This document shows positions 1 to 53,716 of a stretch of 53,716 nucleotides of DNA, piece after piece. Position numbers and translations under genes: made by a program. Position 1 is the first letter of the stretch. Every line of letters starts with the position of its first letter. Under the pieces are notes generated by a model. It had not been told where the DNA came from. It saw only the letters and a list, made by a program, of their open reading frames with translations, and ran no database searches. Source of the stretch: Gemmatimonadota bacterium (lineage in GTDB: Bacteria; Gemmatimonadota; Gemmatimonadetes; Longimicrobiales; Gaopeijiaceae); contig JAJDXM010000002.1 in assembly GCA_022823225.1 (NCBI GenBank), forward strand, positions 1 through 53,716, read 5' to 3'.

Positions 1-234
<234 letters not shown>

Positions 235-303
235 GGAGTTTCGAGTAGGGACGGCCCGCCGGGCCGGTCCGAAAGATCCTCAGAGTCTACCCGTCCGCTT
301 CTC

Positions 304-1272
304 ATGACTTCTCGATTGTCGCTCCGTTATCTTTTCCTCATGCACGCATGCCAGCCCGGCCATCGTCCCCCAGTGGGCCAGTCCACCCGCGCCGGGTATG
401 TTGCGCTGGTCGGGCTCCCGAACGCCGGCAAGTCCACGCTGCTCAACGCGCTGGCGGGCGCCCACCTGAGCATCGTGACGCGCAAGGCCCAGACGACGTG
501 GCAGAGGATCACGGGAATCCGCACGGAGGGGGCGGTTCAGATGGTGATCATCGACACCCCCGGCATCCTCGACAGTCCCCGGCTCTTCCATCGCTCGATG
601 GTCGCCGACGCCCGGGGCGCGCTCCTGGAGGCGGACGTGGTGGCGGCGGTCGTGGACGGCGCCGCATCCATGCGACCGGGTGAGCTGACGGCGCTTGCGG
701 GCTTCCTTGCCGAGGCGCGGTCTCCGGTCGCGGTGGTTGCCAACAAGGCGGATCGCCCCCGCTTCGATCCCGGCCCGGCCCGGCGGCTGGCCGAGACGGC
801 CGCGGCGCCCTGCTATCCGGTGTCCGCGCTCGAACGTGCCGGTCTGGAGGCGCTCATCGCCCATCTGGAGTCGCGACTTCCCGAGAGCCCCTTCCTCTAC
901 CCGGAGGACGAGATTGCCGCGGCGCCCACCCGGTTCTTCGTCGCGGAGTTCATCAGGGAAACGGTTTTTGACCGGTTCCAGCAGGAGATTCCGTACTCCG
1001 TGGCGGTTCAGGTGGACGAATTCCGTGAGAGCGAGGATCCCGTCTACATTGCGGCAACCGTGTACGTCGAGCGGCAGTCCCAGAAGGGTATCGTGGTGGG
1101 GAAGGGCGGTGCGGCGATCCGTGCCCTCGGAGGTGCGGCCCGTCGCAGGATCGAGTATTTTCTCGGAGCGCGGGTCTACCTGGACCTCTGGGTGAAGGTC
1201 TGGGACGGCTGGCGACACAAGAGGGAAGGTCTGATGACGTTCGGCTACACGCTGCCCGATGAGCCCGGTTGA
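304..1272 (+). CDS. era: GTPase Era, 16S rRNA maturation / 30S assembly
   Basis: Era is a GTPase that binds the 3' end of 16S rRNA during 30S maturation. The product (322 residues from 304) shows the G1 loop GLPNAGKS (residues 38-45), a G3 DTPG (84-87), a G4 NKAD, and a C-terminal KH domain with GKGG at 266-269. The family usually starts only a few residues before the G domain, so the true start may be ATG 340 or 349, or GTG 373; none has a good ribosome binding site. It follows the 16S gene directly, and Era's RNA target is the end of that 16S. The last 14 bases overlap the next gene. Confidence 0.95.
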   Translation: MTSRLSLRYLFLMHACQPGHRPPVGQSTRAGYVALVGLPNAGKSTLLNALAGAHLSIVTRKAQTTWQRITGIRTEGAVQMVIIDTPGILDSPRLFHRSMVADARGALLEADVVAAVVDGAASMRPGELTALAGFLAEARSPVAVVANKADRPRFDPGPARRLAETAAAPCYPVSALERAGLEALIAHLESRLPESPFLYPEDEIAAAPTRFFVAEFIRETVFDRFQQEIPYSVAVQVDEFRESEDPVYIAATVYVERQSQKGIVVGKGGAAIRALGGAARRRIEYFLGARVYLDLWVKVWDGWRHKREGLMTFGYTLPDEPG

Positions 1273-2311
1273 ACGGGTCCGGCCCGTGACGGTGGCAAGG
1301 CCGGCGGCCGGCCGCTCCCGATGCCCGGGCGTCTTTTTCCACGGACTGGTGGCGCTCGTGCTGTTGACGCCGGCACCTGGTGCGACGCTTTCCGGCCAGG
1401 AGATCGGGGACGAGACCGGAGCTGGCGAAGGCGCCCTGTTCCTCCTGCTTCCGGTTGGTGCCCACGGTGTCGGACTCGGCCGCGCAATGACCGCCCTCGA
1501 GAGCGAGGAGGCGGCGTTCTGGAACCCCGCCGGCCTCGCCCGGCAGAGGAGCCGCCGGGTGATGGTGTACCGGGGAAACCAGATCGCCGGAGACGCAACC
1601 GCGGTCAATGTGCTGCTGCCCTGGAATCGCGTCGGGACCTTCGGCTTCTCCTACCTGCTTCTCGACATCGGGGACCAGGTTCTGCGCAATGATTTCGGTG
1701 ACCGCCTGGGCAGGATATCCGTCCGGAACCATGCGGGGATCCTCAGTTACGCCACGTCCTTCCCCGGGCGCGTTCACGCCGGGATCAACATGAAGCTGGT
1801 GCAGTTCAGGATCGCCTGCCGAGGACAGTGTCCGGACTTCGCCACCTCCAGTTCGGCCTACGCCATCGACGCCGGGATCCAGGCCGAACCCTTTCGCCGA
1901 ATCCCATTGCGCTTCGGCTGGATGATCGCCCACGCGGGGACCGAGTTCCAGGTCTTCAATGAAGCGCAGTCCGATCCCCTCCCGACCCGCATCCGCTTTG
2001 CGGTCGCGTACGATCTGCTCCGGCGGCTCGAATCCGAGGATCTGGCGCTCTGGGCAACCCTGGAGACGGAAGACCGCGCTCGCGATCCGGGCTCACCCTC
2101 GCTCTACACGGGACTGAACCTGTCTGCTGCCGACCTGTTCTACGTGCGCGCCGGCTATGTGGGAGGGAAGCTGGACCAGACCAACGGGGCGGCGGTCGGG
2201 TTGGGAATCCGCATCGACCGTTTCGACCTCAATCTGGCGAAGTCCCTGACCCGCTCGGCGGTCACCGGCGCGAGCGAGCCGCTCCACGCGACCTTCGGCA
2301 TAACATTCTAG
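1259..2311 (+). CDS. PorV/PorQ-like outer membrane beta-barrel protein
   Basis: A 350-residue protein with an N-terminal export signal (hydrophobic VFFHGLVALVLLT, about residues 25-37, ending near ATLSGQ). The body alternates short amphipathic strands and ends in phenylalanine (FGITF), as outer membrane barrels do. The early motif with ALESEEAAFWNPAGLA resembles the conserved N-terminal part of the PorV/PorQ/FadL-like barrels of the Bacteroidota and Gemmatimonadota, where an NPAGL motif is typical. Its start overlaps the end of era and its stop shares a base with the next start, so the three genes are probably co-transcribed. Its cargo or partner is unknown. Confidence 0.7.
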   Translation: MSPVERVRPVTVARPAAGRSRCPGVFFHGLVALVLLTPAPGATLSGQEIGDETGAGEGALFLLLPVGAHGVGLGRAMTALESEEAAFWNPAGLARQRSRRVMVYRGNQIAGDATAVNVLLPWNRVGTFGFSYLLLDIGDQVLRNDFGDRLGRISVRNHAGILSYATSFPGRVHAGINMKLVQFRIACRGQCPDFATSSSAYAIDAGIQAEPFRRIPLRFGWMIAHAGTEFQVFNEAQSDPLPTRIRFAVAYDLLRRLESEDLALWATLETEDRARDPGSPSLYTGLNLSAADLFYVRAGYVGGKLDQTNGAAVGLGIRIDRFDLNLAKSLTRSAVTGASEPLHATFGITF

Positions 2312-3156
2312 TGTCCTGTCGCCGCGGCCGGTCCTTCGCCCCGGCGCTGCTTGTGGCCGCGGCCGTCCTGCCGACCAATGCGGCTGGACAAGGCCCCCGC
2401 GGCATTCGAGCGGCGAGCGCATCCGGGCCGGCCGCGCCGCTCTCGTACTCGGTGCTTACGGCACGGCCCCTTAGCTTCCGTCCCGAGCCCGCTCTCGACG
2501 AGGGCAGGGCCTTTCTGCATTCGCTGATCGTTCCGGGAATGGCGCAATACCGCCAGGGAAAAAGGCGCTGGCTACTCTACGCGGGGGCCGAGGTTCTTTC
2601 CGCCTTCCTCTACTTCGACGCGCGGGGCGATGCGCGGAGCGCGCGGAGCGCCTATCGCGACTTCGCCTGGACCCGGGCCCGGCTGGGGATCAGCTCAGAG
2701 CCCAGGCGCGACGGAGACTTCGAGTACTACGAGACGCTGTCGAAGTGGATCGCCTCGGGCGCCTGGGATGTGGACATGGCGCGGCAGGGAGTCCAACCCG
2801 AATCGGACCCGGCCACGTACAACGGCTGGGTCTGGGGCCTCGCGATGGAGATCTACAACGTGGATGGCTCGAATCCCGAGGGGTCGCCGGGCTACGAGAG
2901 GGCGCTGGACTTCTACCGCGAACGGGGGTACGGGCCGCCACTGCTCTGGATGTGGGGTGGCGGCACGGCGGAGCAGGACGAATTCCGCGAATGGATCCGC
3001 GAGAGCGACCGTCGCGCCGCCGACGCCCGCCGTGCACTCTGGATCCTCACCGCGAACCACCTGTTCAGCGCCATCGACGGCTTCATCACCGCGCGGCTCG
3101 CCTCCATGCCGCCGACCGGCGAGCTGGGGCTGGTCGTCGCGATTCCGTTCCGGTAG
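2311..3156 (+). CDS. Exported protein of unknown function (DUF5683-like)
   Basis: A 281-residue protein with a GTG start that overlaps the upstream TAG by one base. An N-terminal signal sequence (about residues 8-25, ending NAAGQ) points to the periplasm or outer membrane. Around residue 72 it has a segment of the form IVPGMAQYRQGKRRWLLY, typical of the DUF5683-type 'P-G-x-GQ-Y' motif with a following hydrophobic stretch, and a second hydrophobic stretch near the C-terminus (ALWILTANHLFSAIDG). The C-terminus ends in a barrel-like AIPFR. Function cannot be inferred beyond an envelope location. It is probably translated together with the upstream barrel protein. Confidence 0.6.
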   Translation: MSCRRGRSFAPALLVAAAVLPTNAAGQGPRGIRAASASGPAAPLSYSVLTARPLSFRPEPALDEGRAFLHSLIVPGMAQYRQGKRRWLLYAGAEVLSAFLYFDARGDARSARSAYRDFAWTRARLGISSEPRRDGDFEYYETLSKWIASGAWDVDMARQGVQPESDPATYNGWVWGLAMEIYNVDGSNPEGSPGYERALDFYRERGYGPPLLWMWGGGTAEQDEFREWIRESDRRAADARRALWILTANHLFSAIDGFITARLASMPPTGELGLVVAIPFR

Positions 3157-3276
3157 GCGGTCGTGGCAGGCCGGGGGTCCACCTCGCCACGGTCCTTTCG
3201 TATGTTTGGGAAGATCCGGAAACGACTGCGCCGGATCCGCAATCCACATTCGTTGAGGGCTCGTCCCGGTTCGATC

Positions 3277-4393
3277 ATGGCACAGGTTCACGAACAGATT
3301 CAGCGCCTCCACGCCGCAAGCCGGCGCATCGAGGAGCTTCGGGGGTATCTTTGACATTCCGGGGCGGATGGAGCGCATCAGGGCCCTCGATGAGGAGATG
3401 GCGAGCCAGGGGTTCTGGGACAACGGCGAGGAGGCGCGCCGGCTGATCGCCGAGGCGAATGGGCTCAAGGAGTGGGTGGAACCCTGGCGCGGGCTCTCCG
3501 CCAAGGCCGGCGAACTGGGGGAGCTGGGCGAGTTGCTCGGCGAGGAGGAGGACCCGGATCTCGCTCGCGAACTGGAGTCGGAGATACGTCTGCTGGAGAG
3601 CGAGTTGGGCGTGCTGGAGCTGCGCACCATGCTCCAGGGCGAGGACGACCACCGTGAGGCGATGCTGACCATTCACCCCGGCGCGGGAGGCCTCGAGTCC
3701 CAGGACTGGGCCGAGATGCTCTCCCGCATGTACGTGCGCTGGGCCGAGCGGCGCGGCTTCGCGCTCAAGGTGCTCGACCTCCAGCCGGCGGAAGAGGCGG
3801 GGATCAAGAGCGTCACGCTGGAGATCAGCGGCGACCATGCGTACGGATACCTGAAGGCGGAGAGGGGGGTTCATCGACTGGTCAGGATCTCGCCCTTCGA
3901 CTCCCAGTCGCGGCGCCATACCTCGTTTGCCTCCGTCTTCGTCTACCCGGTACTGGACGAGGAGATCGCGATCGACATCGACGAGTCGCACCTGAGGGTC
4001 GACACCTTCCGGGCATCCGGGGCGGGGGGTCAGCACGTCAATAAGACGGACTCCGCGATTCGCATCACGCACATTCCGACGGGGATCGTGGTTTCCTGCC
4101 AGCAGGAGCGGTCGCAGCACAAGAACCGCTCCACCGCGATGAAGATGCTCAGGGCGGCGCTCTACCAGCGGGCGCGCGAGGAAAAGAAGCGGGAGAAGGA
4201 GGCGTTGGAATCATCCAAGACCGAGATCGGCTGGGGCAACCAGATCCGCTCCTACGTCCTTGCGCCGTACACGATGGTGAACGACCACCGCACGGAGGTG
4301 AAGACGGGCAATGTGAGTGCCGTGATGGACGGGGCGCTGGATCCCTTCATCGAGGCCTACCTGAAGAAGTTCGGCGGAGACGGCGCCGGATGA
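3277..4393 (+). CDS. prfB: Peptide chain release factor 2 (programmed +1 frameshift)
   Basis: RF2 releases proteins at UGA and UAA. The gene is read in two frames: ATG 3277 opens a 25-codon segment that ends at an in-frame TGA (3352-3354), and translation continues in the +1 frame from 3353 to 4393, giving about 371 residues, close to the usual 365. The long part has the SPF recognition tripeptide (RISPFDS) and the catalytic GGQ (ASGAGGQHVNK, about residue 250). The first exon-like segment (AQVHEQIQRLHAASRRIEELRGYL) matches the RF2 N-terminal helix. Its stop overlaps the lysS start by 4 bases, the common prfB-lysS pairing. Confidence 0.95.
3341..3355 (+). promoter_or_regulatory. prfB programmed +1 frameshift site
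   Basis: The bases GGGGGTATCTTTGAC contain the classic elements: a Shine-Dalgarno-like G-run, the slippery CTT codon (3349-3351), and the in-frame UGA followed by C (3352-3355), the poor termination context. In the well-studied RF2 system, low RF2 leads to a slip from CUU to UUU so that reading resumes at GAC. This makes RF2 synthesis self-regulating. The match to the known consensus is essentially complete. Confidence 0.95.
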
Positions 4394-5925
4394 GCGGCGG
4401 CGGGAGCGGGGGTCCTTCCGGAGTGATGCGGACCAGGAGGGAGAAGCTGGAGGCCCTGCGCGCACGCGGCGTCGAGCCCTTCGCCTATTCCTGCGAGGTG
4501 ACCGCCCGGGCGGCGCCGTCGGTGGCGATGTTCGAGGAGGCCGAGGCAGCGGGATCACTTGTCGAGGGCCGGGGTTCGGCGGAGCACTGGGCCGGCCGCC
4601 TGGTTGCGTTCCGCTCGCACGGCCGCAGCGCCTTCGCGGACCTGGAGGACCACACCGGCCGCGTTCAAATCTACTTCAAGCGCAACGTCGTCGGCGATGA
4701 GGCGTTCGGGCTGCTCGACCTTCTCGACCGGGGTGACTGGATCGGGGTGGAGGGCCGGCTCTTCCGCACCCGCGCCGGCCAGGTGACGGTGCGGGCCGAC
4801 AGCTTCCGGCTCCTTGCCAAGTCGTTGCGGCCGCTTCCACTCGGAAAGGTCGAGATCGATGCCGGGACCGGAAAGGCGCGCACGTATTCGGGCTTCGCCG
4901 ATCGAGAGGGGCGGTATCGGCAGCGCTACGCCGACCTCGCGGTCAATTCCGGAGTCCGCGAGGTCTTCCGCTTGCGTGCCCGGGTCGTGTCGGCCGCGCG
5001 CCGGTTTCTGGACGACCTGGGCTTCCTGGAGGTCGAGACGCCCGTGTTGCAGCCGCAATACGGGGGCGCCTCGGCCAGGCCGTTCGTCACGCACCACAAC
5101 GCACTGGACCGCCAGCTCTACCTGCGCATCGCGGACGAGCTCTATCTGAAGCGGCTGATCGTCGGCGGCATGGACCGGGTCTACGAGGTCTCCAAGGACT
5201 TCCGGAACGAGGGGATCGACCGGTTCCACAACCCGGAGTTCACCATGCTGGAGTTCTACCAGGCCTTCGCGGACTACGAAGACATGATGGAGCTGGTGGA
5301 GCAGCTTTTCGTGACGCTGGCCGAAGCGGCGAACGGCGCTCCCGGCTGCGACTACCAGGGCACGCGGATCGATTTCGCGAGGCCCTTCGCGCGGCTGCGG
5401 TTCGTCGATGCTCTGGGCGAGGCTCTGGGTGCCGATCCCCTTGCGCTGCCCGTCGACGAGCTGCGCGAGCGGGCGAGGGCGCTTGGCGCGGACGACCTGG
5501 AAGGGGCGGGGAGGGGCAAGCTTCTGGACAAGCTCTTCGGCGAACTCGTCCAGCCGGACCTGGTGCAGCCGACTTTCGTGCTGGACCATCCGCGGGAACT
5601 CAGCCCCCTCGCCAAGGCCAGGCGGAGCGCTCCCGAGCTGGCAGAACGCTTCGAGCTGTTCGTCGCCGGGCAGGAGATGGCAAACGCCTTCAGCGAGCTC
5701 AACGACCCGATCGCCCAGCGGGCCCGTCTGGAGGACCAGGCGGAGCTGCGCGCGGCTGGCGACGAAGAGGCCCAGGTGGTCGACGAGGACTACATCCGGG
5801 CCCTGGAATACGGACTGCCGCCGACGGGCGGGGTCGGGGTCGGGATCGACCGGGTGGTGATGGTCCTGGCCGACCAGGCCTCGATCCGCGACGTAATCCT
5901 GTTCCCGACACTGCGGGAGGCATAG
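4390..5925 (+). CDS. lysS: Lysyl-tRNA synthetase, class II
   Basis: LysRS attaches lysine to tRNA-Lys in the cytoplasm. The 511-residue protein has an N-terminal OB-fold anticodon-binding domain (about 65-165) followed by the class II catalytic core. Motif 1 lies in FLEVETPVLQPQYGGASA, motif 2 in YEVSKDFRNEGIDRFHNPEF, and motif 3 in GGVGVGIDRVVM near the C-terminus. Length is normal. The ATG overlaps the prfB stop (ATGA), so the two are translationally coupled. Confidence 0.96.
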   Translation: MSGGGSGGPSGVMRTRREKLEALRARGVEPFAYSCEVTARAAPSVAMFEEAEAAGSLVEGRGSAEHWAGRLVAFRSHGRSAFADLEDHTGRVQIYFKRNVVGDEAFGLLDLLDRGDWIGVEGRLFRTRAGQVTVRADSFRLLAKSLRPLPLGKVEIDAGTGKARTYSGFADREGRYRQRYADLAVNSGVREVFRLRARVVSAARRFLDDLGFLEVETPVLQPQYGGASARPFVTHHNALDRQLYLRIADELYLKRLIVGGMDRVYEVSKDFRNEGIDRFHNPEFTMLEFYQAFADYEDMMELVEQLFVTLAEAANGAPGCDYQGTRIDFARPFARLRFVDALGEALGADPLALPVDELRERARALGADDLEGAGRGKLLDKLFGELVQPDLVQPTFVLDHPRELSPLAKARRSAPELAERFELFVAGQEMANAFSELNDPIAQRARLEDQAELRAAGDEEAQVVDEDYIRALEYGLPPTGGVGVGIDRVVMVLADQASIRDVILFPTLREA

Positions 5926-5926
5926 T

Positions 5927-7210
5927 GTGACATTCTCCAGCGGCTCCACCTCCAGGACCCGCCTCAGCTGGCTGCTTGCCGGGCGCCTGATGGCGTCGCG
6001 CAAGCGCGGACGGCTGCTGTCCTTCATCACCTGGATCGCGCTCGGGGGCGTGGCGGTGGGGGCGACCGCGCTGGTGGTGGTCATCGGTGTCATGACGGGA
6101 ATGCAGAACGAACTCCGCGAGAAGATTCTGGGCTCGTTCCCCCACATCATGATTCAGGAGGTGGGGACGATGTCCCTGCGGCTTGAGCGCTCCGACAGCA
6201 TCGCCGGGGTGGTGGCCGATGTCGAGGGCGTCGTCGCAACCTCGCCGGTCGTGGTCACGAAGGTCGCATTGAAGAGAATAGACGCCGAGTACGTGGACGT
6301 GTTGACGCTCTACGGCATCGGCCTCAACGGCGAGGGCCCTTCCGTGATGCCGATCGAGGACAGTCTCGAGGCCGGCTATCTCCCCCGGACACGGTTGCCC
6401 GGCGACGTGACGCCGGTGGTTCTCGGCAGCGGCATCGCCTCGCGCGTCAACGTGTTCTCGGGCGACACGGTCACTGTGTTCGCGCTGGAGAACTTCGACA
6501 TCATGCCGAACGGGGAGCTCTTCGCACCCGCGGACGACTGGGTGGTTTCCGGGCTGATCACCACCGGGCTGTACGACTTCGACATCCAGAACGGGTATGC
6601 GGCACGGGTCGACGTGCAGGATCTGCTGGAGCTGGAGTCCGCCACGACGTCGTTCGTCGGAGTGCGGGTCGAGGATCCCTGGGAGGCCGAAGTGCTGGCC
6701 GATTCGATTTCGGCGGCCCTCGGCGGATGGCCCTACCGCGTCCAGCCCTGGACCGAAGCGAACGCCCAGCTATTTGCCGCGCTCAAGCTGGAGAAGCTGG
6801 GGATGGCCCTGATCCTTTCGCTGATCATTCTGGTCGCGGCGTTCAACATCATGGGGACGCTGGCCATGGTCGTAGTCAACCGTACGAAGGAGATCGGCAT
6901 CCTAAAGGCCATGGGACTCACGCGCAGCGACACGCTTCGGGCATTCATGTTCCAGGGACTGTGGATCGGGGTCGTCGGAACGACGGCCGGGATGGGGCTG
7001 GGGCTCACCCTTGCCTTCCTGATCGAGCGCTTCAGGCTCATCCCGCTGCCCGCGGAAGTCTACTTCGTCGACCGGCTGCCGATTGCGCTCTCGGTCTGGG
7101 ATGCGCTCTGGATCGCGGGCGTCAGCCTGATCATTCCGATACTCGCGACCATCTACCCGGCGCGCCAGGCGGCGTCCCTGGAGGCGGTCGAGGCGATTCG
7201 CCATGGTTGA
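5927..7210 (+). CDS. lolC: Lipoprotein-releasing ABC transporter permease (LolC/LolE family)
   Basis: Inner membrane subunit of the Lol system, which extracts lipoproteins from the inner membrane for transfer to the outer membrane. The 427-residue product has the family layout: an N-terminal membrane helix (ITWIALGGVAVGATALVVVI), a large periplasmic domain (about residues 70-285), then three C-terminal helices including the FtsX-like core and the motif VVNRTKEIGILKAMG. A single permease gene here suggests a LolF-type homodimer or a partner elsewhere; LolC and LolE cannot be separated by eye. The GTG start lies 1 base after the lysS stop, and the end overlaps lolD by 8 bases. Confidence 0.88.
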   Translation: MTFSSGSTSRTRLSWLLAGRLMASRKRGRLLSFITWIALGGVAVGATALVVVIGVMTGMQNELREKILGSFPHIMIQEVGTMSLRLERSDSIAGVVADVEGVVATSPVVVTKVALKRIDAEYVDVLTLYGIGLNGEGPSVMPIEDSLEAGYLPRTRLPGDVTPVVLGSGIASRVNVFSGDTVTVFALENFDIMPNGELFAPADDWVVSGLITTGLYDFDIQNGYAARVDVQDLLELESATTSFVGVRVEDPWEAEVLADSISAALGGWPYRVQPWTEANAQLFAALKLEKLGMALILSLIILVAAFNIMGTLAMVVVNRTKEIGILKAMGLTRSDTLRAFMFQGLWIGVVGTTAGMGLGLTLAFLIERFRLIPLPAEVYFVDRLPIALSVWDALWIAGVSLIIPILATIYPARQAASLEAVEAIRHG

Positions 7211-7931
7211 GGCGGCAGCATTCGCCGGCGTTTCCGCGCGGTCGGCGGACGACCGAACGGTGATCGAGGCCCGGGGTCTGCGGCGGACCTACGTGGGCGT
7301 GTCCGGTGCGGACCTGCACATCCTCAGGGGTCTCGATCTGAGCGTGCGGCGGGGTGAGGCGGTGGCCATCATCGGCGCCAGCGGTTCGGGCAAGTCCACG
7401 CTTCTTCACCTGCTGGGCGCGCTGGACCGACCCACGGGAGGAACGGTTCGCGTTGGTGGCACGGACCTCGATTCGCTCGATGACGAGGCGGCGGCCTCGT
7501 TGCGGAACGCGCGCATCGGGTTCGTTTTTCAGTTCCACCACCTCCTTTCGGATTTCACGGCGATCGAGAACACGATGCTCCCGGCGCTCATTCGCGGCGA
7601 CGCCCCGAAGTCATGCAGGGCTCGCGCCGGCGACCTGCTCGACCAGGTGGGACTGGGCGACCGCCGCGAGCACAAGCCCCACGAGCTTTCGGGCGGCGAA
7701 CAGCAGCGGGTGGCGGTGGCGCGTGCCCTCGTCAACCGCCCTCTCGCGATACTCGCGGACGAGCCCACGGGGAACCTGGATGCCGGCCTCAGCGAAGATG
7801 TCCACGATCTGCTCTTCGAAGTGAAGGAACGGCACGGTGTTGCGCTGGTGGTCGTGACGCACAACCATGAACTGGCGTTCAGAGCCGGGAGGGTGCTTAG
7901 ACTGGCGGGAGGTGTACTCGAGGATGTCTGA
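7203..7931 (+). CDS. lolD: Lipoprotein-releasing ABC transporter ATPase LolD
   Basis: ATPase partner of the upstream permease. The 242-residue protein shows a Walker [10 protein letters not shown], a Q-loop (FVFQFHHLL), the ABC signature [15 protein letters not shown], a Walker [12 protein letters not shown], and the H-loop VVTHNHELA. The FQFHHLL stretch and the size fit LolD and the MacB-like group. The gene overlaps both neighbours (7203-7210 with the permease, 7924-7931 with mcsA), which supports one transcript. Confidence 0.92.
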
Positions 7932-8433
7932 GGCACAGAGGGAGTGTGACGGGCGAGATTGCACCAATCCGGCGGTCGTGCACCTGACGCAGGTCGTCAA
8001 CGACAAGTCTTCGACCCAGTATCTGTGCAAGTCCTGTGCGGAAGCCAAGGGGATCACCACGGAGCCGTCGCAGGAATTCGATGTGGCGGACTTCCTGGCG
8101 CAGCTCGGAGACCAGGGACCGCCGCAGGGGAAGCCGTTGTCGTCGTGTGGTTTCTGCGATCTGACCTTCGACGATTTCAAGAAGTCGGGCCGGCTGGGGT
8201 GTCCGCACTGCTTCACATCCTTCGAGTCGAATCTGCGCCGCCTGCTGAACCGGATCCATGGGGCCACGGGGCATGTCGGCAAGGTCTACCTTCCACCGGA
8301 CCCCGCGGCCGCCGATGTCGACCGGCGGCTCGACGGGCTGCGGAGGAGCCTGCAGCGCGCCATCGAGGCGGAGGACTTCGAGCGTGCGGCCACGCTCCGT
8401 GACGAGATTCGCGGCCACGAAGGCGACGAGTGA
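7924..8433 (+). CDS. mcsA: McsA-like zinc-finger / UVR-domain activator of arginine kinase
   Basis: A 169-residue protein starting at ATG 7924, inside the end of lolD. It has two pairs of CxxC-type motifs (CDGRDC, CKSC, CGFC, CPHC) typical of McsA, which binds zinc and activates the McsB kinase. The C-terminal part (about 130-167) is a UVR motif ([20 protein letters not shown]), also found in ClpC and UvrB. Order and spacing (mcsB starts 3 bases downstream) match the Firmicute mcsA-mcsB-clpC cluster, but there is no ctsR repressor gene. Confidence 0.88.
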
Positions 8434-8436
8434 CGC

Positions 8437-9531
8437 ATGGACGAACTCCGCGCGATTCCGGATTTCGGGCTTGGCTGGCTCGATGCGAAGGGCCCCGATA
8501 CGGACATCGTGCTGTCGACGCGCGTGCGCCTGGCCAGGAACCTCCAGGGCTACCCGTACGTCTCGCGGGCCACCCACGGCGAGCGCGAAATCGTCTTCAG
8601 AACGGTGTCGAGGGCGGTCGACAGGTCTTCGCTCCGGCGTGAGACGGTGTACCTGCGCATGACGGAGCTGTCGGAGCGGGCCCGGAAGGTGCTGCTGGAG
8701 CGGCGTCTGATCTCCAGCGAAATCGCCGGACTGCAGGCCGGTCCCGACGGGGGGGTTGCCGTCGCCGTGTCGCCCGTCGACCCCGTGTCGATCCTCATCA
8801 ACGAGGAGGATCACCTTCGTCTGCAGTGCCTCGTCGGCGGTCTCCGGGTGATGGAGGCGTGGAAGCTCGCCGACCGGCTCGATGACGAGCTCGGGCGCGT
8901 GCTCCACCTGGCCTATCATCACGAGTTCGGCTACCTGACTTCATGTCCCACCAACGTCGGGACCGGGATGCGCGCCTCCGCGCTGCTTCACCTCCCCGGT
9001 CTCGTGCTCACCAAGGAGATTTCCCGAGCCCTGCAGGGCATCGCGCAGGTCGGCCTCACCTTCCGCGGCCTCTACGGCGAAGGGTCCGACGTCGTGGGCA
9101 ATTTCTTCCAGATCTCGAACCAGACGACGCTGGGGCAGAGCGAAGAGGACCTGGTCGATCACCTTGCGCGCATCGTCGCCACCGTGATCGAGAAGGAGCG
9201 CCAGGCCCGGCGGGTGCTCATGCGCGACGCCGGCCCGGTGACCGAGGACAAGATCTGGCGCGCCTACGGATTGCTCCGCTACGCAAGGTCCCTGGAATAC
9301 GAGGAGCTTATGAACCTGCTTTCGGGGGTGAGGCTCGGGGTCTCGCTGCAACTGCTTCCGTCGCCGAGCGTAGATTCACTGAACAGAATCATGATCCACT
9401 CACAGGCCGCCCACCTGGACGAGGCGGCCGGCCGCGTGCTTGCGCCGGCCGACCGGCGAGCCCACCGGGCCGAATACGTCCGCAAGGTGCTGGCCGGCGC
9501 GGATCCGCCCACTTCCGAAGCGGGGTGCTGA
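8437..9531 (+). CDS. mcsB: Protein arginine kinase McsB
   Basis: McsB phosphorylates arginine residues and so marks proteins for the ClpC-ClpP protease. The 364-residue product belongs to the ATP:guanido phosphotransferase family without the creatine-kinase N-domain. Visible family marks are DIVLSTRVRLARNL (27-40), INEEDHLRLQ, and the active-site cysteine region TSCPTNVGTGMRAS. The C-terminal part (about 280-345) fits the McsB-specific pArg-binding domain. It lies between mcsA and clpC, which supports the protein-kinase rather than metabolic-kinase role. Confidence 0.93.
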   Translation: MDELRAIPDFGLGWLDAKGPDTDIVLSTRVRLARNLQGYPYVSRATHGEREIVFRTVSRAVDRSSLRRETVYLRMTELSERARKVLLERRLISSEIAGLQAGPDGGVAVAVSPVDPVSILINEEDHLRLQCLVGGLRVMEAWKLADRLDDELGRVLHLAYHHEFGYLTSCPTNVGTGMRASALLHLPGLVLTKEISRALQGIAQVGLTFRGLYGEGSDVVGNFFQISNQTTLGQSEEDLVDHLARIVATVIEKERQARRVLMRDAGPVTEDKIWRAYGLLRYARSLEYEELMNLLSGVRLGVSLQLLPSPSVDSLNRIMIHSQAAHLDEAAGRVLAPADRRAHRAEYVRKVLAGADPPTSEAGC

Positions 9532-9598
9532 TGTTCGATATTTGGGGCAGAATCCCGGCAGGCGTTTCCGTCCGGGCAGCTTCGGAGGACCAACCGGC

Positions 9599-12090
<2,492 letters not shown>

Positions 12091-12094
<4 letters not shown>

Positions 12095-14586
12095 TTCGGC
12101 GCCTCGCCCTCCCCGGTTCCCGCGCGGCCGTGTCCGCGGGCTGCCAGGCGGTGATCATCCGCCCCCTGGCGGCGTGTGCGCTGACGCTGGCCCTCCTGTT
12201 CGCGGGCCCGCCCTCCGCGGCGTCCGCGCAGATCATCGCCGCGGACGCCACGGTGCGGATCGACTCCGTGGCAGCGCGCGGGATGGTGCGGCTCGCGGCG
12301 GATGCCGTGATCGGCGTTGCCGGGATTCAGGAGGGGACGTCCATTTCCGGGCTCGATGTGCAACGGGCCGTCAAGAACCTCTTCGGTACCGGGATGTATG
12401 ACGACATCTCCGTTTGGCTCTATGAGTCCGATGGGCGCAACACCCTCGCATTCGATGTCGTCGAGTGGCCGCTAACCCGCTTTGTGCGCATTACAGGCCT
12501 CGAGACTATCTCGCGCGACGACGTGATCGAGGAGTCGGGGCTGCGGGACAACGCGGCGCTGTCCCGGACCGCGATGGCAAGGGCGGAGGCGTACATCCGC
12601 GAGGAACTGCGCCGCGAGGGCGTGCCGTTCGCGACGATCCTCAAGCGGGAGCAGCCGGTCCCCGGCGAGGAAGGGCGGGTCGATGTCGTGATCGAGGTCG
12701 AGGAAGGCCAGCGGATCACGATCGCGCAGGTCGTCTTCGCCGGGAACGAGTACTTCGACGACGAGGAGTTGCGCGGCGCGATGAAGACCAGGCCCGAGGG
12801 GTTCTTCTGGTTCCGCACGGGCAACTACGACGACATCGATTTCGAGGACGACCTGAAGGCATCGCTCCCGATCTTCTACAGCCGTGCGGGATTCCTGGAC
12901 TTCATGGTGCTGGGCGACACCCTCGTCGTGGACCCGCAGACCGGGAAGGCGCGCCTCGAGATTCAGGTGGAGGAGGGCCCGCAGTATCGAATGGCCGACC
13001 TCGAGATCGTGGGGGCCGACGCTTTCGACGAAGAGACGCTCGAGCCGTACTTCCGGACCCGGTCCGGTGGCGTCCTCTCGGCGCTTGGGCTGGGTAGGGG
13101 CGGGGGTCAGAACGAAGCGGGACAGGTCTTCGATCTCGTGCATTTCCAGCAGGCCGCCCAGAGGGTTCGGGAGCGCTATTCGAACGAAGGCTACCTGTAC
13201 GCGCAGGTCGCGCCCAACTACGAGAAGACCGGCGAGGAGGTGGACGGCCACCCCACGGTCAATGCTCAGCTCCTGATCGAGGAGGGGCTTCAGGCGTACA
13301 TCAAGCGCGTCATCATCGCCGGCAACGACTATACCTTCGACCGGGTGATCCGCGAGAAGATCTTCGTACTGCCCGGCGATGTCTACAGCGAGGAGCGCCT
13401 GCTGCAATCCTACCAGAACATCCAGTCGCTCGGTTTCTTCGAGGTGCCGCTGCCCGCGCCGGACATCCGCCCCGATCCCGAGACCGGCGATGTCGACGTG
13501 ATCTTCACCGTGACCGAGAAGCAGACCGGCTCCTTCAGTTTCGGGACTGCGGTCGGGGGGGGCGTCGGCCTCTCCGGCTTCATCGGACTCGACCAGCCCA
13601 ACCTGTTCGGCCAGGGCAAGCAGGGCAGCGTCCGCTGGGACTTCGGCCGCTATATTCGCAGCTTCACGCTCAGCTTCGCCGACCCGGCGCTCTTTCAGTC
13701 GACGGTCAGCGGCTCCGTGTCGCTCTACAACTCGACCGACCGCTTCTTCCAGTTCGCCACCGGACGCCGCCGGCGGGCCGGATTCTCGACCCAGTTCGGC
13801 GTCCCGTTCCTGAACTCGCTGCAGACCAGGGTCTTCTTCGGCTACTCGCTATCCCGGACCAGCTACGAGGCCTTCAGCACCGCGCAGGACCGGACGCTCT
13901 TCGGCCTACCTCCGGGGATCCTGAGCTCGTTCTCGCTCGGAATAACCCGCCGGACCCTCAACCACCCTCTCTTTCCCACCTCCGGGTCCATGCAGACCTG
14001 GAACACCGACTTCAACGGCGGTCCGCTCGGCGGGGAAGGCAACTTCATCAAGCACACCGGCCAGGCGCAGTGGATGATCCCCGTGGGCGCGCTGGGTGGC
14101 GGCGAGAGCGGGCAGGGCAGCATCCAGTTCGCGCTCGGTCTCACGCTGAGGGGCGGCGCGCTCTTCGGCGACGCGTCCCGATTCCCCTTCGAGTCCTTCT
14201 GGCTCGGGGGCGTGCAGTTCGGCGAACCGCTGAGGGGCTATTCGGAGACCACGATCACGCCGCGCGGCTACTATCCCGAACGGAGCGCGGCGATCCAGCA
14301 GGTGTTCCGCACCGGGAACGCCTACTTCTCCACAACGGCCGCCCTCACCGCTGCACTCGGATCGACCGTCGCGGTGTCCGCGTTCTTCGACGCGGGCAAC
14401 CTGTGGGAGGCTCCGGGCGATCTGAATACATCGAGGCTGTTCAGGGGTTCCGGGTTCGGGGTCCAACTGGTCACGCCCTTCGGACCGCTCGGCATGGACG
14501 TGGCGTACGGCTTCGACAAGACGCTCCTCGACGGAACCCCCAGCCCCGGGTGGCAGTGGCACTTCAAGATGGGCCCCAACTTCTAG
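12091..14586 (+). CDS. bamA: Outer membrane protein assembly factor BamA
   Basis: BamA inserts beta-barrel proteins into the outer membrane. The 831-residue protein has a signal peptide (hydrophobic ACALTLALLFAG, cleavage near AASAQ at about residue 48), five POTRA-like repeats (about 55-435, with conserved G-N-x-Y/F turns such as FAGNEYFDDEEL and IAGNDYTFDRVI), and a C-terminal 16-strand barrel domain ending in MGPNF. The barrel includes a Gx-rich segment and a conserved VSAFFDAGNLW motif. The start overlaps clpC. This gene proves an outer membrane in this organism. Confidence 0.94.
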
Positions 14587-14711
14587 CCGCCCGTGGGATC
14601 CGCGCGTGGCCCCGGGGGCGGGAATACTGCATTTTGGTAGGGCACAATTCATCACGGATCCGACGTCCCGGTCCGGGAAGGCGGATCAATCGCACCGAAG
14701 GAGTAGATCCA

Positions 14712-15245
14712 ATGAGTGTTAATCGGTTGGGCATCGCCGTCGCACTGACGCTGCTGAGCACGGCACCCCTCGAAGCCCAGGCAACCAGGATCGGGTACAT
14801 CAACACCGTCGAGGTGCTTGAACTCTATCAGCCCGCCCGGGATGCACAGGACCTGATACAGGCCGACAGGGACCGCTGGGACCTGGAGATTCAGCAGCTC
14901 CAGATGCAGTTTCAGGCCGACGTCCAGGAATTCCAGCAGCAACTGGGGACGATGACGCCCGAGGCCCGGCAGATCCGCGATCAGGAACTGCAGAATCGCA
15001 ACCTCACGATCCAGCAAAGGGACCAGGAGCTCAATGACCAGCTGGTGGCACGCCAGCGGGAGCTCTTCCAGCCGATCATGGACAAGGTCTCCGCCACCAT
15101 CGAGGAGATTCGGGTGGAGGGTGGCTACGGCATGATCCTCGACGCGGCGTCACAGGCCATCCTGGCCGCGGACGAATCGCTGAACCTGACCCAGGAGCTT
15201 CTGACCCGGCTCGAAGCCAAGGACGCGGCGGAAGGAAACCGTTGA
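14712..15245 (+). CDS. skp: Periplasmic chaperone Skp/OmpH family
   Basis: Skp keeps outer membrane proteins unfolded in the periplasm until they reach BamA. The 177-residue product has a signal peptide (residues 1-20, ending PLEAQA), the family's start strand [12 protein letters not shown], then a long glutamine- and glutamate-rich coiled coil (about 45-125), and a closing helix region. ATG 14712 has a GGAG ribosome binding site (AAGGAGTAGATCC). The 125-base gap after bamA carries a GC-rich inverted repeat (CCGCCC 14587-14592 with GGGCGG 14616-14621), a possible partial terminator. Confidence 0.88.
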
Positions 15246-15294
15246 GTTCGGCATTTGCCGCTTCCGGGCAGCGTGTCCGGAATGGGCCGCGCCG

Positions 15295-16362
15295 GTGATT
15301 CCGCGCGAGGCGCGCGCCCTGACCCTTGCCGACGCGGCGGACGCCACCGGGGGCCGTGTTCTCGGGGATGAGAGAATCGCGTTTTGCCGCATAGCACCCC
15401 TGCACGACGCGGGTCCGGACGACCTGGCCCTGCTCGCCGACCGGCGCTACATCAATGAGCTGGAGGACTGCGAGGCCCGGGCCCTCCTTGTTTCCGACGC
15501 CCTGAGCGGCCTGCCCGGAGGCCCCCGCGACCGCGTCGTCGTCCGGGACGCGCACCGTGCGATGGCCGTCCTGCTGTCCATCCTTCACGCCGAGCCCCGT
15601 TCGCGTCCGGGAGTCCACGAGACGGCGGTCGTGCACCCGGAGGCCTCGGTTGGCGCGACCGCGTTCGTCGGGCCCGGTGCCGTCATCGAAGCCCACGTGG
15701 CGGTGGGCGCCGGCACGAGGGTCGGCGCGAACTGTTTTCTCGGCGAGGGCGTACAGGTCGGGAGCGGCTGCAGACTGTTTCCCAACGTGACCGTGTACCC
15801 GGGCTCGACCCTCGGTGACCGCGTGATCGTCCACGCCGGCGCCTGCATCGGCGTGGACGGCTTCGGCTATGTCCTCGAAGACGGCGAGCATGTCAAGGTG
15901 CCCCAGGTGGGAGGGTGCGTGATCGAGGACGATGTCGAGATCGGCGCGAACAGCACGATCGACCGGGGCTCGATCGGGGAAACGCGAATCGGCGCGGGCA
16001 CGAAGCTCGACAACCTGGTGCATATCGCGCACAACGTCGTGATCGGTCCGCGGTGCATGGTGGTGGCCCAGGTCGGTATCGCCGGATCCACCCGGATCGG
16101 CGAGGGCGTACTGCTGGGTGGCCAGGCCGGACTGGTCGGCCACCTGAGGATCGGCGCCGGAGCGCGCATCGGCGCGCAGGCAGGCGTGATTTCGGATGTC
16201 GCCGAGGGGCAGGAGGTCTCGGGGTATCCGGCGCGTGATCACCGGACCTATCTCAAGGCGATGGCCAGCCTTATGCGGCTGCCGCGTGTCCTCAAGCGTC
16301 TTGGGCGGCTCGAGCGAAGGCTGTCACGTCAATCCTCGCGAACCCGCGACGACAGGGAATAG
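15295..16362 (+). CDS. lpxD: UDP-3-O-acylglucosamine N-acyltransferase LpxD
   Basis: LpxD adds the second acyl chain in lipid A synthesis. The 355-residue protein has an N-terminal uridine-binding domain (about 1-95), then a left-handed beta helix of hexapeptide repeats (about 100-310), and a C-terminal helical extension. Within it lies the family stretch DGFGYV with the catalytic histidine in the following [11 protein letters not shown]. The start is GTG 15295. It is followed by lpxC/fabZ and lpxA, the usual lipid A order. Confidence 0.94.
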
Positions 16363-16381
16363 GTGAACTTCCCCGCGCGAA

Positions 16382-16412
16382 TTGCCACCATCCGGCGCGG
16401 TTCGGTTACATT
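16382..16412 (+). promoter_or_regulatory. Candidate sigma-70-type promoter before lpxC/fabZ
   Basis: A TTGCCA box (16382-16387) and a TACATT / TTACAT box (16406-16412) are separated by 18-19 bases, in the AT-richer part of the 131-base gap between lpxD and lpxC/fabZ. Transcription would begin near 16419, about 75 bases before the likely ATG. The fit is moderate; the genes may also be read from further upstream. Confidence 0.35.
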
Positions 16413-16493
16413 TCACTAACCCGGAACCACCTCGCCCGCCCGTTGGCATCGCCAGCCGAAGGCTGCGGCGGTCGATTCCACGGACTGGCAGGT

Positions 16494-17780
16494 ATGGCAC
16501 AAGACTCACAGCACACGATCTCCAGCGACTTCGAGTTGTCGGGGATCGGAATTCACACCGGGGACCCTTCCAGCCTGAGGGTAAGGCCCGCGCCGGAGGG
16601 GCACGGGATCGTCTTCAGGCGCATCGATCTGCCGGACGCGCCCGAGGTTCCGGCGCTCCTGGACCATGTGACCAGCACCGAGCTCAGCACGAATCTGGGC
16701 GTGGACGGGGTTGCGGTCGAAACCGTTGAGCATGTGCTCGCCGCCCTGGTGGCGTTCAAGATCGACAACGCCTCGCTCGAGCTCACGGGAAGCGAGGTGC
16801 CGATCCTGGACGGGAGCTTTGCGCCCTGGCTGGCCATGCTGCAGCAGGTCGGGCGGTGCGCACAGCCGGCGCCCGCGACCGTGGTGGAGGTGCGCGACGC
16901 GATCACGCTGGCTCCAGGTCGCCAGACGTCCTACACGGCCCTGCCGCACCCCGGGTTGCGGATTTCGGCAACGATCGACTTCGACCACACCGCGATCGGC
17001 CGGCAGTACGGCGATTTCACACTCGACGGCGATCGGTTCTGCAAGGAGATCGCGCCCGCCCGCACCTTCGGCTTCATGGCGGATGCGCCGACCCTCCACG
17101 AGCGCGGCCTCGCAATCGGCGCCTCCCTGGACAATGCCGTCGTGCTTGGCGATCGCGAGGTCGTGAACGAAGAGCTTCGATACCCCGATGAGTTTCTTCG
17201 CCACAAGGTGGGGGATCTCGTCGGAGACCTCGCGCTGATCGGCGGGAGGGTACATGGCCATGTCGTTGCCGAACGCCCGAGTCATCGGGGCAATGTGGCG
17301 CTGGCGCGCGAGATTCGGCAGCGCCACGAGCGCGAGCAGCACCGGCACCTGGTCGATGCCAGAAAGATCATGCGCTGTCTTCCCCACCGGTATCCGATGC
17401 TGCTGGTGGACCGGATCGTCGAGTTCGAGCCGCGCAAGCGGATCGTCGGGCTCAAGAACGTGACGATCAACGAACCGTTCTTCCGCGGCCATTTCCCGGA
17501 TCATCCGGTCATGCCCGGGGTCCTTGTCATCGAGGCGATGGCGCAGGTCGGGGGTCTGCTGCTGCTCGACTCGGTCGACGACTCCGAAGAGAAGATCATG
17601 TACTTCATGTCGCTCAACAACGTGAAGTGGCGGCGGCCCGTCACCCCCGGGGACCAGGTCCTCTTCGAGATGGTGGTCGTCAATATCAGGCGGAAGGTCT
17701 GCAAGATGCGGGGCAAGGGAAGAGTGGACGGAAGGGTGGTGGCGGAGGCCGAAATGACCGCCAGGATCGTGGACAAATGA
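16494..17780 (+). CDS. lpxC/fabZ: Fused LpxC deacetylase / FabZ hydroxyacyl-ACP dehydratase
   Basis: A bifunctional protein of 428 residues from ATG 16494 (a TTG at 16443 would add 17). The first about 285 residues are LpxC, the zinc deacetylase that commits lipid A synthesis; the zinc-binding residues are visible in VETVEHVLAAL and in HKVGDLVGDLALIGG (H-x3-D). The remaining about 140 residues are FabZ, which dehydrates 3-hydroxyacyl-ACP, with the family motif PHRYPMLLVDRI and the catalytic region FFRGHFPDHPVMPGVL. The same fusion is known from Bacteroidota. The product links the shared 3-hydroxyacyl-ACP pool to both pathways. Its stop overlaps lpxA. Confidence 0.94.
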   Translation: MAQDSQHTISSDFELSGIGIHTGDPSSLRVRPAPEGHGIVFRRIDLPDAPEVPALLDHVTSTELSTNLGVDGVAVETVEHVLAALVAFKIDNASLELTGSEVPILDGSFAPWLAMLQQVGRCAQPAPATVVEVRDAITLAPGRQTSYTALPHPGLRISATIDFDHTAIGRQYGDFTLDGDRFCKEIAPARTFGFMADAPTLHERGLAIGASLDNAVVLGDREVVNEELRYPDEFLRHKVGDLVGDLALIGGRVHGHVVAERPSHRGNVALAREIRQRHEREQHRHLVDARKIMRCLPHRYPMLLVDRIVEFEPRKRIVGLKNVTINEPFFRGHFPDHPVMPGVLVIEAMAQVGGLLLLDSVDDSEEKIMYFMSLNNVKWRRPVTPGDQVLFEMVVVNIRRKVCKMRGKGRVDGRVVAEAEMTARIVDK

Positions 17781-18583
17781 AGCGTGCCGTAGAGACGCTG
17801 GCTCCGGTCGCAATAGACGAAACCGCGATCGTGCACCCTTCGGCCGAGCTGGATCACGGGGTCGAGGTGCAGCCCTTCGCGATCGTGGGTCCGGGGGTGC
17901 GGATCGGGGCCAACACCCGCGTCGGTCCCCGGGTACTGATCGAGAAGGACACGACGATCGGCACCGATTGCCGTCTCTCCAACGGCGCGGTTCTGGGAAC
18001 CGATCCCCAGGACCTCAAGTACGAGGGAGAGGAGACCGTGCTCCGCGTCGGAGACCGAACGGTCGTCCGCGAGTTCGCCACCGTGAACCGGGGCACCGCG
18101 GCGTCGGGCCGCACCGTGATCGGTTCGGATTGCCTTCTCATGGCGTACTGCCACATCGCCCACGACTGCGAACTCGGGAATCACGTCGTCGTCGCCAACG
18201 CGACGAACATGGGAGGGCACGTCTGTATTGAGGACCGGGCGACTGTCAGCGGCATGGTCGCGATCCACCAGTTCGTTCGTGTGGGCGCACACGCCTTCGT
18301 CGGCGGCGGATCCAGAATCCGGCAGGACGTGCCGCCCTACTGCCGGGTTGTGGGGTACTCGTCCCCGAAGCTCTACGGACTCAATTCCGTAGGGCTGGAG
18401 CGGAGGGGTTTTTCGGCAGAGTTGCGGAGGAGCCTCAAGCGCACCTACCGCATCCTCTTCCAGTCGGGTCTCAACATGTCCGAGGCGATCGAGCGCGTGG
18501 AGCAGGATCCGAAGCTGTCGCAACCGGAGGTGGGGTACTTCCTCGACTTCATCCGCAACAGCACGCGCGGCATCACCTCCTGA
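17777..18583 (+). CDS. lpxA: UDP-GlcNAc acyltransferase LpxA
   Basis: LpxA carries out the first step of lipid A synthesis. From ATG 17777 (ATGA overlap with the fusion gene) the product is 268 residues. It has hexapeptide repeats from about residue 14 (AIVHPSAELDHGVEVQPFAI), the catalytic-histidine motif CHIAHDCELG, and a C-terminal helical domain (about 195-268) with the family stretch LYGLNSVGLERRGFS. The coding frame runs open further upstream, but only 17777 gives the known N-terminus. Confidence 0.95.
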   Translation: MKRAVETLAPVAIDETAIVHPSAELDHGVEVQPFAIVGPGVRIGANTRVGPRVLIEKDTTIGTDCRLSNGAVLGTDPQDLKYEGEETVLRVGDRTVVREFATVNRGTAASGRTVIGSDCLLMAYCHIAHDCELGNHVVVANATNMGGHVCIEDRATVSGMVAIHQFVRVGAHAFVGGGSRIRQDVPPYCRVVGYSSPKLYGLNSVGLERRGFSAELRRSLKRTYRILFQSGLNMSEAIERVEQDPKLSQPEVGYFLDFIRNSTRGITS

Positions 18584-18602
18584 TTCCCGGCGCGCGAACC
18601 GA

Positions 18603-19634
18603 ATGCAGCGGCGATCGACTCCGCAGGCGGACGGGCCCAGAATCGGGGTGGTGGGTGTCGGGGCTCTGGGACGCCACCACGCCAGGGTGGTGAGGGGTCT
18701 CTCGCGGGCGACCTGCTCGGGACTCTTCGACATCGACCGGAGCCGCGCCGAAGTGGTGGCCAGCCGGGTCCGCGCGCCGGTCAGGTCCACCCTGGAAGCG
18801 CTCCTGGAGGTGAGCGACGGGGTGGTGGTGGCGGTGCCGACGACCGCGCACGAGGAGGTCGCGGTGGCAGCGATCCGCGCGGGCGTCCACGTATTCATCG
18901 AGAAGCCCATCGCGCCGGACATCGAGAGCGCCGACCGCATCCTGGCGGAGGCCGCGGCGCGGGGCGCGATCGTGCAGGTGGGACATGTGGAGCGATTCAA
19001 CCCGGCGCTGGTGGCTGCGCGGCCCTACCTCGACCGTCCCCTTTTCGTGGAGTCGCACCGCCTTGCCCCATTCACCCCGAGGTCCCTGGACGTGGCTGTT
19101 GTGCTCGACCTCATGATCCACGACGTGGACCTGCTGTGCAGCCTCGTGGGCGCTCCGGTGCGGGACGTGGCCGCCGCCGGGATTCCCGTGCTGTCGCGTC
19201 GCGTGGACATCGCCAACGCCCGAGTGAGTTTCGACGGCGGGGCGGTCGCGAACCTTACCGCGAGCCGCGTCTCGGTCTCGAAGGTGAGGAAATTCCGCGT
19301 TTGGCAGCGCTCGGGCTACCTGTCGCTGGACCTGGCGGCGGGGAAGGGGGAGTTCTACCGGCTCAAGCGGGGGCTGTCCGTCCTGGACGGGGTGTCGCTT
19401 CCCCAGGGGGTTCCCTCGCTGGATGGACTGGCTTCGGTGGTAGACCGCCTGCCGATTCGCGGCGACCGCAGCGAGCCGCTCGCCCTGGAGCTGGCCGCCT
19501 TCCGGGACGCGATCAGCGGTCTGGCGCCGCCTCCCGTAACAGGCGAAGATGGACGGAGGGCGCTGGAACTCGCCCTGGCCATCGAACAACAGATAGAGGA
19601 TCATGTCGCTTATACGCGTACGGCGTCAGCGTAA
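18603..19634 (+). CDS. Gfo/Idh/MocA-family oxidoreductase (GnnA-like) in the lipid A cluster
   Basis: A 343-residue NAD(P)-dependent sugar dehydrogenase. The N-terminal Rossmann motif is GVVGVGALGRHHARV, followed by the EKPI motif (FIEKPIAPD) and a C-terminal alpha/beta substrate domain with HDVDLL. It sits between lpxA and lpxB. In Acidithiobacillus ferrooxidans the related gnnA lies in this place and, with the aminotransferase gnnB, makes UDP-GlcNAc3N for amide-linked lipid A. No gnnB-like gene is seen here, so the substrate is unproven. The ATG lies 20 bases after lpxA. Confidence 0.82.
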   Translation: MQRRSTPQADGPRIGVVGVGALGRHHARVVRGLSRATCSGLFDIDRSRAEVVASRVRAPVRSTLEALLEVSDGVVVAVPTTAHEEVAVAAIRAGVHVFIEKPIAPDIESADRILAEAAARGAIVQVGHVERFNPALVAARPYLDRPLFVESHRLAPFTPRSLDVAVVLDLMIHDVDLLCSLVGAPVRDVAAAGIPVLSRRVDIANARVSFDGGAVANLTASRVSVSKVRKFRVWQRSGYLSLDLAAGKGEFYRLKRGLSVLDGVSLPQGVPSLDGLASVVDRLPIRGDRSEPLALELAAFRDAISGLAPPPVTGEDGRRALELALAIEQQIEDHVAYTRTASA

Positions 19635-19737
19635 GCGCGAGTGGATCGACACCAGGAAGGGCCGGTCCCCGGGGGCGCTCCTGGTCATGCTCGCAATCGT
19701 CGTCGCCATCATCTGGTATCTCGGGCGGCGCTTCTGA
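19603..19737 (+). CDS. 44-residue single-span membrane protein between oxidoreductase and lpxB
   Basis: A short frame from ATG 19603 to TGA 19737. It overlaps the last 32 bases of the oxidoreductase in another frame and ends exactly where the LpxB homology begins. The product is strongly basic at the N-terminus (RVRRQRKREW) and then has one clear membrane helix (ALLVMLAIVVAIIWYL) with a short RRF tail, giving an N-in orientation by the positive-inside rule. It is too short for standard gene finders. No family is recognised. A role in coupling translation to lpxB, or as a small membrane partner of lipid A enzymes, is only inferred. Confidence 0.6.
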   Translation: MSLIRVRRQRKREWIDTRKGRSPGALLVMLAIVVAIIWYLGRRF

Positions 19738-20879
19738 GGGCCGGCAGCCCCAGGATCCTGCTGCTCGCCGGAGAGGCGTCGGGCGACGCGCACGGCGCCC
19801 ATGTGGCGCGCGAGATCCGGCGTCGTTGGCCCGGGGCCGCGATGGTCGGGCTCGGGGGGGACCGGATGGCCGCGGAGGGAGTGGAAATCCTTGTGGGGCT
19901 GGATAACCTGTCCGTAATGGGGTTCGCGGAGGTGCTCAAGCGGATTCCCTTCTTCCGGCGGCTCGAAAGGCGGCTCAGGCGGATTCTGGAAGAGAGCGGT
20001 TTCGATCTGGTCATGCCGATCGACCACCCGGGATTCAACATGAGGATGGCCGGGCACGCGCACCGCCTCGGGATACCGGTCCTCTACTACATCGGCCCGC
20101 AGGTCTGGGCCTGGAGAGCCGGCCGCGCGCGTCGGCTGGCGCGAATCGCAGCCCGAATCGCCGTTATTCTGCCCTTTGAGGTGGAGCTCTACGATGTCCA
20201 CGGAGGGCGCGTGGGGTTCGTTGGCCATCCGCTGCTCGATGAAGAAGGGGAGCCGGATCCGGATGCGCTGGCGGCGGCGCTCGGAATCGACCGCACGCGG
20301 CCGGTCCTGGCCCTGTTCCCGGGCTCGCGATTGCAGGAACTGGAGCGTCACGGCGAGACCTTCACGGCTGTTGCCGAGGAACTCCGCCGGCGGGTTCCCG
20401 GGCTTCAGGTCGTGGTCAGCAGCGTGTCCTTTCTTCCGGAGGCCGCCTACCGGGCGTTTCCCTTCAGGACCACTCCCGACGCACCCGCCCTGCGGGCACT
20501 GGCGACAGCCGGCCTGGTCAAGTCTGGCACCAGCACGCTTGAGGCCAGCCTGGCCGGGATGCCCTTCGTGGTGGCCTACGTGACCCACCCGGTCACGCAC
20601 TTCCTGGCGCGGCGCCTGGTGAGCGTTCCCCATATTGCGCTGGCCAATCTGGTGGCCGGAAGAGGTGTGGTGGCCGAGTTCATCCAGGACGAGGTCACTG
20701 CGCCGGCGGTGGCCGATGCGATCGAACCGCTCCTCGACAGGTCTTCGCCGATGCGCTGCGAGCTGGTTCGCGGGCTTGGGGAGATCCGGCGACGGCTCGG
20801 CACACCGGGGGCGGCGCGAAGGGTCGTGGACATGGTCGAGGAGATCCTGGCGGAATCCGGAGCCGTGGCGTCCGCATGA
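19734..20879 (+). CDS. lpxB: Lipid-A-disaccharide synthase LpxB
   Basis: LpxB joins two acylated glucosamines (GT19 glycosyltransferase). The family starts with RILLLAGEASGD, which here begins at about 19749. The open frame extends upstream to a GTG at 19641, but those codons overlap the 44-residue protein and do not look like LpxB. The closest plausible start is CTG 19734, overlapping the preceding TGA, so the true start is uncertain. Other marks are GPQVWAWRAGRARRLA, the FVGHPLLDE motif, LFPGSRLQELERH, and a donor-site KSGTSTLEA. Length is about 381 residues, normal. The end overlaps lpxK by 4 bases. Confidence 0.93.
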   Translation: MRAGSPRILLLAGEASGDAHGAHVAREIRRRWPGAAMVGLGGDRMAAEGVEILVGLDNLSVMGFAEVLKRIPFFRRLERRLRRILEESGFDLVMPIDHPGFNMRMAGHAHRLGIPVLYYIGPQVWAWRAGRARRLARIAARIAVILPFEVELYDVHGGRVGFVGHPLLDEEGEPDPDALAAALGIDRTRPVLALFPGSRLQELERHGETFTAVAEELRRRVPGLQVVVSSVSFLPEAAYRAFPFRTTPDAPALRALATAGLVKSGTSTLEASLAGMPFVVAYVTHPVTHFLARRLVSVPHIALANLVAGRGVVAEFIQDEVTAPAVADAIEPLLDRSSPMRCELVRGLGEIRRRLGTPGAARRVVDMVEEILAESGAVASA

Positions 20880-21919
20880 TCCCCGGATGGTTGCGGCTTG
20901 CGCTGCACGACTTCTGGAGCGGCGAGGCAAAGGGAGTTGCCGGCCGCGCAACCACCATGCTGCTCGCGCCGGCCGAGCTCCCGTTCCGGATTGCCGTGAC
21001 TGCCCGGAACGCGTGGTACTCCCGCGGGGCCGCCGGGCCCACCCCCGTCCCGGTGGTCTCGGTCGGCAACCTGACTGTCGGCGGCACCGGGAAGACGCCG
21101 GTGGTGCGCTGGCTCGCGGAGTGGTTTCGGGCGCGGGGCCTGCGGCCGGCCATCGTGATGCGGGGGTATGGGGCCGACGAGGTGGCGCTGTATCGGCGCT
21201 GGTTCGATCGCGGAGCGGTTTTCGTGGGGCCCGACCGCGTCTCGCTGGTGGCGGAAGCGGGTCAGCGGGGGCATCGGGTGGCGCTGGTCGACGACGGCTA
21301 CCAGCACCGCAGGCTCCACAGGGACGTGGACGTGCTTCTGGTAGCCGCCGAGGATCCCTGGCCGGTGCGCATGCTGCCGCGGGGACCGTACCGGGAGCCG
21401 CTGGCCGCCGCGGGCCGCGCGACACACCTCCTGGTGACGCGGAGGAGCCCGTGCCGGAAGAGGTCGCGGGCCTGGGGGCAGCGGCTGGGCCTTGCAGCGC
21501 CCGCGGTGCCGCTCCAGGAGGTGGAACTGTGCATGACGGGGTGGAGCGACCTGAGCGGTGCCCGCAGGCAAGCGCCGGACGGCGACGTGCTGGCGGTCTG
21601 TTCGATCGCGCGTCCCGAGGCGTTCGTCGCCGGGATCAACCGTCTTCTGCCCGGAGCGCGCGTCGAGCCGGTCGCCTTCGCCGACCATCATGAGTTCTCG
21701 CCGCGCGATGTGTCCGGGCTCCTCGGACGGCTCGCGGCCCGGACGCTCGTGTGCACCGAGAAGGACGCCGTGAAGCTGGAGCCGTACGAGGAGATGATGC
21801 CGCACTGCGCGGTGGTGGGGTTCGGGGTGGCGGGGGAGCCCGCGGGGGCGTTGGGGAATGCATTGGCGACGGTGGGCGAATCGGTCCGTGGAGCGGAGCT
21901 TCGGGAAGCGAATGGGTAG
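20876..21919 (+). CDS. lpxK: Tetraacyldisaccharide 4'-kinase LpxK
   Basis: LpxK adds the 4'-phosphate of lipid A at the inner membrane. The 347-residue product has an N-terminal membrane-associating helix region, the P-loop in SVGNLTVGGTGKTPVV (about residues 61-76), and the family motif VDDGYQHRRLHRDVDVLL with the catalytic Asp. The C-terminal half ends with the AFADHHEFSPRDV and CTEKDAVKL motifs. The ATG overlaps the lpxB stop. Confidence 0.94.
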   Translation: MIPGWLRLALHDFWSGEAKGVAGRATTMLLAPAELPFRIAVTARNAWYSRGAAGPTPVPVVSVGNLTVGGTGKTPVVRWLAEWFRARGLRPAIVMRGYGADEVALYRRWFDRGAVFVGPDRVSLVAEAGQRGHRVALVDDGYQHRRLHRDVDVLLVAAEDPWPVRMLPRGPYREPLAAAGRATHLLVTRRSPCRKRSRAWGQRLGLAAPAVPLQEVELCMTGWSDLSGARRQAPDGDVLAVCSIARPEAFVAGINRLLPGARVEPVAFADHHEFSPRDVSGLLGRLAARTLVCTEKDAVKLEPYEEMMPHCAVVGFGVAGEPAGALGNALATVGESVRGAELREANG

Positions 21920-21940
21920 AGTCGACACGACGGGCTGCCG

Positions 21941-22405
21941 GTGCGCGTCTCCGTAGTGGCCGTGGGCAAGCCCGGCGCGCTTTCCCGCGAGATCCGGGAC
22001 TACGAGGCGCGGGCGGGACGTTACTGGCGGATGGAGGTGACCGAAGTGTCCCGTGGGCGTGGGAGGGTGGCCCGCCTGGTGCTGCAGAAGGAGGCCGAGT
22101 CCATCCGCGCCCGCCTGAGGCCTGGCCACAGGACGGTCGCCGTGACCCGCGAGGGGCGGCACTTTTCTTCCACCGCGTTCGCGAAATGGATGGAACGGAT
22201 GACGTGGGGGCCTGAGCGCGGCGTGCAGTTTCTCATCGGGGGCGCCTACGGCCTCGAAGCGGGACTTCGTGAAGAGTGCGACCTTGCAATGTCACTCTCC
22301 GCGCTCACCCTTCCTCACGATCTTGCGCGGATGGTGCTTGCCGAACAGCTCTACCGCGCCGGCACGATCCTGAGAAACGAACCCTACCACAAGGGAGCCG
22401 AATGA
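21941..22405 (+). CDS. rlmH: 23S rRNA (pseudouridine-1915-N3) methyltransferase RlmH
   Basis: RlmH methylates pseudouridine in helix 69 of 23S rRNA. The 154-residue length is exactly that of the family. The SPOUT knot is visible in FLIGGAYGLEAGLRE and the invariant tail in LPHDLARMVLAEQLYRAG followed by PYHKG. The start is GTG 21941 with no strong ribosome binding site. The stop overlaps the next ATG (ATGA). Confidence 0.95.
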   Translation: MRVSVVAVGKPGALSREIRDYEARAGRYWRMEVTEVSRGRGRVARLVLQKEAESIRARLRPGHRTVAVTREGRHFSSTAFAKWMERMTWGPERGVQFLIGGAYGLEAGLREECDLAMSLSALTLPHDLARMVLAEQLYRAGTILRNEPYHKGAE

Positions 22406-23163
22406 ACCAAGGCCCGAAACCGTGGTTTCGCGACTGGTTCGGTCACGAGTACCTGGCCCTCTATCCCCACCGGGACCGCGCCGAGGCCCGCATGGCCGTC
22501 GACCTTCTGCGCCTGGCGACAGGCCGGGGGCCGGGCACCCGTGTCCTGGATCTGGGGTGCGGGGCGGGGAGGCACCTCACCGAGATGACGCGCGTGGGGT
22601 ACCGGGCGATCGGGCTGGACCTGTCCCGGCCGATGCTGGAAGCGGCGCGGGAGGTGTCCCCGGAGATGGTCCTGGTGCGTGCCGACATGCGGCGGCTTCC
22701 CTTCGGCAAAGCCGCGTTCGACGTGGTGACCTCCTATTTCACTTCCTTCGGGTACTTCGATGACGACAGGGAGGACCTGCGCGTGCTTCGCGAGGTGCGA
22801 CGCACTCTCGCCGACGGGGGGGCCTTCCTGATGGACTTCATGAACGCGCATCAGGTGGTGGCGAATCTCCCGCGAAGTGACCGGCGCCTCGTTTCGGGCG
22901 TGGAGGTCGTGCAGGAGCGGCGGCTGGTGGCCGAAGACGGCATCGTCGAGAAGAGGATCAGGGTCGGCGCCGGGGAGGGGAGGGGGGGGCGGGAATTCAT
23001 GGAGCGGGTGAGGCTGTATCGGCCGGACGACCTGGACGCGCTCATGGTGCGGGCGGGACTGTCTCCGAGTGCGCGTTTCGGCGGATACGACCGAGCGCCG
23101 TTCGCCCCATCCTCGCCGCGGTACATCGTCGTGGCGAAGGCCGCTTCGGAGGGCGCGGGCTGA
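22402..23163 (+). CDS. Class I SAM-dependent methyltransferase
   Basis: A 253-residue protein with the SAM-binding motif VLDLGCGAGRHLTEM (about 49-63), an acidic motif II (GLDLSRPML), and a DVVTSYFTSFGYF post-motif. The substrate is not evident; the overall form is that of small-molecule or ubiquinone/menaquinone-type methyltransferases. It is coupled to rlmH upstream (4-base overlap) and bshC downstream (TGATG). Confidence 0.8.
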   Translation: MNQGPKPWFRDWFGHEYLALYPHRDRAEARMAVDLLRLATGRGPGTRVLDLGCGAGRHLTEMTRVGYRAIGLDLSRPMLEAAREVSPEMVLVRADMRRLPFGKAAFDVVTSYFTSFGYFDDDREDLRVLREVRRTLADGGAFLMDFMNAHQVVANLPRSDRRLVSGVEVVQERRLVAEDGIVEKRIRVGAGEGRGGREFMERVRLYRPDDLDALMVRAGLSPSARFGGYDRAPFAPSSPRYIVVAKAASEGAG

Positions 23164-24788
23164 TGCGGATCCTGCGCAGCCCGCTGGGCGGGTCGCGGTT
23201 CGTCCGCGACTACGTGGCGGGGGCGTCGCGCTCCTCCGCCTTCTCACAGGGATCGCCCTTTTCGTCCGCGACCTACAAGCGGAAGGCGGCCGAGCGCGAG
23301 AACGGAACTGCGGCCGGGAAGCGGGAGAGCGCCGCGGCCATCGTGAAGCCGGTGGGTCCCCGGGCCGCGCGGGCCCTGCGCGCCGTGGTCGAAGGGGATG
23401 GGTTCTTCGTAACGACCGGACAGCAGCCCGCGCTTCTGGGCGGGCCTCTGTACAGTCTCTACAAGGCACTCACTGCGGTGCGGCTGGCCCAGGACCTGGC
23501 TGGCATCCTCGCACGCCCCGTAATGCCGCTTTTCTGGGTCGCGTCGGACGACCACGATTGGGATGAGGCGAACCACGTGCACCTGATCGACCAGGCCAAC
23601 GAACTGCACTGCCTCACCCTGGGCCCCAACCCGGGGACCGTTCCTCGGCCCCTGAGCCGGATCCCGCTCGGCGACGCGGTCATCGACGCCGTCACCCGCC
23701 TGGAGCAGTGCTTCCCCCGCAACGAATACCGCGACCGCTACATTGATCTGGCGCGGAACGCCTTCAGCCCGAGGGCGACGATGGCGTCGGCATTCGCGGC
23801 GCTGATGGCCGAACTGCTCCGCGACACGCCCATCGGGCTTGTAGACGCCGCGGACCCCCTGCTCAAGGAGGCATCGCGGCCTGTTCTTTGCGCCGAGGCC
23901 GAGGACCCCGCCGCTTCGGAACGGGCCGTCCGGGAGACCTCCGACGCGCTGGCAGTTCAGGAGTACGGTCTCCAGGTGCCGGTGATCGACGGCGCGGTGA
24001 ACCTGCTTACCGACCTGGAGGGCGGGCGCGACAGGCTGCAGCGGGCGAACGGCGGGTTCGTCCACCGGCGCTCCGGGCGACGGATTTCGCAGCGGGCGCT
24101 GTTGGCCCTCATCCGTGACGATCCGGTCCGCGTCTCTCCCAACGTTCTTCTCAGGCCGGTCGTGGAGGCCGCGGTGTTTCCTTCTCTGGCCTACGTGGGC
24201 GGCCCCGGCGAACTCGCGTACTACGGCCAGTTGCACGGGCTCTTTGCGCGCCACGGCGTTTGCATGCCGGTGCCGGTTCCACGGGCGTCGCTCCTCGTCG
24301 TGGAGCCCAAGGTATCGCGCGTGATGGACAAGTTCGGGCTTGAGCCGGACGAGCTACGGGATCAAGATGCGCTGCTGAGCCGGTTTGCGCGGGATGAGGT
24401 GCCTCCGGAAGCCGACCGGGCATTGGCGCGCTGGCGCGAGGCCGTGGGGTCGATCGCGGCCGAGCTGGCAGAGAGTTCGGCGTCCATCGATCCGGGGCTC
24501 GCAGGGGCGGTCACCCGGGCGCGCAATGCGGGACTCGCCGCGCTGGGAACGCTCGAGAAGAAGATCGTACGGGCGGTTAAGCGCCAGGGCGAGACGACCC
24601 GCAGCCAGATCGGAAAGGCGAGCGTCAACCTCTGGCCGAACGCCAAGCCGCAGGACCGCGTGCTCACGCCGCTGCAGTTCCTCGTGCGATACGGGCCCGG
24701 CTTCGTCGCGGCGGCCCTTGGCAAGGCCGGCGTCCCCATCGGTGAAGCTGGACCCCGGGCGCGGCAGCAGCGGTCGGACTCCGCCTGA
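23163..24788 (+). CDS. bshC: Putative cysteine ligase BshC (bacillithiol synthesis)
   Basis: BshC is the proposed enzyme that adds cysteine to GlcN-malate, the last step of bacillithiol synthesis. The 541-residue protein shows the family marks FFVTTGQQPALLGGPLYSLY (about residues 80-99) and FWVASDDHDWDEAN, then the YVGGPGELAYY region near 345, and a coiled C-terminal arm. Length fits. bshA and bshB are not in the window. It shares one base with the upstream methyltransferase. Confidence 0.92.
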   Translation: MRILRSPLGGSRFVRDYVAGASRSSAFSQGSPFSSATYKRKAAERENGTAAGKRESAAAIVKPVGPRAARALRAVVEGDGFFVTTGQQPALLGGPLYSLYKALTAVRLAQDLAGILARPVMPLFWVASDDHDWDEANHVHLIDQANELHCLTLGPNPGTVPRPLSRIPLGDAVIDAVTRLEQCFPRNEYRDRYIDLARNAFSPRATMASAFAALMAELLRDTPIGLVDAADPLLKEASRPVLCAEAEDPAASERAVRETSDALAVQEYGLQVPVIDGAVNLLTDLEGGRDRLQRANGGFVHRRSGRRISQRALLALIRDDPVRVSPNVLLRPVVEAAVFPSLAYVGGPGELAYYGQLHGLFARHGVCMPVPVPRASLLVVEPKVSRVMDKFGLEPDELRDQDALLSRFARDEVPPEADRALARWREAVGSIAAELAESSASIDPGLAGAVTRARNAGLAALGTLEKKIVRAVKRQGETTRSQIGKASVNLWPNAKPQDRVLTPLQFLVRYGPGFVAAALGKAGVPIGEAGPRARQQRSDSA

Positions 24789-24907
24789 AGGGGCCCTGGC
24801 AGGCCACGGACGCCTTCCCGGCCCGGTGCTTCGGGGCCCTCGGTGCGACCAGGGGGATGGTCCGCCGCCTGCTGGAACTGCCGTGGGTAAGAAGGTAGCT
24901 TTTCCCC

Positions 24908-25195
24908 ATGCCTCTAGCAGTAGTCGTCATAGCCGTAATCGTTCTCATGATTCCAATCCTGGCGATCGTGCTCGACTCCGACCTCGGCAAGGCGCTGGCC
25001 AGACGGTTGGAACGCGGGATCTCCAGGGGAGGGAGTGAGCACGTTCACGAGCGACTCGTGTACCTTGAGAGCGAACTGGAACGCCTGGGGAAGGATGTCG
25101 AGCGCCTCGAGGAAGAGGGCCAGTTCCTCCAGAAGCTGCTGGGCGAGCGCTCCGACGCCGGTGCGCTGCCTCCAGGCGGCCGGCCGGACTCCTGA
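24908..25195 (+). CDS. Small membrane protein with coiled coil (95 aa)
   Basis: A 95-residue protein. Residues 3-23 form one membrane helix (LAVVVIAVIVLMIPILAIVL), followed by a basic linker (ALARRLERGISRG) and a helix with heptad-like leucines (ERLVYLESELERLGKDVERL) at about 48-75, then a Pro/Gly tail. The layout, one helix plus a cytoplasmic coiled coil, recalls PspB-like or FtsB/FtsL-like proteins, but the sequence does not match them clearly. It lies 119 bases after bshC and 20 before murJ, which hints at an envelope role. Confidence 0.7.
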   Translation: MPLAVVVIAVIVLMIPILAIVLDSDLGKALARRLERGISRGGSEHVHERLVYLESELERLGKDVERLEEEGQFLQKLLGERSDAGALPPGGRPDS

Positions 25196-25215
25196 CCGCC
25201 CGGGGAAACAGTGGC

Positions 25216-26799
25216 ATGGCGGCGTCCAGAGTAGCCGCCGGCATCCTTCTCAGCCGCATCCTGGGCCTGTTGCGCGACCGCGTGTTCGCGCACTACTTCG
25301 GCGCCGGCGCTCTGGCCGACGTGTGGAAGGCGGCCCTGAGGATTCCGAACTTCCTGCAGAATCTCCTCGGCGAGGGAAGCCTGAGCGGTTCGTTCATACC
25401 CGTCTACGCGCGGTTGCTGGAGGAAGGCCGGGAGGAAGAGGCCGGCAGGGTTGCCGGCGCCGTGCTGGGGCTGCTGGCCCTGGTGGCCGGACTGCTTGCC
25501 GCCGCCGGGGTGTGGGCGGCGCCGCTTCTCGCCGACGCGGTAGTGCCGGGCTATTCCGAGGACGGCCGGAGGGAGGCTTTGATTCCGCTGCTCCGAGTCC
25601 TCTTTCCGATGACCGGGGTGCTGGCGATCTCGGCGTGGGCGCTTGGAATGCTCAACTCACACCGCCGGTTCTTCGTCTCCTACGTGGCGCCGGCCGTCTG
25701 GAACCTCGCCATGATCGTGACGCTGGTCGCGGCTGGAGGATGGGGGCTGCTGGAGGCGGACCTGCTGATGGCGCTGGCGTGGGGGGCGCTGGCCGGCGGG
25801 GTGCTGCAGCTGCTCTTCCAGGTCCCGTTCCTGGCGCGCTACCTGAAGGGGGTGGTGCCTTCGCTGGGGCGCGGTATGGCGGAGGTGGCGGTCGTGGTGC
25901 GCAACTTCGTTCCCATCGTAGCCGCCCGGGGGGCCGTCAACCTGAGCAGCCTCCTCGATCTGTTCCTGGCATCGTTGCTCACGACTGCGGCCGTCAGCGC
26001 CATGACGTATGCTCAGACTCTCTACCTGCTTCCGATCTCGCTCTTCGGCATGTCGGTCGCCGCGTCGGAGCTTCCGGAGCTGTCCCGCGACGCGACTGCC
26101 GGAACGACAGTGGTGCGGAAACGCGCGGAACGGGCGGTCGCAACGGTTCTCTTCTGGCTGGTGCCGTCGGCGCTGGGATACATGGTGTTCGGCCCGGAGG
26201 TGACCGGAATCGTCTACCAGACCGGTGAATTCTCGGCAGGTGATGCCGAGGCCATAGGAATGATCCTGGGCGTGTATGCGATCGGGTTGCCGGCGTCGGG
26301 AACCTCGCGCGTCCTTTCCTCGACCTTCTTCGCACTGGGCGACACGCGCACGCCGGCCCGAATCGCGTACGCCAGAATCGCGGTTTCGGCGGCTGTAGGG
26401 GCCTCGGTCATGTTCCCCTTCGACCGGTTCTACGTGGGCGGGATCGCGATGGGCGCAGCCGGACTGGCCGCCGGCGCGTCGGTGGGCGCGTGGCTCGAGC
26501 TGTACCTGTTGCGGCGCAGTCTGAGGCAGCGGATGAAGGAGCTTTCCTTCGGCTCCCGCGGCGTGTTTCGCTACCTGCTGGCCGCCGGTCTGGCCACCGT
26601 GGCGGGACTCCTGGCCACCTCCCTCCTCCCCTCCATGCACCCGATCATCTCGGGGGCCGCGGTCGTGATCCCCTTCGCGGCGGTCTACCTGGCGGTGACC
26701 GCCCGCCTCGGAGTGTCACCGATCCGATTGCGCGATCTGTTCCGGCGGCCGCTCCCCCCCGCTGACGGCAACTCCTCCGGGGGGGGAAGTGAAGAATAG
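25216..26799 (+). CDS. murJ: Lipid II flippase MurJ
   Basis: MurJ moves lipid II across the inner membrane for peptidoglycan synthesis. The 527-residue product has about 14 hydrophobic helices. The conserved N-terminal stretch is SRILGLLRDRVFAHYFG, with later family residues in FRIPN-like RIPNFLQNLLGEGSLSGSFI and LPISLFGMSVAASELPELSR. The C-terminal tail is hydrophilic and glycine-rich. The end overlaps uvrC by 11 bases. Confidence 0.94.
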   Translation: MAASRVAAGILLSRILGLLRDRVFAHYFGAGALADVWKAALRIPNFLQNLLGEGSLSGSFIPVYARLLEEGREEEAGRVAGAVLGLLALVAGLLAAAGVWAAPLLADAVVPGYSEDGRREALIPLLRVLFPMTGVLAISAWALGMLNSHRRFFVSYVAPAVWNLAMIVTLVAAGGWGLLEADLLMALAWGALAGGVLQLLFQVPFLARYLKGVVPSLGRGMAEVAVVVRNFVPIVAARGAVNLSSLLDLFLASLLTTAAVSAMTYAQTLYLLPISLFGMSVAASELPELSRDATAGTTVVRKRAERAVATVLFWLVPSALGYMVFGPEVTGIVYQTGEFSAGDAEAIGMILGVYAIGLPASGTSRVLSSTFFALGDTRTPARIAYARIAVSAAVGASVMFPFDRFYVGGIAMGAAGLAAGASVGAWLELYLLRRSLRQRMKELSFGSRGVFRYLLAAGLATVAGLLATSLLPSMHPIISGAAVVIPFAAVYLAVTARLGVSPIRLRDLFRRPLPPADGNSSGGGSEE

Positions 26800-28690
26800 A
26801 GCGAAGGACACGGGGGGCGACGCCCGAACCGGACGTGGGACGCCCTTCGACCTCGCCCACACGGCGGCGCTTCCGGCGAAGCCCGGGGTGTACCTGTTCC
26901 GCGATGCCCGTGGCGAAACCCTCTACGTGGGGAAGGCCAAGGCGCTGCGGCACCGCGTCCGGTCCTACCTGGCAAGGGGGAAGGGCGCCACGATCAGGAC
27001 CCGCGAACTCGCCCGCCTGACCGAAACGGTGGAGACGCTCGTCGTGGGTTCCGAGGCGGAGGCGCTGATCCTTGAGGCCAACCTGATCAAGGAGCACCAG
27101 CCGCGCTTCAACATCCAGCTCCGGGACGACAAGAAGTACCCCTACGTGAAGGTCACGGTGAGCGAGCCCTTTCCCCGTGTCTACGTGACGCGGCGGGTCC
27201 GGAAGGACGGCTCCCGGTATTTCGGCCCCTTCGTTTCGGTCGGTCGGGTGCGCCGGGCACTGGAGGTGGTCAAGAGGCTCCACGGCATCCGGTCCTGCCG
27301 CTACGATCTGCCGCGCGAAGCGCCGGTGCGGCCGTGCCTGGACCACCACATCGGCCGTTGCGCGGCTCCGTGCGTCGGACTGCAGTCGGAGCAGAGCTAT
27401 CGGGAGATGGTCGAAGTGGTCATGCGTGTTCTCTCCGGGGATGTCGCTTCGCTTCAGGTAGAAGTTGAAGAAGACATGCGTAAGGCTTCTTCTGCGATGG
27501 ACTTCGAGCGCGCAGCGCACTTGCGGGATATCGTCGCCGGACTGGATGCGATCGCTCGCGAGCAGCGCGTTCAGGCCGTGGGGGGAGGGGATCTTGACGT
27601 GGTCGGCGTGGCGCGGGACGGGCCGCTGGCGGTGGCCCTCAAGCTCCGGATTCGGGGAGGCCTCCTCCTCGGGCGCGAGGTCCACACCATGACCGGCGTC
27701 GAAGAGGCGTCGGAAGCCGACCTGCTGTCGCGATCGGTGGCCCACGCCTACTTGTCCAGCGGAACGGGGTTGCTGGAGGAACTCCCGCCGGAGGTCCTGC
27801 TGCCCGCGGCCTTTCCCGATCTCGACCTTCTGGCCGGGGTGCTCGATGCGAGGGCGCCGCGGCGGACGAGGCTGCACGTGCCGAAGCGGGGCGCCAAGGT
27901 GAGGCTGGTCGAGCTGGCCCGCCTCAACGCCCGCCACGCCCTCGACGACCAGTTGCGCAAGGGAGAGTCGCCGCGGACGCGCACCGACGACGTCCTCTAC
28001 GAGCTTCAGGAGCGGCTGGGGCTCAAGGTCGTGCCGCGCTCCATCACGTGTTTCGACGTCTCGCACACTCAGGGCGCCGAAACGGTTGCCGGTGTGGTCG
28101 CGTTCATGAACGGAGAGCCGCGCCGCGCCGGATACCGCCATATGCGCATCAGGGGTGACTGGGGCAACGACGACTACCGCTCGATGGCCGAGGCGGTCAC
28201 CCGCTACTTCAGGCGCGAGTCGGAAGGGGAGGGGCCGCTGCCGGACCTCGTGGTGATCGACGGGGGCAAGGGGCAGCTGAGCGCGGTGCGGAGCGCACTG
28301 GAGGGGCTGGGGCTGGACGATATCGCGCTCGCGGCTCTGGCGAAGAAGGAGGAAGAGGTCTTTCTGCCCGGGCGGAAGGAGGGCGTGCGGATCCCCAGGT
28401 CGGCCCGGTCGCTCCACCTGTTGCAGCGGGTCCGCGACGAAGCCCATCGGGTCGCCGTGCGCTACAATCGCAAGCTGCGTTCGCGCCGCACCGTGCGATC
28501 CGCGCTGAGGGATATTCCCGGCCTGGGTCCCAGGCGTGAGCAGGCGCTCCTCTCGCGATTCGGGTCGCTGCGCGGCATCAGGGAGGCGTCGGCGGCCGAA
28601 ATCGGCCGGATTCCCGGCTTCAGCGAAGCGATGGGAGTGAAGATCCTCACCTGGCTGCGCAGCAGTCCCGGGAACATTCCGCGTCTTTGA
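26789..28690 (+). CDS. uvrC: Excinuclease ABC subunit UvrC
   Basis: UvrC makes both incisions in nucleotide excision repair. The 633-residue protein has an N-terminal GIY-YIG nuclease (KPGVYLFRDARG ... LYVGKAKALRHRV, about 31-60), a Cys-rich region (CLDHHIGRCAAPCVG), a UVR motif near 230 (KASSAMDFERAAHLRD), an RNase H-like nuclease with CFDVSHTQG and DLVVIDGGKGQL, and two helix-hairpin-helix motifs at the end (IPGLGPRREQALL). The start is GTG 26789 behind a G-rich ribosome binding site. Confidence 0.96.
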   Translation: MKNRAKDTGGDARTGRGTPFDLAHTAALPAKPGVYLFRDARGETLYVGKAKALRHRVRSYLARGKGATIRTRELARLTETVETLVVGSEAEALILEANLIKEHQPRFNIQLRDDKKYPYVKVTVSEPFPRVYVTRRVRKDGSRYFGPFVSVGRVRRALEVVKRLHGIRSCRYDLPREAPVRPCLDHHIGRCAAPCVGLQSEQSYREMVEVVMRVLSGDVASLQVEVEEDMRKASSAMDFERAAHLRDIVAGLDAIAREQRVQAVGGGDLDVVGVARDGPLAVALKLRIRGGLLLGREVHTMTGVEEASEADLLSRSVAHAYLSSGTGLLEELPPEVLLPAAFPDLDLLAGVLDARAPRRTRLHVPKRGAKVRLVELARLNARHALDDQLRKGESPRTRTDDVLYELQERLGLKVVPRSITCFDVSHTQGAETVAGVVAFMNGEPRRAGYRHMRIRGDWGNDDYRSMAEAVTRYFRRESEGEGPLPDLVVIDGGKGQLSAVRSALEGLGLDDIALAALAKKEEEVFLPGRKEGVRIPRSARSLHLLQRVRDEAHRVAVRYNRKLRSRRTVRSALRDIPGLGPRREQALLSRFGSLRGIREASAAEIGRIPGFSEAMGVKILTWLRSSPGNIPRL

Positions 28691-28718
28691 CCCCTCTATG
28701 GGTGATCGGTATTATAAT
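28687..28718 (+). promoter_or_regulatory. Strong sigma-70-type promoter for the TPR lipoprotein
   Basis: TTGACC at 28687-28692 overlaps the end of uvrC. After 17 bases comes TATTAT (28710-28715), and overlapping it the perfect -10 box TATAAT (28713-28718, spacer 20). Either reading is far better than anything nearby in this GC-rich sequence. Transcription would begin about 28722-28727, some 65 bases before the GTG start at 28789. Confidence 0.7.
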
Positions 28719-28788
28719 GTCGGACCGAAGTGGTCGGCCGCGCCCCACAGGAGCGTGGCACGAGGTGATCGATCTCAGGAGGATTATC

Positions 28789-30189
28789 GTGATCAAGTCC
28801 CGTGTTGGACTCACAGTGGTAGCGGCCCTTGCCGTGCTGCTTTCCGGGTGCGCGGCTTCCGGTGGTGCCGGCGGCGCCGGTGGCGGAGGAGGGGTGGGAG
28901 TCGGGACCCCGCCCAGGGACAACGACTTTACCCGCAGCGCCGACTTCTTCCTGATCCAGGCGACCCAGGCCGACGACCCCGGGGACAGATACCGCGAGGC
29001 CCTGGTCGCGGCCACAAACGCGATCAACGACTCGCCCAACAACCCCCTCGGCTACTTTCTTGCCGGACGCGCCCAACTCGGGCTCGAAGACTATGTGGCG
29101 GCGGACACGCTGTTCAGCAGAGCGCTTGAGCTGTACTCCGGCTACCGCGAAGAGATCAGGGTCGAGCGCGAGAATGCGTGGATCAACCTCTTCAATGCTT
29201 CGCTCGACGCCGGAGACACCGATGAGGGCATCGGGCTGCTGGAGGACGCAGAGGTCATCTTTCACCGGCAGCGTCCGGAAGCGCTGATCAACCTGGGCGT
29301 GTTCCTGGGCAACGCCGGGCGATACGACGAGGCGGCGGATTCCTACGGGGCGGCGATCGAGATCATCACCGGTCCGCGCATTGCGGAAGTCAACGACACG
29401 ACGGCCGCGGACTGGCGGGCGCGGCTCCAGAGCGCATCCTTCAACCGCGCCAGGGTCCTGACGCTGGGCGAGCGGTACGAAGACGCCGCCGCGGCCTACG
29501 GCACCTACCTGGAGGCGGAACCGGGCGACATCCAGGCGCTTACGGGCCTCGCCCAGGCCCTCGTGACCAGTGGCCAGCCCGACTCCGCGCAAGCCATCTA
29601 CAACAACCTGCTGGAATCGCCGGGGCTCGGACTTCGCACCTACATGGAAATCGGAGTCGGCCTCTACAACGCCGACGTATACGACCAGGCAGCCAGGGCG
29701 TTCCAGGCCGCGAGCAGCATATCGCCCCAAAACCGGGACGCGGTCTACAATCTGGCACAGTCGCTCTTCGAAGCCGAGGCATGGGACGACCTGATCCCGG
29801 TGGCGCAGCAGTTGATGGACCTCGATGGCAACAATCCGCAGAGCCACCTGCTGCTGGGCTATGCCCTGGCCCGGACCGACCGGGAACAGGAGGCAGGCGC
29901 GGTCCTCGAAGCCAGCGAGGCCCTCGCCTTCACGATCGACAGCTACCAGCTGCAGCCTCGCACCGGCGGTGGAGCCACCGTGGGCGCCATTCTGACCAAC
30001 AGGACGCTGGAGGAGGGGACCGCGATCGAGATCCGCGTACACTTCAGCGGCGAGGACGGCTCCGAGATCGGCACGGTCGATGTCCGGGTCGACGCGCCGC
30101 CGCAGGAGCAGGCCCGTCAGGTGACCGCCGAGATCAGGAGTTCCGAGATCGTCGCCGGCTTCTACTTCGAGGTACTCAGTCCCAGGTAG
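28789..30189 (+). CDS. TPR-repeat lipoprotein
   Basis: A 466-residue lipoprotein. GTG 28789 has a near-perfect ribosome binding site (AGGAGG, 7 bases upstream) and gives the signal peptide IKSRVGLTVVAALAVLLSGC with the lipid-bearing Cys at residue 21, then a Gly-rich linker. The body is a chain of tetratricopeptide repeats (about residues 60-370; for example NPLGYFLAGRAQLGLEDYVA and DAVYNLAQSLFEAEAWDDL), and the C-terminal about 85 residues form a beta-rich domain. Such proteins act as scaffolds in the periplasm or at the outer membrane; partner unknown. It has its own promoter. Confidence 0.8.
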   Translation: MIKSRVGLTVVAALAVLLSGCAASGGAGGAGGGGGVGVGTPPRDNDFTRSADFFLIQATQADDPGDRYREALVAATNAINDSPNNPLGYFLAGRAQLGLEDYVAADTLFSRALELYSGYREEIRVERENAWINLFNASLDAGDTDEGIGLLEDAEVIFHRQRPEALINLGVFLGNAGRYDEAADSYGAAIEIITGPRIAEVNDTTAADWRARLQSASFNRARVLTLGERYEDAAAAYGTYLEAEPGDIQALTGLAQALVTSGQPDSAQAIYNNLLESPGLGLRTYMEIGVGLYNADVYDQAARAFQAASSISPQNRDAVYNLAQSLFEAEAWDDLIPVAQQLMDLDGNNPQSHLLLGYALARTDREQEAGAVLEASEALAFTIDSYQLQPRTGGGATVGAILTNRTLEEGTAIEIRVHFSGEDGSEIGTVDVRVDAPPQEQARQVTAEIRSSEIVAGFYFEVLSPR

Positions 30190-30214
30190 GGCGGTCCGAA
30201 AGGGGAGTGTAGCC

Positions 30215-30287
30215 GCGGGAGTAGCTCAGTTGGCAGAGCATCAGCTTCCCAAGCTGAGGGTCGCGGGTTCGAGTCCCGTCTCCCGCT
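30215..30287 (+). tRNA. tRNA-Gly (anticodon CCC)
   Basis: The 73 bases fold as a complete cloverleaf: acceptor GCGGGAG/CTCCCGC, D arm GCTC/GAGC with loop AGTTGGCA, anticodon stem TCAGC/GCTGA with loop TTCCCAA (anticodon CCC, positions 30248-30250), and T arm GCGGG/CCCGT with TTCGAGT. The discriminator is T30287; the CCA end is not encoded. It reads the GGG glycine codon. Confidence 0.96.
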
Positions 30288-30318
30288 TTGCGCATGGCGT
30301 TCACGGAGGCGCCGGAGC

Positions 30319-31743
30319 GTGGTACGAATAGCAGAAATCGGCGATGGCTCGATCGCGGACGCCCTCGAGCTTCGCATCGGGTCCAGGATTCTCAAGGTCA
30401 ACGGCGCCCGGGTCCGGGACGGTATCGACTTTGCGTTCCTGACCGCGGAAGAGGAACTCCGGCTGGAGGTCCTGGATCCGGACGGGACCACCGTCGTCTG
30501 CGAGATCTCGCGCGACCCTTCCGAGAGCCTGGGGATCGTGCCCGCGCCGGACACGATCCGTGAATGCGCGAACGAATGCGTGTTCTGCTTCATCGACGGC
30601 AACCCTCCGGGCGCCCGCGATCCGCTCTGGCTGCGCGACGACGATTTCCGGCTGTCGTTCACCTACGGAAGCTACGTCACCCTTACGAATCTGGGACCGC
30701 GCGGGCTCCAGCGTCTGGTCGACCAGCGGCTCTCGCCGCTGTACGTGAGCGTGCACGCCACCAATCCGGAGCTCCGCGTCCGCCTCCTCAAGAACGACCG
30801 AGCGGGTCTCATCATGGACCAGCTGCGCTTCCTCCTCGACGGAGGGCTGGAGGTGCACGCTCAGGCCGTGCTCTGTCCGGACTGGAACGACGGAGAGGAA
30901 CTGGACCGCACGATCCGGGAACTCTACGCCCTCGGCGACGGTATCCTGTCGCTCTCCGTGGTCCCGGTCGGATTGACCCGCTACAACCTGAACCGTCCCG
31001 TGCGACTGCTGCGCCCCGGCGAGGCGGTGGCCGCGATCGCGCAGACGGAGCCCTTTCGCGAACGGGCCCTCAGGCGACGCGGGAAGCACTGGTGCTACGC
31101 CGCCGACGAACTCTTCCTGATCGGCGGGTGTGACGTTCCGGAGGCGGGCTACTACGACGACTGGCCACTTCTGGAGAACGGCGTGGGGGCGCTCCGGAAC
31201 CTGATCGACGGCTTCCGCGCGGGTGCGCACCGGCTCGGCCCCGTCGGGGACGTCCGCAGGATCCGGGTGGTGACGGGTACCTCGATGCGCCCCTGGTTCG
31301 AGGGATTTGCGCCGTCGATCTCCACAGCGATGAGGTGTCCGGTGGAGGTGGTCGCCATCGACAATCGCTACTTCGGGCCGTCGGTGACGGTGGCGGGGCT
31401 TCTTGCCGGGGACGACATCCTCCGGGGCGCGCAGGAGGACACGAAGGAAGGGGACCTGGTGCTCCTGCCGGCGACGGCACTCAACGACGATCGCGTCTTC
31501 ATCGACGGGGTGGCCTTCTCGGAGGTGGCCGCGCGGCTCGCTCCGGCGCGCGTGCGGACCGGCTACCAGGTTGTGGAGACCCTCCTGGGCGATGCCCGTG
31601 CCGATTCGGCCGCCGCGACGGGAAGCCGGTCCGGCATGGCGATCGAATCGCTTGTCACGGCGGCCGAAGCGTCGGCGGGCGCGGACAGCGGGGGCTTGCC
31701 GGGCGTGGCCAGCGCTGCGGCGGCCCCTTCCGCCAACCCGTGA
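30319..31743 (+). CDS. DUF512 protein, PDZ plus radical-SAM-like domain
   Basis: A 474-residue protein with a GTG start. The N-terminal about 65 residues form a PDZ-like domain (DALELRIGSRILKVNGARV), then a cysteine motif CANECVFCFID (about residues 81-91, C-x3-C-x2-C) that suits an iron-sulfur or radical-SAM site, and the DUF512 domain in the second half. In Clostridia and Cyanobacteria this family is also found, in Clostridia often next to der, as here. The reaction is unknown. The Ala-rich C-terminal tail (about 430-474) seems unstructured. The stop overlaps der (GTGA). Confidence 0.87.
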   Translation: MVRIAEIGDGSIADALELRIGSRILKVNGARVRDGIDFAFLTAEEELRLEVLDPDGTTVVCEISRDPSESLGIVPAPDTIRECANECVFCFIDGNPPGARDPLWLRDDDFRLSFTYGSYVTLTNLGPRGLQRLVDQRLSPLYVSVHATNPELRVRLLKNDRAGLIMDQLRFLLDGGLEVHAQAVLCPDWNDGEELDRTIRELYALGDGILSLSVVPVGLTRYNLNRPVRLLRPGEAVAAIAQTEPFRERALRRRGKHWCYAADELFLIGGCDVPEAGYYDDWPLLENGVGALRNLIDGFRAGAHRLGPVGDVRRIRVVTGTSMRPWFEGFAPSISTAMRCPVEVVAIDNRYFGPSVTVAGLLAGDDILRGAQEDTKEGDLVLLPATALNDDRVFIDGVAFSEVAARLAPARVRTGYQVVETLLGDARADSAAATGSRSGMAIESLVTAAEASAGADSGGLPGVASAAAAPSANP

Positions 31744-33053
31744 GCCTTCCGGTCGTCGCCGTGGTCGGGCGGCCCAATGTGGGCAAGTCGACCTTTTTCA
31801 ACCGGGCCATCGGGCAGCGGCTGGCGATCGTCGACGACACGCCCGGCGTAACTCGCGACCGGAACTTCGCGCGGGCGGAGTGGACCGGCCGTCACTTCTT
31901 CGTGGTCGATACCGGAGGCGTGGTCGAGGGATCGCACCGCGTGATCGACCGCCAGATCCGCGAGCAGGCGATGACGGCGGTGGAAGAGGCGGATGTCGTT
32001 CTCTTCATGGTCGATTCGAAGACGGGCGTGCATCCGCTCGACCAGAAACTGGCGGAGGTGCTGCGCAAGGTGTCAAAGCCGGTGCTGCTGACCGTCAACA
32101 AGGTCGACAATCATCCGCTGGAACGGTCCCACCTGGACTTCTGGGAACTGGGAATGGGCGAGCCCTACCCGGTGAGTTCCGTTGCGGGACGCGGCTTCGG
32201 CGACCTCTTCGACGCCCTGGTGCCGCTGCTGCCCGACGAGGAGGACGACGGCCCCTCGGGCGACATCCGGGTCGCGGTGATCGGCAAGCCGAACGCGGGC
32301 AAGTCGTCGCTGGTCAACCGGCTCTTCGGCGAGGACCGGGTGATGGTGTCGGAGGTGCCGGGCACCACCCGTGATCCCGTCGATCTTGCCATGAGATACC
32401 ACGGCAGGGAGATCACCTTCGTCGATACCGCGGGGCTGCGGCGACATGCGCGGATCCGGGATTCGGTCGAGTACTACAGTACGCTGCGCACCGCACGGGT
32501 CGTGCGTGACGCCGGGGTGTGTCTGGTGGTGATCGACGCCGCCGAAGGGCTGCACGTGCAGGACATCAAGGTGGCCGAGACAGCCTGGGAGGCCGGGTGC
32601 GGAGTGATCGCCGTTTGCAACAAATGGGACCTGGTCGAGAAGGAGACCTCCACCGCGCCCGAGTTCCAGCGGGAGGCGGCGCGCCGCGCCCCCTTCCTGA
32701 AGCACGTCCCGTTCCTGTTCGTTTCGGCGCTGACGGGCCTGCGGGTGCGAAAGACGCTGGACCTCGTGCTGGAGGTGGCCGAGCGCCGGACGCAGCGCGT
32801 GGCGACCCACGAGGTGAACGAGGCCGTCGAGGAGCTGGTGCGGCGGCAGCCCCCGCCGCACGCCCGGGGACGCCCGGTCCGGATCAAGTTCGGCACCCAG
32901 GCGGAGACCGAGCCGCCGACCTTCATCCTCTTCTCGAACCTGCCCGACGAGATCCCCGCTCACTATCGCCGTTACATTCTGAACTTCCTGCGCCGCCGGT
33001 GGGGCTTTCATGGAGTGCCGCTGCGGTTGAGGCTGCGCAAGAGCGGACGCTGA
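31740..33053 (+). CDS. der: Ribosome-associated double GTPase Der (EngA)
   Basis: Der has two GTPase domains in tandem and works in 50S maturation. From GTG 31740 (overlapping the DUF512 stop) the product is 437 residues. G1 motifs are GRPNVGKSTF (about 9-18) and GKPNAGKSSL (about 182-191), with DTGG and DTAG G3 motifs and NKVD/NKWD G4 motifs. A C-terminal KH-like domain follows (PPTFILFSNLPDEIPAHYRR). Length is normal. Confidence 0.96.
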   Translation: MSLPVVAVVGRPNVGKSTFFNRAIGQRLAIVDDTPGVTRDRNFARAEWTGRHFFVVDTGGVVEGSHRVIDRQIREQAMTAVEEADVVLFMVDSKTGVHPLDQKLAEVLRKVSKPVLLTVNKVDNHPLERSHLDFWELGMGEPYPVSSVAGRGFGDLFDALVPLLPDEEDDGPSGDIRVAVIGKPNAGKSSLVNRLFGEDRVMVSEVPGTTRDPVDLAMRYHGREITFVDTAGLRRHARIRDSVEYYSTLRTARVVRDAGVCLVVIDAAEGLHVQDIKVAETAWEAGCGVIAVCNKWDLVEKETSTAPEFQREAARRAPFLKHVPFLFVSALTGLRVRKTLDLVLEVAERRTQRVATHEVNEAVEELVRRQPPPHARGRPVRIKFGTQAETEPPTFILFSNLPDEIPAHYRRYILNFLRRRWGFHGVPLRLRLRKSGR

Positions 33054-33181
33054 GCGACCGGTCTGGATTCCGCCGAACCAAGGTTGTAGAGTCAAGCAGA
33101 AAGGTGCCCGGCGGCAGCCGCCCTGCCTGCCGCCCCCGCACGCCGGATCATCCTTCCCGCACAGGAGGCCGAACACCCCCC

Positions 33182-33859
33182 ATGATCGCTGCTCCCCTGC
33201 TGGTCCTGGCCGCCTACGCCGCAGGGGCGATCCCTGCGTCTTTCTGGACAGGCCGGTTCCTCTATGGGAAGGATCTCCGGAAGCTCGGGAGTCGCAATCT
33301 GGGGGCCACCAACGTTCAGCGGGTCCTTGGGTGGGGCGCGGCGATTCCCGTCGGACTCTTCGATGTCTTCAAGGGCTTCGCGCCGGCGTTCTGGTTCCCT
33401 GTGATGGACAACCGGACGGCCGGGTGGTGGGCGGTCGTCTACGGCGGCGCAGCGATCACCGGACACTGCTTTTCGTTCTGGGTGCGCTTTCGAGGCGGGA
33501 AGGGGGTCGCGACGAGCGGGGGCGTGCTGATCGCCATCGGGCCGCTGGCGGCCGGCGTTGGCGCCGGTGTGTGGCTTCTGACGCTTCTCGTGGCCAGGAG
33601 GGTTGCGGTCGCGTCGATTGCGGCGGCACTGTCTGTTCCGGTGACGGGGTTTTTCCTGGACCTCACGTACCCGATCATGGCCTTCCTGGTGCTCATGGCG
33701 GCCTTCGTCGTGTGGGCGCACCGCTCCAACATCCGGCGGATCCGCGCCGGGGAGGAACCCCGAATCGGGGATCCGCTCGAGGAAGGCGGCGGTACGGAAT
33801 CGGAAAGCGGCTCCCCGGGCGGGGACGGCCGGCCCGGCGGGGAGGGCGGAGGCCAGTGA
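33182..33859 (+). CDS. plsY: Acyl-phosphate:glycerol-3-phosphate acyltransferase PlsY
   Basis: PlsY makes lysophosphatidic acid, the first step of phospholipid synthesis. The 225-residue protein has about five membrane helices. The conserved motifs are GAIPASFWTGRFLYGKDLRK, GSRNLGATNVQR, and HCFSFWVRFRGGKGVATS. The C-terminal tail is Gly/Glu-rich and probably disordered. The frame is open further upstream across the end of der, but only ATG 33182 gives the known N-terminus. Its stop overlaps the GTG of gpsA. Confidence 0.94.
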   Translation: MIAAPLLVLAAYAAGAIPASFWTGRFLYGKDLRKLGSRNLGATNVQRVLGWGAAIPVGLFDVFKGFAPAFWFPVMDNRTAGWWAVVYGGAAITGHCFSFWVRFRGGKGVATSGGVLIAIGPLAAGVGAGVWLLTLLVARRVAVASIAAALSVPVTGFFLDLTYPIMAFLVLMAAFVVWAHRSNIRRIRAGEEPRIGDPLEEGGGTESESGSPGGDGRPGGEGGGQ

Positions 33860-34923
33860 CTTCCGGCGGGTGCGGCGCTTCCGGCACAACCACCCGGGTC
33901 TGTGTGATCGGGGCCGGCGCGTGGGGCACGACGCTGGCCAACCTCCTGGCCGGTTCCGGTGCCGATGTGCGCCTTTGGGCCCTGGAGCCGGACGTCGCGT
34001 CCTCCATCGAGGACTACGGGGAGAACACACTCTTTCTCCAGGGCGTGCCGCTCGAGCGCACCCGGCTGTCCGCGACGAACTCGCTGCCCGACGCGCTGGA
34101 TGGCGCCGAAGTGGTGGTATGGGTCTGTCCGGTTCAGCATTCCGCGGCGCTGCTGGCGCGGGCGGCCGCCTTCATTCCGCCCGGCGCGATCCTCGTGACC
34201 GCCTCGAAGGGGATCGAAATCACCACGTTGCGCCGCATGGACGAGGTTTTCGCCGACGTGCTGCCCGCGCGGCAAGCGGAGCGGCTCTGCGTACTGTCGG
34301 GCCCGAGCTTCGCCCGTGAGGTTTCCGCCGGCGCGCCCACGGCGGTCGCGGTTGCGAGCCGGCATCCACAGGCGCGCGATCGGATCCAGTCCCTCTTTCA
34401 GACGCGGCGCTTTCGGGTGTACACCAACCCGGATGTGGTTGGCGTGGAACTCGGCGGCGCGCTGAAGAACGTGATCGCCATCGCCGCGGGGGTCGCGGCC
34501 GGGTTGGAACTCGGCAACAACGCCGTGGCGGCGCTGATGACGCGGGGCCTCGCCGAAATCAGCCGTCTGGGCGTGTCGATGGGGGCGCGGGCGGAAACTT
34601 TCGCGGGTCTGGCCGGGATGGGGGATCTGGTGCTGACCTGTACGGGGGGACTCAGCCGCAACCGGACCGTCGGGTACCGCCTTGGCCGCGGTGAGTCGAT
34701 GGTCGAGATCATGGGGGGGGCGCGCACCGTTGCCGAGGGAGTCGCGACGGTGATGGCCGTGCACAAGCTCGCGCGCAGCCTGGGAGTGGAGATGCCGGTC
34801 TCGGCGGAGGTGTATCGAATCGTGGCCGAGGGCGCCGACCCGATGGAGGCTCTCGACCGCCTGATGACGCGGGAGCCCAAGCCCGAGCATCCGGACATCC
34901 ACCTGCAGCAAGCGAGGAGATAA
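33856..34923 (+). CDS. gpsA: NAD(P)-dependent glycerol-3-phosphate dehydrogenase GpsA
   Basis: GpsA supplies sn-glycerol-3-phosphate, the substrate of PlsY encoded just upstream. From GTG 33856 the product is 355 residues. The NAD(P) motif VIGAGAWGTTLANLLAGSG lies near residues 17-35, with SKGIE, GPSFAREVSAGAPTA and the catalytic Lys region GGALKNVIAIAAG downstream. The coupling plsY-gpsA by a 4-base overlap is functionally sensible. Confidence 0.95.
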   Translation: MTSGGCGASGTTTRVCVIGAGAWGTTLANLLAGSGADVRLWALEPDVASSIEDYGENTLFLQGVPLERTRLSATNSLPDALDGAEVVVWVCPVQHSAALLARAAAFIPPGAILVTASKGIEITTLRRMDEVFADVLPARQAERLCVLSGPSFAREVSAGAPTAVAVASRHPQARDRIQSLFQTRRFRVYTNPDVVGVELGGALKNVIAIAAGVAAGLELGNNAVAALMTRGLAEISRLGVSMGARAETFAGLAGMGDLVLTCTGGLSRNRTVGYRLGRGESMVEIMGGARTVAEGVATVMAVHKLARSLGVEMPVSAEVYRIVAEGADPMEALDRLMTREPKPEHPDIHLQQARR

Positions 34924-34925
34924 CC

Positions 34926-35282
34926 ATGGATCCGATCGCAAGGAAGACGTACTACTCGATCGGCGAGGTCAGTGCGCTGACCGGACTCGAGGCCCATGTG
35001 CTGCGCTACTGGGAGACCCAGTTCGACATGCTGTCGCCCAGCCGCAACCGTGGTGGAACGCGCGTGTACCGGATGCGGGAGATCGAGACCATCCTGCTGG
35101 TCAAGCACCTCCTCCACGAGAAGTGTTTCACGATCGAGGGCGCCCGGAAGGAGCTGGAGACCATGCGTTCGGGCGGAGATATCTCCGAGACGCGCAGGCT
35201 GAACGCCGAGCCGGCAGTGATGTCGCTCATCAAGGACGGGCTCGACAACCTTCGCGACACCCTTACCCTCCCGAAGGGCTGA
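34926..35282 (+). CDS. MerR-family transcriptional regulator
   Basis: A 118-residue protein. The N-terminal winged helix is typical: YYSIGEVSALTGLEAHVLRY with the following WETQFDMLSPSRNRGG, then a helical region IETILLVKHLLHEKCFTIEG. The C-terminal about 35 residues lack the cysteines of metal-sensing MerR proteins. This short, cysteine-free type beside gpsA and surE is common in several phyla; its target is not known. ATG 34926 follows gpsA by 2 bases and has AGGAG upstream. Confidence 0.88.
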   Translation: MDPIARKTYYSIGEVSALTGLEAHVLRYWETQFDMLSPSRNRGGTRVYRMREIETILLVKHLLHEKCFTIEGARKELETMRSGGDISETRRLNAEPAVMSLIKDGLDNLRDTLTLPKG

Positions 35283-35295
35283 CGGCGGCGTCCGC

Positions 35296-36042
35296 GTGCG
35301 AATCCTCTGCACCAACGACGACGGCTACTTGTCGCCGGGGATCCGGGTGCTGGCCGAAGCGGCCCACCAGATCGGCTCTGTCGATATCGTGGCGCCGGAC
35401 CGTGAGCAAAGCGCATCGAGCAGCGCGCTGACCCTGCACCGGCCCCTCCGGGCACGCAAGACGCACGACGGCACGACGATCATCGACGGGACGCCGACCG
35501 ATTGCGTGATCCTGGCGGTGACCGAACTCCTCGACACCCACCCCGACCTCTGCGTATCGGGCGTCAACAACGGCCCGAACATGGGGGAGGACGTGCTATA
35601 CTCGGGCACCGTGGCCGCGGCGATGGAGGCGACGATGGTGGGGATTCCGGCGGTCGCGTTCTCCTACGTCGGCCGGGAGATCGCGGAACTGGAAGGGTGG
35701 CAGCCGATCGTGAGCAGTCTGCTCAGGCAGTTCCTCGCCCGGGGGATTCCCCCCCACGAGCTCCTCAATGTGAACCTGCCACCGCTGCCGCCCGGCGACG
35801 TGCGCGGCGTGAGGGTCACGAATCTGGGTCGGCGGCGGTACAGCGAATCCATCACGCGCGCGCCCGATCCGTCGGGACGCGAGTACTACTGGATCGGCGG
35901 CGGTTCCACCATGTGGACCGGCGGGCCGGACTCGGACTTTCGCGCCATCAGGGACGGCTACATCTCCGTGACCCCGCTGCACCTCGACCTGACGAGCTAC
36001 CAGCGCCTCGACGAGGTGCGCGGCTGGAACCTGCACCCGTGA
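35296..36042 (+). CDS. surE: 5'/3'-nucleotidase SurE
   Basis: SurE dephosphorylates nucleoside monophosphates. The 248-residue product starts at GTG 35296 with the active-site motif MRILCTNDDGYLSPGI (metal-binding Asp-Asp), then VAPDREQSASSSALTL with the conserved Ser, and VSGVNNGPNMGEDVLYSGTV with the conserved Asn. Length is normal. It lies 13 bases after the MerR gene. Confidence 0.95.
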   Translation: MRILCTNDDGYLSPGIRVLAEAAHQIGSVDIVAPDREQSASSSALTLHRPLRARKTHDGTTIIDGTPTDCVILAVTELLDTHPDLCVSGVNNGPNMGEDVLYSGTVAAAMEATMVGIPAVAFSYVGREIAELEGWQPIVSSLLRQFLARGIPPHELLNVNLPPLPPGDVRGVRVTNLGRRRYSESITRAPDPSGREYYWIGGGSTMWTGGPDSDFRAIRDGYISVTPLHLDLTSYQRLDEVRGWNLHP

Positions 36043-36109
36043 CCGACACCGCGCGCGTGGACGGTGGTCCCGAGTCGGCCCATCGGCGGCCGCCGAGGTC
36101 GCTGAACCC

Positions 36110-37384
36110 GTGAGGCACTGGCTCGGCAACAGCCTCCGCGGCCTGTGCATGGGCGCCGCGGACGTGATTCCGGGCGTTTCCGGGGGGACCGTGGCGCTGA
36201 TCCTGGGGATCTATCCGCGGCTGATCGACGCAGTCGCCGGCATTGGCCCCGGGCTCCTTCGCAGGCTCGGCGCGCGGTCGTTCTGGCGCCGCCTGGGCGC
36301 CGGACTGAGGGCCCCCGAACGGCTCTCGGACGACTCGACGGGCGAAGATGCGGCGCGCGTCCTCCTGCTTGCGTTCCTGGGAGCCGGAATCCTCCCGGCC
36401 ATTGCGGTTGGAGCCAGCGTTCTCCCGGCTCTGCTGGGTCACTACCCGGCCCACATGCGTGGCCTCTTCCTCGGACTGGTGCTGGCTTCGGCCACCGTTC
36501 CCTGGCGGGCGCTGGAGCGAAGAGGGCCTTCCCGGTGGCTGCCGGCCCTGGGAGCGGCAGCAGCTTCCGCCTGGTTCGCCGGGCTCGGGGAGTTGGGGGG
36601 CGGGCGGGCGCAGGGTGTGGTATCGCTGGAATTCGAGGAACCGCTGGTCGCGGAGGTGCGGTTGACGCCGCGGAACCTCACCCTTGAGCTGCCGGGAGAA
36701 GGGGCCCACCTGGAGGTGACGTTCGGGCCGGCGGGTTCGGCAACCATCGCGCCCGGCAGCACCGCCGCCGAGATCGCGGTCGTGGCGCGGCAGGTCGGCA
36801 GCGCGGGGAACGCGCCCGCGGGATCTATGCGGCTCGTGGAAAGCCCGGTCCCGATCGCCGCCGTGTCGCAGCCCGATGCGGCCGCCGGGGGCAGGGATCC
36901 CGGGCTCGGGTACATCTTCCTGGGCGGGGTGCTGGCGATTTCGGCGATGGCGCTCCCCGGGGTCTCGGGCGCCTTCGTGCTGCTGCTCCTCGGCCTGTAC
37001 CAGTATGTCCTGTACACGCTGGCGCTTGCGATCTACCAGCGCGAAGCGCAGGCCCTGGTCGTCGTCGGCACGCTCGTCGTGGCATTCGCGGCCGGCCTGC
37101 TCACCATCGTGCGAGTGCTGAAGCGGCTGCTCTCAAGGTGGCGGGACGCAACCCTGGCGGTCCTCGTCGGCCTCATGCTGGGCTCGCTGCGCAAGCTCTG
37201 GCCCTTCACCGCCTACTCGGAAGACGGCAGCGAGGTCGCGGCCCTGCCGGCGCTCAACGATCCGCAGACGGCTGTGGTCGCGCTCCTCTTCGCGGCGGGC
37301 GTGGGCGTCGTGCTGCTGCTGAACGCCGCGGGCCGAAGGCGTCCCCGCCAGGGGCCAGGCCCGGGGTCGGCCGCCCGGGGGTAG
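36110..37384 (+). CDS. DUF368 membrane protein with inserted periplasmic domain
   Basis: A 424-residue membrane protein. It carries the DUF368 hallmark twice, as CMGAADVIPGVSGGTVALIL (about 12-31) and as AMALPGVSGAFVLLLLGLYQ (about 280-299), which fits an internal duplication with re-entrant loops. Proteins of this family have been linked to undecaprenyl phosphate recycling (the PopT/UptA question). Between the two halves, about residues 165-265 form a beta-rich soluble insert (EFEEPLVAEVRLTPRNLTLE, then further strands) that I do not expect in short family members. The start is GTG 36110. Confidence 0.82.
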   Translation: MRHWLGNSLRGLCMGAADVIPGVSGGTVALILGIYPRLIDAVAGIGPGLLRRLGARSFWRRLGAGLRAPERLSDDSTGEDAARVLLLAFLGAGILPAIAVGASVLPALLGHYPAHMRGLFLGLVLASATVPWRALERRGPSRWLPALGAAAASAWFAGLGELGGGRAQGVVSLEFEEPLVAEVRLTPRNLTLELPGEGAHLEVTFGPAGSATIAPGSTAAEIAVVARQVGSAGNAPAGSMRLVESPVPIAAVSQPDAAAGGRDPGLGYIFLGGVLAISAMALPGVSGAFVLLLLGLYQYVLYTLALAIYQREAQALVVVGTLVVAFAAGLLTIVRVLKRLLSRWRDATLAVLVGLMLGSLRKLWPFTAYSEDGSEVAALPALNDPQTAVVALLFAAGVGVVLLLNAAGRRRPRQGPGPGSAARG

Positions 37385-37410
37385 CCGGCGTCGCCGCGCC
37401 GCTGCCGGCT
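37383..37410. terminator. Inverted repeat between convergent genes
   Basis: AGCCGGC (37383-37389) pairs with GCCGGCT (37404-37410) around a 14-base loop, in the 30-base gap between the DUF368 gene and the cupredoxin gene read from the other strand. A GC-rich hairpin without a T run; a bidirectional terminator is likely by position only. Confidence 0.35.
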
Positions 37411-37414
37411 GCCG

Positions 37415-37996
37415 CTAGCGCCGCAGTCCGGAGTCGCCCGACTCCGACACCTCGAACCCGATCCACATCCCCGTGACCGCGTTCGCCGGAACCGGACACA
37501 CGAGCGCGTACTCGCCGGCTTCCGACGCGACGAACGTGATGCTCGCGGTTCCGCCGCCGGGCGCCGTGGACTCCGTCATCGACGTGGGGTTGGGAGTGAT
37601 CGCGCCGTCGAACACGGGCGTGGTGTCGTCGAAGTAGGGGGGAAAGCTGGCCGCCCTTGCGAGCACGCCGACGCTGTGGTGGTGGGCGGGATCGCGATTC
37701 TCGAAGTTGACCGTGACGGTGTAGCCGGCGGGGACCACCACCGTGGCCTCGCCGGCCGCATAGCCGTTGAAGTTCCAGCGGTTGTTCGCGTCGGTCTCGC
37801 CCGCCACCAGGTCGATGGTGACCGTACGCGCCGCGTCGTCCACCGCGATCCAGTCCGCGGGCATTGCATCGGAGGCTGCGGCGTCCGCAGGCGTGGCGAT
37901 GCCGGGCTCCGACGCGGGCAGGTCGCCCTCCTCCCCGCTTCCGCATCCGAGGAGAGCGGCGGCACACAGCATCGGCAGCGTTGATGGTCTCGACAT
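37415..37996 (-). CDS. Cupredoxin-like lipoprotein with His-to-Asn ligand change
   Basis: A 193-residue protein starting at ATG 37996. The signal peptide ends in the lipobox LLGC (Cys18). Residues about 48-185 form a cupredoxin of the sulfocyanin/rusticyanin type, with the first His ligand in DPAHHHSVG (105-107) and the C-terminal ligand loop CPVPANAVTGMW. There Cys167 and Met177 are in place, but the second His, five residues after the Cys, is Asn172. The codon AAC is one base from CAC. It starts 1 base after the TPR-thioredoxin gene, so the two are co-transcribed; a redox or copper-related role at the envelope is inferred. Confidence 0.8.
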   Translation of the reverse strand: MSRPSTLPMLCAAALLGCGSGEEGDLPASEPGIATPADAAASDAMPADWIAVDDAARTVTIDLVAGETDANNRWNFNGYAAGEATVVVPAGYTVTVNFENRDPAHHHSVGVLARAASFPPYFDDTTPVFDGAITPNPTSMTESTAPGGGTASITFVASEAGEYALVCPVPANAVTGMWIGFEVSESGDSGLRR

Positions 37997-37997
37997 C

Positions 37998-40244
37998 CTA
38001 CTTCTCCTTGTCCTCGCGGAGCGCCTCCACGCGCCACGAGAACTCCTGGTCAAGCTTCAGCGCGGTGCCGATCTTGACGAAACGGACAAGGCCGTCCCGG
38101 TCGACGAACCATGTGGTCGGCCAGGCACTGACGCCTGCGCGCTCGCTGTAGCCGGCGTCAACCAGCACCGCGAAGTCGTAGTCGTTCTTCGCGAGGTAGT
38201 CCTCGATGATCTCGTTCGAGTCGTCGTTGCTGATCGAGAGCACCTGCACGTCCGGGTCATCCCGGTAGCGTTCGTCGAACTCCTGGTATTCCGGCAACTC
38301 GACGATGCAGGGGCCGCACCACGTCCCCCAGAAGTGCAGCACCGCGATCTTGCCCTCGAGGTCCGCCGAGTTGACCATCTCGCCGTCCAGCATCGCGAGC
38401 TCGAACGGTTCGTAGGTCTCCGCGGCTTCCTCGCGCGACGCCATGATGCGCTCGTACCGCCGGTTCCGGTCCCGTTCGTCGAGCGTCGCAAGGTACTCCT
38501 CGATCCCCTCACGGCTCCCGTTGCGGCGCTCGTAGAGCGCTTCCAGCGCGGTCTCGTTGGGATTCTCGCCCCGGCTGGCTCCGAATCCTGCGATGTACGA
38601 GTCCTCGGCCCTGTCCAGCCAGGCCGTCGCGGCCTCCTCGCCGCCCCGGCCGTCCTCCGCCTCGGTGGCAAGCTGCTCGTACACCTGCCCCAGGTGATAC
38701 CGGACATCGCGGTTGTGCTCGGTGAGCGCCAGCGCCCGTTCCAGCGTGTGACGGGCGTCGTCCGTGCGGCCGGCCTTGAAGTAGGCCCAGCCGATCACGT
38801 CGTAGATGCTGCCGAGACTGCCCCGGAGTGCCCCGTCCCACTCGCCCTCCGTATCGTAGAGGCTGCGCCTTTCCTTCAGGGTCTCGAAGACCTGGGGCGC
38901 ACCTGCACGTACGATGTCGGCCGCTTCCAGCGCGTACGGCGTGTGATCGACCATGGCCAGCGGGGCCATCGCGAACGTGATGTGGGGATTGAGGCGTTCA
39001 TGCTTCGCCATGCCCCTCATCGCGTCGGCCAACTCCTCGGCCGGAACGGGGTCCATCGCCAGGAGCGCAAAATAGAGGTTGAGGTAGGCGCCGCCCCTGT
39101 AGGTGTCGGAGTAGAGCGGCTTGGCCAGGTAGTCGTGTACGGCATCCCGCACTGCTTCGAGCTGGGCACGGGTCTCGGGCGAGTCCGGGCCGTACTCCTC
39201 TCTGATCTCGGAGAGCCTCTCGTCTTCGGCCCGCATTTCGGTGAGGTAGACCGAGGATGCGTGATAGCTGGCGGGGTCGCGCTGGACGATCTGCGCGTCG
39301 ATTTCGGCCGCGCGCTCCTCGTCGCCCATCTGCCGGTACATGGAGGCGATGCTCTGCAGGCCTTCGACGGTCTCGGGGCTCGCCTCGCGGTATGCCGCCA
39401 TGCCGGCTTCGATTGCCCTACGCCGCTCCTCCCGAGGCAGGAGTTCCGACAGCCACAGACCCATCCAGTGCTGCCCCCGCACCTCCGCCGACCCCGGCGA
39501 GAGCTCGAGGGCGGCCTCCATGAGAGTGGTCCACTCGTCCATGCGACGGGCGTTGAACGCCTCGTTCGCGAGCCTCGTGTATCCGAGTACATGGTCCGGG
39601 AAGCGTTCCTTATACTCCGCCCACGTCGCCCGCATGGAATCCGCCCACGCGGGATCCTGCAGCTCATAGCGGGCCTGCGACTCCAGCTCGGCCTCCATGC
39701 GCAGGACCTCCGGCCAACCCCGGGCCTCCTCGTCGAGCGATTCCAGGAACTCGCGCGCCGCCTCGAAGTCGACGCGCATCAGCGCGCGCAGGTAGAGGAA
39801 GGCGAACTCCGGCTGCGGCGAAGCCTCCCACGCGTCCCGCGCGAGATCGTGCGCGAGATCCGTTTCACGGTCGACAAAGTGTGCATAGGCCTTCGTGTAG
39901 AGTCCCCAGGGGTTTGTGGGATCGTCGCCCAGGATCGCATCGGCCTGCTCGTGGACCTCCCTGGTGAAGCCCCAGCCCACGAGCTGGTATGCGTACAGAG
40001 CGCGAAGTTCCGCGTCGTGCGGGGCGCGAGCGACCCACTCGTCTCCGAACAGCTTGCCGGCCTCGAAGGTCCGCAGGTGCCGGTGTGCTCGCAGCTCGGC
40101 CTTTGCGGCCTCCAGTTCCTCGGGGGAGTAATCGCGCGGGGCGCCACCGCCCTCGCACGCGGCCAGGATCAGGCTGAAGACCGGGAGCATCCCGGCGAGA
40201 AGAAGCCCGGCCATCGGGCCGGATCGGCGGGAACGCGTCGACAT
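37998..40244 (-). CDS. Lipoprotein with TPR repeats and C-terminal TlpA-type thioredoxin domain
   Basis: A 748-residue protein. The signal peptide has a lipobox LAAC (Cys30). Residues about 40-560 are a long chain of TPR-like helical repeats (for example VIGWAYFKAGRTDDARHTLE). The last about 150 residues are a TlpA/ResA-type thioredoxin fold with the active site TWCGPC (Cys643-Cys646) and the cis-proline in SAWPTTWFVDRDG. It is thus a periplasm-facing thiol reductase tethered to a scaffold. It overlaps nothing upstream, and its stop is followed 1 base later by the cupredoxin gene. A thiol-reductase plus copper protein pair recalls Cu-site assembly. Confidence 0.85.
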   Translation of the reverse strand: MSTRSRRSGPMAGLLLAGMLPVFSLILAACEGGGAPRDYSPEELEAAKAELRAHRHLRTFEAGKLFGDEWVARAPHDAELRALYAYQLVGWGFTREVHEQADAILGDDPTNPWGLYTKAYAHFVDRETDLAHDLARDAWEASPQPEFAFLYLRALMRVDFEAAREFLESLDEEARGWPEVLRMEAELESQARYELQDPAWADSMRATWAEYKERFPDHVLGYTRLANEAFNARRMDEWTTLMEAALELSPGSAEVRGQHWMGLWLSELLPREERRRAIEAGMAAYREASPETVEGLQSIASMYRQMGDEERAAEIDAQIVQRDPASYHASSVYLTEMRAEDERLSEIREEYGPDSPETRAQLEAVRDAVHDYLAKPLYSDTYRGGAYLNLYFALLAMDPVPAEELADAMRGMAKHERLNPHITFAMAPLAMVDHTPYALEAADIVRAGAPQVFETLKERRSLYDTEGEWDGALRGSLGSIYDVIGWAYFKAGRTDDARHTLERALALTEHNRDVRYHLGQVYEQLATEAEDGRGGEEAATAWLDRAEDSYIAGFGASRGENPNETALEALYERRNGSREGIEEYLATLDERDRNRRYERIMASREEAAETYEPFELAMLDGEMVNSADLEGKIAVLHFWGTWCGPCIVELPEYQEFDERYRDDPDVQVLSISNDDSNEIIEDYLAKNDYDFAVLVDAGYSERAGVSAWPTTWFVDRDGLVRFVKIGTALKLDQEFSWRVEALREDKEK

Positions 40245-40435
40245 CGCACACCTCCGGGGCAGGGGGGACAGCCGGTTTGGCTACTCACCAACTAACTAAA
40301 CGTATGGTACATGATTACCGACAGAAAAGGTCCGGTTCGGAGCCGACAGGTAACCTTCGGCATTCTTCCGGCGTCAAAGGAGAGACCGGTGCGGCGCGAC
40401 CCGCTCTGCCCTCCCTTTCCCGAGGTGGCCCATCC
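40245..40435. other. Divergent intergenic region
   Basis: The 191 bases between the minus-strand TPR-thioredoxin gene and the plus-strand beta-propeller gene hold no gene I can support. A locally AT-rich patch (about 40276-40325, including ACTAACTAAACGTATGG) is the likely site of divergent promoters, but no hexamer pair is convincing on either strand. On the minus strand the TACGTTTA within it is close to the Bacteroidota-type -7 element. Confidence 0.4.
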
Positions 40436-41737
40436 ATGTGCAACATCACCGTCCCTCCCGTCGTCCGGATCGCCGTGGCCCATGGTCCGGCGCCGGCCGC
40501 CCGCGCAACGAGTCCCCGCCGCGTTCGGACGGCAATGTACGGGATGCTGGCCCTCACCGCGCTCCTCGGCGGCTGCAACACCCCGGACTCCGATGCGGCG
40601 ACCGGCTGGCCGGGCACGATGGACACCCTTGCCTCGGGCGAGGTCCTGGTTCGCAACACGGGCGACCCGCTGTGGACGCAGGGGAGGGAGTGGCGGGTCG
40701 AAGAGGAGTTGAGGATCGGGAGCGCGGCGAGTGTGGGGCCCGATCTCTTCGGGGAAATCCGGTCCTTCGATGTCGATTCGTCTGGCCGGGTCTTCGTACT
40801 CGACGGCCAGGCGCAGGAGGTCCGCGTCTTCAACCGGGAGGGCGTCTTCCTGCGGACCGTGGGCGGAAGAGGCGAGGGCCCGGGGGAATTCACTCTCGCC
40901 CTTTCGGTCGATCTCAGCCCGGCCGGCGAGATCTGGGTGCTGGGGCTGGGCAACGGACGCGTCTCCATGTTCGACACCCTCGGGGCCTGGCTGGGATCCA
41001 GGCCGCCCGCCACCCGGGCGATCATCCTTCCGTACCCGGGCGGCTTCGATCGGTCGGGGCGGTACAACATCGCCACCTGGCTGCCCGACGGCGACGGAAT
41101 CGTTACGGCGATGAAGCGATTCGACCAGTCCTTTGCGCCGATCGACACGGTCTGGATCCCCCGGGATCCCGTGGAACGCAGGAGCTTCACGATCTTCAAC
41201 GAGGAGGGCACGCCGACGATGATGGTGGTCGCTCCGTTCCAGGGGAACATGAGCTGGCGCTTTTCCCCGGCGGGCACGCTGTGGACGCTGCTGACCGGGC
41301 GGTACGAGCTTGCCGAGATCGCGCCCGGAGGAATGGTGCTGCGCAGGGTCACCATTGACCATGAACCGCTTCGGGTGACCGCCGCGGACAGGGAGCGGGA
41401 GCTGAGGAGCCTGGAGGAGATCGCTGGCGAGGAGGTCGGCTGGTCCGACATCCCGGGGGGAGTGCCGGTATCCAGGCCCGCCGTCGTCTCCTTCGTCCTC
41501 GACGACGAGGGAAACATCTGGGTGGAACGCGCCGCGGTCTCCGGCGAGGATGGTGGCCGCGCCTTCGACGTCTTCGACCCCGAGGGACGCTATCTCGGAA
41601 TGCTCTCCCTTCCCTTTCCGCTGCCGCTGGCCTCGAATCCGGAGCCGATCATTCGGGACGGAGTCTTGCACGGCGTCACGAGCGACGAGTCCGGGGTTCC
41701 GTATGTCGTCCGTGCGCGCATCGTGAAGCCCCGGTAG
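40436..41737 (+). CDS. 6-bladed beta-propeller lipoprotein
   Basis: A 433-residue protein. ATG 40436 has a GAGGTGG ribosome binding site; the frame also runs open upstream to 40277. The N-terminus has an unusually long region before a hydrophobic core with the lipobox LLGGC (Cys47). The body shows repeated propeller blades with the NHL-like pattern FDVDSSGRVFVLDGQAQEVR and VFNREGVFLRTVGGRGEGPGE, which is typical of the 6-bladed propeller lipoproteins abundant in Gemmatimonadota. Binding partner unknown. It converges with the serpin gene, with 1 base between stops. Confidence 0.8.
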   Translation: MCNITVPPVVRIAVAHGPAPAARATSPRRVRTAMYGMLALTALLGGCNTPDSDAATGWPGTMDTLASGEVLVRNTGDPLWTQGREWRVEEELRIGSAASVGPDLFGEIRSFDVDSSGRVFVLDGQAQEVRVFNREGVFLRTVGGRGEGPGEFTLALSVDLSPAGEIWVLGLGNGRVSMFDTLGAWLGSRPPATRAIILPYPGGFDRSGRYNIATWLPDGDGIVTAMKRFDQSFAPIDTVWIPRDPVERRSFTIFNEEGTPTMMVVAPFQGNMSWRFSPAGTLWTLLTGRYELAEIAPGGMVLRRVTIDHEPLRVTAADRERELRSLEEIAGEEVGWSDIPGGVPVSRPAVVSFVLDDEGNIWVERAAVSGEDGGRAFDVFDPEGRYLGMLSLPFPLPLASNPEPIIRDGVLHGVTSDESGVPYVVRARIVKPR

Positions 41738-41738
41738 G

Positions 41739-42974
41739 TCAGCCCGCCGGTGGGCTTGCGAACTTGCCGGCGAAGAGGATGGTGCCCGAGAGACGCTCGC
41801 GGATGAAGAACAGGAAGGGCCGGTCGGCCCGGAAGGCCGGGGGGGCACTCTCGACCACCGTCACCACGGTTGCGGCAGCTGCTTCGGTGCCCTCCTCGTT
41901 GACCTCCACCCAGGACTTCTGCCTCACGCTGGAGATCCACAGGCCTGCGACCGGCGAGAGTCTGGAGAGATCCGCGCGGTGGTCGAACGCGTCGACCATG
42001 CCGAGGGCGGCCAGGTCGTCGTTCAGCGTGCGTTCGTAGGCCATCCGGAAGCGCGGGAGGAAGACCTCGATGTCTCTTTCGCGGAAGCCGCCGGTCATAT
42101 CCTGCCACGTCGCCGCGTCGAGCGACGCAGCCAGGTCGTCCACGCGCACGTCCGGCCGCGGAAGGACGATGGTCATCGAAAACGCGCTGCCACCGTACGG
42201 CAGGTCCACGGCCTCGAACCGGTCGTTCCCGAAGTAGCGGATGTCTCTCCGGAGGCTCATGAGGGGCACCGTTCGCGTGGACCCGTCGTCCAGGTGGAAG
42301 GGCGCGTCTCGCGTGTCGGTCGGCTCGAACCGGAAGGTCCACGGGGCCTTGAAGTAGATCGCGTTGATCAGGTACATGACGACGTCGGCGGGAATCGCCG
42401 CGGGAACGATGTCCTCGATTCGACCCTTCGTCGCGTCCCTGACCCACCCGTTGATCCGGCCGGAAGCCGAGGGACTCGCGAAATCGAGTTCCGCCACCTC
42501 GGCGTCGAAGCTCTCGCGCACGGCGGCGAGGAAGTCGGCGTGCACCGGGAAGCCCTGCCGGGTCCACACGGAGTTCCCGATTGCAGTCTCCACCGAGGGA
42601 TCGAGGCCGACGAGAAGCTCCAGCAGGGACTCGTATGCCGCGTTGATCTCCTCCTCGGAGAGGTCCCCGAACCCCAGCACGTCGCGCATCTGGTTCCAGG
42701 TCTCGCCCGCGGCTCCGTTCATGGTCATCCCGAGCGCCATGGACGCCGAGAGCGGCGACAGGAAGAGGTTCTCGTTCGGACGGTTGGCCTGGGCGAGGAG
42801 ACCGAAGGCGAAACGGTTGCTTGCGCCGATGACTTCGACCTCGGAGGCGCTCAGGGCGCGCGGAAGCCGGGTGATCTCTTCTACGCCGCCGCGGGGATCG
42901 GTGGGCAGCCATCCGCATCCAGCCACGGCGAGCAGGAGAAGTGTTGCCGGAAGGGAGAACCGAAGAGTCGTCAC
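41739..42974 (-). CDS. Lipoprotein serpin (serine protease inhibitor)
   Basis: A 411-residue serpin with an export signal and lipobox VAGC (Cys20). Family marks include NLFLSPLSASMALGMTMNGA, YLINAIYFKAPW and the C-terminal RPFLFFIRE. The reactive loop hinge EEGTEAAAAT (residues 360-369) has the small residues needed for loop insertion, so it is probably an active inhibitor. Counting from the hinge puts P1 at about Ser376 (context VVESAPP), which would suit an elastase- or chymotrypsin-like target; this is only a prediction. GTG 42974 overlaps the upstream gene stop by 4 bases. Confidence 0.92.
   Translation of the reverse strand: MTTLRFSLPATLLLLAVAGCGWLPTDPRGGVEEITRLPRALSASEVEVIGASNRFAFGLLAQANRPNENLFLSPLSASMALGMTMNGAAGETWNQMRDVLGFGDLSEEEINAAYESLLELLVGLDPSVETAIGNSVWTRQGFPVHADFLAAVRESFDAEVAELDFASPSASGRINGWVRDATKGRIEDIVPAAIPADVVMYLINAIYFKAPWTFRFEPTDTRDAPFHLDDGSTRTVPLMSLRRDIRYFGNDRFEAVDLPYGGSAFSMTIVLPRPDVRVDDLAASLDAATWQDMTGGFRERDIEVFLPRFRMAYERTLNDDLAALGMVDAFDHRADLSRLSPVAGLWISSVRQKSWVEVNEEGTEAAAATVVTVVESAPPAFRADRPFLFFIRERLSGTILFAGKFASPPAG
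41741..41756. terminator. Hairpin between convergent propeller and serpin genes
   Basis: AGCCC (41741-41745) and GGGCT (41752-41756) form a stem around GCCGGT. It lies within the last codons of the serpin gene and just after the propeller stop, so it could end transcription from the plus strand. There is no T run. Confidence 0.25.
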
Positions 42975-44220
42975 GGCAGGTGAGCCCTCACGACGTACGG
43001 GACATCGAACTCGTCCACGACCCAGGTGTAGATCCTGCCGTGCCGGACCCAGATCCTGCTCCCGGGCGCGGGCATGAACCCGAGGCGAACGGAACCCAGA
43101 TGGTCGCCGCCTTCGGAGAACAGATCGTAGAAGGGAAGGGCTTCGCCCGGCAAGGCCCTCTTTGCCCAGAGCCGGTCTTCGTCGTCCACGAACAGACCCT
43201 CGAAGACCGGTTTGAAGTCCGGGATGAGGTCCGCGGCACGCTCGGCCGCACGGCGCTGCCCGGGCCGTCCGCGTACCGTGCGGTCGATGTACGCGGCACG
43301 TTCCTCCGCGGTGACCGGATGTGCGGGCAGTGCGGCCTCGATGACGATCAGCGTGTCGCCTTGCTCGCTCGTGCGGACGATCCGGTAGGCCGTGTTGCCG
43401 GAGTGCCAGAATCCGCCGGACGGACGGACCGCCGTCACGTCGGACGACACGAAGGGAATGCGCATGATGCCCATCGTGTTGCCGACGTCGAACAGGTAGG
43501 ATCGGGTGACTCTCTCGCCCAGGGGGACCGAGTCGAGGGCCTGTGTGGAGAGGTCGTAGGACTTGTAGTAGCGCCAGTAGGTCTCCGGATGCGGGCCCGC
43601 CGTGGTGATGTTGCCGCTGCGCTGCGCGTCGCCATGATACACGCTCAGCCAGTAGCGTCCGCGCTCGTCGAAGACCCCGCTCCAGAAGTCCGCGGGGTCG
43701 TATCCCAGCGCGTTGAACCGGCCGACCTCCTCTCCGTAGGGGTCCACCCCGACGATCACCCCCTTTCGAACGTCCTGAATCCAGAGCACGGTGTCGCCCG
43801 AGAGGATGATCCCGCCGGCGTCGGAGACCTCACCGGGACCCTCCCCGCGCCCGACGATTGTCCGCAGAGGCTCGCCGTCGGGACTGAACACCCGAACTTC
43901 CTCCACCTGGCCGTCAAGGACGTAGATGCTGCCGTCGCCGGCGGCCTGGATCCCCCCGATTCTGCCGAAGATCAGGGCATCGTCGTCCCCGTCACGACTG
44001 CCGAACCGGAGCTCCACACGCGCCTCGGCGACTTCGGGGCCGACCGAGTCCACGGCGGGGAGGCCGGGGTAGCGTACGAGAATCGCGCCGTTGGGGAGCG
44101 TTTCGCGTGTCGGGCCGCCGGTGGATGATTCGGTTTCGCAGGAAGCGAGGCGGCGGCCACCGCGAGTACCGGAAGGAGACGTGCGGGGGCCGCGTTGGGT
44201 TCGCAATCTGAACGAAACAT
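42971..44220 (-). CDS. 6-bladed beta-propeller protein; signal peptide out of frame
   Basis: The main frame (stop at 42971) codes for a propeller protein with blades such as GRIGGIQAAGDGSIYVLDGQ and VFSPDGEPLRTIVGRGEGPGE, closely similar in style to the neighbour at 40436. Read straight, its N-terminus has no signal peptide. In another frame, ATG 44220 begins MFRSDCEPNAAPARLLPVL followed by AVAAAS, a signal peptide, and the main frame then gives LASCETESS, a good lipobox. One missing base in the GCC-GCC-GCC run near 44149-44158 would join the two. The gene is therefore either broken or has a sequencing error. It is coupled to the serpin gene by a 4-base overlap. Confidence 0.75.
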
Positions 44221-44307
44221 GGTCCGATCCCTTGTCCACGGGCCGCCAGGACGCCTGAGGAAGGTAGCCTGGGCCTTCGGGAAGTGCCACGGAACCCCCT
44301 ATGCCGC

Positions 44308-47088
44308 TCAGAACTCGAACACCGCATCGCGGCGCCGGAGCTGCAGCACCATCACATCCGGGTCGATCACTACGCGGTCGGGCTCGAACCCCGCGCGGAT
44401 CACGAACTCTGCCGACTCCCCCGCGCCCGGCACCACCTCGGTGCGGGCGTCGCTGTAGCCCTCGGCCACCACCGACCGGCCCCCATCCGCGCCCTCATCC
44501 GACCATCGCGCCCCGGCGACCGCGCCGACCTGCACGCGCATCCGGCCGGTACCCACATTCTCCACAGTCCCTCTCACCACCCACTCACCACCCTCCTGCA
44601 CCTTCGTCACTCCCGAAAGCCGGTACTCCGGCAACACCGAGCCGAAGAACCACTGCTCGGCGAAGGTGTCGAACGCCGCCGTATCGAGCGCGAAGTCACG
44701 CAACACGGCAAGCATGTCCTGAATCACCGGATAGTCCGGGCCCGCCCGGTACTCATCGATGAACGCGCGCAGTCCCGCAAGGAGGTTCTCCCGGCCCATC
44801 TCCTGCTGGAGCATCCACATGATCCAGGGGCCCCTGTTGTAGTCGCCCCCGGTGGTCCGGACCGGCGGCGTGGAAAACCCCGGGCGATAGACGATGACGT
44901 AGTCGCGCTCGCGCAGCCTGCTGAACGCCATCCGCTCGCGGTCCCCGTAGACCTGCTCGACCAGCAGCATGGCGGCGTACTCGGCCATCCCCTCGGACAG
45001 GAGGGCGTCGCCTCCCGGACCCTCTCCCGGCGTGAGCAGCGCACCCCACCAGTTGTGCGCGGCCTCGTGCGCGACGATCGCGAACGGTCCCCGCGAACCG
45101 GGTTCGCTCCTGTCCAGAAAACCCTCCGATTCGCTGATCACGATGTTCGTCGGAAACCCCTGCGCGCCGCCCAGGTAGCCCGGGTACTCCGACAGCTTGA
45201 GCACGCTCCACGGGAAGGGATGGAACCACTCGGCGTAGTACTTCCTGGCGGCGTCGAGGGCCAGCGCCATCTCCTCGATATTGTAGTCGTGCTCCGGGTG
45301 ATAGTAGATCGCGGTGCCTTCTCCCCGGTGCACGGCGTACCTGCCGGCGACCACGTTGAACATGGCCACGGGGTGGACCGTCTCCCACACCACCGTGCGC
45401 CGGCCGCCGGACATCTCGTCGCTCACCAGATCCCCGACTCCGAGCGCGGTGTACTCCTCCGGCATCGTGATCCGTGTCCGCACGGTGAAGCCCGGTCCGG
45501 CCCACAGGGTGACGGGCTCCGTCAGGCCCAAATGGAAGTCGTCCCTGTACTCCGGCGGATCGTGGTACTCCGAACCGATGCCGGGCCGGTATCCCGGAAC
45601 CGGCGCGAAGACCGGTTCGAAGCCATCGATGTTGACCCCGGACTCCAGGACGAACTTGCCCACGGGCCGGGGTGTCCTGCTGATGCCCCCGAGAACCACG
45701 ACCCGGTAGCGGAAGCCGATGGTGACGGTGTCACCGGGCTCAAGGGGCTGGCCGGGCGTGAAGACGTAGAGGCCGTCGCGGTTCTCCGGCTCGTACGGCT
45801 CGCCTCCCAGCGTCCACTCGATCGGTTCCCAGGGGCCGGCCGTCAGCGGGAACCGGTCGTAGGCGTAGTCGCGGTGGTTGCGGAAGGTGTACGCGCCGTC
45901 GACTGCCACGGAGCGCTCGGCGGGCTCGATGTCGAGATCCAGGTCCACATGGGACACCGCCGGCATCCTGAAACCCTTCCAGGTCGCGATGTTGCGGGTC
46001 CAGTAGTCCTTCTCCCACTCCTCGGCCGCCGGTCCCTGATAGCCGGAGCGGCCGCCGACTGCCAGCATGGATGCCAGCACGATCGGCCCGACGGCCAGCG
46101 GAAGCACCCGCACCGCGTCCCGGAGCAGCGGCCTGGGACTCAGGCGGCCCGCCAGTCCGGTGGCGTCGAGGTCGCGTCGCCGGAACCACCGGACCGAGAG
46201 CGCGATCAGCAACGGGACCAGGCTGAGGTAGAGCAGGCGGTTCAGCAGCAGCGGCTGGCCGTGCGGCACGAAGGCCCCCATGTCGCTCCAGGCGAGAACC
46301 TCCATGCCGATCCAGTTGCTGGTCCAGCTCTTGTACTGTTCCCCCATCGAGCTCCGCAGCGTGTAGATGAACACCGCCATTCCGGCCCCGTACACGACGT
46401 AGCGGTTGCGGAAAAGGGCGAAGAGCGCCGTGACCAGCGCCGTCCAGAAGATGAAGGTGGGCAGCAGGACCCCGCCCCAGACCGCGACGAAGGGCCAGAG
46501 TTCGAAGCCCACCGGGCTGCCGTGGGCGATCTGCCGGTGCACGATGACGCCGGCGCTGGCGAGCAGCACGACCACCAGGACGAACGCCGCCATGACGCTG
46601 TTTCCCAGCGCCTTGCCGAAGAGAATGGCACCGGTGGGGACCGGCGCGGACCCGTAGATCTCGTGCATGCGGCGACCGCGTTCCCTGTGCAGCGATTCCA
46701 CCGTGTAGAAGAGCAGCAGCAGGCATAGGAACATGCCGAGTTCGGTGTACTGCCGCGACGCCGAGATCCCCGAAGTCAGCAGCGAGTCGATCACGCTCGC
46801 CCTTGCCATCGCGATCCACAGGATCAGGGGCACGCACAGGTACATCCCGGGCCGGACCAGAAGATCCCGGATCTCGCAGCGCGCAATGGCGCCGGCCGCC
46901 CCCCGGAACCCGAGCGGACGGGTGGTCATCTGCAGATCCGCCAGCGTCGGCTCGGCTTGCGGACGGATCTCTGCGGCCACTGGGCGGGGACCCCTCAGGA
47001 AGCCGGTCAACCCGCCTGCCGACCTCGGCCCTCGTCCGGAGACTCCCGTCCGGACCCGGCGGGCGTAGATGACGGCGGCCCCGGCCAC
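44308..47088 (-). CDS. ABC-2 permease / M1 aminopeptidase fusion, 5' end lost
   Basis: The 926 residues from GTG 47088 begin with about seven membrane helices of an ABC-2-type permease (about 75-400) and continue with an M1 metallopeptidase domain. The zinc motif is HEAAHNWWG (674-682) and the third ligand is Glu699 in LLSEGMAEY, with 20 residues between rather than the family's usual 18. The G-x-M-E-N exopeptidase motif appears as GGAQGFPTN. Upstream of 47088 the same frame stays open to a TAA at about 47221 and codes for another helix (AVFLLSRLAWAGLGLAGVAG), without an ATG or GTG for a longer start. Full-length relatives carry roughly 250 more N-terminal residues, so the gene appears to be cut. 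Confidence 0.75.
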   Translation of the reverse strand: MAGAAVIYARRVRTGVSGRGPRSAGGLTGFLRGPRPVAAEIRPQAEPTLADLQMTTRPLGFRGAAGAIARCEIRDLLVRPGMYLCVPLILWIAMARASVIDSLLTSGISASRQYTELGMFLCLLLLFYTVESLHRERGRRMHEIYGSAPVPTGAILFGKALGNSVMAAFVLVVVLLASAGVIVHRQIAHGSPVGFELWPFVAVWGGVLLPTFIFWTALVTALFALFRNRYVVYGAGMAVFIYTLRSSMGEQYKSWTSNWIGMEVLAWSDMGAFVPHGQPLLLNRLLYLSLVPLLIALSVRWFRRRDLDATGLAGRLSPRPLLRDAVRVLPLAVGPIVLASMLAVGGRSGYQGPAAEEWEKDYWTRNIATWKGFRMPAVSHVDLDLDIEPAERSVAVDGAYTFRNHRDYAYDRFPLTAGPWEPIEWTLGGEPYEPENRDGLYVFTPGQPLEPGDTVTIGFRYRVVVLGGISRTPRPVGKFVLESGVNIDGFEPVFAPVPGYRPGIGSEYHDPPEYRDDFHLGLTEPVTLWAGPGFTVRTRITMPEEYTALGVGDLVSDEMSGGRRTVVWETVHPVAMFNVVAGRYAVHRGEGTAIYYHPEHDYNIEEMALALDAARKYYAEWFHPFPWSVLKLSEYPGYLGGAQGFPTNIVISESEGFLDRSEPGSRGPFAIVAHEAAHNWWGALLTPGEGPGGDALLSEGMAEYAAMLLVEQVYGDRERMAFSRLRERDYVIVYRPGFSTPPVRTTGGDYNRGPWIMWMLQQEMGRENLLAGLRAFIDEYRAGPDYPVIQDMLAVLRDFALDTAAFDTFAEQWFFGSVLPEYRLSGVTKVQEGGEWVVRGTVENVGTGRMRVQVGAVAGARWSDEGADGGRSVVAEGYSDARTEVVPGAGESAEFVIRAGFEPDRVVIDPDVMVLQLRRRDAVFEF

Positions 47089-47290
47089 GCCCGCCAGTCC
47101 CAGGCCCGCCCACGCCAGCCTGCTGAGCAGGAAAACCGCGTCGGGGATCAGGGCCGCCGTGTTCAGCTGTTCAGGCGGATCGCCTGAGGCCAGAATCCCG
47201 GCAGGAAATCGGCTAACTACTTACAGGGCTGGACGATCTGCGCTTCCTGCCTTTTCTCTGGACTTTGCTGGACCGTGCCGCAGGAGCGGG

Positions 47291-47310
47291 AAAACCGCCC
47301 TGAATGGCGG
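47291..47310 (-). terminator. Rho-independent terminator of the toxin-antitoxin operon
   Basis: Read on the minus strand, CCGCC and GGCGG pair (plus-strand 47295-47299 with 47306-47310) around a 6-base loop, followed directly by TTTT. It lies about 50 bases after the antitoxin stop, in the 139-base gap that separates the island from the truncated M1 gene. No gene is seen in the rest of that gap. Confidence 0.5.
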
Positions 47311-47359
47311 GACTCTGAGCGACTGATCTGGACGCCGAATCGACCGACTGCTCCAAAGC

Positions 47360-47644
47360 TTATGGGGACGGCACCAGTGCATGCCTGACCGCGTTCGGAT
47401 CGTGCTTGATAATGCGCAGAAGCGCCGCTGCCGGGCCGCTCACGCGGCGTCTCCCCTGCTCCCACTTCCGGTAGCCGGAAAGGCTCATTCCCATCAGGGC
47501 CGCCATTTGCGTCTGCGTCAGCTTCGCCTCCATCCGAACCTCGCGGGGCGAGATCGGGGTGTGAACGATGGCGGGACCCTCGCCCTTCGCATGGTCCAAG
47601 GCCTCGTTCAACGACTGGATCAGGTCTTCTCCGAACGTGCTCAT
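47360..47644 (-). CDS. XRE-family antitoxin (HigA/NadS-like)
   Basis: A 94-residue protein with a helix-turn-helix in the middle (KLTQTQMAALMGMSLSGYRK, about 41-60) followed by WEQGRRRVSGPAAALL, the standard XRE antitoxin pattern. Its ATG overlaps the toxin stop by 4 bases. In this family the antitoxin both neutralises the toxin and represses the operon. Confidence 0.9.
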   Translation of the reverse strand: MSTFGEDLIQSLNEALDHAKGEGPAIVHTPISPREVRMEAKLTQTQMAALMGMSLSGYRKWEQGRRRVSGPAAALLRIIKHDPNAVRHALVPSP

Positions 47645-47979
47645 TTGCTCTGCTTTCCTTGGAACTTGATCGCGGCCACGAGCCCGGCCGCCGCTCGGCG
47701 CTCGCTTGGGTTCAAATCGGTCTTGTCGGACTTCGAGTAGGCGAGAAGCGCGTAGAGCGGCACTCCTTCGCCCCCGAAGAAGTAGATCACCCGGGCACCG
47801 CCCCGCTTACCGCGCCCGGAGGCTCCGAATCGCATCTTTCGGACCCCGCCGGTGCCGGGTATCTCGTCCCCCGCCAAGGGATGCGCGGCCAAGTAGTCGA
47901 TCAGTTCGCGTCTCTCGTCCTCGTTGAACAGCTTGTCGGCCTGACGGGAGAAGGTTGGAGTCTCGGCAACGGTCTGCAT
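47641..47979 (-). CDS. RelE/HigB-like toxin
   Basis: A 112-residue protein from ATG 47979 (a longer form from 48009 is possible). The pattern is that of RelE-superfamily toxins encoded upstream of an XRE antitoxin: FSRQADKLFNEDERRELIDY near the start, then GTGGVRKMRFGASGRGKRGG, and the strand RVIYFFGGEGVPLYALLAYS with SKSDKTDLNPSE at the end. Such toxins cleave mRNA at the ribosome. Toxin-first order matches HigBA and similar pairs. Confidence 0.88.
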   Translation of the reverse strand: MQTVAETPTFSRQADKLFNEDERRELIDYLAAHPLAGDEIPGTGGVRKMRFGASGRGKRGGARVIYFFGGEGVPLYALLAYSKSDKTDLNPSERRAAAGLVAAIKFQGKQSK

Positions 47980-47989
47980 GGGAGCATGG

Positions 47990-48004
47990 TAACCCAATGG
48001 GGTA
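47990..48004. promoter_or_regulatory. Candidate operator of the toxin-antitoxin operon
   Basis: TAACCC-AAT-GGGGTA is a near-perfect palindrome (5 of 6 positions per arm) lying 11 bases before the toxin ATG at 47979. XRE antitoxins repress their own operon by binding such palindromes. If translation really began at 48009 the site would be inside the gene. Confidence 0.4.
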
Positions 48005-48030
48005 TTCATGGCAATCCCGGATGCCCTGTC

Positions 48031-48237
48031 TCACACTCTCTCGTGACGAGACACAGGGCACCAGCCCTCCCTGACCCAACGTTCAGGTCCAAGCAGCTTC
48101 TCGATGCGGCGCTGGATCCGTTGAGTTGCCCTAAGGCGATTCGTCCGGAGAACGGTTGATTCGCGCTCAGGTACTTGCGGACGCCGGAGGCCCGGTGCCC
48201 AATTCCATGGCGCGTCGAAGAGATCGACATCCTTCAC
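48031..48237 (-). CDS. Possible small protein (68 aa), divergent from mod
   Basis: A 68-residue frame from GTG 48237, with a plausible composition: MKDVDLFDAPWNWAPGLRRP and later RIQRRIEKLLGPERW, a basic amphipathic helix. No family is recognised. An AAAGGG lies directly in front of the GTG, too close for a good ribosome binding site. It occupies most of the 300 bases between the toxin gene and mod; otherwise that stretch is an empty divergent promoter region. Confidence 0.25.
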   Translation of the reverse strand: MKDVDLFDAPWNWAPGLRRPQVPERESTVLRTNRLRATQRIQRRIEKLLGPERWVREGWCPVSRHERV

Positions 48238-48278
48238 CCTTTGAGCCTACCAGCCGAACCCAAGAGCGAGATTTGTCC

Positions 48279-49958
48279 ATGCCGACACGGAAATACTCGG
48301 GTCGTCTGGAACTGACCTGGACCAACAAGCGACTCTGCCTACTCGCGAATCGGAACGAGGGTTACGAGTGGGTACCGCCTCACGACTACCGGGTGTCCGA
48401 AGTGCGTCTCTTGCGTGACGCGGCCCTCGTGGGCCGGACCCGTGCGGTGGACTCGCGAAGCTCCGACAACCTGCTGATCCGAGGCGATGCCCTGAATGCC
48501 TTGGTGAGCCTGTCGGAACTGCCGGAGTTCGCGTCCGAATACGTCGGCCGTGTCCGGCTGGCCTACATCGACCCGCCGTTCAACACGGGTCAGGCCTTCG
48601 AGGACTATGACGACAACCTCGAACACTCGGTCTGGCTGACCATGATCCGGGACCGGCTGTTGCAGATTCGCCGTCTCCTTTCGGAGGATGGCTCGGTGTG
48701 GCTTCACTTGGACGACGTGCAGATGCATCGGGCTCGGTGCGTCCTCGACGAGGTGTTCGGCGCGTCCAACTTCGTGGCCAACGTAATCTGGCAGAAGACC
48801 TACACGAGGGAGAATCGGACCGACATCTCCATCAGCCACGACAACGTGATCGTGTACGCGGTGAACAAGACGCTTTGGAAGAAGGCGAGGAACCTGCTGC
48901 CTCCTTCCGAAGCGCAGCGCTCGCGATACAGCAACCCGGACGACGATCCTCGCGGAGACTGGGCATCGTTGCCGGTACATGCGAAGGCCGAGAAGGGCAG
49001 GCGGAAGGAGCAGTTCTTCACCATCACGCTCCCGTCCGGTCGGCAGGTGGATCCGCCGCCCGGAAACTGCTGGCGCTTTACCCGAACTCGATACGACGAG
49101 ATGGTTGATGACGGGCGCATTTGGTTCGGGGACGAAGGCGATTCCCAACCCCGCCTCAAGAAGTTCTGGAACGAGGTCCAGCCGGGGCTCGTGCCCACGT
49201 CGATCTGGCCCTACGATGAAGTTGGCACCACCGGCACTGCAAAGGGCGAGATTCTGGCTCTGTTCCCCAGTGTGACACCGTTCTCGACCCCGAAGCCCGA
49301 GGCGTTGATCGAGCGCATACTCCACATCGCGTCCAACCCCGGCGACGTGGTTCTGGACTGCTTCCTTGGTTCCGGCACGACGGCGACCGTTGCCCACAAG
49401 ATGGGACGCCGCTGGATCGGTGTAGAGTGGCTTGAGGACACGGTCAGGGACTTCGCCATGCCCCGTCTGAGGCAGGTCGTCGAGGGGAACGATCCCGGGG
49501 GCGTGACCGATCTGACGGGCTGGCGGGGCGGGGGCGGCTTTCGCGTGCTCGATGTCGCTCCGTCGATGTTCGAGGAGTCGGACGGTGTCGTATACCTATC
49601 GGATTGGGCCGTCAACGGCGCTTTGGCCGAGGCCACCGCCGCGCAGCTTGGCTTTGCGTACCTGCCGGAGCATCCGTTCGCCGCCCGCAAGGGACGCAGC
49701 CGTCTTGCGGTTGTCGACGGGCACGTTTCGGTCGCGGTTGCCGACCTCCTGACAGGGGCGCTGGGAGCGCGCGAAACGCTCGTGATCTGCGCTACGAGCG
49801 TCGATCCGGCGGTTCGGGAGCACGTCCACGCGGCGGCTCCAGGCTCTTTTGTACGCAAGATCCCGGCGTCCATACTGGCCGAGTACCGGGTCAACCATCG
49901 CGAACGGCTTCGGCGGGAGCTGGCCCGGTCGGAGGAACCTGAGGAGGTGTCCGCGTGA
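48279..49958 (+). CDS. mod: Type III restriction-modification methyltransferase (Mod)
   Basis: A 559-residue adenine or cytosine-N4 methyltransferase. The catalytic motif IV is YIDPPFNTG (DPPF at residues 98-101) and comes before the SAM-binding motif I VLDCFLGSGTT (360-367), the beta-class order of type III Mod and related enzymes. Between them, about residues 165-330, lies the target recognition region, which would set the DNA specificity. The stop overlaps the GTG of the restriction subunit. ATG 48279 has only a weak ribosome binding site; an upstream frame to 48156 lacks family features. Confidence 0.9.
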   Translation: MPTRKYSGRLELTWTNKRLCLLANRNEGYEWVPPHDYRVSEVRLLRDAALVGRTRAVDSRSSDNLLIRGDALNALVSLSELPEFASEYVGRVRLAYIDPPFNTGQAFEDYDDNLEHSVWLTMIRDRLLQIRRLLSEDGSVWLHLDDVQMHRARCVLDEVFGASNFVANVIWQKTYTRENRTDISISHDNVIVYAVNKTLWKKARNLLPPSEAQRSRYSNPDDDPRGDWASLPVHAKAEKGRRKEQFFTITLPSGRQVDPPPGNCWRFTRTRYDEMVDDGRIWFGDEGDSQPRLKKFWNEVQPGLVPTSIWPYDEVGTTGTAKGEILALFPSVTPFSTPKPEALIERILHIASNPGDVVLDCFLGSGTTATVAHKMGRRWIGVEWLEDTVRDFAMPRLRQVVEGNDPGGVTDLTGWRGGGGFRVLDVAPSMFEESDGVVYLSDWAVNGALAEATAAQLGFAYLPEHPFAARKGRSRLAVVDGHVSVAVADLLTGALGARETLVICATSVDPAVREHVHAAAPGSFVRKIPASILAEYRVNHRERLRRELARSEEPEEVSA

Positions 49959-52417
49959 CCGGCCGACCGGGCAGCCTCGTCGACGAAGTGGCGCTCGACA
50001 TGGTCGCCTCCTGCTTGGACCTCCGTGTCCCCAACAAACGGGCAGTCAAGACGATAGCGCATGAGATCGGAAAACATGAGGCGTCCGGTTCCGACGGTGT
50101 TTTCGAGGGGGTCGTCGACGCGGCCGTCGGGATGGGGAAGACGTACATCATGGCGGCGGCAATGGACTACTTCGCCGTGAGTGAGGGGACCCGGAACTTC
50201 GCGATCATCACGCCGGGCAGCACCATTCTCCAGAAGACCAAGGGCAACTTCACGAGGAATCATCCGAAGAGCCTCTTGCAGGGGCTCGCGGTGCACCCGG
50301 TGGTCATCACGTCGGAGAATTTCAACACGCCGGCGATGAGGGCCGTCATGGACGACCCGGCGGCGGTCAAGCTCTACGTCTTCACTGTCCAGTCCTTACT
50401 CAAACCGACGACGAAGGTCGGTCGGCGTACCCACAAGTTCCAGGAAGGCCTCGGACGCGGTTTCTACGAGCAGCTGAGGGGCTTGGGAGACCTCGTGGTG
50501 TTCGCCGACGAGCATCATGTGTACGATGCCCCGAAGTTCTCGGAAGCGGTGCGGGACCTGTCGCCGCGCGCCTTGATCGGCCTCACGGGTACGCCGACAC
50601 GGAAGATGAAGACCCGCATCATCTACCGATTCCCCTTGGCTGCGGCTATCGCCGAGCAGTATGTGAAGACCCCGGTGATCGTGGGGCGCAGGGACGACCG
50701 GGACGACGCGCACACGAAGCTGCGCGATGGCGTTCAGTTGCTCGACCTGAAGCAACAGGCCGTCGATGAGTTCGCCGAGCGCGAGGCCGTGGACTCCGTG
50801 AACGCGGTGATGCTCGTTGTCGCCCAGTCGATCCAAGAGGCTCAGTTGTACGCCGCACTTCTCGAATCCGACTCCTTTGCTGGCGGGAAGTACGCCGGCC
50901 GGGTTCTCGAAATCCACTCGAAGTCACCGGACAAGGATCTGGCCGAACTCGAAGCCGTGGAGAATCGGGATTCACCCGTCCGAATCATCGTCGCGGTGGA
51001 CAAGCTCAAGGAAGGCTGGGACGTCAAGAACGTGTATGTGATCGCCTCGATGCGGGCATCCATCTCAAAGATCCTCACAGAGCAGACGCTCGGCCGCGGT
51101 CTCCGCCTCCCCTTCGGCCGTTACACGGGCGTCGAGTTTCTGGACACGCTGGAGGTCTTGGCGCACGAGAGCTACGACAAGCTCCTGAAGGCGAGGAGAG
51201 TCTTTCAGGAGACGTTCATCGATCATCGGACGCACGCGGTCGTGAGCGCGGCCCGGAAGCGCAACCCGGTGGTACGATCCGCAACCGCAGAGGTTGGATT
51301 ACAAGACGGTCTGGCGGGGTCGGGCGGCGGAGTGGAAACGGCAACCGAGACCCCGGTCGGGGCGACGGTCGCGACTTTGGAGGGTAGAACCGCAACGGGT
51401 GCGGCTTCGGTCAAGGTGCTCAGGGCGGAGCTTCGGGCGAGAGACGACGTGGATCCGATCCTCGTTCCGCAACTACGGATGACCACGATCAGGAGCCACT
51501 TTTCGTTGGCGGACCTCACCGACATGCGGCCGTTCCGCTTGCTGGGCGAGAAGATCGCGGCAGACCCGGCCCAGGAGTTGCGGCGCACGGTGTTTTCGGC
51601 TCGGCGGGTCGTGGGTCCGGACGGCCTGCCGCAGGTTCACGTGGTTCGCCGGGAAGCCGCTGACGCCATCGAGGCTTCCTCCGACCTGTTCCCCATGGAC
51701 CGGTTGCGATCCGACCTCGCGCGCCTCGTCCTCTCCGCCGATGCCGTACCCGGTCGGGCGGAGGAGAGGCTTCATCTCGGCAGGATTCTCGACGCTTTCG
51801 TCGAGGGCCTCGGCGCAAGGGCTCAGGAGTCGCTGAGCCACTATCTGGACCGGGCGGCGGCCCGGCTCATTGGCTTGATCGGGAGGGAGCAACAAGAGAA
51901 CGCCCCATCGCCATCGTACGAGGATGAGGTGGAAATATTGACACTCGACTCCGTGCGCATTGGCCGCCCGGAGACCTCGGAGGATCGGCGCGGCCCGTTC
52001 CGGCGGGGTGTGGGCTACACGGGCTGGGCGAAGTCGCTGTATCCGGAGGTCTCGTTCGACTCGACGCCCGAGCGGGCCGTGGCGCTCATTCTGGATGAGG
52101 AAGATTCCGTGTCGCATTGGGTTCGCCTCCACCGGAACGATCTCCCCATTCTCTGGCACAACGCCGGACGGGACTACAACCCGGACCTCATAGCGGTCGA
52201 GAACGACGGAACCCACCTGCTGATCGAAGTGAAGTCCGATCGCGAGATCGACTCCATCGACGTGACCGCGAAGGCCAAGGCCGCCCGGCGGTGGGCGAAC
52301 TACGTGAATGCTTCCAGCCAGGTTGCGGCGCAGTGGAAGTACCTGCTTCTCTCGGAGACCGACATCGAACAGTGCAAGGAATCATGGGCCGCGCTGAAGA
52401 GATTGAGCAGGGAGTAA
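49955..52417 (+). CDS. res: Type III restriction endonuclease subunit (Res)
   Basis: An 820-residue SF2 helicase-nuclease. Motif I is AAVGMGKTY (GMGKT at 59-63), motif II is ADEHH (185-188; DEHH instead of the usual DEAH/DECH/DEPH), motif III GLTGTPTRK, and motif VI region LTEQTLGRGLRLPFG. The C-terminal nuclease has a PD-(D/E)xK pattern: YNPDLIAVENDGTHLLIEVK with Asp744 and EVK at 758-760. Together with Mod it would cleave unmethylated DNA. The gene is coupled to mod by a 4-base overlap. Confidence 0.9.
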   Translation: MTGRPGSLVDEVALDMVASCLDLRVPNKRAVKTIAHEIGKHEASGSDGVFEGVVDAAVGMGKTYIMAAAMDYFAVSEGTRNFAIITPGSTILQKTKGNFTRNHPKSLLQGLAVHPVVITSENFNTPAMRAVMDDPAAVKLYVFTVQSLLKPTTKVGRRTHKFQEGLGRGFYEQLRGLGDLVVFADEHHVYDAPKFSEAVRDLSPRALIGLTGTPTRKMKTRIIYRFPLAAAIAEQYVKTPVIVGRRDDRDDAHTKLRDGVQLLDLKQQAVDEFAEREAVDSVNAVMLVVAQSIQEAQLYAALLESDSFAGGKYAGRVLEIHSKSPDKDLAELEAVENRDSPVRIIVAVDKLKEGWDVKNVYVIASMRASISKILTEQTLGRGLRLPFGRYTGVEFLDTLEVLAHESYDKLLKARRVFQETFIDHRTHAVVSAARKRNPVVRSATAEVGLQDGLAGSGGGVETATETPVGATVATLEGRTATGAASVKVLRAELRARDDVDPILVPQLRMTTIRSHFSLADLTDMRPFRLLGEKIAADPAQELRRTVFSARRVVGPDGLPQVHVVRREAADAIEASSDLFPMDRLRSDLARLVLSADAVPGRAEERLHLGRILDAFVEGLGARAQESLSHYLDRAAARLIGLIGREQQENAPSPSYEDEVEILTLDSVRIGRPETSEDRRGPFRRGVGYTGWAKSLYPEVSFDSTPERAVALILDEEDSVSHWVRLHRNDLPILWHNAGRDYNPDLIAVENDGTHLLIEVKSDREIDSIDVTAKAKAARRWANYVNASSQVAAQWKYLLLSETDIEQCKESWAALKRLSRE

Positions 52418-52541
52418 GTCCTCCGTCGCCCTTGCCGTCCATTAGAGGCTGGCGGCCAAGAGGCCGAAGAGCTTGCGCACGACGGCCCGCCGGACGCCGT
52501 TCCGGGCGGTGCCCGGAGAGGTGTTTTCGGAGCCGTCCCAA

Positions 52542-52640
52542 GGCTGGCTTGACGCAGGCAAAGGGAGACAAGCCAGCCTACCCGGTGTCATACACCGGGG
52601 CTGGCGAGGGACTCCGTCCCTTCGAACCCGAACAGCCCCG
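52542..52640 (+). other. Strongly folded non-coding segment
   Basis: Within the 378-base gap after res (52418-52795), which holds no supported gene, several perfect stems follow one another. AGGCTGGCTTG (52542-52552) pairs with CAAGCCAGCCT (52570-52580); CCCGGTGT pairs with ACACCGGG around CAT (52582-52600); GGGGCTG (52598-52604) pairs with CAGCCCC (52634-52640) and encloses AGGGAC/GTCCCT (52608-52622). The last stem reuses bases of the second, so the two are alternatives. It may be a structured RNA, a transfer or replication site, or part of a mobile element. Confidence 0.5.
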
Positions 52641-52717
52641 CGCTCCGGTGAATTGCGCGGGCGGGGGCGTCGCCCACGACATTGGCGCCGCCCGACCAAC
52701 ACCTCGTCGGAGCGTTC

Positions 52718-52739
52718 TCGGTCGATTACAATTGACCGA
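52718..52739 (+). promoter_or_regulatory. Palindrome and -10 box before the duplicated-module gene
   Basis: TCGGTC and GACCGA (52718-52723 and 52734-52739) flank a core that is also partly symmetric (ATT...AAT). Inside it lies TACAAT (52727-52732), a good -10 box, with only a weak -35 upstream. A repressor at this palindrome would cover the promoter of the gene that starts at 52796. Confidence 0.4.
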
Positions 52740-52795
52740 CCTCCGACTCATCCGCGTCCAGCGGGGCGCGGTCCTGCCTCTCGAAAGGGTTCGAC

Positions 52796-53476
52796 ATGGA
52801 CAGCTTGCAGGATCCCGTCGTGCAGTACGTGGAAGCGGAACTGAAGAAGGATCCCCGCGTGAAGAACGCCAGCCTGTTCGCCGTTGCTCGTGAGATCGAC
52901 GAGTCGGTCGGGGAGCTGACGCTGCAACAGTTTCACGCCAAGTATCGGCTACCGGCGATCAGGAGAATAGCGCCCCAAGAGCGGCGCGCGCAGAAGCCGA
53001 AAGCGGTTCCGCCACCTGCCCCCTCGCCAGCGTCTTTGAGTGATGGTGCCGCCGTCATGGAGTATGTCGAGCGGACGCTCGCCGGGAACCCCGGCGTCAC
53101 CAACGCGGACCTGTTCGCGGGTGCCCGCGAGATCGACCCCTCCGTAGGGCAACTCACGGCCCGGCAGTTCCACGCGAAGTATCCCCTCCAAGTGAAGGCC
53201 CGGCTCGCAAGGGCCGCCGTGCCCGAGCCCAAGCCGCCGCCGGAGCCGGCGGTCGCGACGGCTGAGGAGCCCGCCGCGCCGGACGTGTCGTCGGCGGCGG
53301 GGGCGGGTGACCCGGAGGCACCGCCGACCGGGGCGGGCGACCCGCTCGCGGTTCGCCGCCTGCTGCTCGATCTGGCCAAGGAGCTCGCGAGCGCGGAGAG
53401 CAAGTCGGAAGTGATCGACGTCATGGCCCGGCTGGACGACTATGTGGCCGAGATCATGGAGGCGGCACAAGGCTGA
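52796..53476 (+). CDS. Unrecognised protein with two copies of a conserved ~50-residue module
   Basis: A 226-residue protein; ATG 52796 has AAAGGG 7 bases upstream. Residues about 8-58 and 84-134 are copies of one module, alike at roughly 29 of 51 positions. Shared marks are VxxYVE, the ...V.NA..LFA segment, AREID.SVG.LT and QFHAKY. Each copy is followed by a basic patch (RRIAPQERRAQKPK after the first) and a Pro/Ala-rich linker. The C-terminus (about 182-226) is an amphipathic helical segment (VRRLLLDLAKELASAESKSE). I do not recognise the family. Basic patches and helical content suit DNA binding, but this is an inference. Confidence 0.8.
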   Translation: MDSLQDPVVQYVEAELKKDPRVKNASLFAVAREIDESVGELTLQQFHAKYRLPAIRRIAPQERRAQKPKAVPPPAPSPASLSDGAAVMEYVERTLAGNPGVTNADLFAGAREIDPSVGQLTARQFHAKYPLQVKARLARAAVPEPKPPPEPAVATAEEPAAPDVSSAAGAGDPEAPPTGAGDPLAVRRLLLDLAKELASAESKSEVIDVMARLDDYVAEIMEAAQG

Positions 53477-53590
53477 GGGATCCCCGAGTCTTGGTGGCCC
53501 GGCATCGGCTTCGAGGGCCGCGAGGGTGCGGTGGCGCGCATGGCACGAATGAGACGGGCCAGGAGCGTTGCGCGGACGCATTACGGGGGT

Positions 53591-53666
53591 CTGGGGGCAT
53601 CCCCCAGCCAGAGTAAACGTGAAGCGTTTACACATCTGGCTCCTCCGAAACCCCGCGAACGCGGGG
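53591..53666 (+). repeat. Train of three hairpins (possible oriT or element end)
   Basis: Three inverted repeats lie almost end to end in the gene-free 240 bases after the duplicated-module gene. The first is CTGGGGG-CAT-CCCCCAG (53591-53607). The second is an imperfect 36-base repeat, AGCCAGA-GTAAACG ... CGTTTAC-ACA-TCTGGCT (53606-53641). The third is CCCCGCG-AA-CGCGGGG (53651-53666). A G-run hairpin, then an inverted repeat with a short GAAG-type loop, is the kind of layout seen at transfer origins. No relaxase is in the window, so this stays a hypothesis. Confidence 0.45.
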
Positions 53667-53716
53667 ACCCCCTGCGCGCGCCGCGTGAGAGCGCCTTCAG
53701 CGCGAGCGGTCGAGGC

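Follow-up and report, generated by a model that had tools for sequence, protein, structure and literature searches.

Plasmid-encoded H-NS homologs, such as Sfx of R6K, control conjugation according to two reports (PMC11796372, PMC13250579); RdfS is an oligomeric helix-turn-helix (HTH) recombination directionality factor (RDF; PMC11963761); and the iOriT class of relaxase-less mobilizable elements has been reviewed (PMC11389934). The locus described here lies in a window of 53,716 nt (the whole stretch of DNA that was analyzed; Table 1) from a member of Gemmatimonadota, a common phylum with few descriptions of its chromatin proteins and mobile elements. Its two-module protein is like the Sfx/H-NS-type element nucleoid proteins in being borne on a mobile element, having chromosomal nucleoid-type kin, and adjoining transfer functions, with DNA binding and self-association proposed for it below; it is unlike them in lacking a sequence match, in its predicted HTH-like, tandem modules, and in residing on a Gemmatimonadota integrative element. 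With RdfS, Xis, and Cox it has in common an HTH-like protein encoded beside a tyrosine recombinase, but it differs from them in combining two modules with a putative pairing hairpin, in its length and acidity, in the absence of predicted winged strands, and in that most integrases of the family adjoining it have no such gene. The element resembles the iOriT elements in that its borders enclose an integrase, an oriT-like site, and cargo with no relaxase, though its oriT and mobilization are putative, being read from sequence.

The open reading frame has a GC pattern of the coding type (0.75/0.49/0.83), and comparison with seven relatives shows purifying selection on the orthologs (NG86 dN/dS about 0.3-0.4). 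The original prediction had described a duplicated module with a basic tail on each copy, Pro/Ala linkers, and a following amphipathic helix in a protein proposed as a candidate new family. The duplication is evident, with 31/56 positions identical between the two modules (56 aa each), an alignment score of 144 against a mean of 23 and a maximum of 48 in 2000 shuffles, and DNA that is 72% alike over 94 nt; the Pro/Ala linkers between the modules are likewise seen in the protein sequence. The basic tails hold locally (net +6 for tail 1 and +3 for tail 2), but the protein overall is acidic (pI 5.0). Structure prediction of the full protein (13 rows) yields two helical modules and a confident C-terminal hairpin, and hence the terminal region is helical as foreseen but predicted as two helices (residues 183-199 and 203-225) rather than one.

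Profile and single-sequence searches with the protein and its module against Pfam, NCBIfam, PHROGs, PADLOC, and PDB sequences gave chance-level matches only, and a literature search for the module motif returned no match. The novelty of the family is supported, as curated families and solved structures gave no relative. Predicted alone, the module forms five helices (pLDDT 95, pTM 0.81). Foldseek searches started from the whole model or from the isolated module gave no significant match (E > 0.5), a Foldseek/VIA null that leaves room for a shared fold; on a second look the module's best structural matches were mostly homeodomains, Lrp/AldR, FapR, Fur, and Mu transposase (Z 3-5, best Z 5.1, none significant). 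Hence, we describe the modeled fold as HTH-like, a tri-helical HTH core being compatible with it rather than proven. The strongest conservation in the family, RQFHA[KR]YPLQVKRR, covers the last two helices of the module, and these helices 4-5 would form the surface that touches DNA.

Most relatives come from Gemmatimonadota and a few from Acidobacteriota: they are present in 24/59 near genomes, in 51/298 genomes of the phylum searched with a module profile, and in 4/297 genomes of the phylum of a MAG labeled Bryobacterales. In two of these last four the window-type protein is present almost unchanged, owing perhaps to mis-binned contigs or to transfer; the Gammaproteobacteria label of some further matches is doubtful, since the coordinates of the G318 contig are common to G252, which is placed in the window's own family. 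The single-module architecture comprises the module, a basic linker, and the hairpin (120-207 aa, pI 10-12), and the two-module architecture combines the modules with the hairpin and is basic in family f7 and acidic in the window genus; the hairpin is conserved across the whole family, single-module relatives included. The linkers of the distant single-module relatives are strongly basic, H1-like (lysine/alanine-rich) or AT-hook, which suggests, at the level of sequence, a nucleoid-associated DNA-binding family. Among the single-module relatives from the Acidobacteriota-side survey (L133, L134, L136), the L134 linker carries five GRP AT-hook cores and that of L133 two related repeats. These lysine/alanine-rich or GRP-repeat linkers recall the bacterial histone H1-like/AT-hook proteins, but the relatives bearing them additionally possess the conserved HTH-like module and hairpin, and their Pfam linker-histone matches are sub-threshold (E 0.02-0.09). 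A linker histone identity is unsupported, the best matches to PF00538 and NF038053 (E 0.02 and 0.059) falling below the cut-offs.

In a quick FastTree of the short module sequences, which is weak evidence, the duplication appears common to the window clade and the basic f7 clade, and the G033/g12 proteins were duplicated separately. The window protein belongs to the acidic two-module branch, which is mobile, whereas the related f7 clade, in another family, is chromosomal (four loci with common conserved neighbors), and thus the protein family is not confined to elements. A plasmid search gave a single match, a single-module relative on the 1.1-Mb replicon of Gemmatirosa kalamazoonensis; a phage origin is unsupported, phage records and viral contigs having no match. 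We tentatively advance, at rather less than even confidence, that these proteins constitute a new nucleoid-protein class specific to Gemmatimonadota and Acidobacteriota, characterized by an HTH-like module, an AT-hook/H1-like linker, and a pairing hairpin; one branch would have undergone duplication and been recruited by a multi-copy family of integrative elements to serve as a DNA-bridging controller of their integration and transfer.

A sister genome has the empty site (G008:C161), which fixes the borders of the element: there, window 44308-47172 and positions 1537-2284 of contig C30 are adjacent and share 6 nt; the element comprises 47173-53716 plus C30:142-1536 (7939 nt, 7.94 kb). The junction between the window and C30 is backed by relatives that span it on one contig (L046, L051) as well as by the empty site. 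The prediction of an element-specific protein is supported for the acidic branch: the mapped element encloses the gene, which has the oriT-like block on one side, the tyrosine recombinase on the other, and restriction-modification genes nearby. Gene calls between the borders include no relaxase gene. With an oriT-like block present and a relaxase absent, the element fits the iOriT class and looks like an integrative mobilizable element without its own relaxase; our literature search found no description of this element family. The RelE-like reading frame and its small partner probably form a toxin-antitoxin pair. The ~142-nt repeat at the left end is present in many copies per genome, whose outer flanks are unrelated; it is frequent across genomes of the genus (e.g., L243-L261), and most copies probably mark other elements. 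Elsewhere in the window, positions 1-232 are the 3' end of a 16S rRNA gene and 30215-30287 a tRNA gene.

Table 1. Features of the element and of the two-module protein gene (window coordinates unless prefixed by a contig).
Feature	Position	Strand	Remarks
6-nt CTGTTC	47167..47172	.	Flanks the element on both sides (second copy C30:1537-1542); single copy in the empty site
Element left end, dispersed ~142-nt repeat	47173..47315	+	Starts precisely where host DNA ends
Probable toxin-antitoxin pair	47363..48009	-	RelE-like toxin 47641-48009 (RelE 1.4e-5, just under gathering score); small partner ORF 47363-47644
Type III DNA methyltransferase (cargo)	48156..49958	+	N6_N4_Mtase 7.8e-44; MTase_III 5.9e-132
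Type III restriction helicase/endonuclease (cargo)	49955..52417	+	ResIII 4.2e-17; REase_III 3e-69
oriT-like block	52573..52690	+	Covarying hairpin CCAGC...GCTGG, then GCGAGGGAC; same block directly upstream of mobC-relaxase operons elsewhere in the genome
Imperfect dyad CGGTCGATTACAATTGACCG, possible operator	52719..52738	.	Kept only in part of the family
Two-module protein gene	52796..53476	+	226 aa; coding GC pattern, purifying selection
Module 1 (residues 4-59)	52805..52972	+	Profile match G000:C76:52808-52972, E 6.5e-25
Module 2 (residues 83-138)	53042..53209	+	Profile match 53048-53209, E 9.7e-28; modeled as five helices, HTH-like (pLDDT 95)
C-terminal helical hairpin (residues 183-225), putative pairing domain	53342..53470	+	Predicted structure; conserved in single-module relatives
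Exact overlap with contig C30, 141 nt	53576..53716	+	Last 141 nt of the window are the first 141 nt of C30, which runs on into the tyrosine recombinase
Structured leader or att-region candidate with covarying hairpin	53584..53670	+	Also 5' of integrases without a module gene
Tyrosine recombinase (integrase)	C30:280-1440	+	Phage_integrase E 6.5e-15; within the element borders

Folded DNA on both sides of the gene had been foreseen and is confirmed (z = -3.0 to -4.5 against shuffles), the two key hairpins covarying; Rfam has no match for either structured block. The upstream block aligns with the DNA immediately 5' of mobC-relaxase operons (MobC 4.9e-11, Relaxase 2.4e-6) on further contigs of this genome and of a relative (L139, L141, L048, L143-L145), and its stem covaries, with three double-change pairs and 94.8% pairing versus at most 57% when slid. 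It is the probable transfer origin of the element, judging by sequence, and lies 5' of the module gene, within about 0.2-1.1 kb, at five loci (window, L036, L047, L049, L077), being absent from most module loci. The end of contig C1 (L137 5404-5702) has as its last 140 nt a stretch identical to window 52585-52724 and is probably another element, whose oriT/module part was collapsed in assembly. The downstream leader hairpin covaries strongly, with five double-change pairs, 98.4% pairing, and a covariation of 0.257 versus 0.112 shuffled; as this leader also precedes integrases that have no module gene, it belongs to the integrase. The palindrome that had been placed over the gene's promoter exists as a dyad, but a promoter scan found no sigma-70 site there.

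We give an even chance to the window protein being an element-borne, nucleoid-protein-derived DNA-binding/bridging factor that acts on the oriT-int region as an accessory of a relaxase-less integrative mobilizable element. We infer DNA binding, dimerization, targets, and a regulatory outcome as follows: the product would be a DNA-binding protein descended from a Gemmatimonadota nucleoid-associated family, each HTH-like module of which would touch DNA through its conserved last helices; the C-terminal hairpin would join two subunits into a dimer with four DNA-binding modules; this dimer may bind several sites, namely the oriT, its own promoter, and the integrase-leader region, and bridge or bend this DNA, thereby controlling both the expression of the integrase and the element's excision/transfer state. 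The architecture, as modeled, is compatible with bridging of the H-NS type. That the protein bridges DNA or acts as a control protein, as originally suggested, is plausible by inference from the predicted HTH-like fold, the basic/AT-hook relatives, and the likely pairing hairpin; the borders, the placement upstream of the integrase, and the shared oriT-like block add support to the reading as an element-borne controller. Conversely, the basic linkers have disappeared from the window clade, and therefore binding would fall to the modules alone; the lack of a significant fold match and the presence of the oriT-like block beside the gene in five loci only also count against a controller, as do the scatter of module-adjacent integrases over the integrase tree and the many integrase copies that have no module gene.

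The position of the gene directly upstream of the integrase, on the same strand and 378 nt from it, would also suit an RDF (excisionase) that binds att or the int leader and drives the adjoining tyrosine recombinase to excision, and HTH RDFs that oligomerize on attP upstream of int do exist, such as RdfS. In 14/15 informative loci of the acidic clade, not all of them independent, an integrase of the same family lies downstream of the module gene on the same strand, at a spacing of 0.25-0.9 kb (3 kb in L055), the exception being L042, with the integrase upstream across an N gap. However, the 12 module-adjacent integrases are scattered among the 44 on the integrase tree and form no single clade, which argues against a tight partnership with one integrase lineage and disfavors a dedicated excisionase. 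Moreover, this 4.2-Mb genome has 23 integrase matches versus two module genes, and most integrases of the family have no module gene, being mostly preceded by mobA or by nothing. The length (226 aa) and acidity of the protein also speak against this role, and its chromosomal homologs in another family have conserved neighborhoods without any integrase; no integrase of this family was found beside the module gene in about a dozen basic, single-module, or chromosomal loci. A strict excisionase role is hence less likely than a DNA-binding/bridging factor, and we regard it as improbable. The tyrosine recombinase family itself is strongly expanded in the genus, with counts in other genomes reaching at least 32.

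The HTH-like modules and the upstream dyad would also be in keeping with simple transcriptional repression, exerted at the protein's own dyad promoter and possibly also on int or on the restriction genes, as genes adjoining restriction systems often require control. Restriction systems do lie near the module gene in homologous loci, a neighborhood association the original prediction had raised, and are of type III, type ISP/IIG, or MmeI-like. Yet only part of the family keeps the dyad, the promoter scan recognized no promoter, and several module loci (L035, L037, L039-L041) have no restriction genes in view, making a repressor unlikely; for the same absence we rejected a restriction controller protein as the main reading. 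In L039 (4165-7332), L040, and L041 a conserved protein of ~1056 aa without a family match is encoded upstream of the module gene and is possibly an unknown cargo. Very improbable is a relaxosome or mobilization accessory labeling the element's oriT for use by another element's relaxase: the oriT-like block upstream of the gene and the relaxase and MobC elements in the same genome would suit it, but those elements already encode MobC and most module loci have no such block.

The protein points to a candidate lineage-specific nucleoid protein family, met here on defense-carrying integrative elements with its gene flanked by a probable oriT and the integrase; if DNA binding proves true, it would furnish another independent case of an element-encoded chromatin-type protein governing its element's own movement. 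The second two-module paralog of the same genome (L077, G000:C14, 1495-4462) lies behind an MmeI-like restriction gene that is apparently cut at 4329 by the left end of another element, and in L047 (298-2339; also L031/L009) ~1.35 kb of inserted DNA splits the module gene within module 1.
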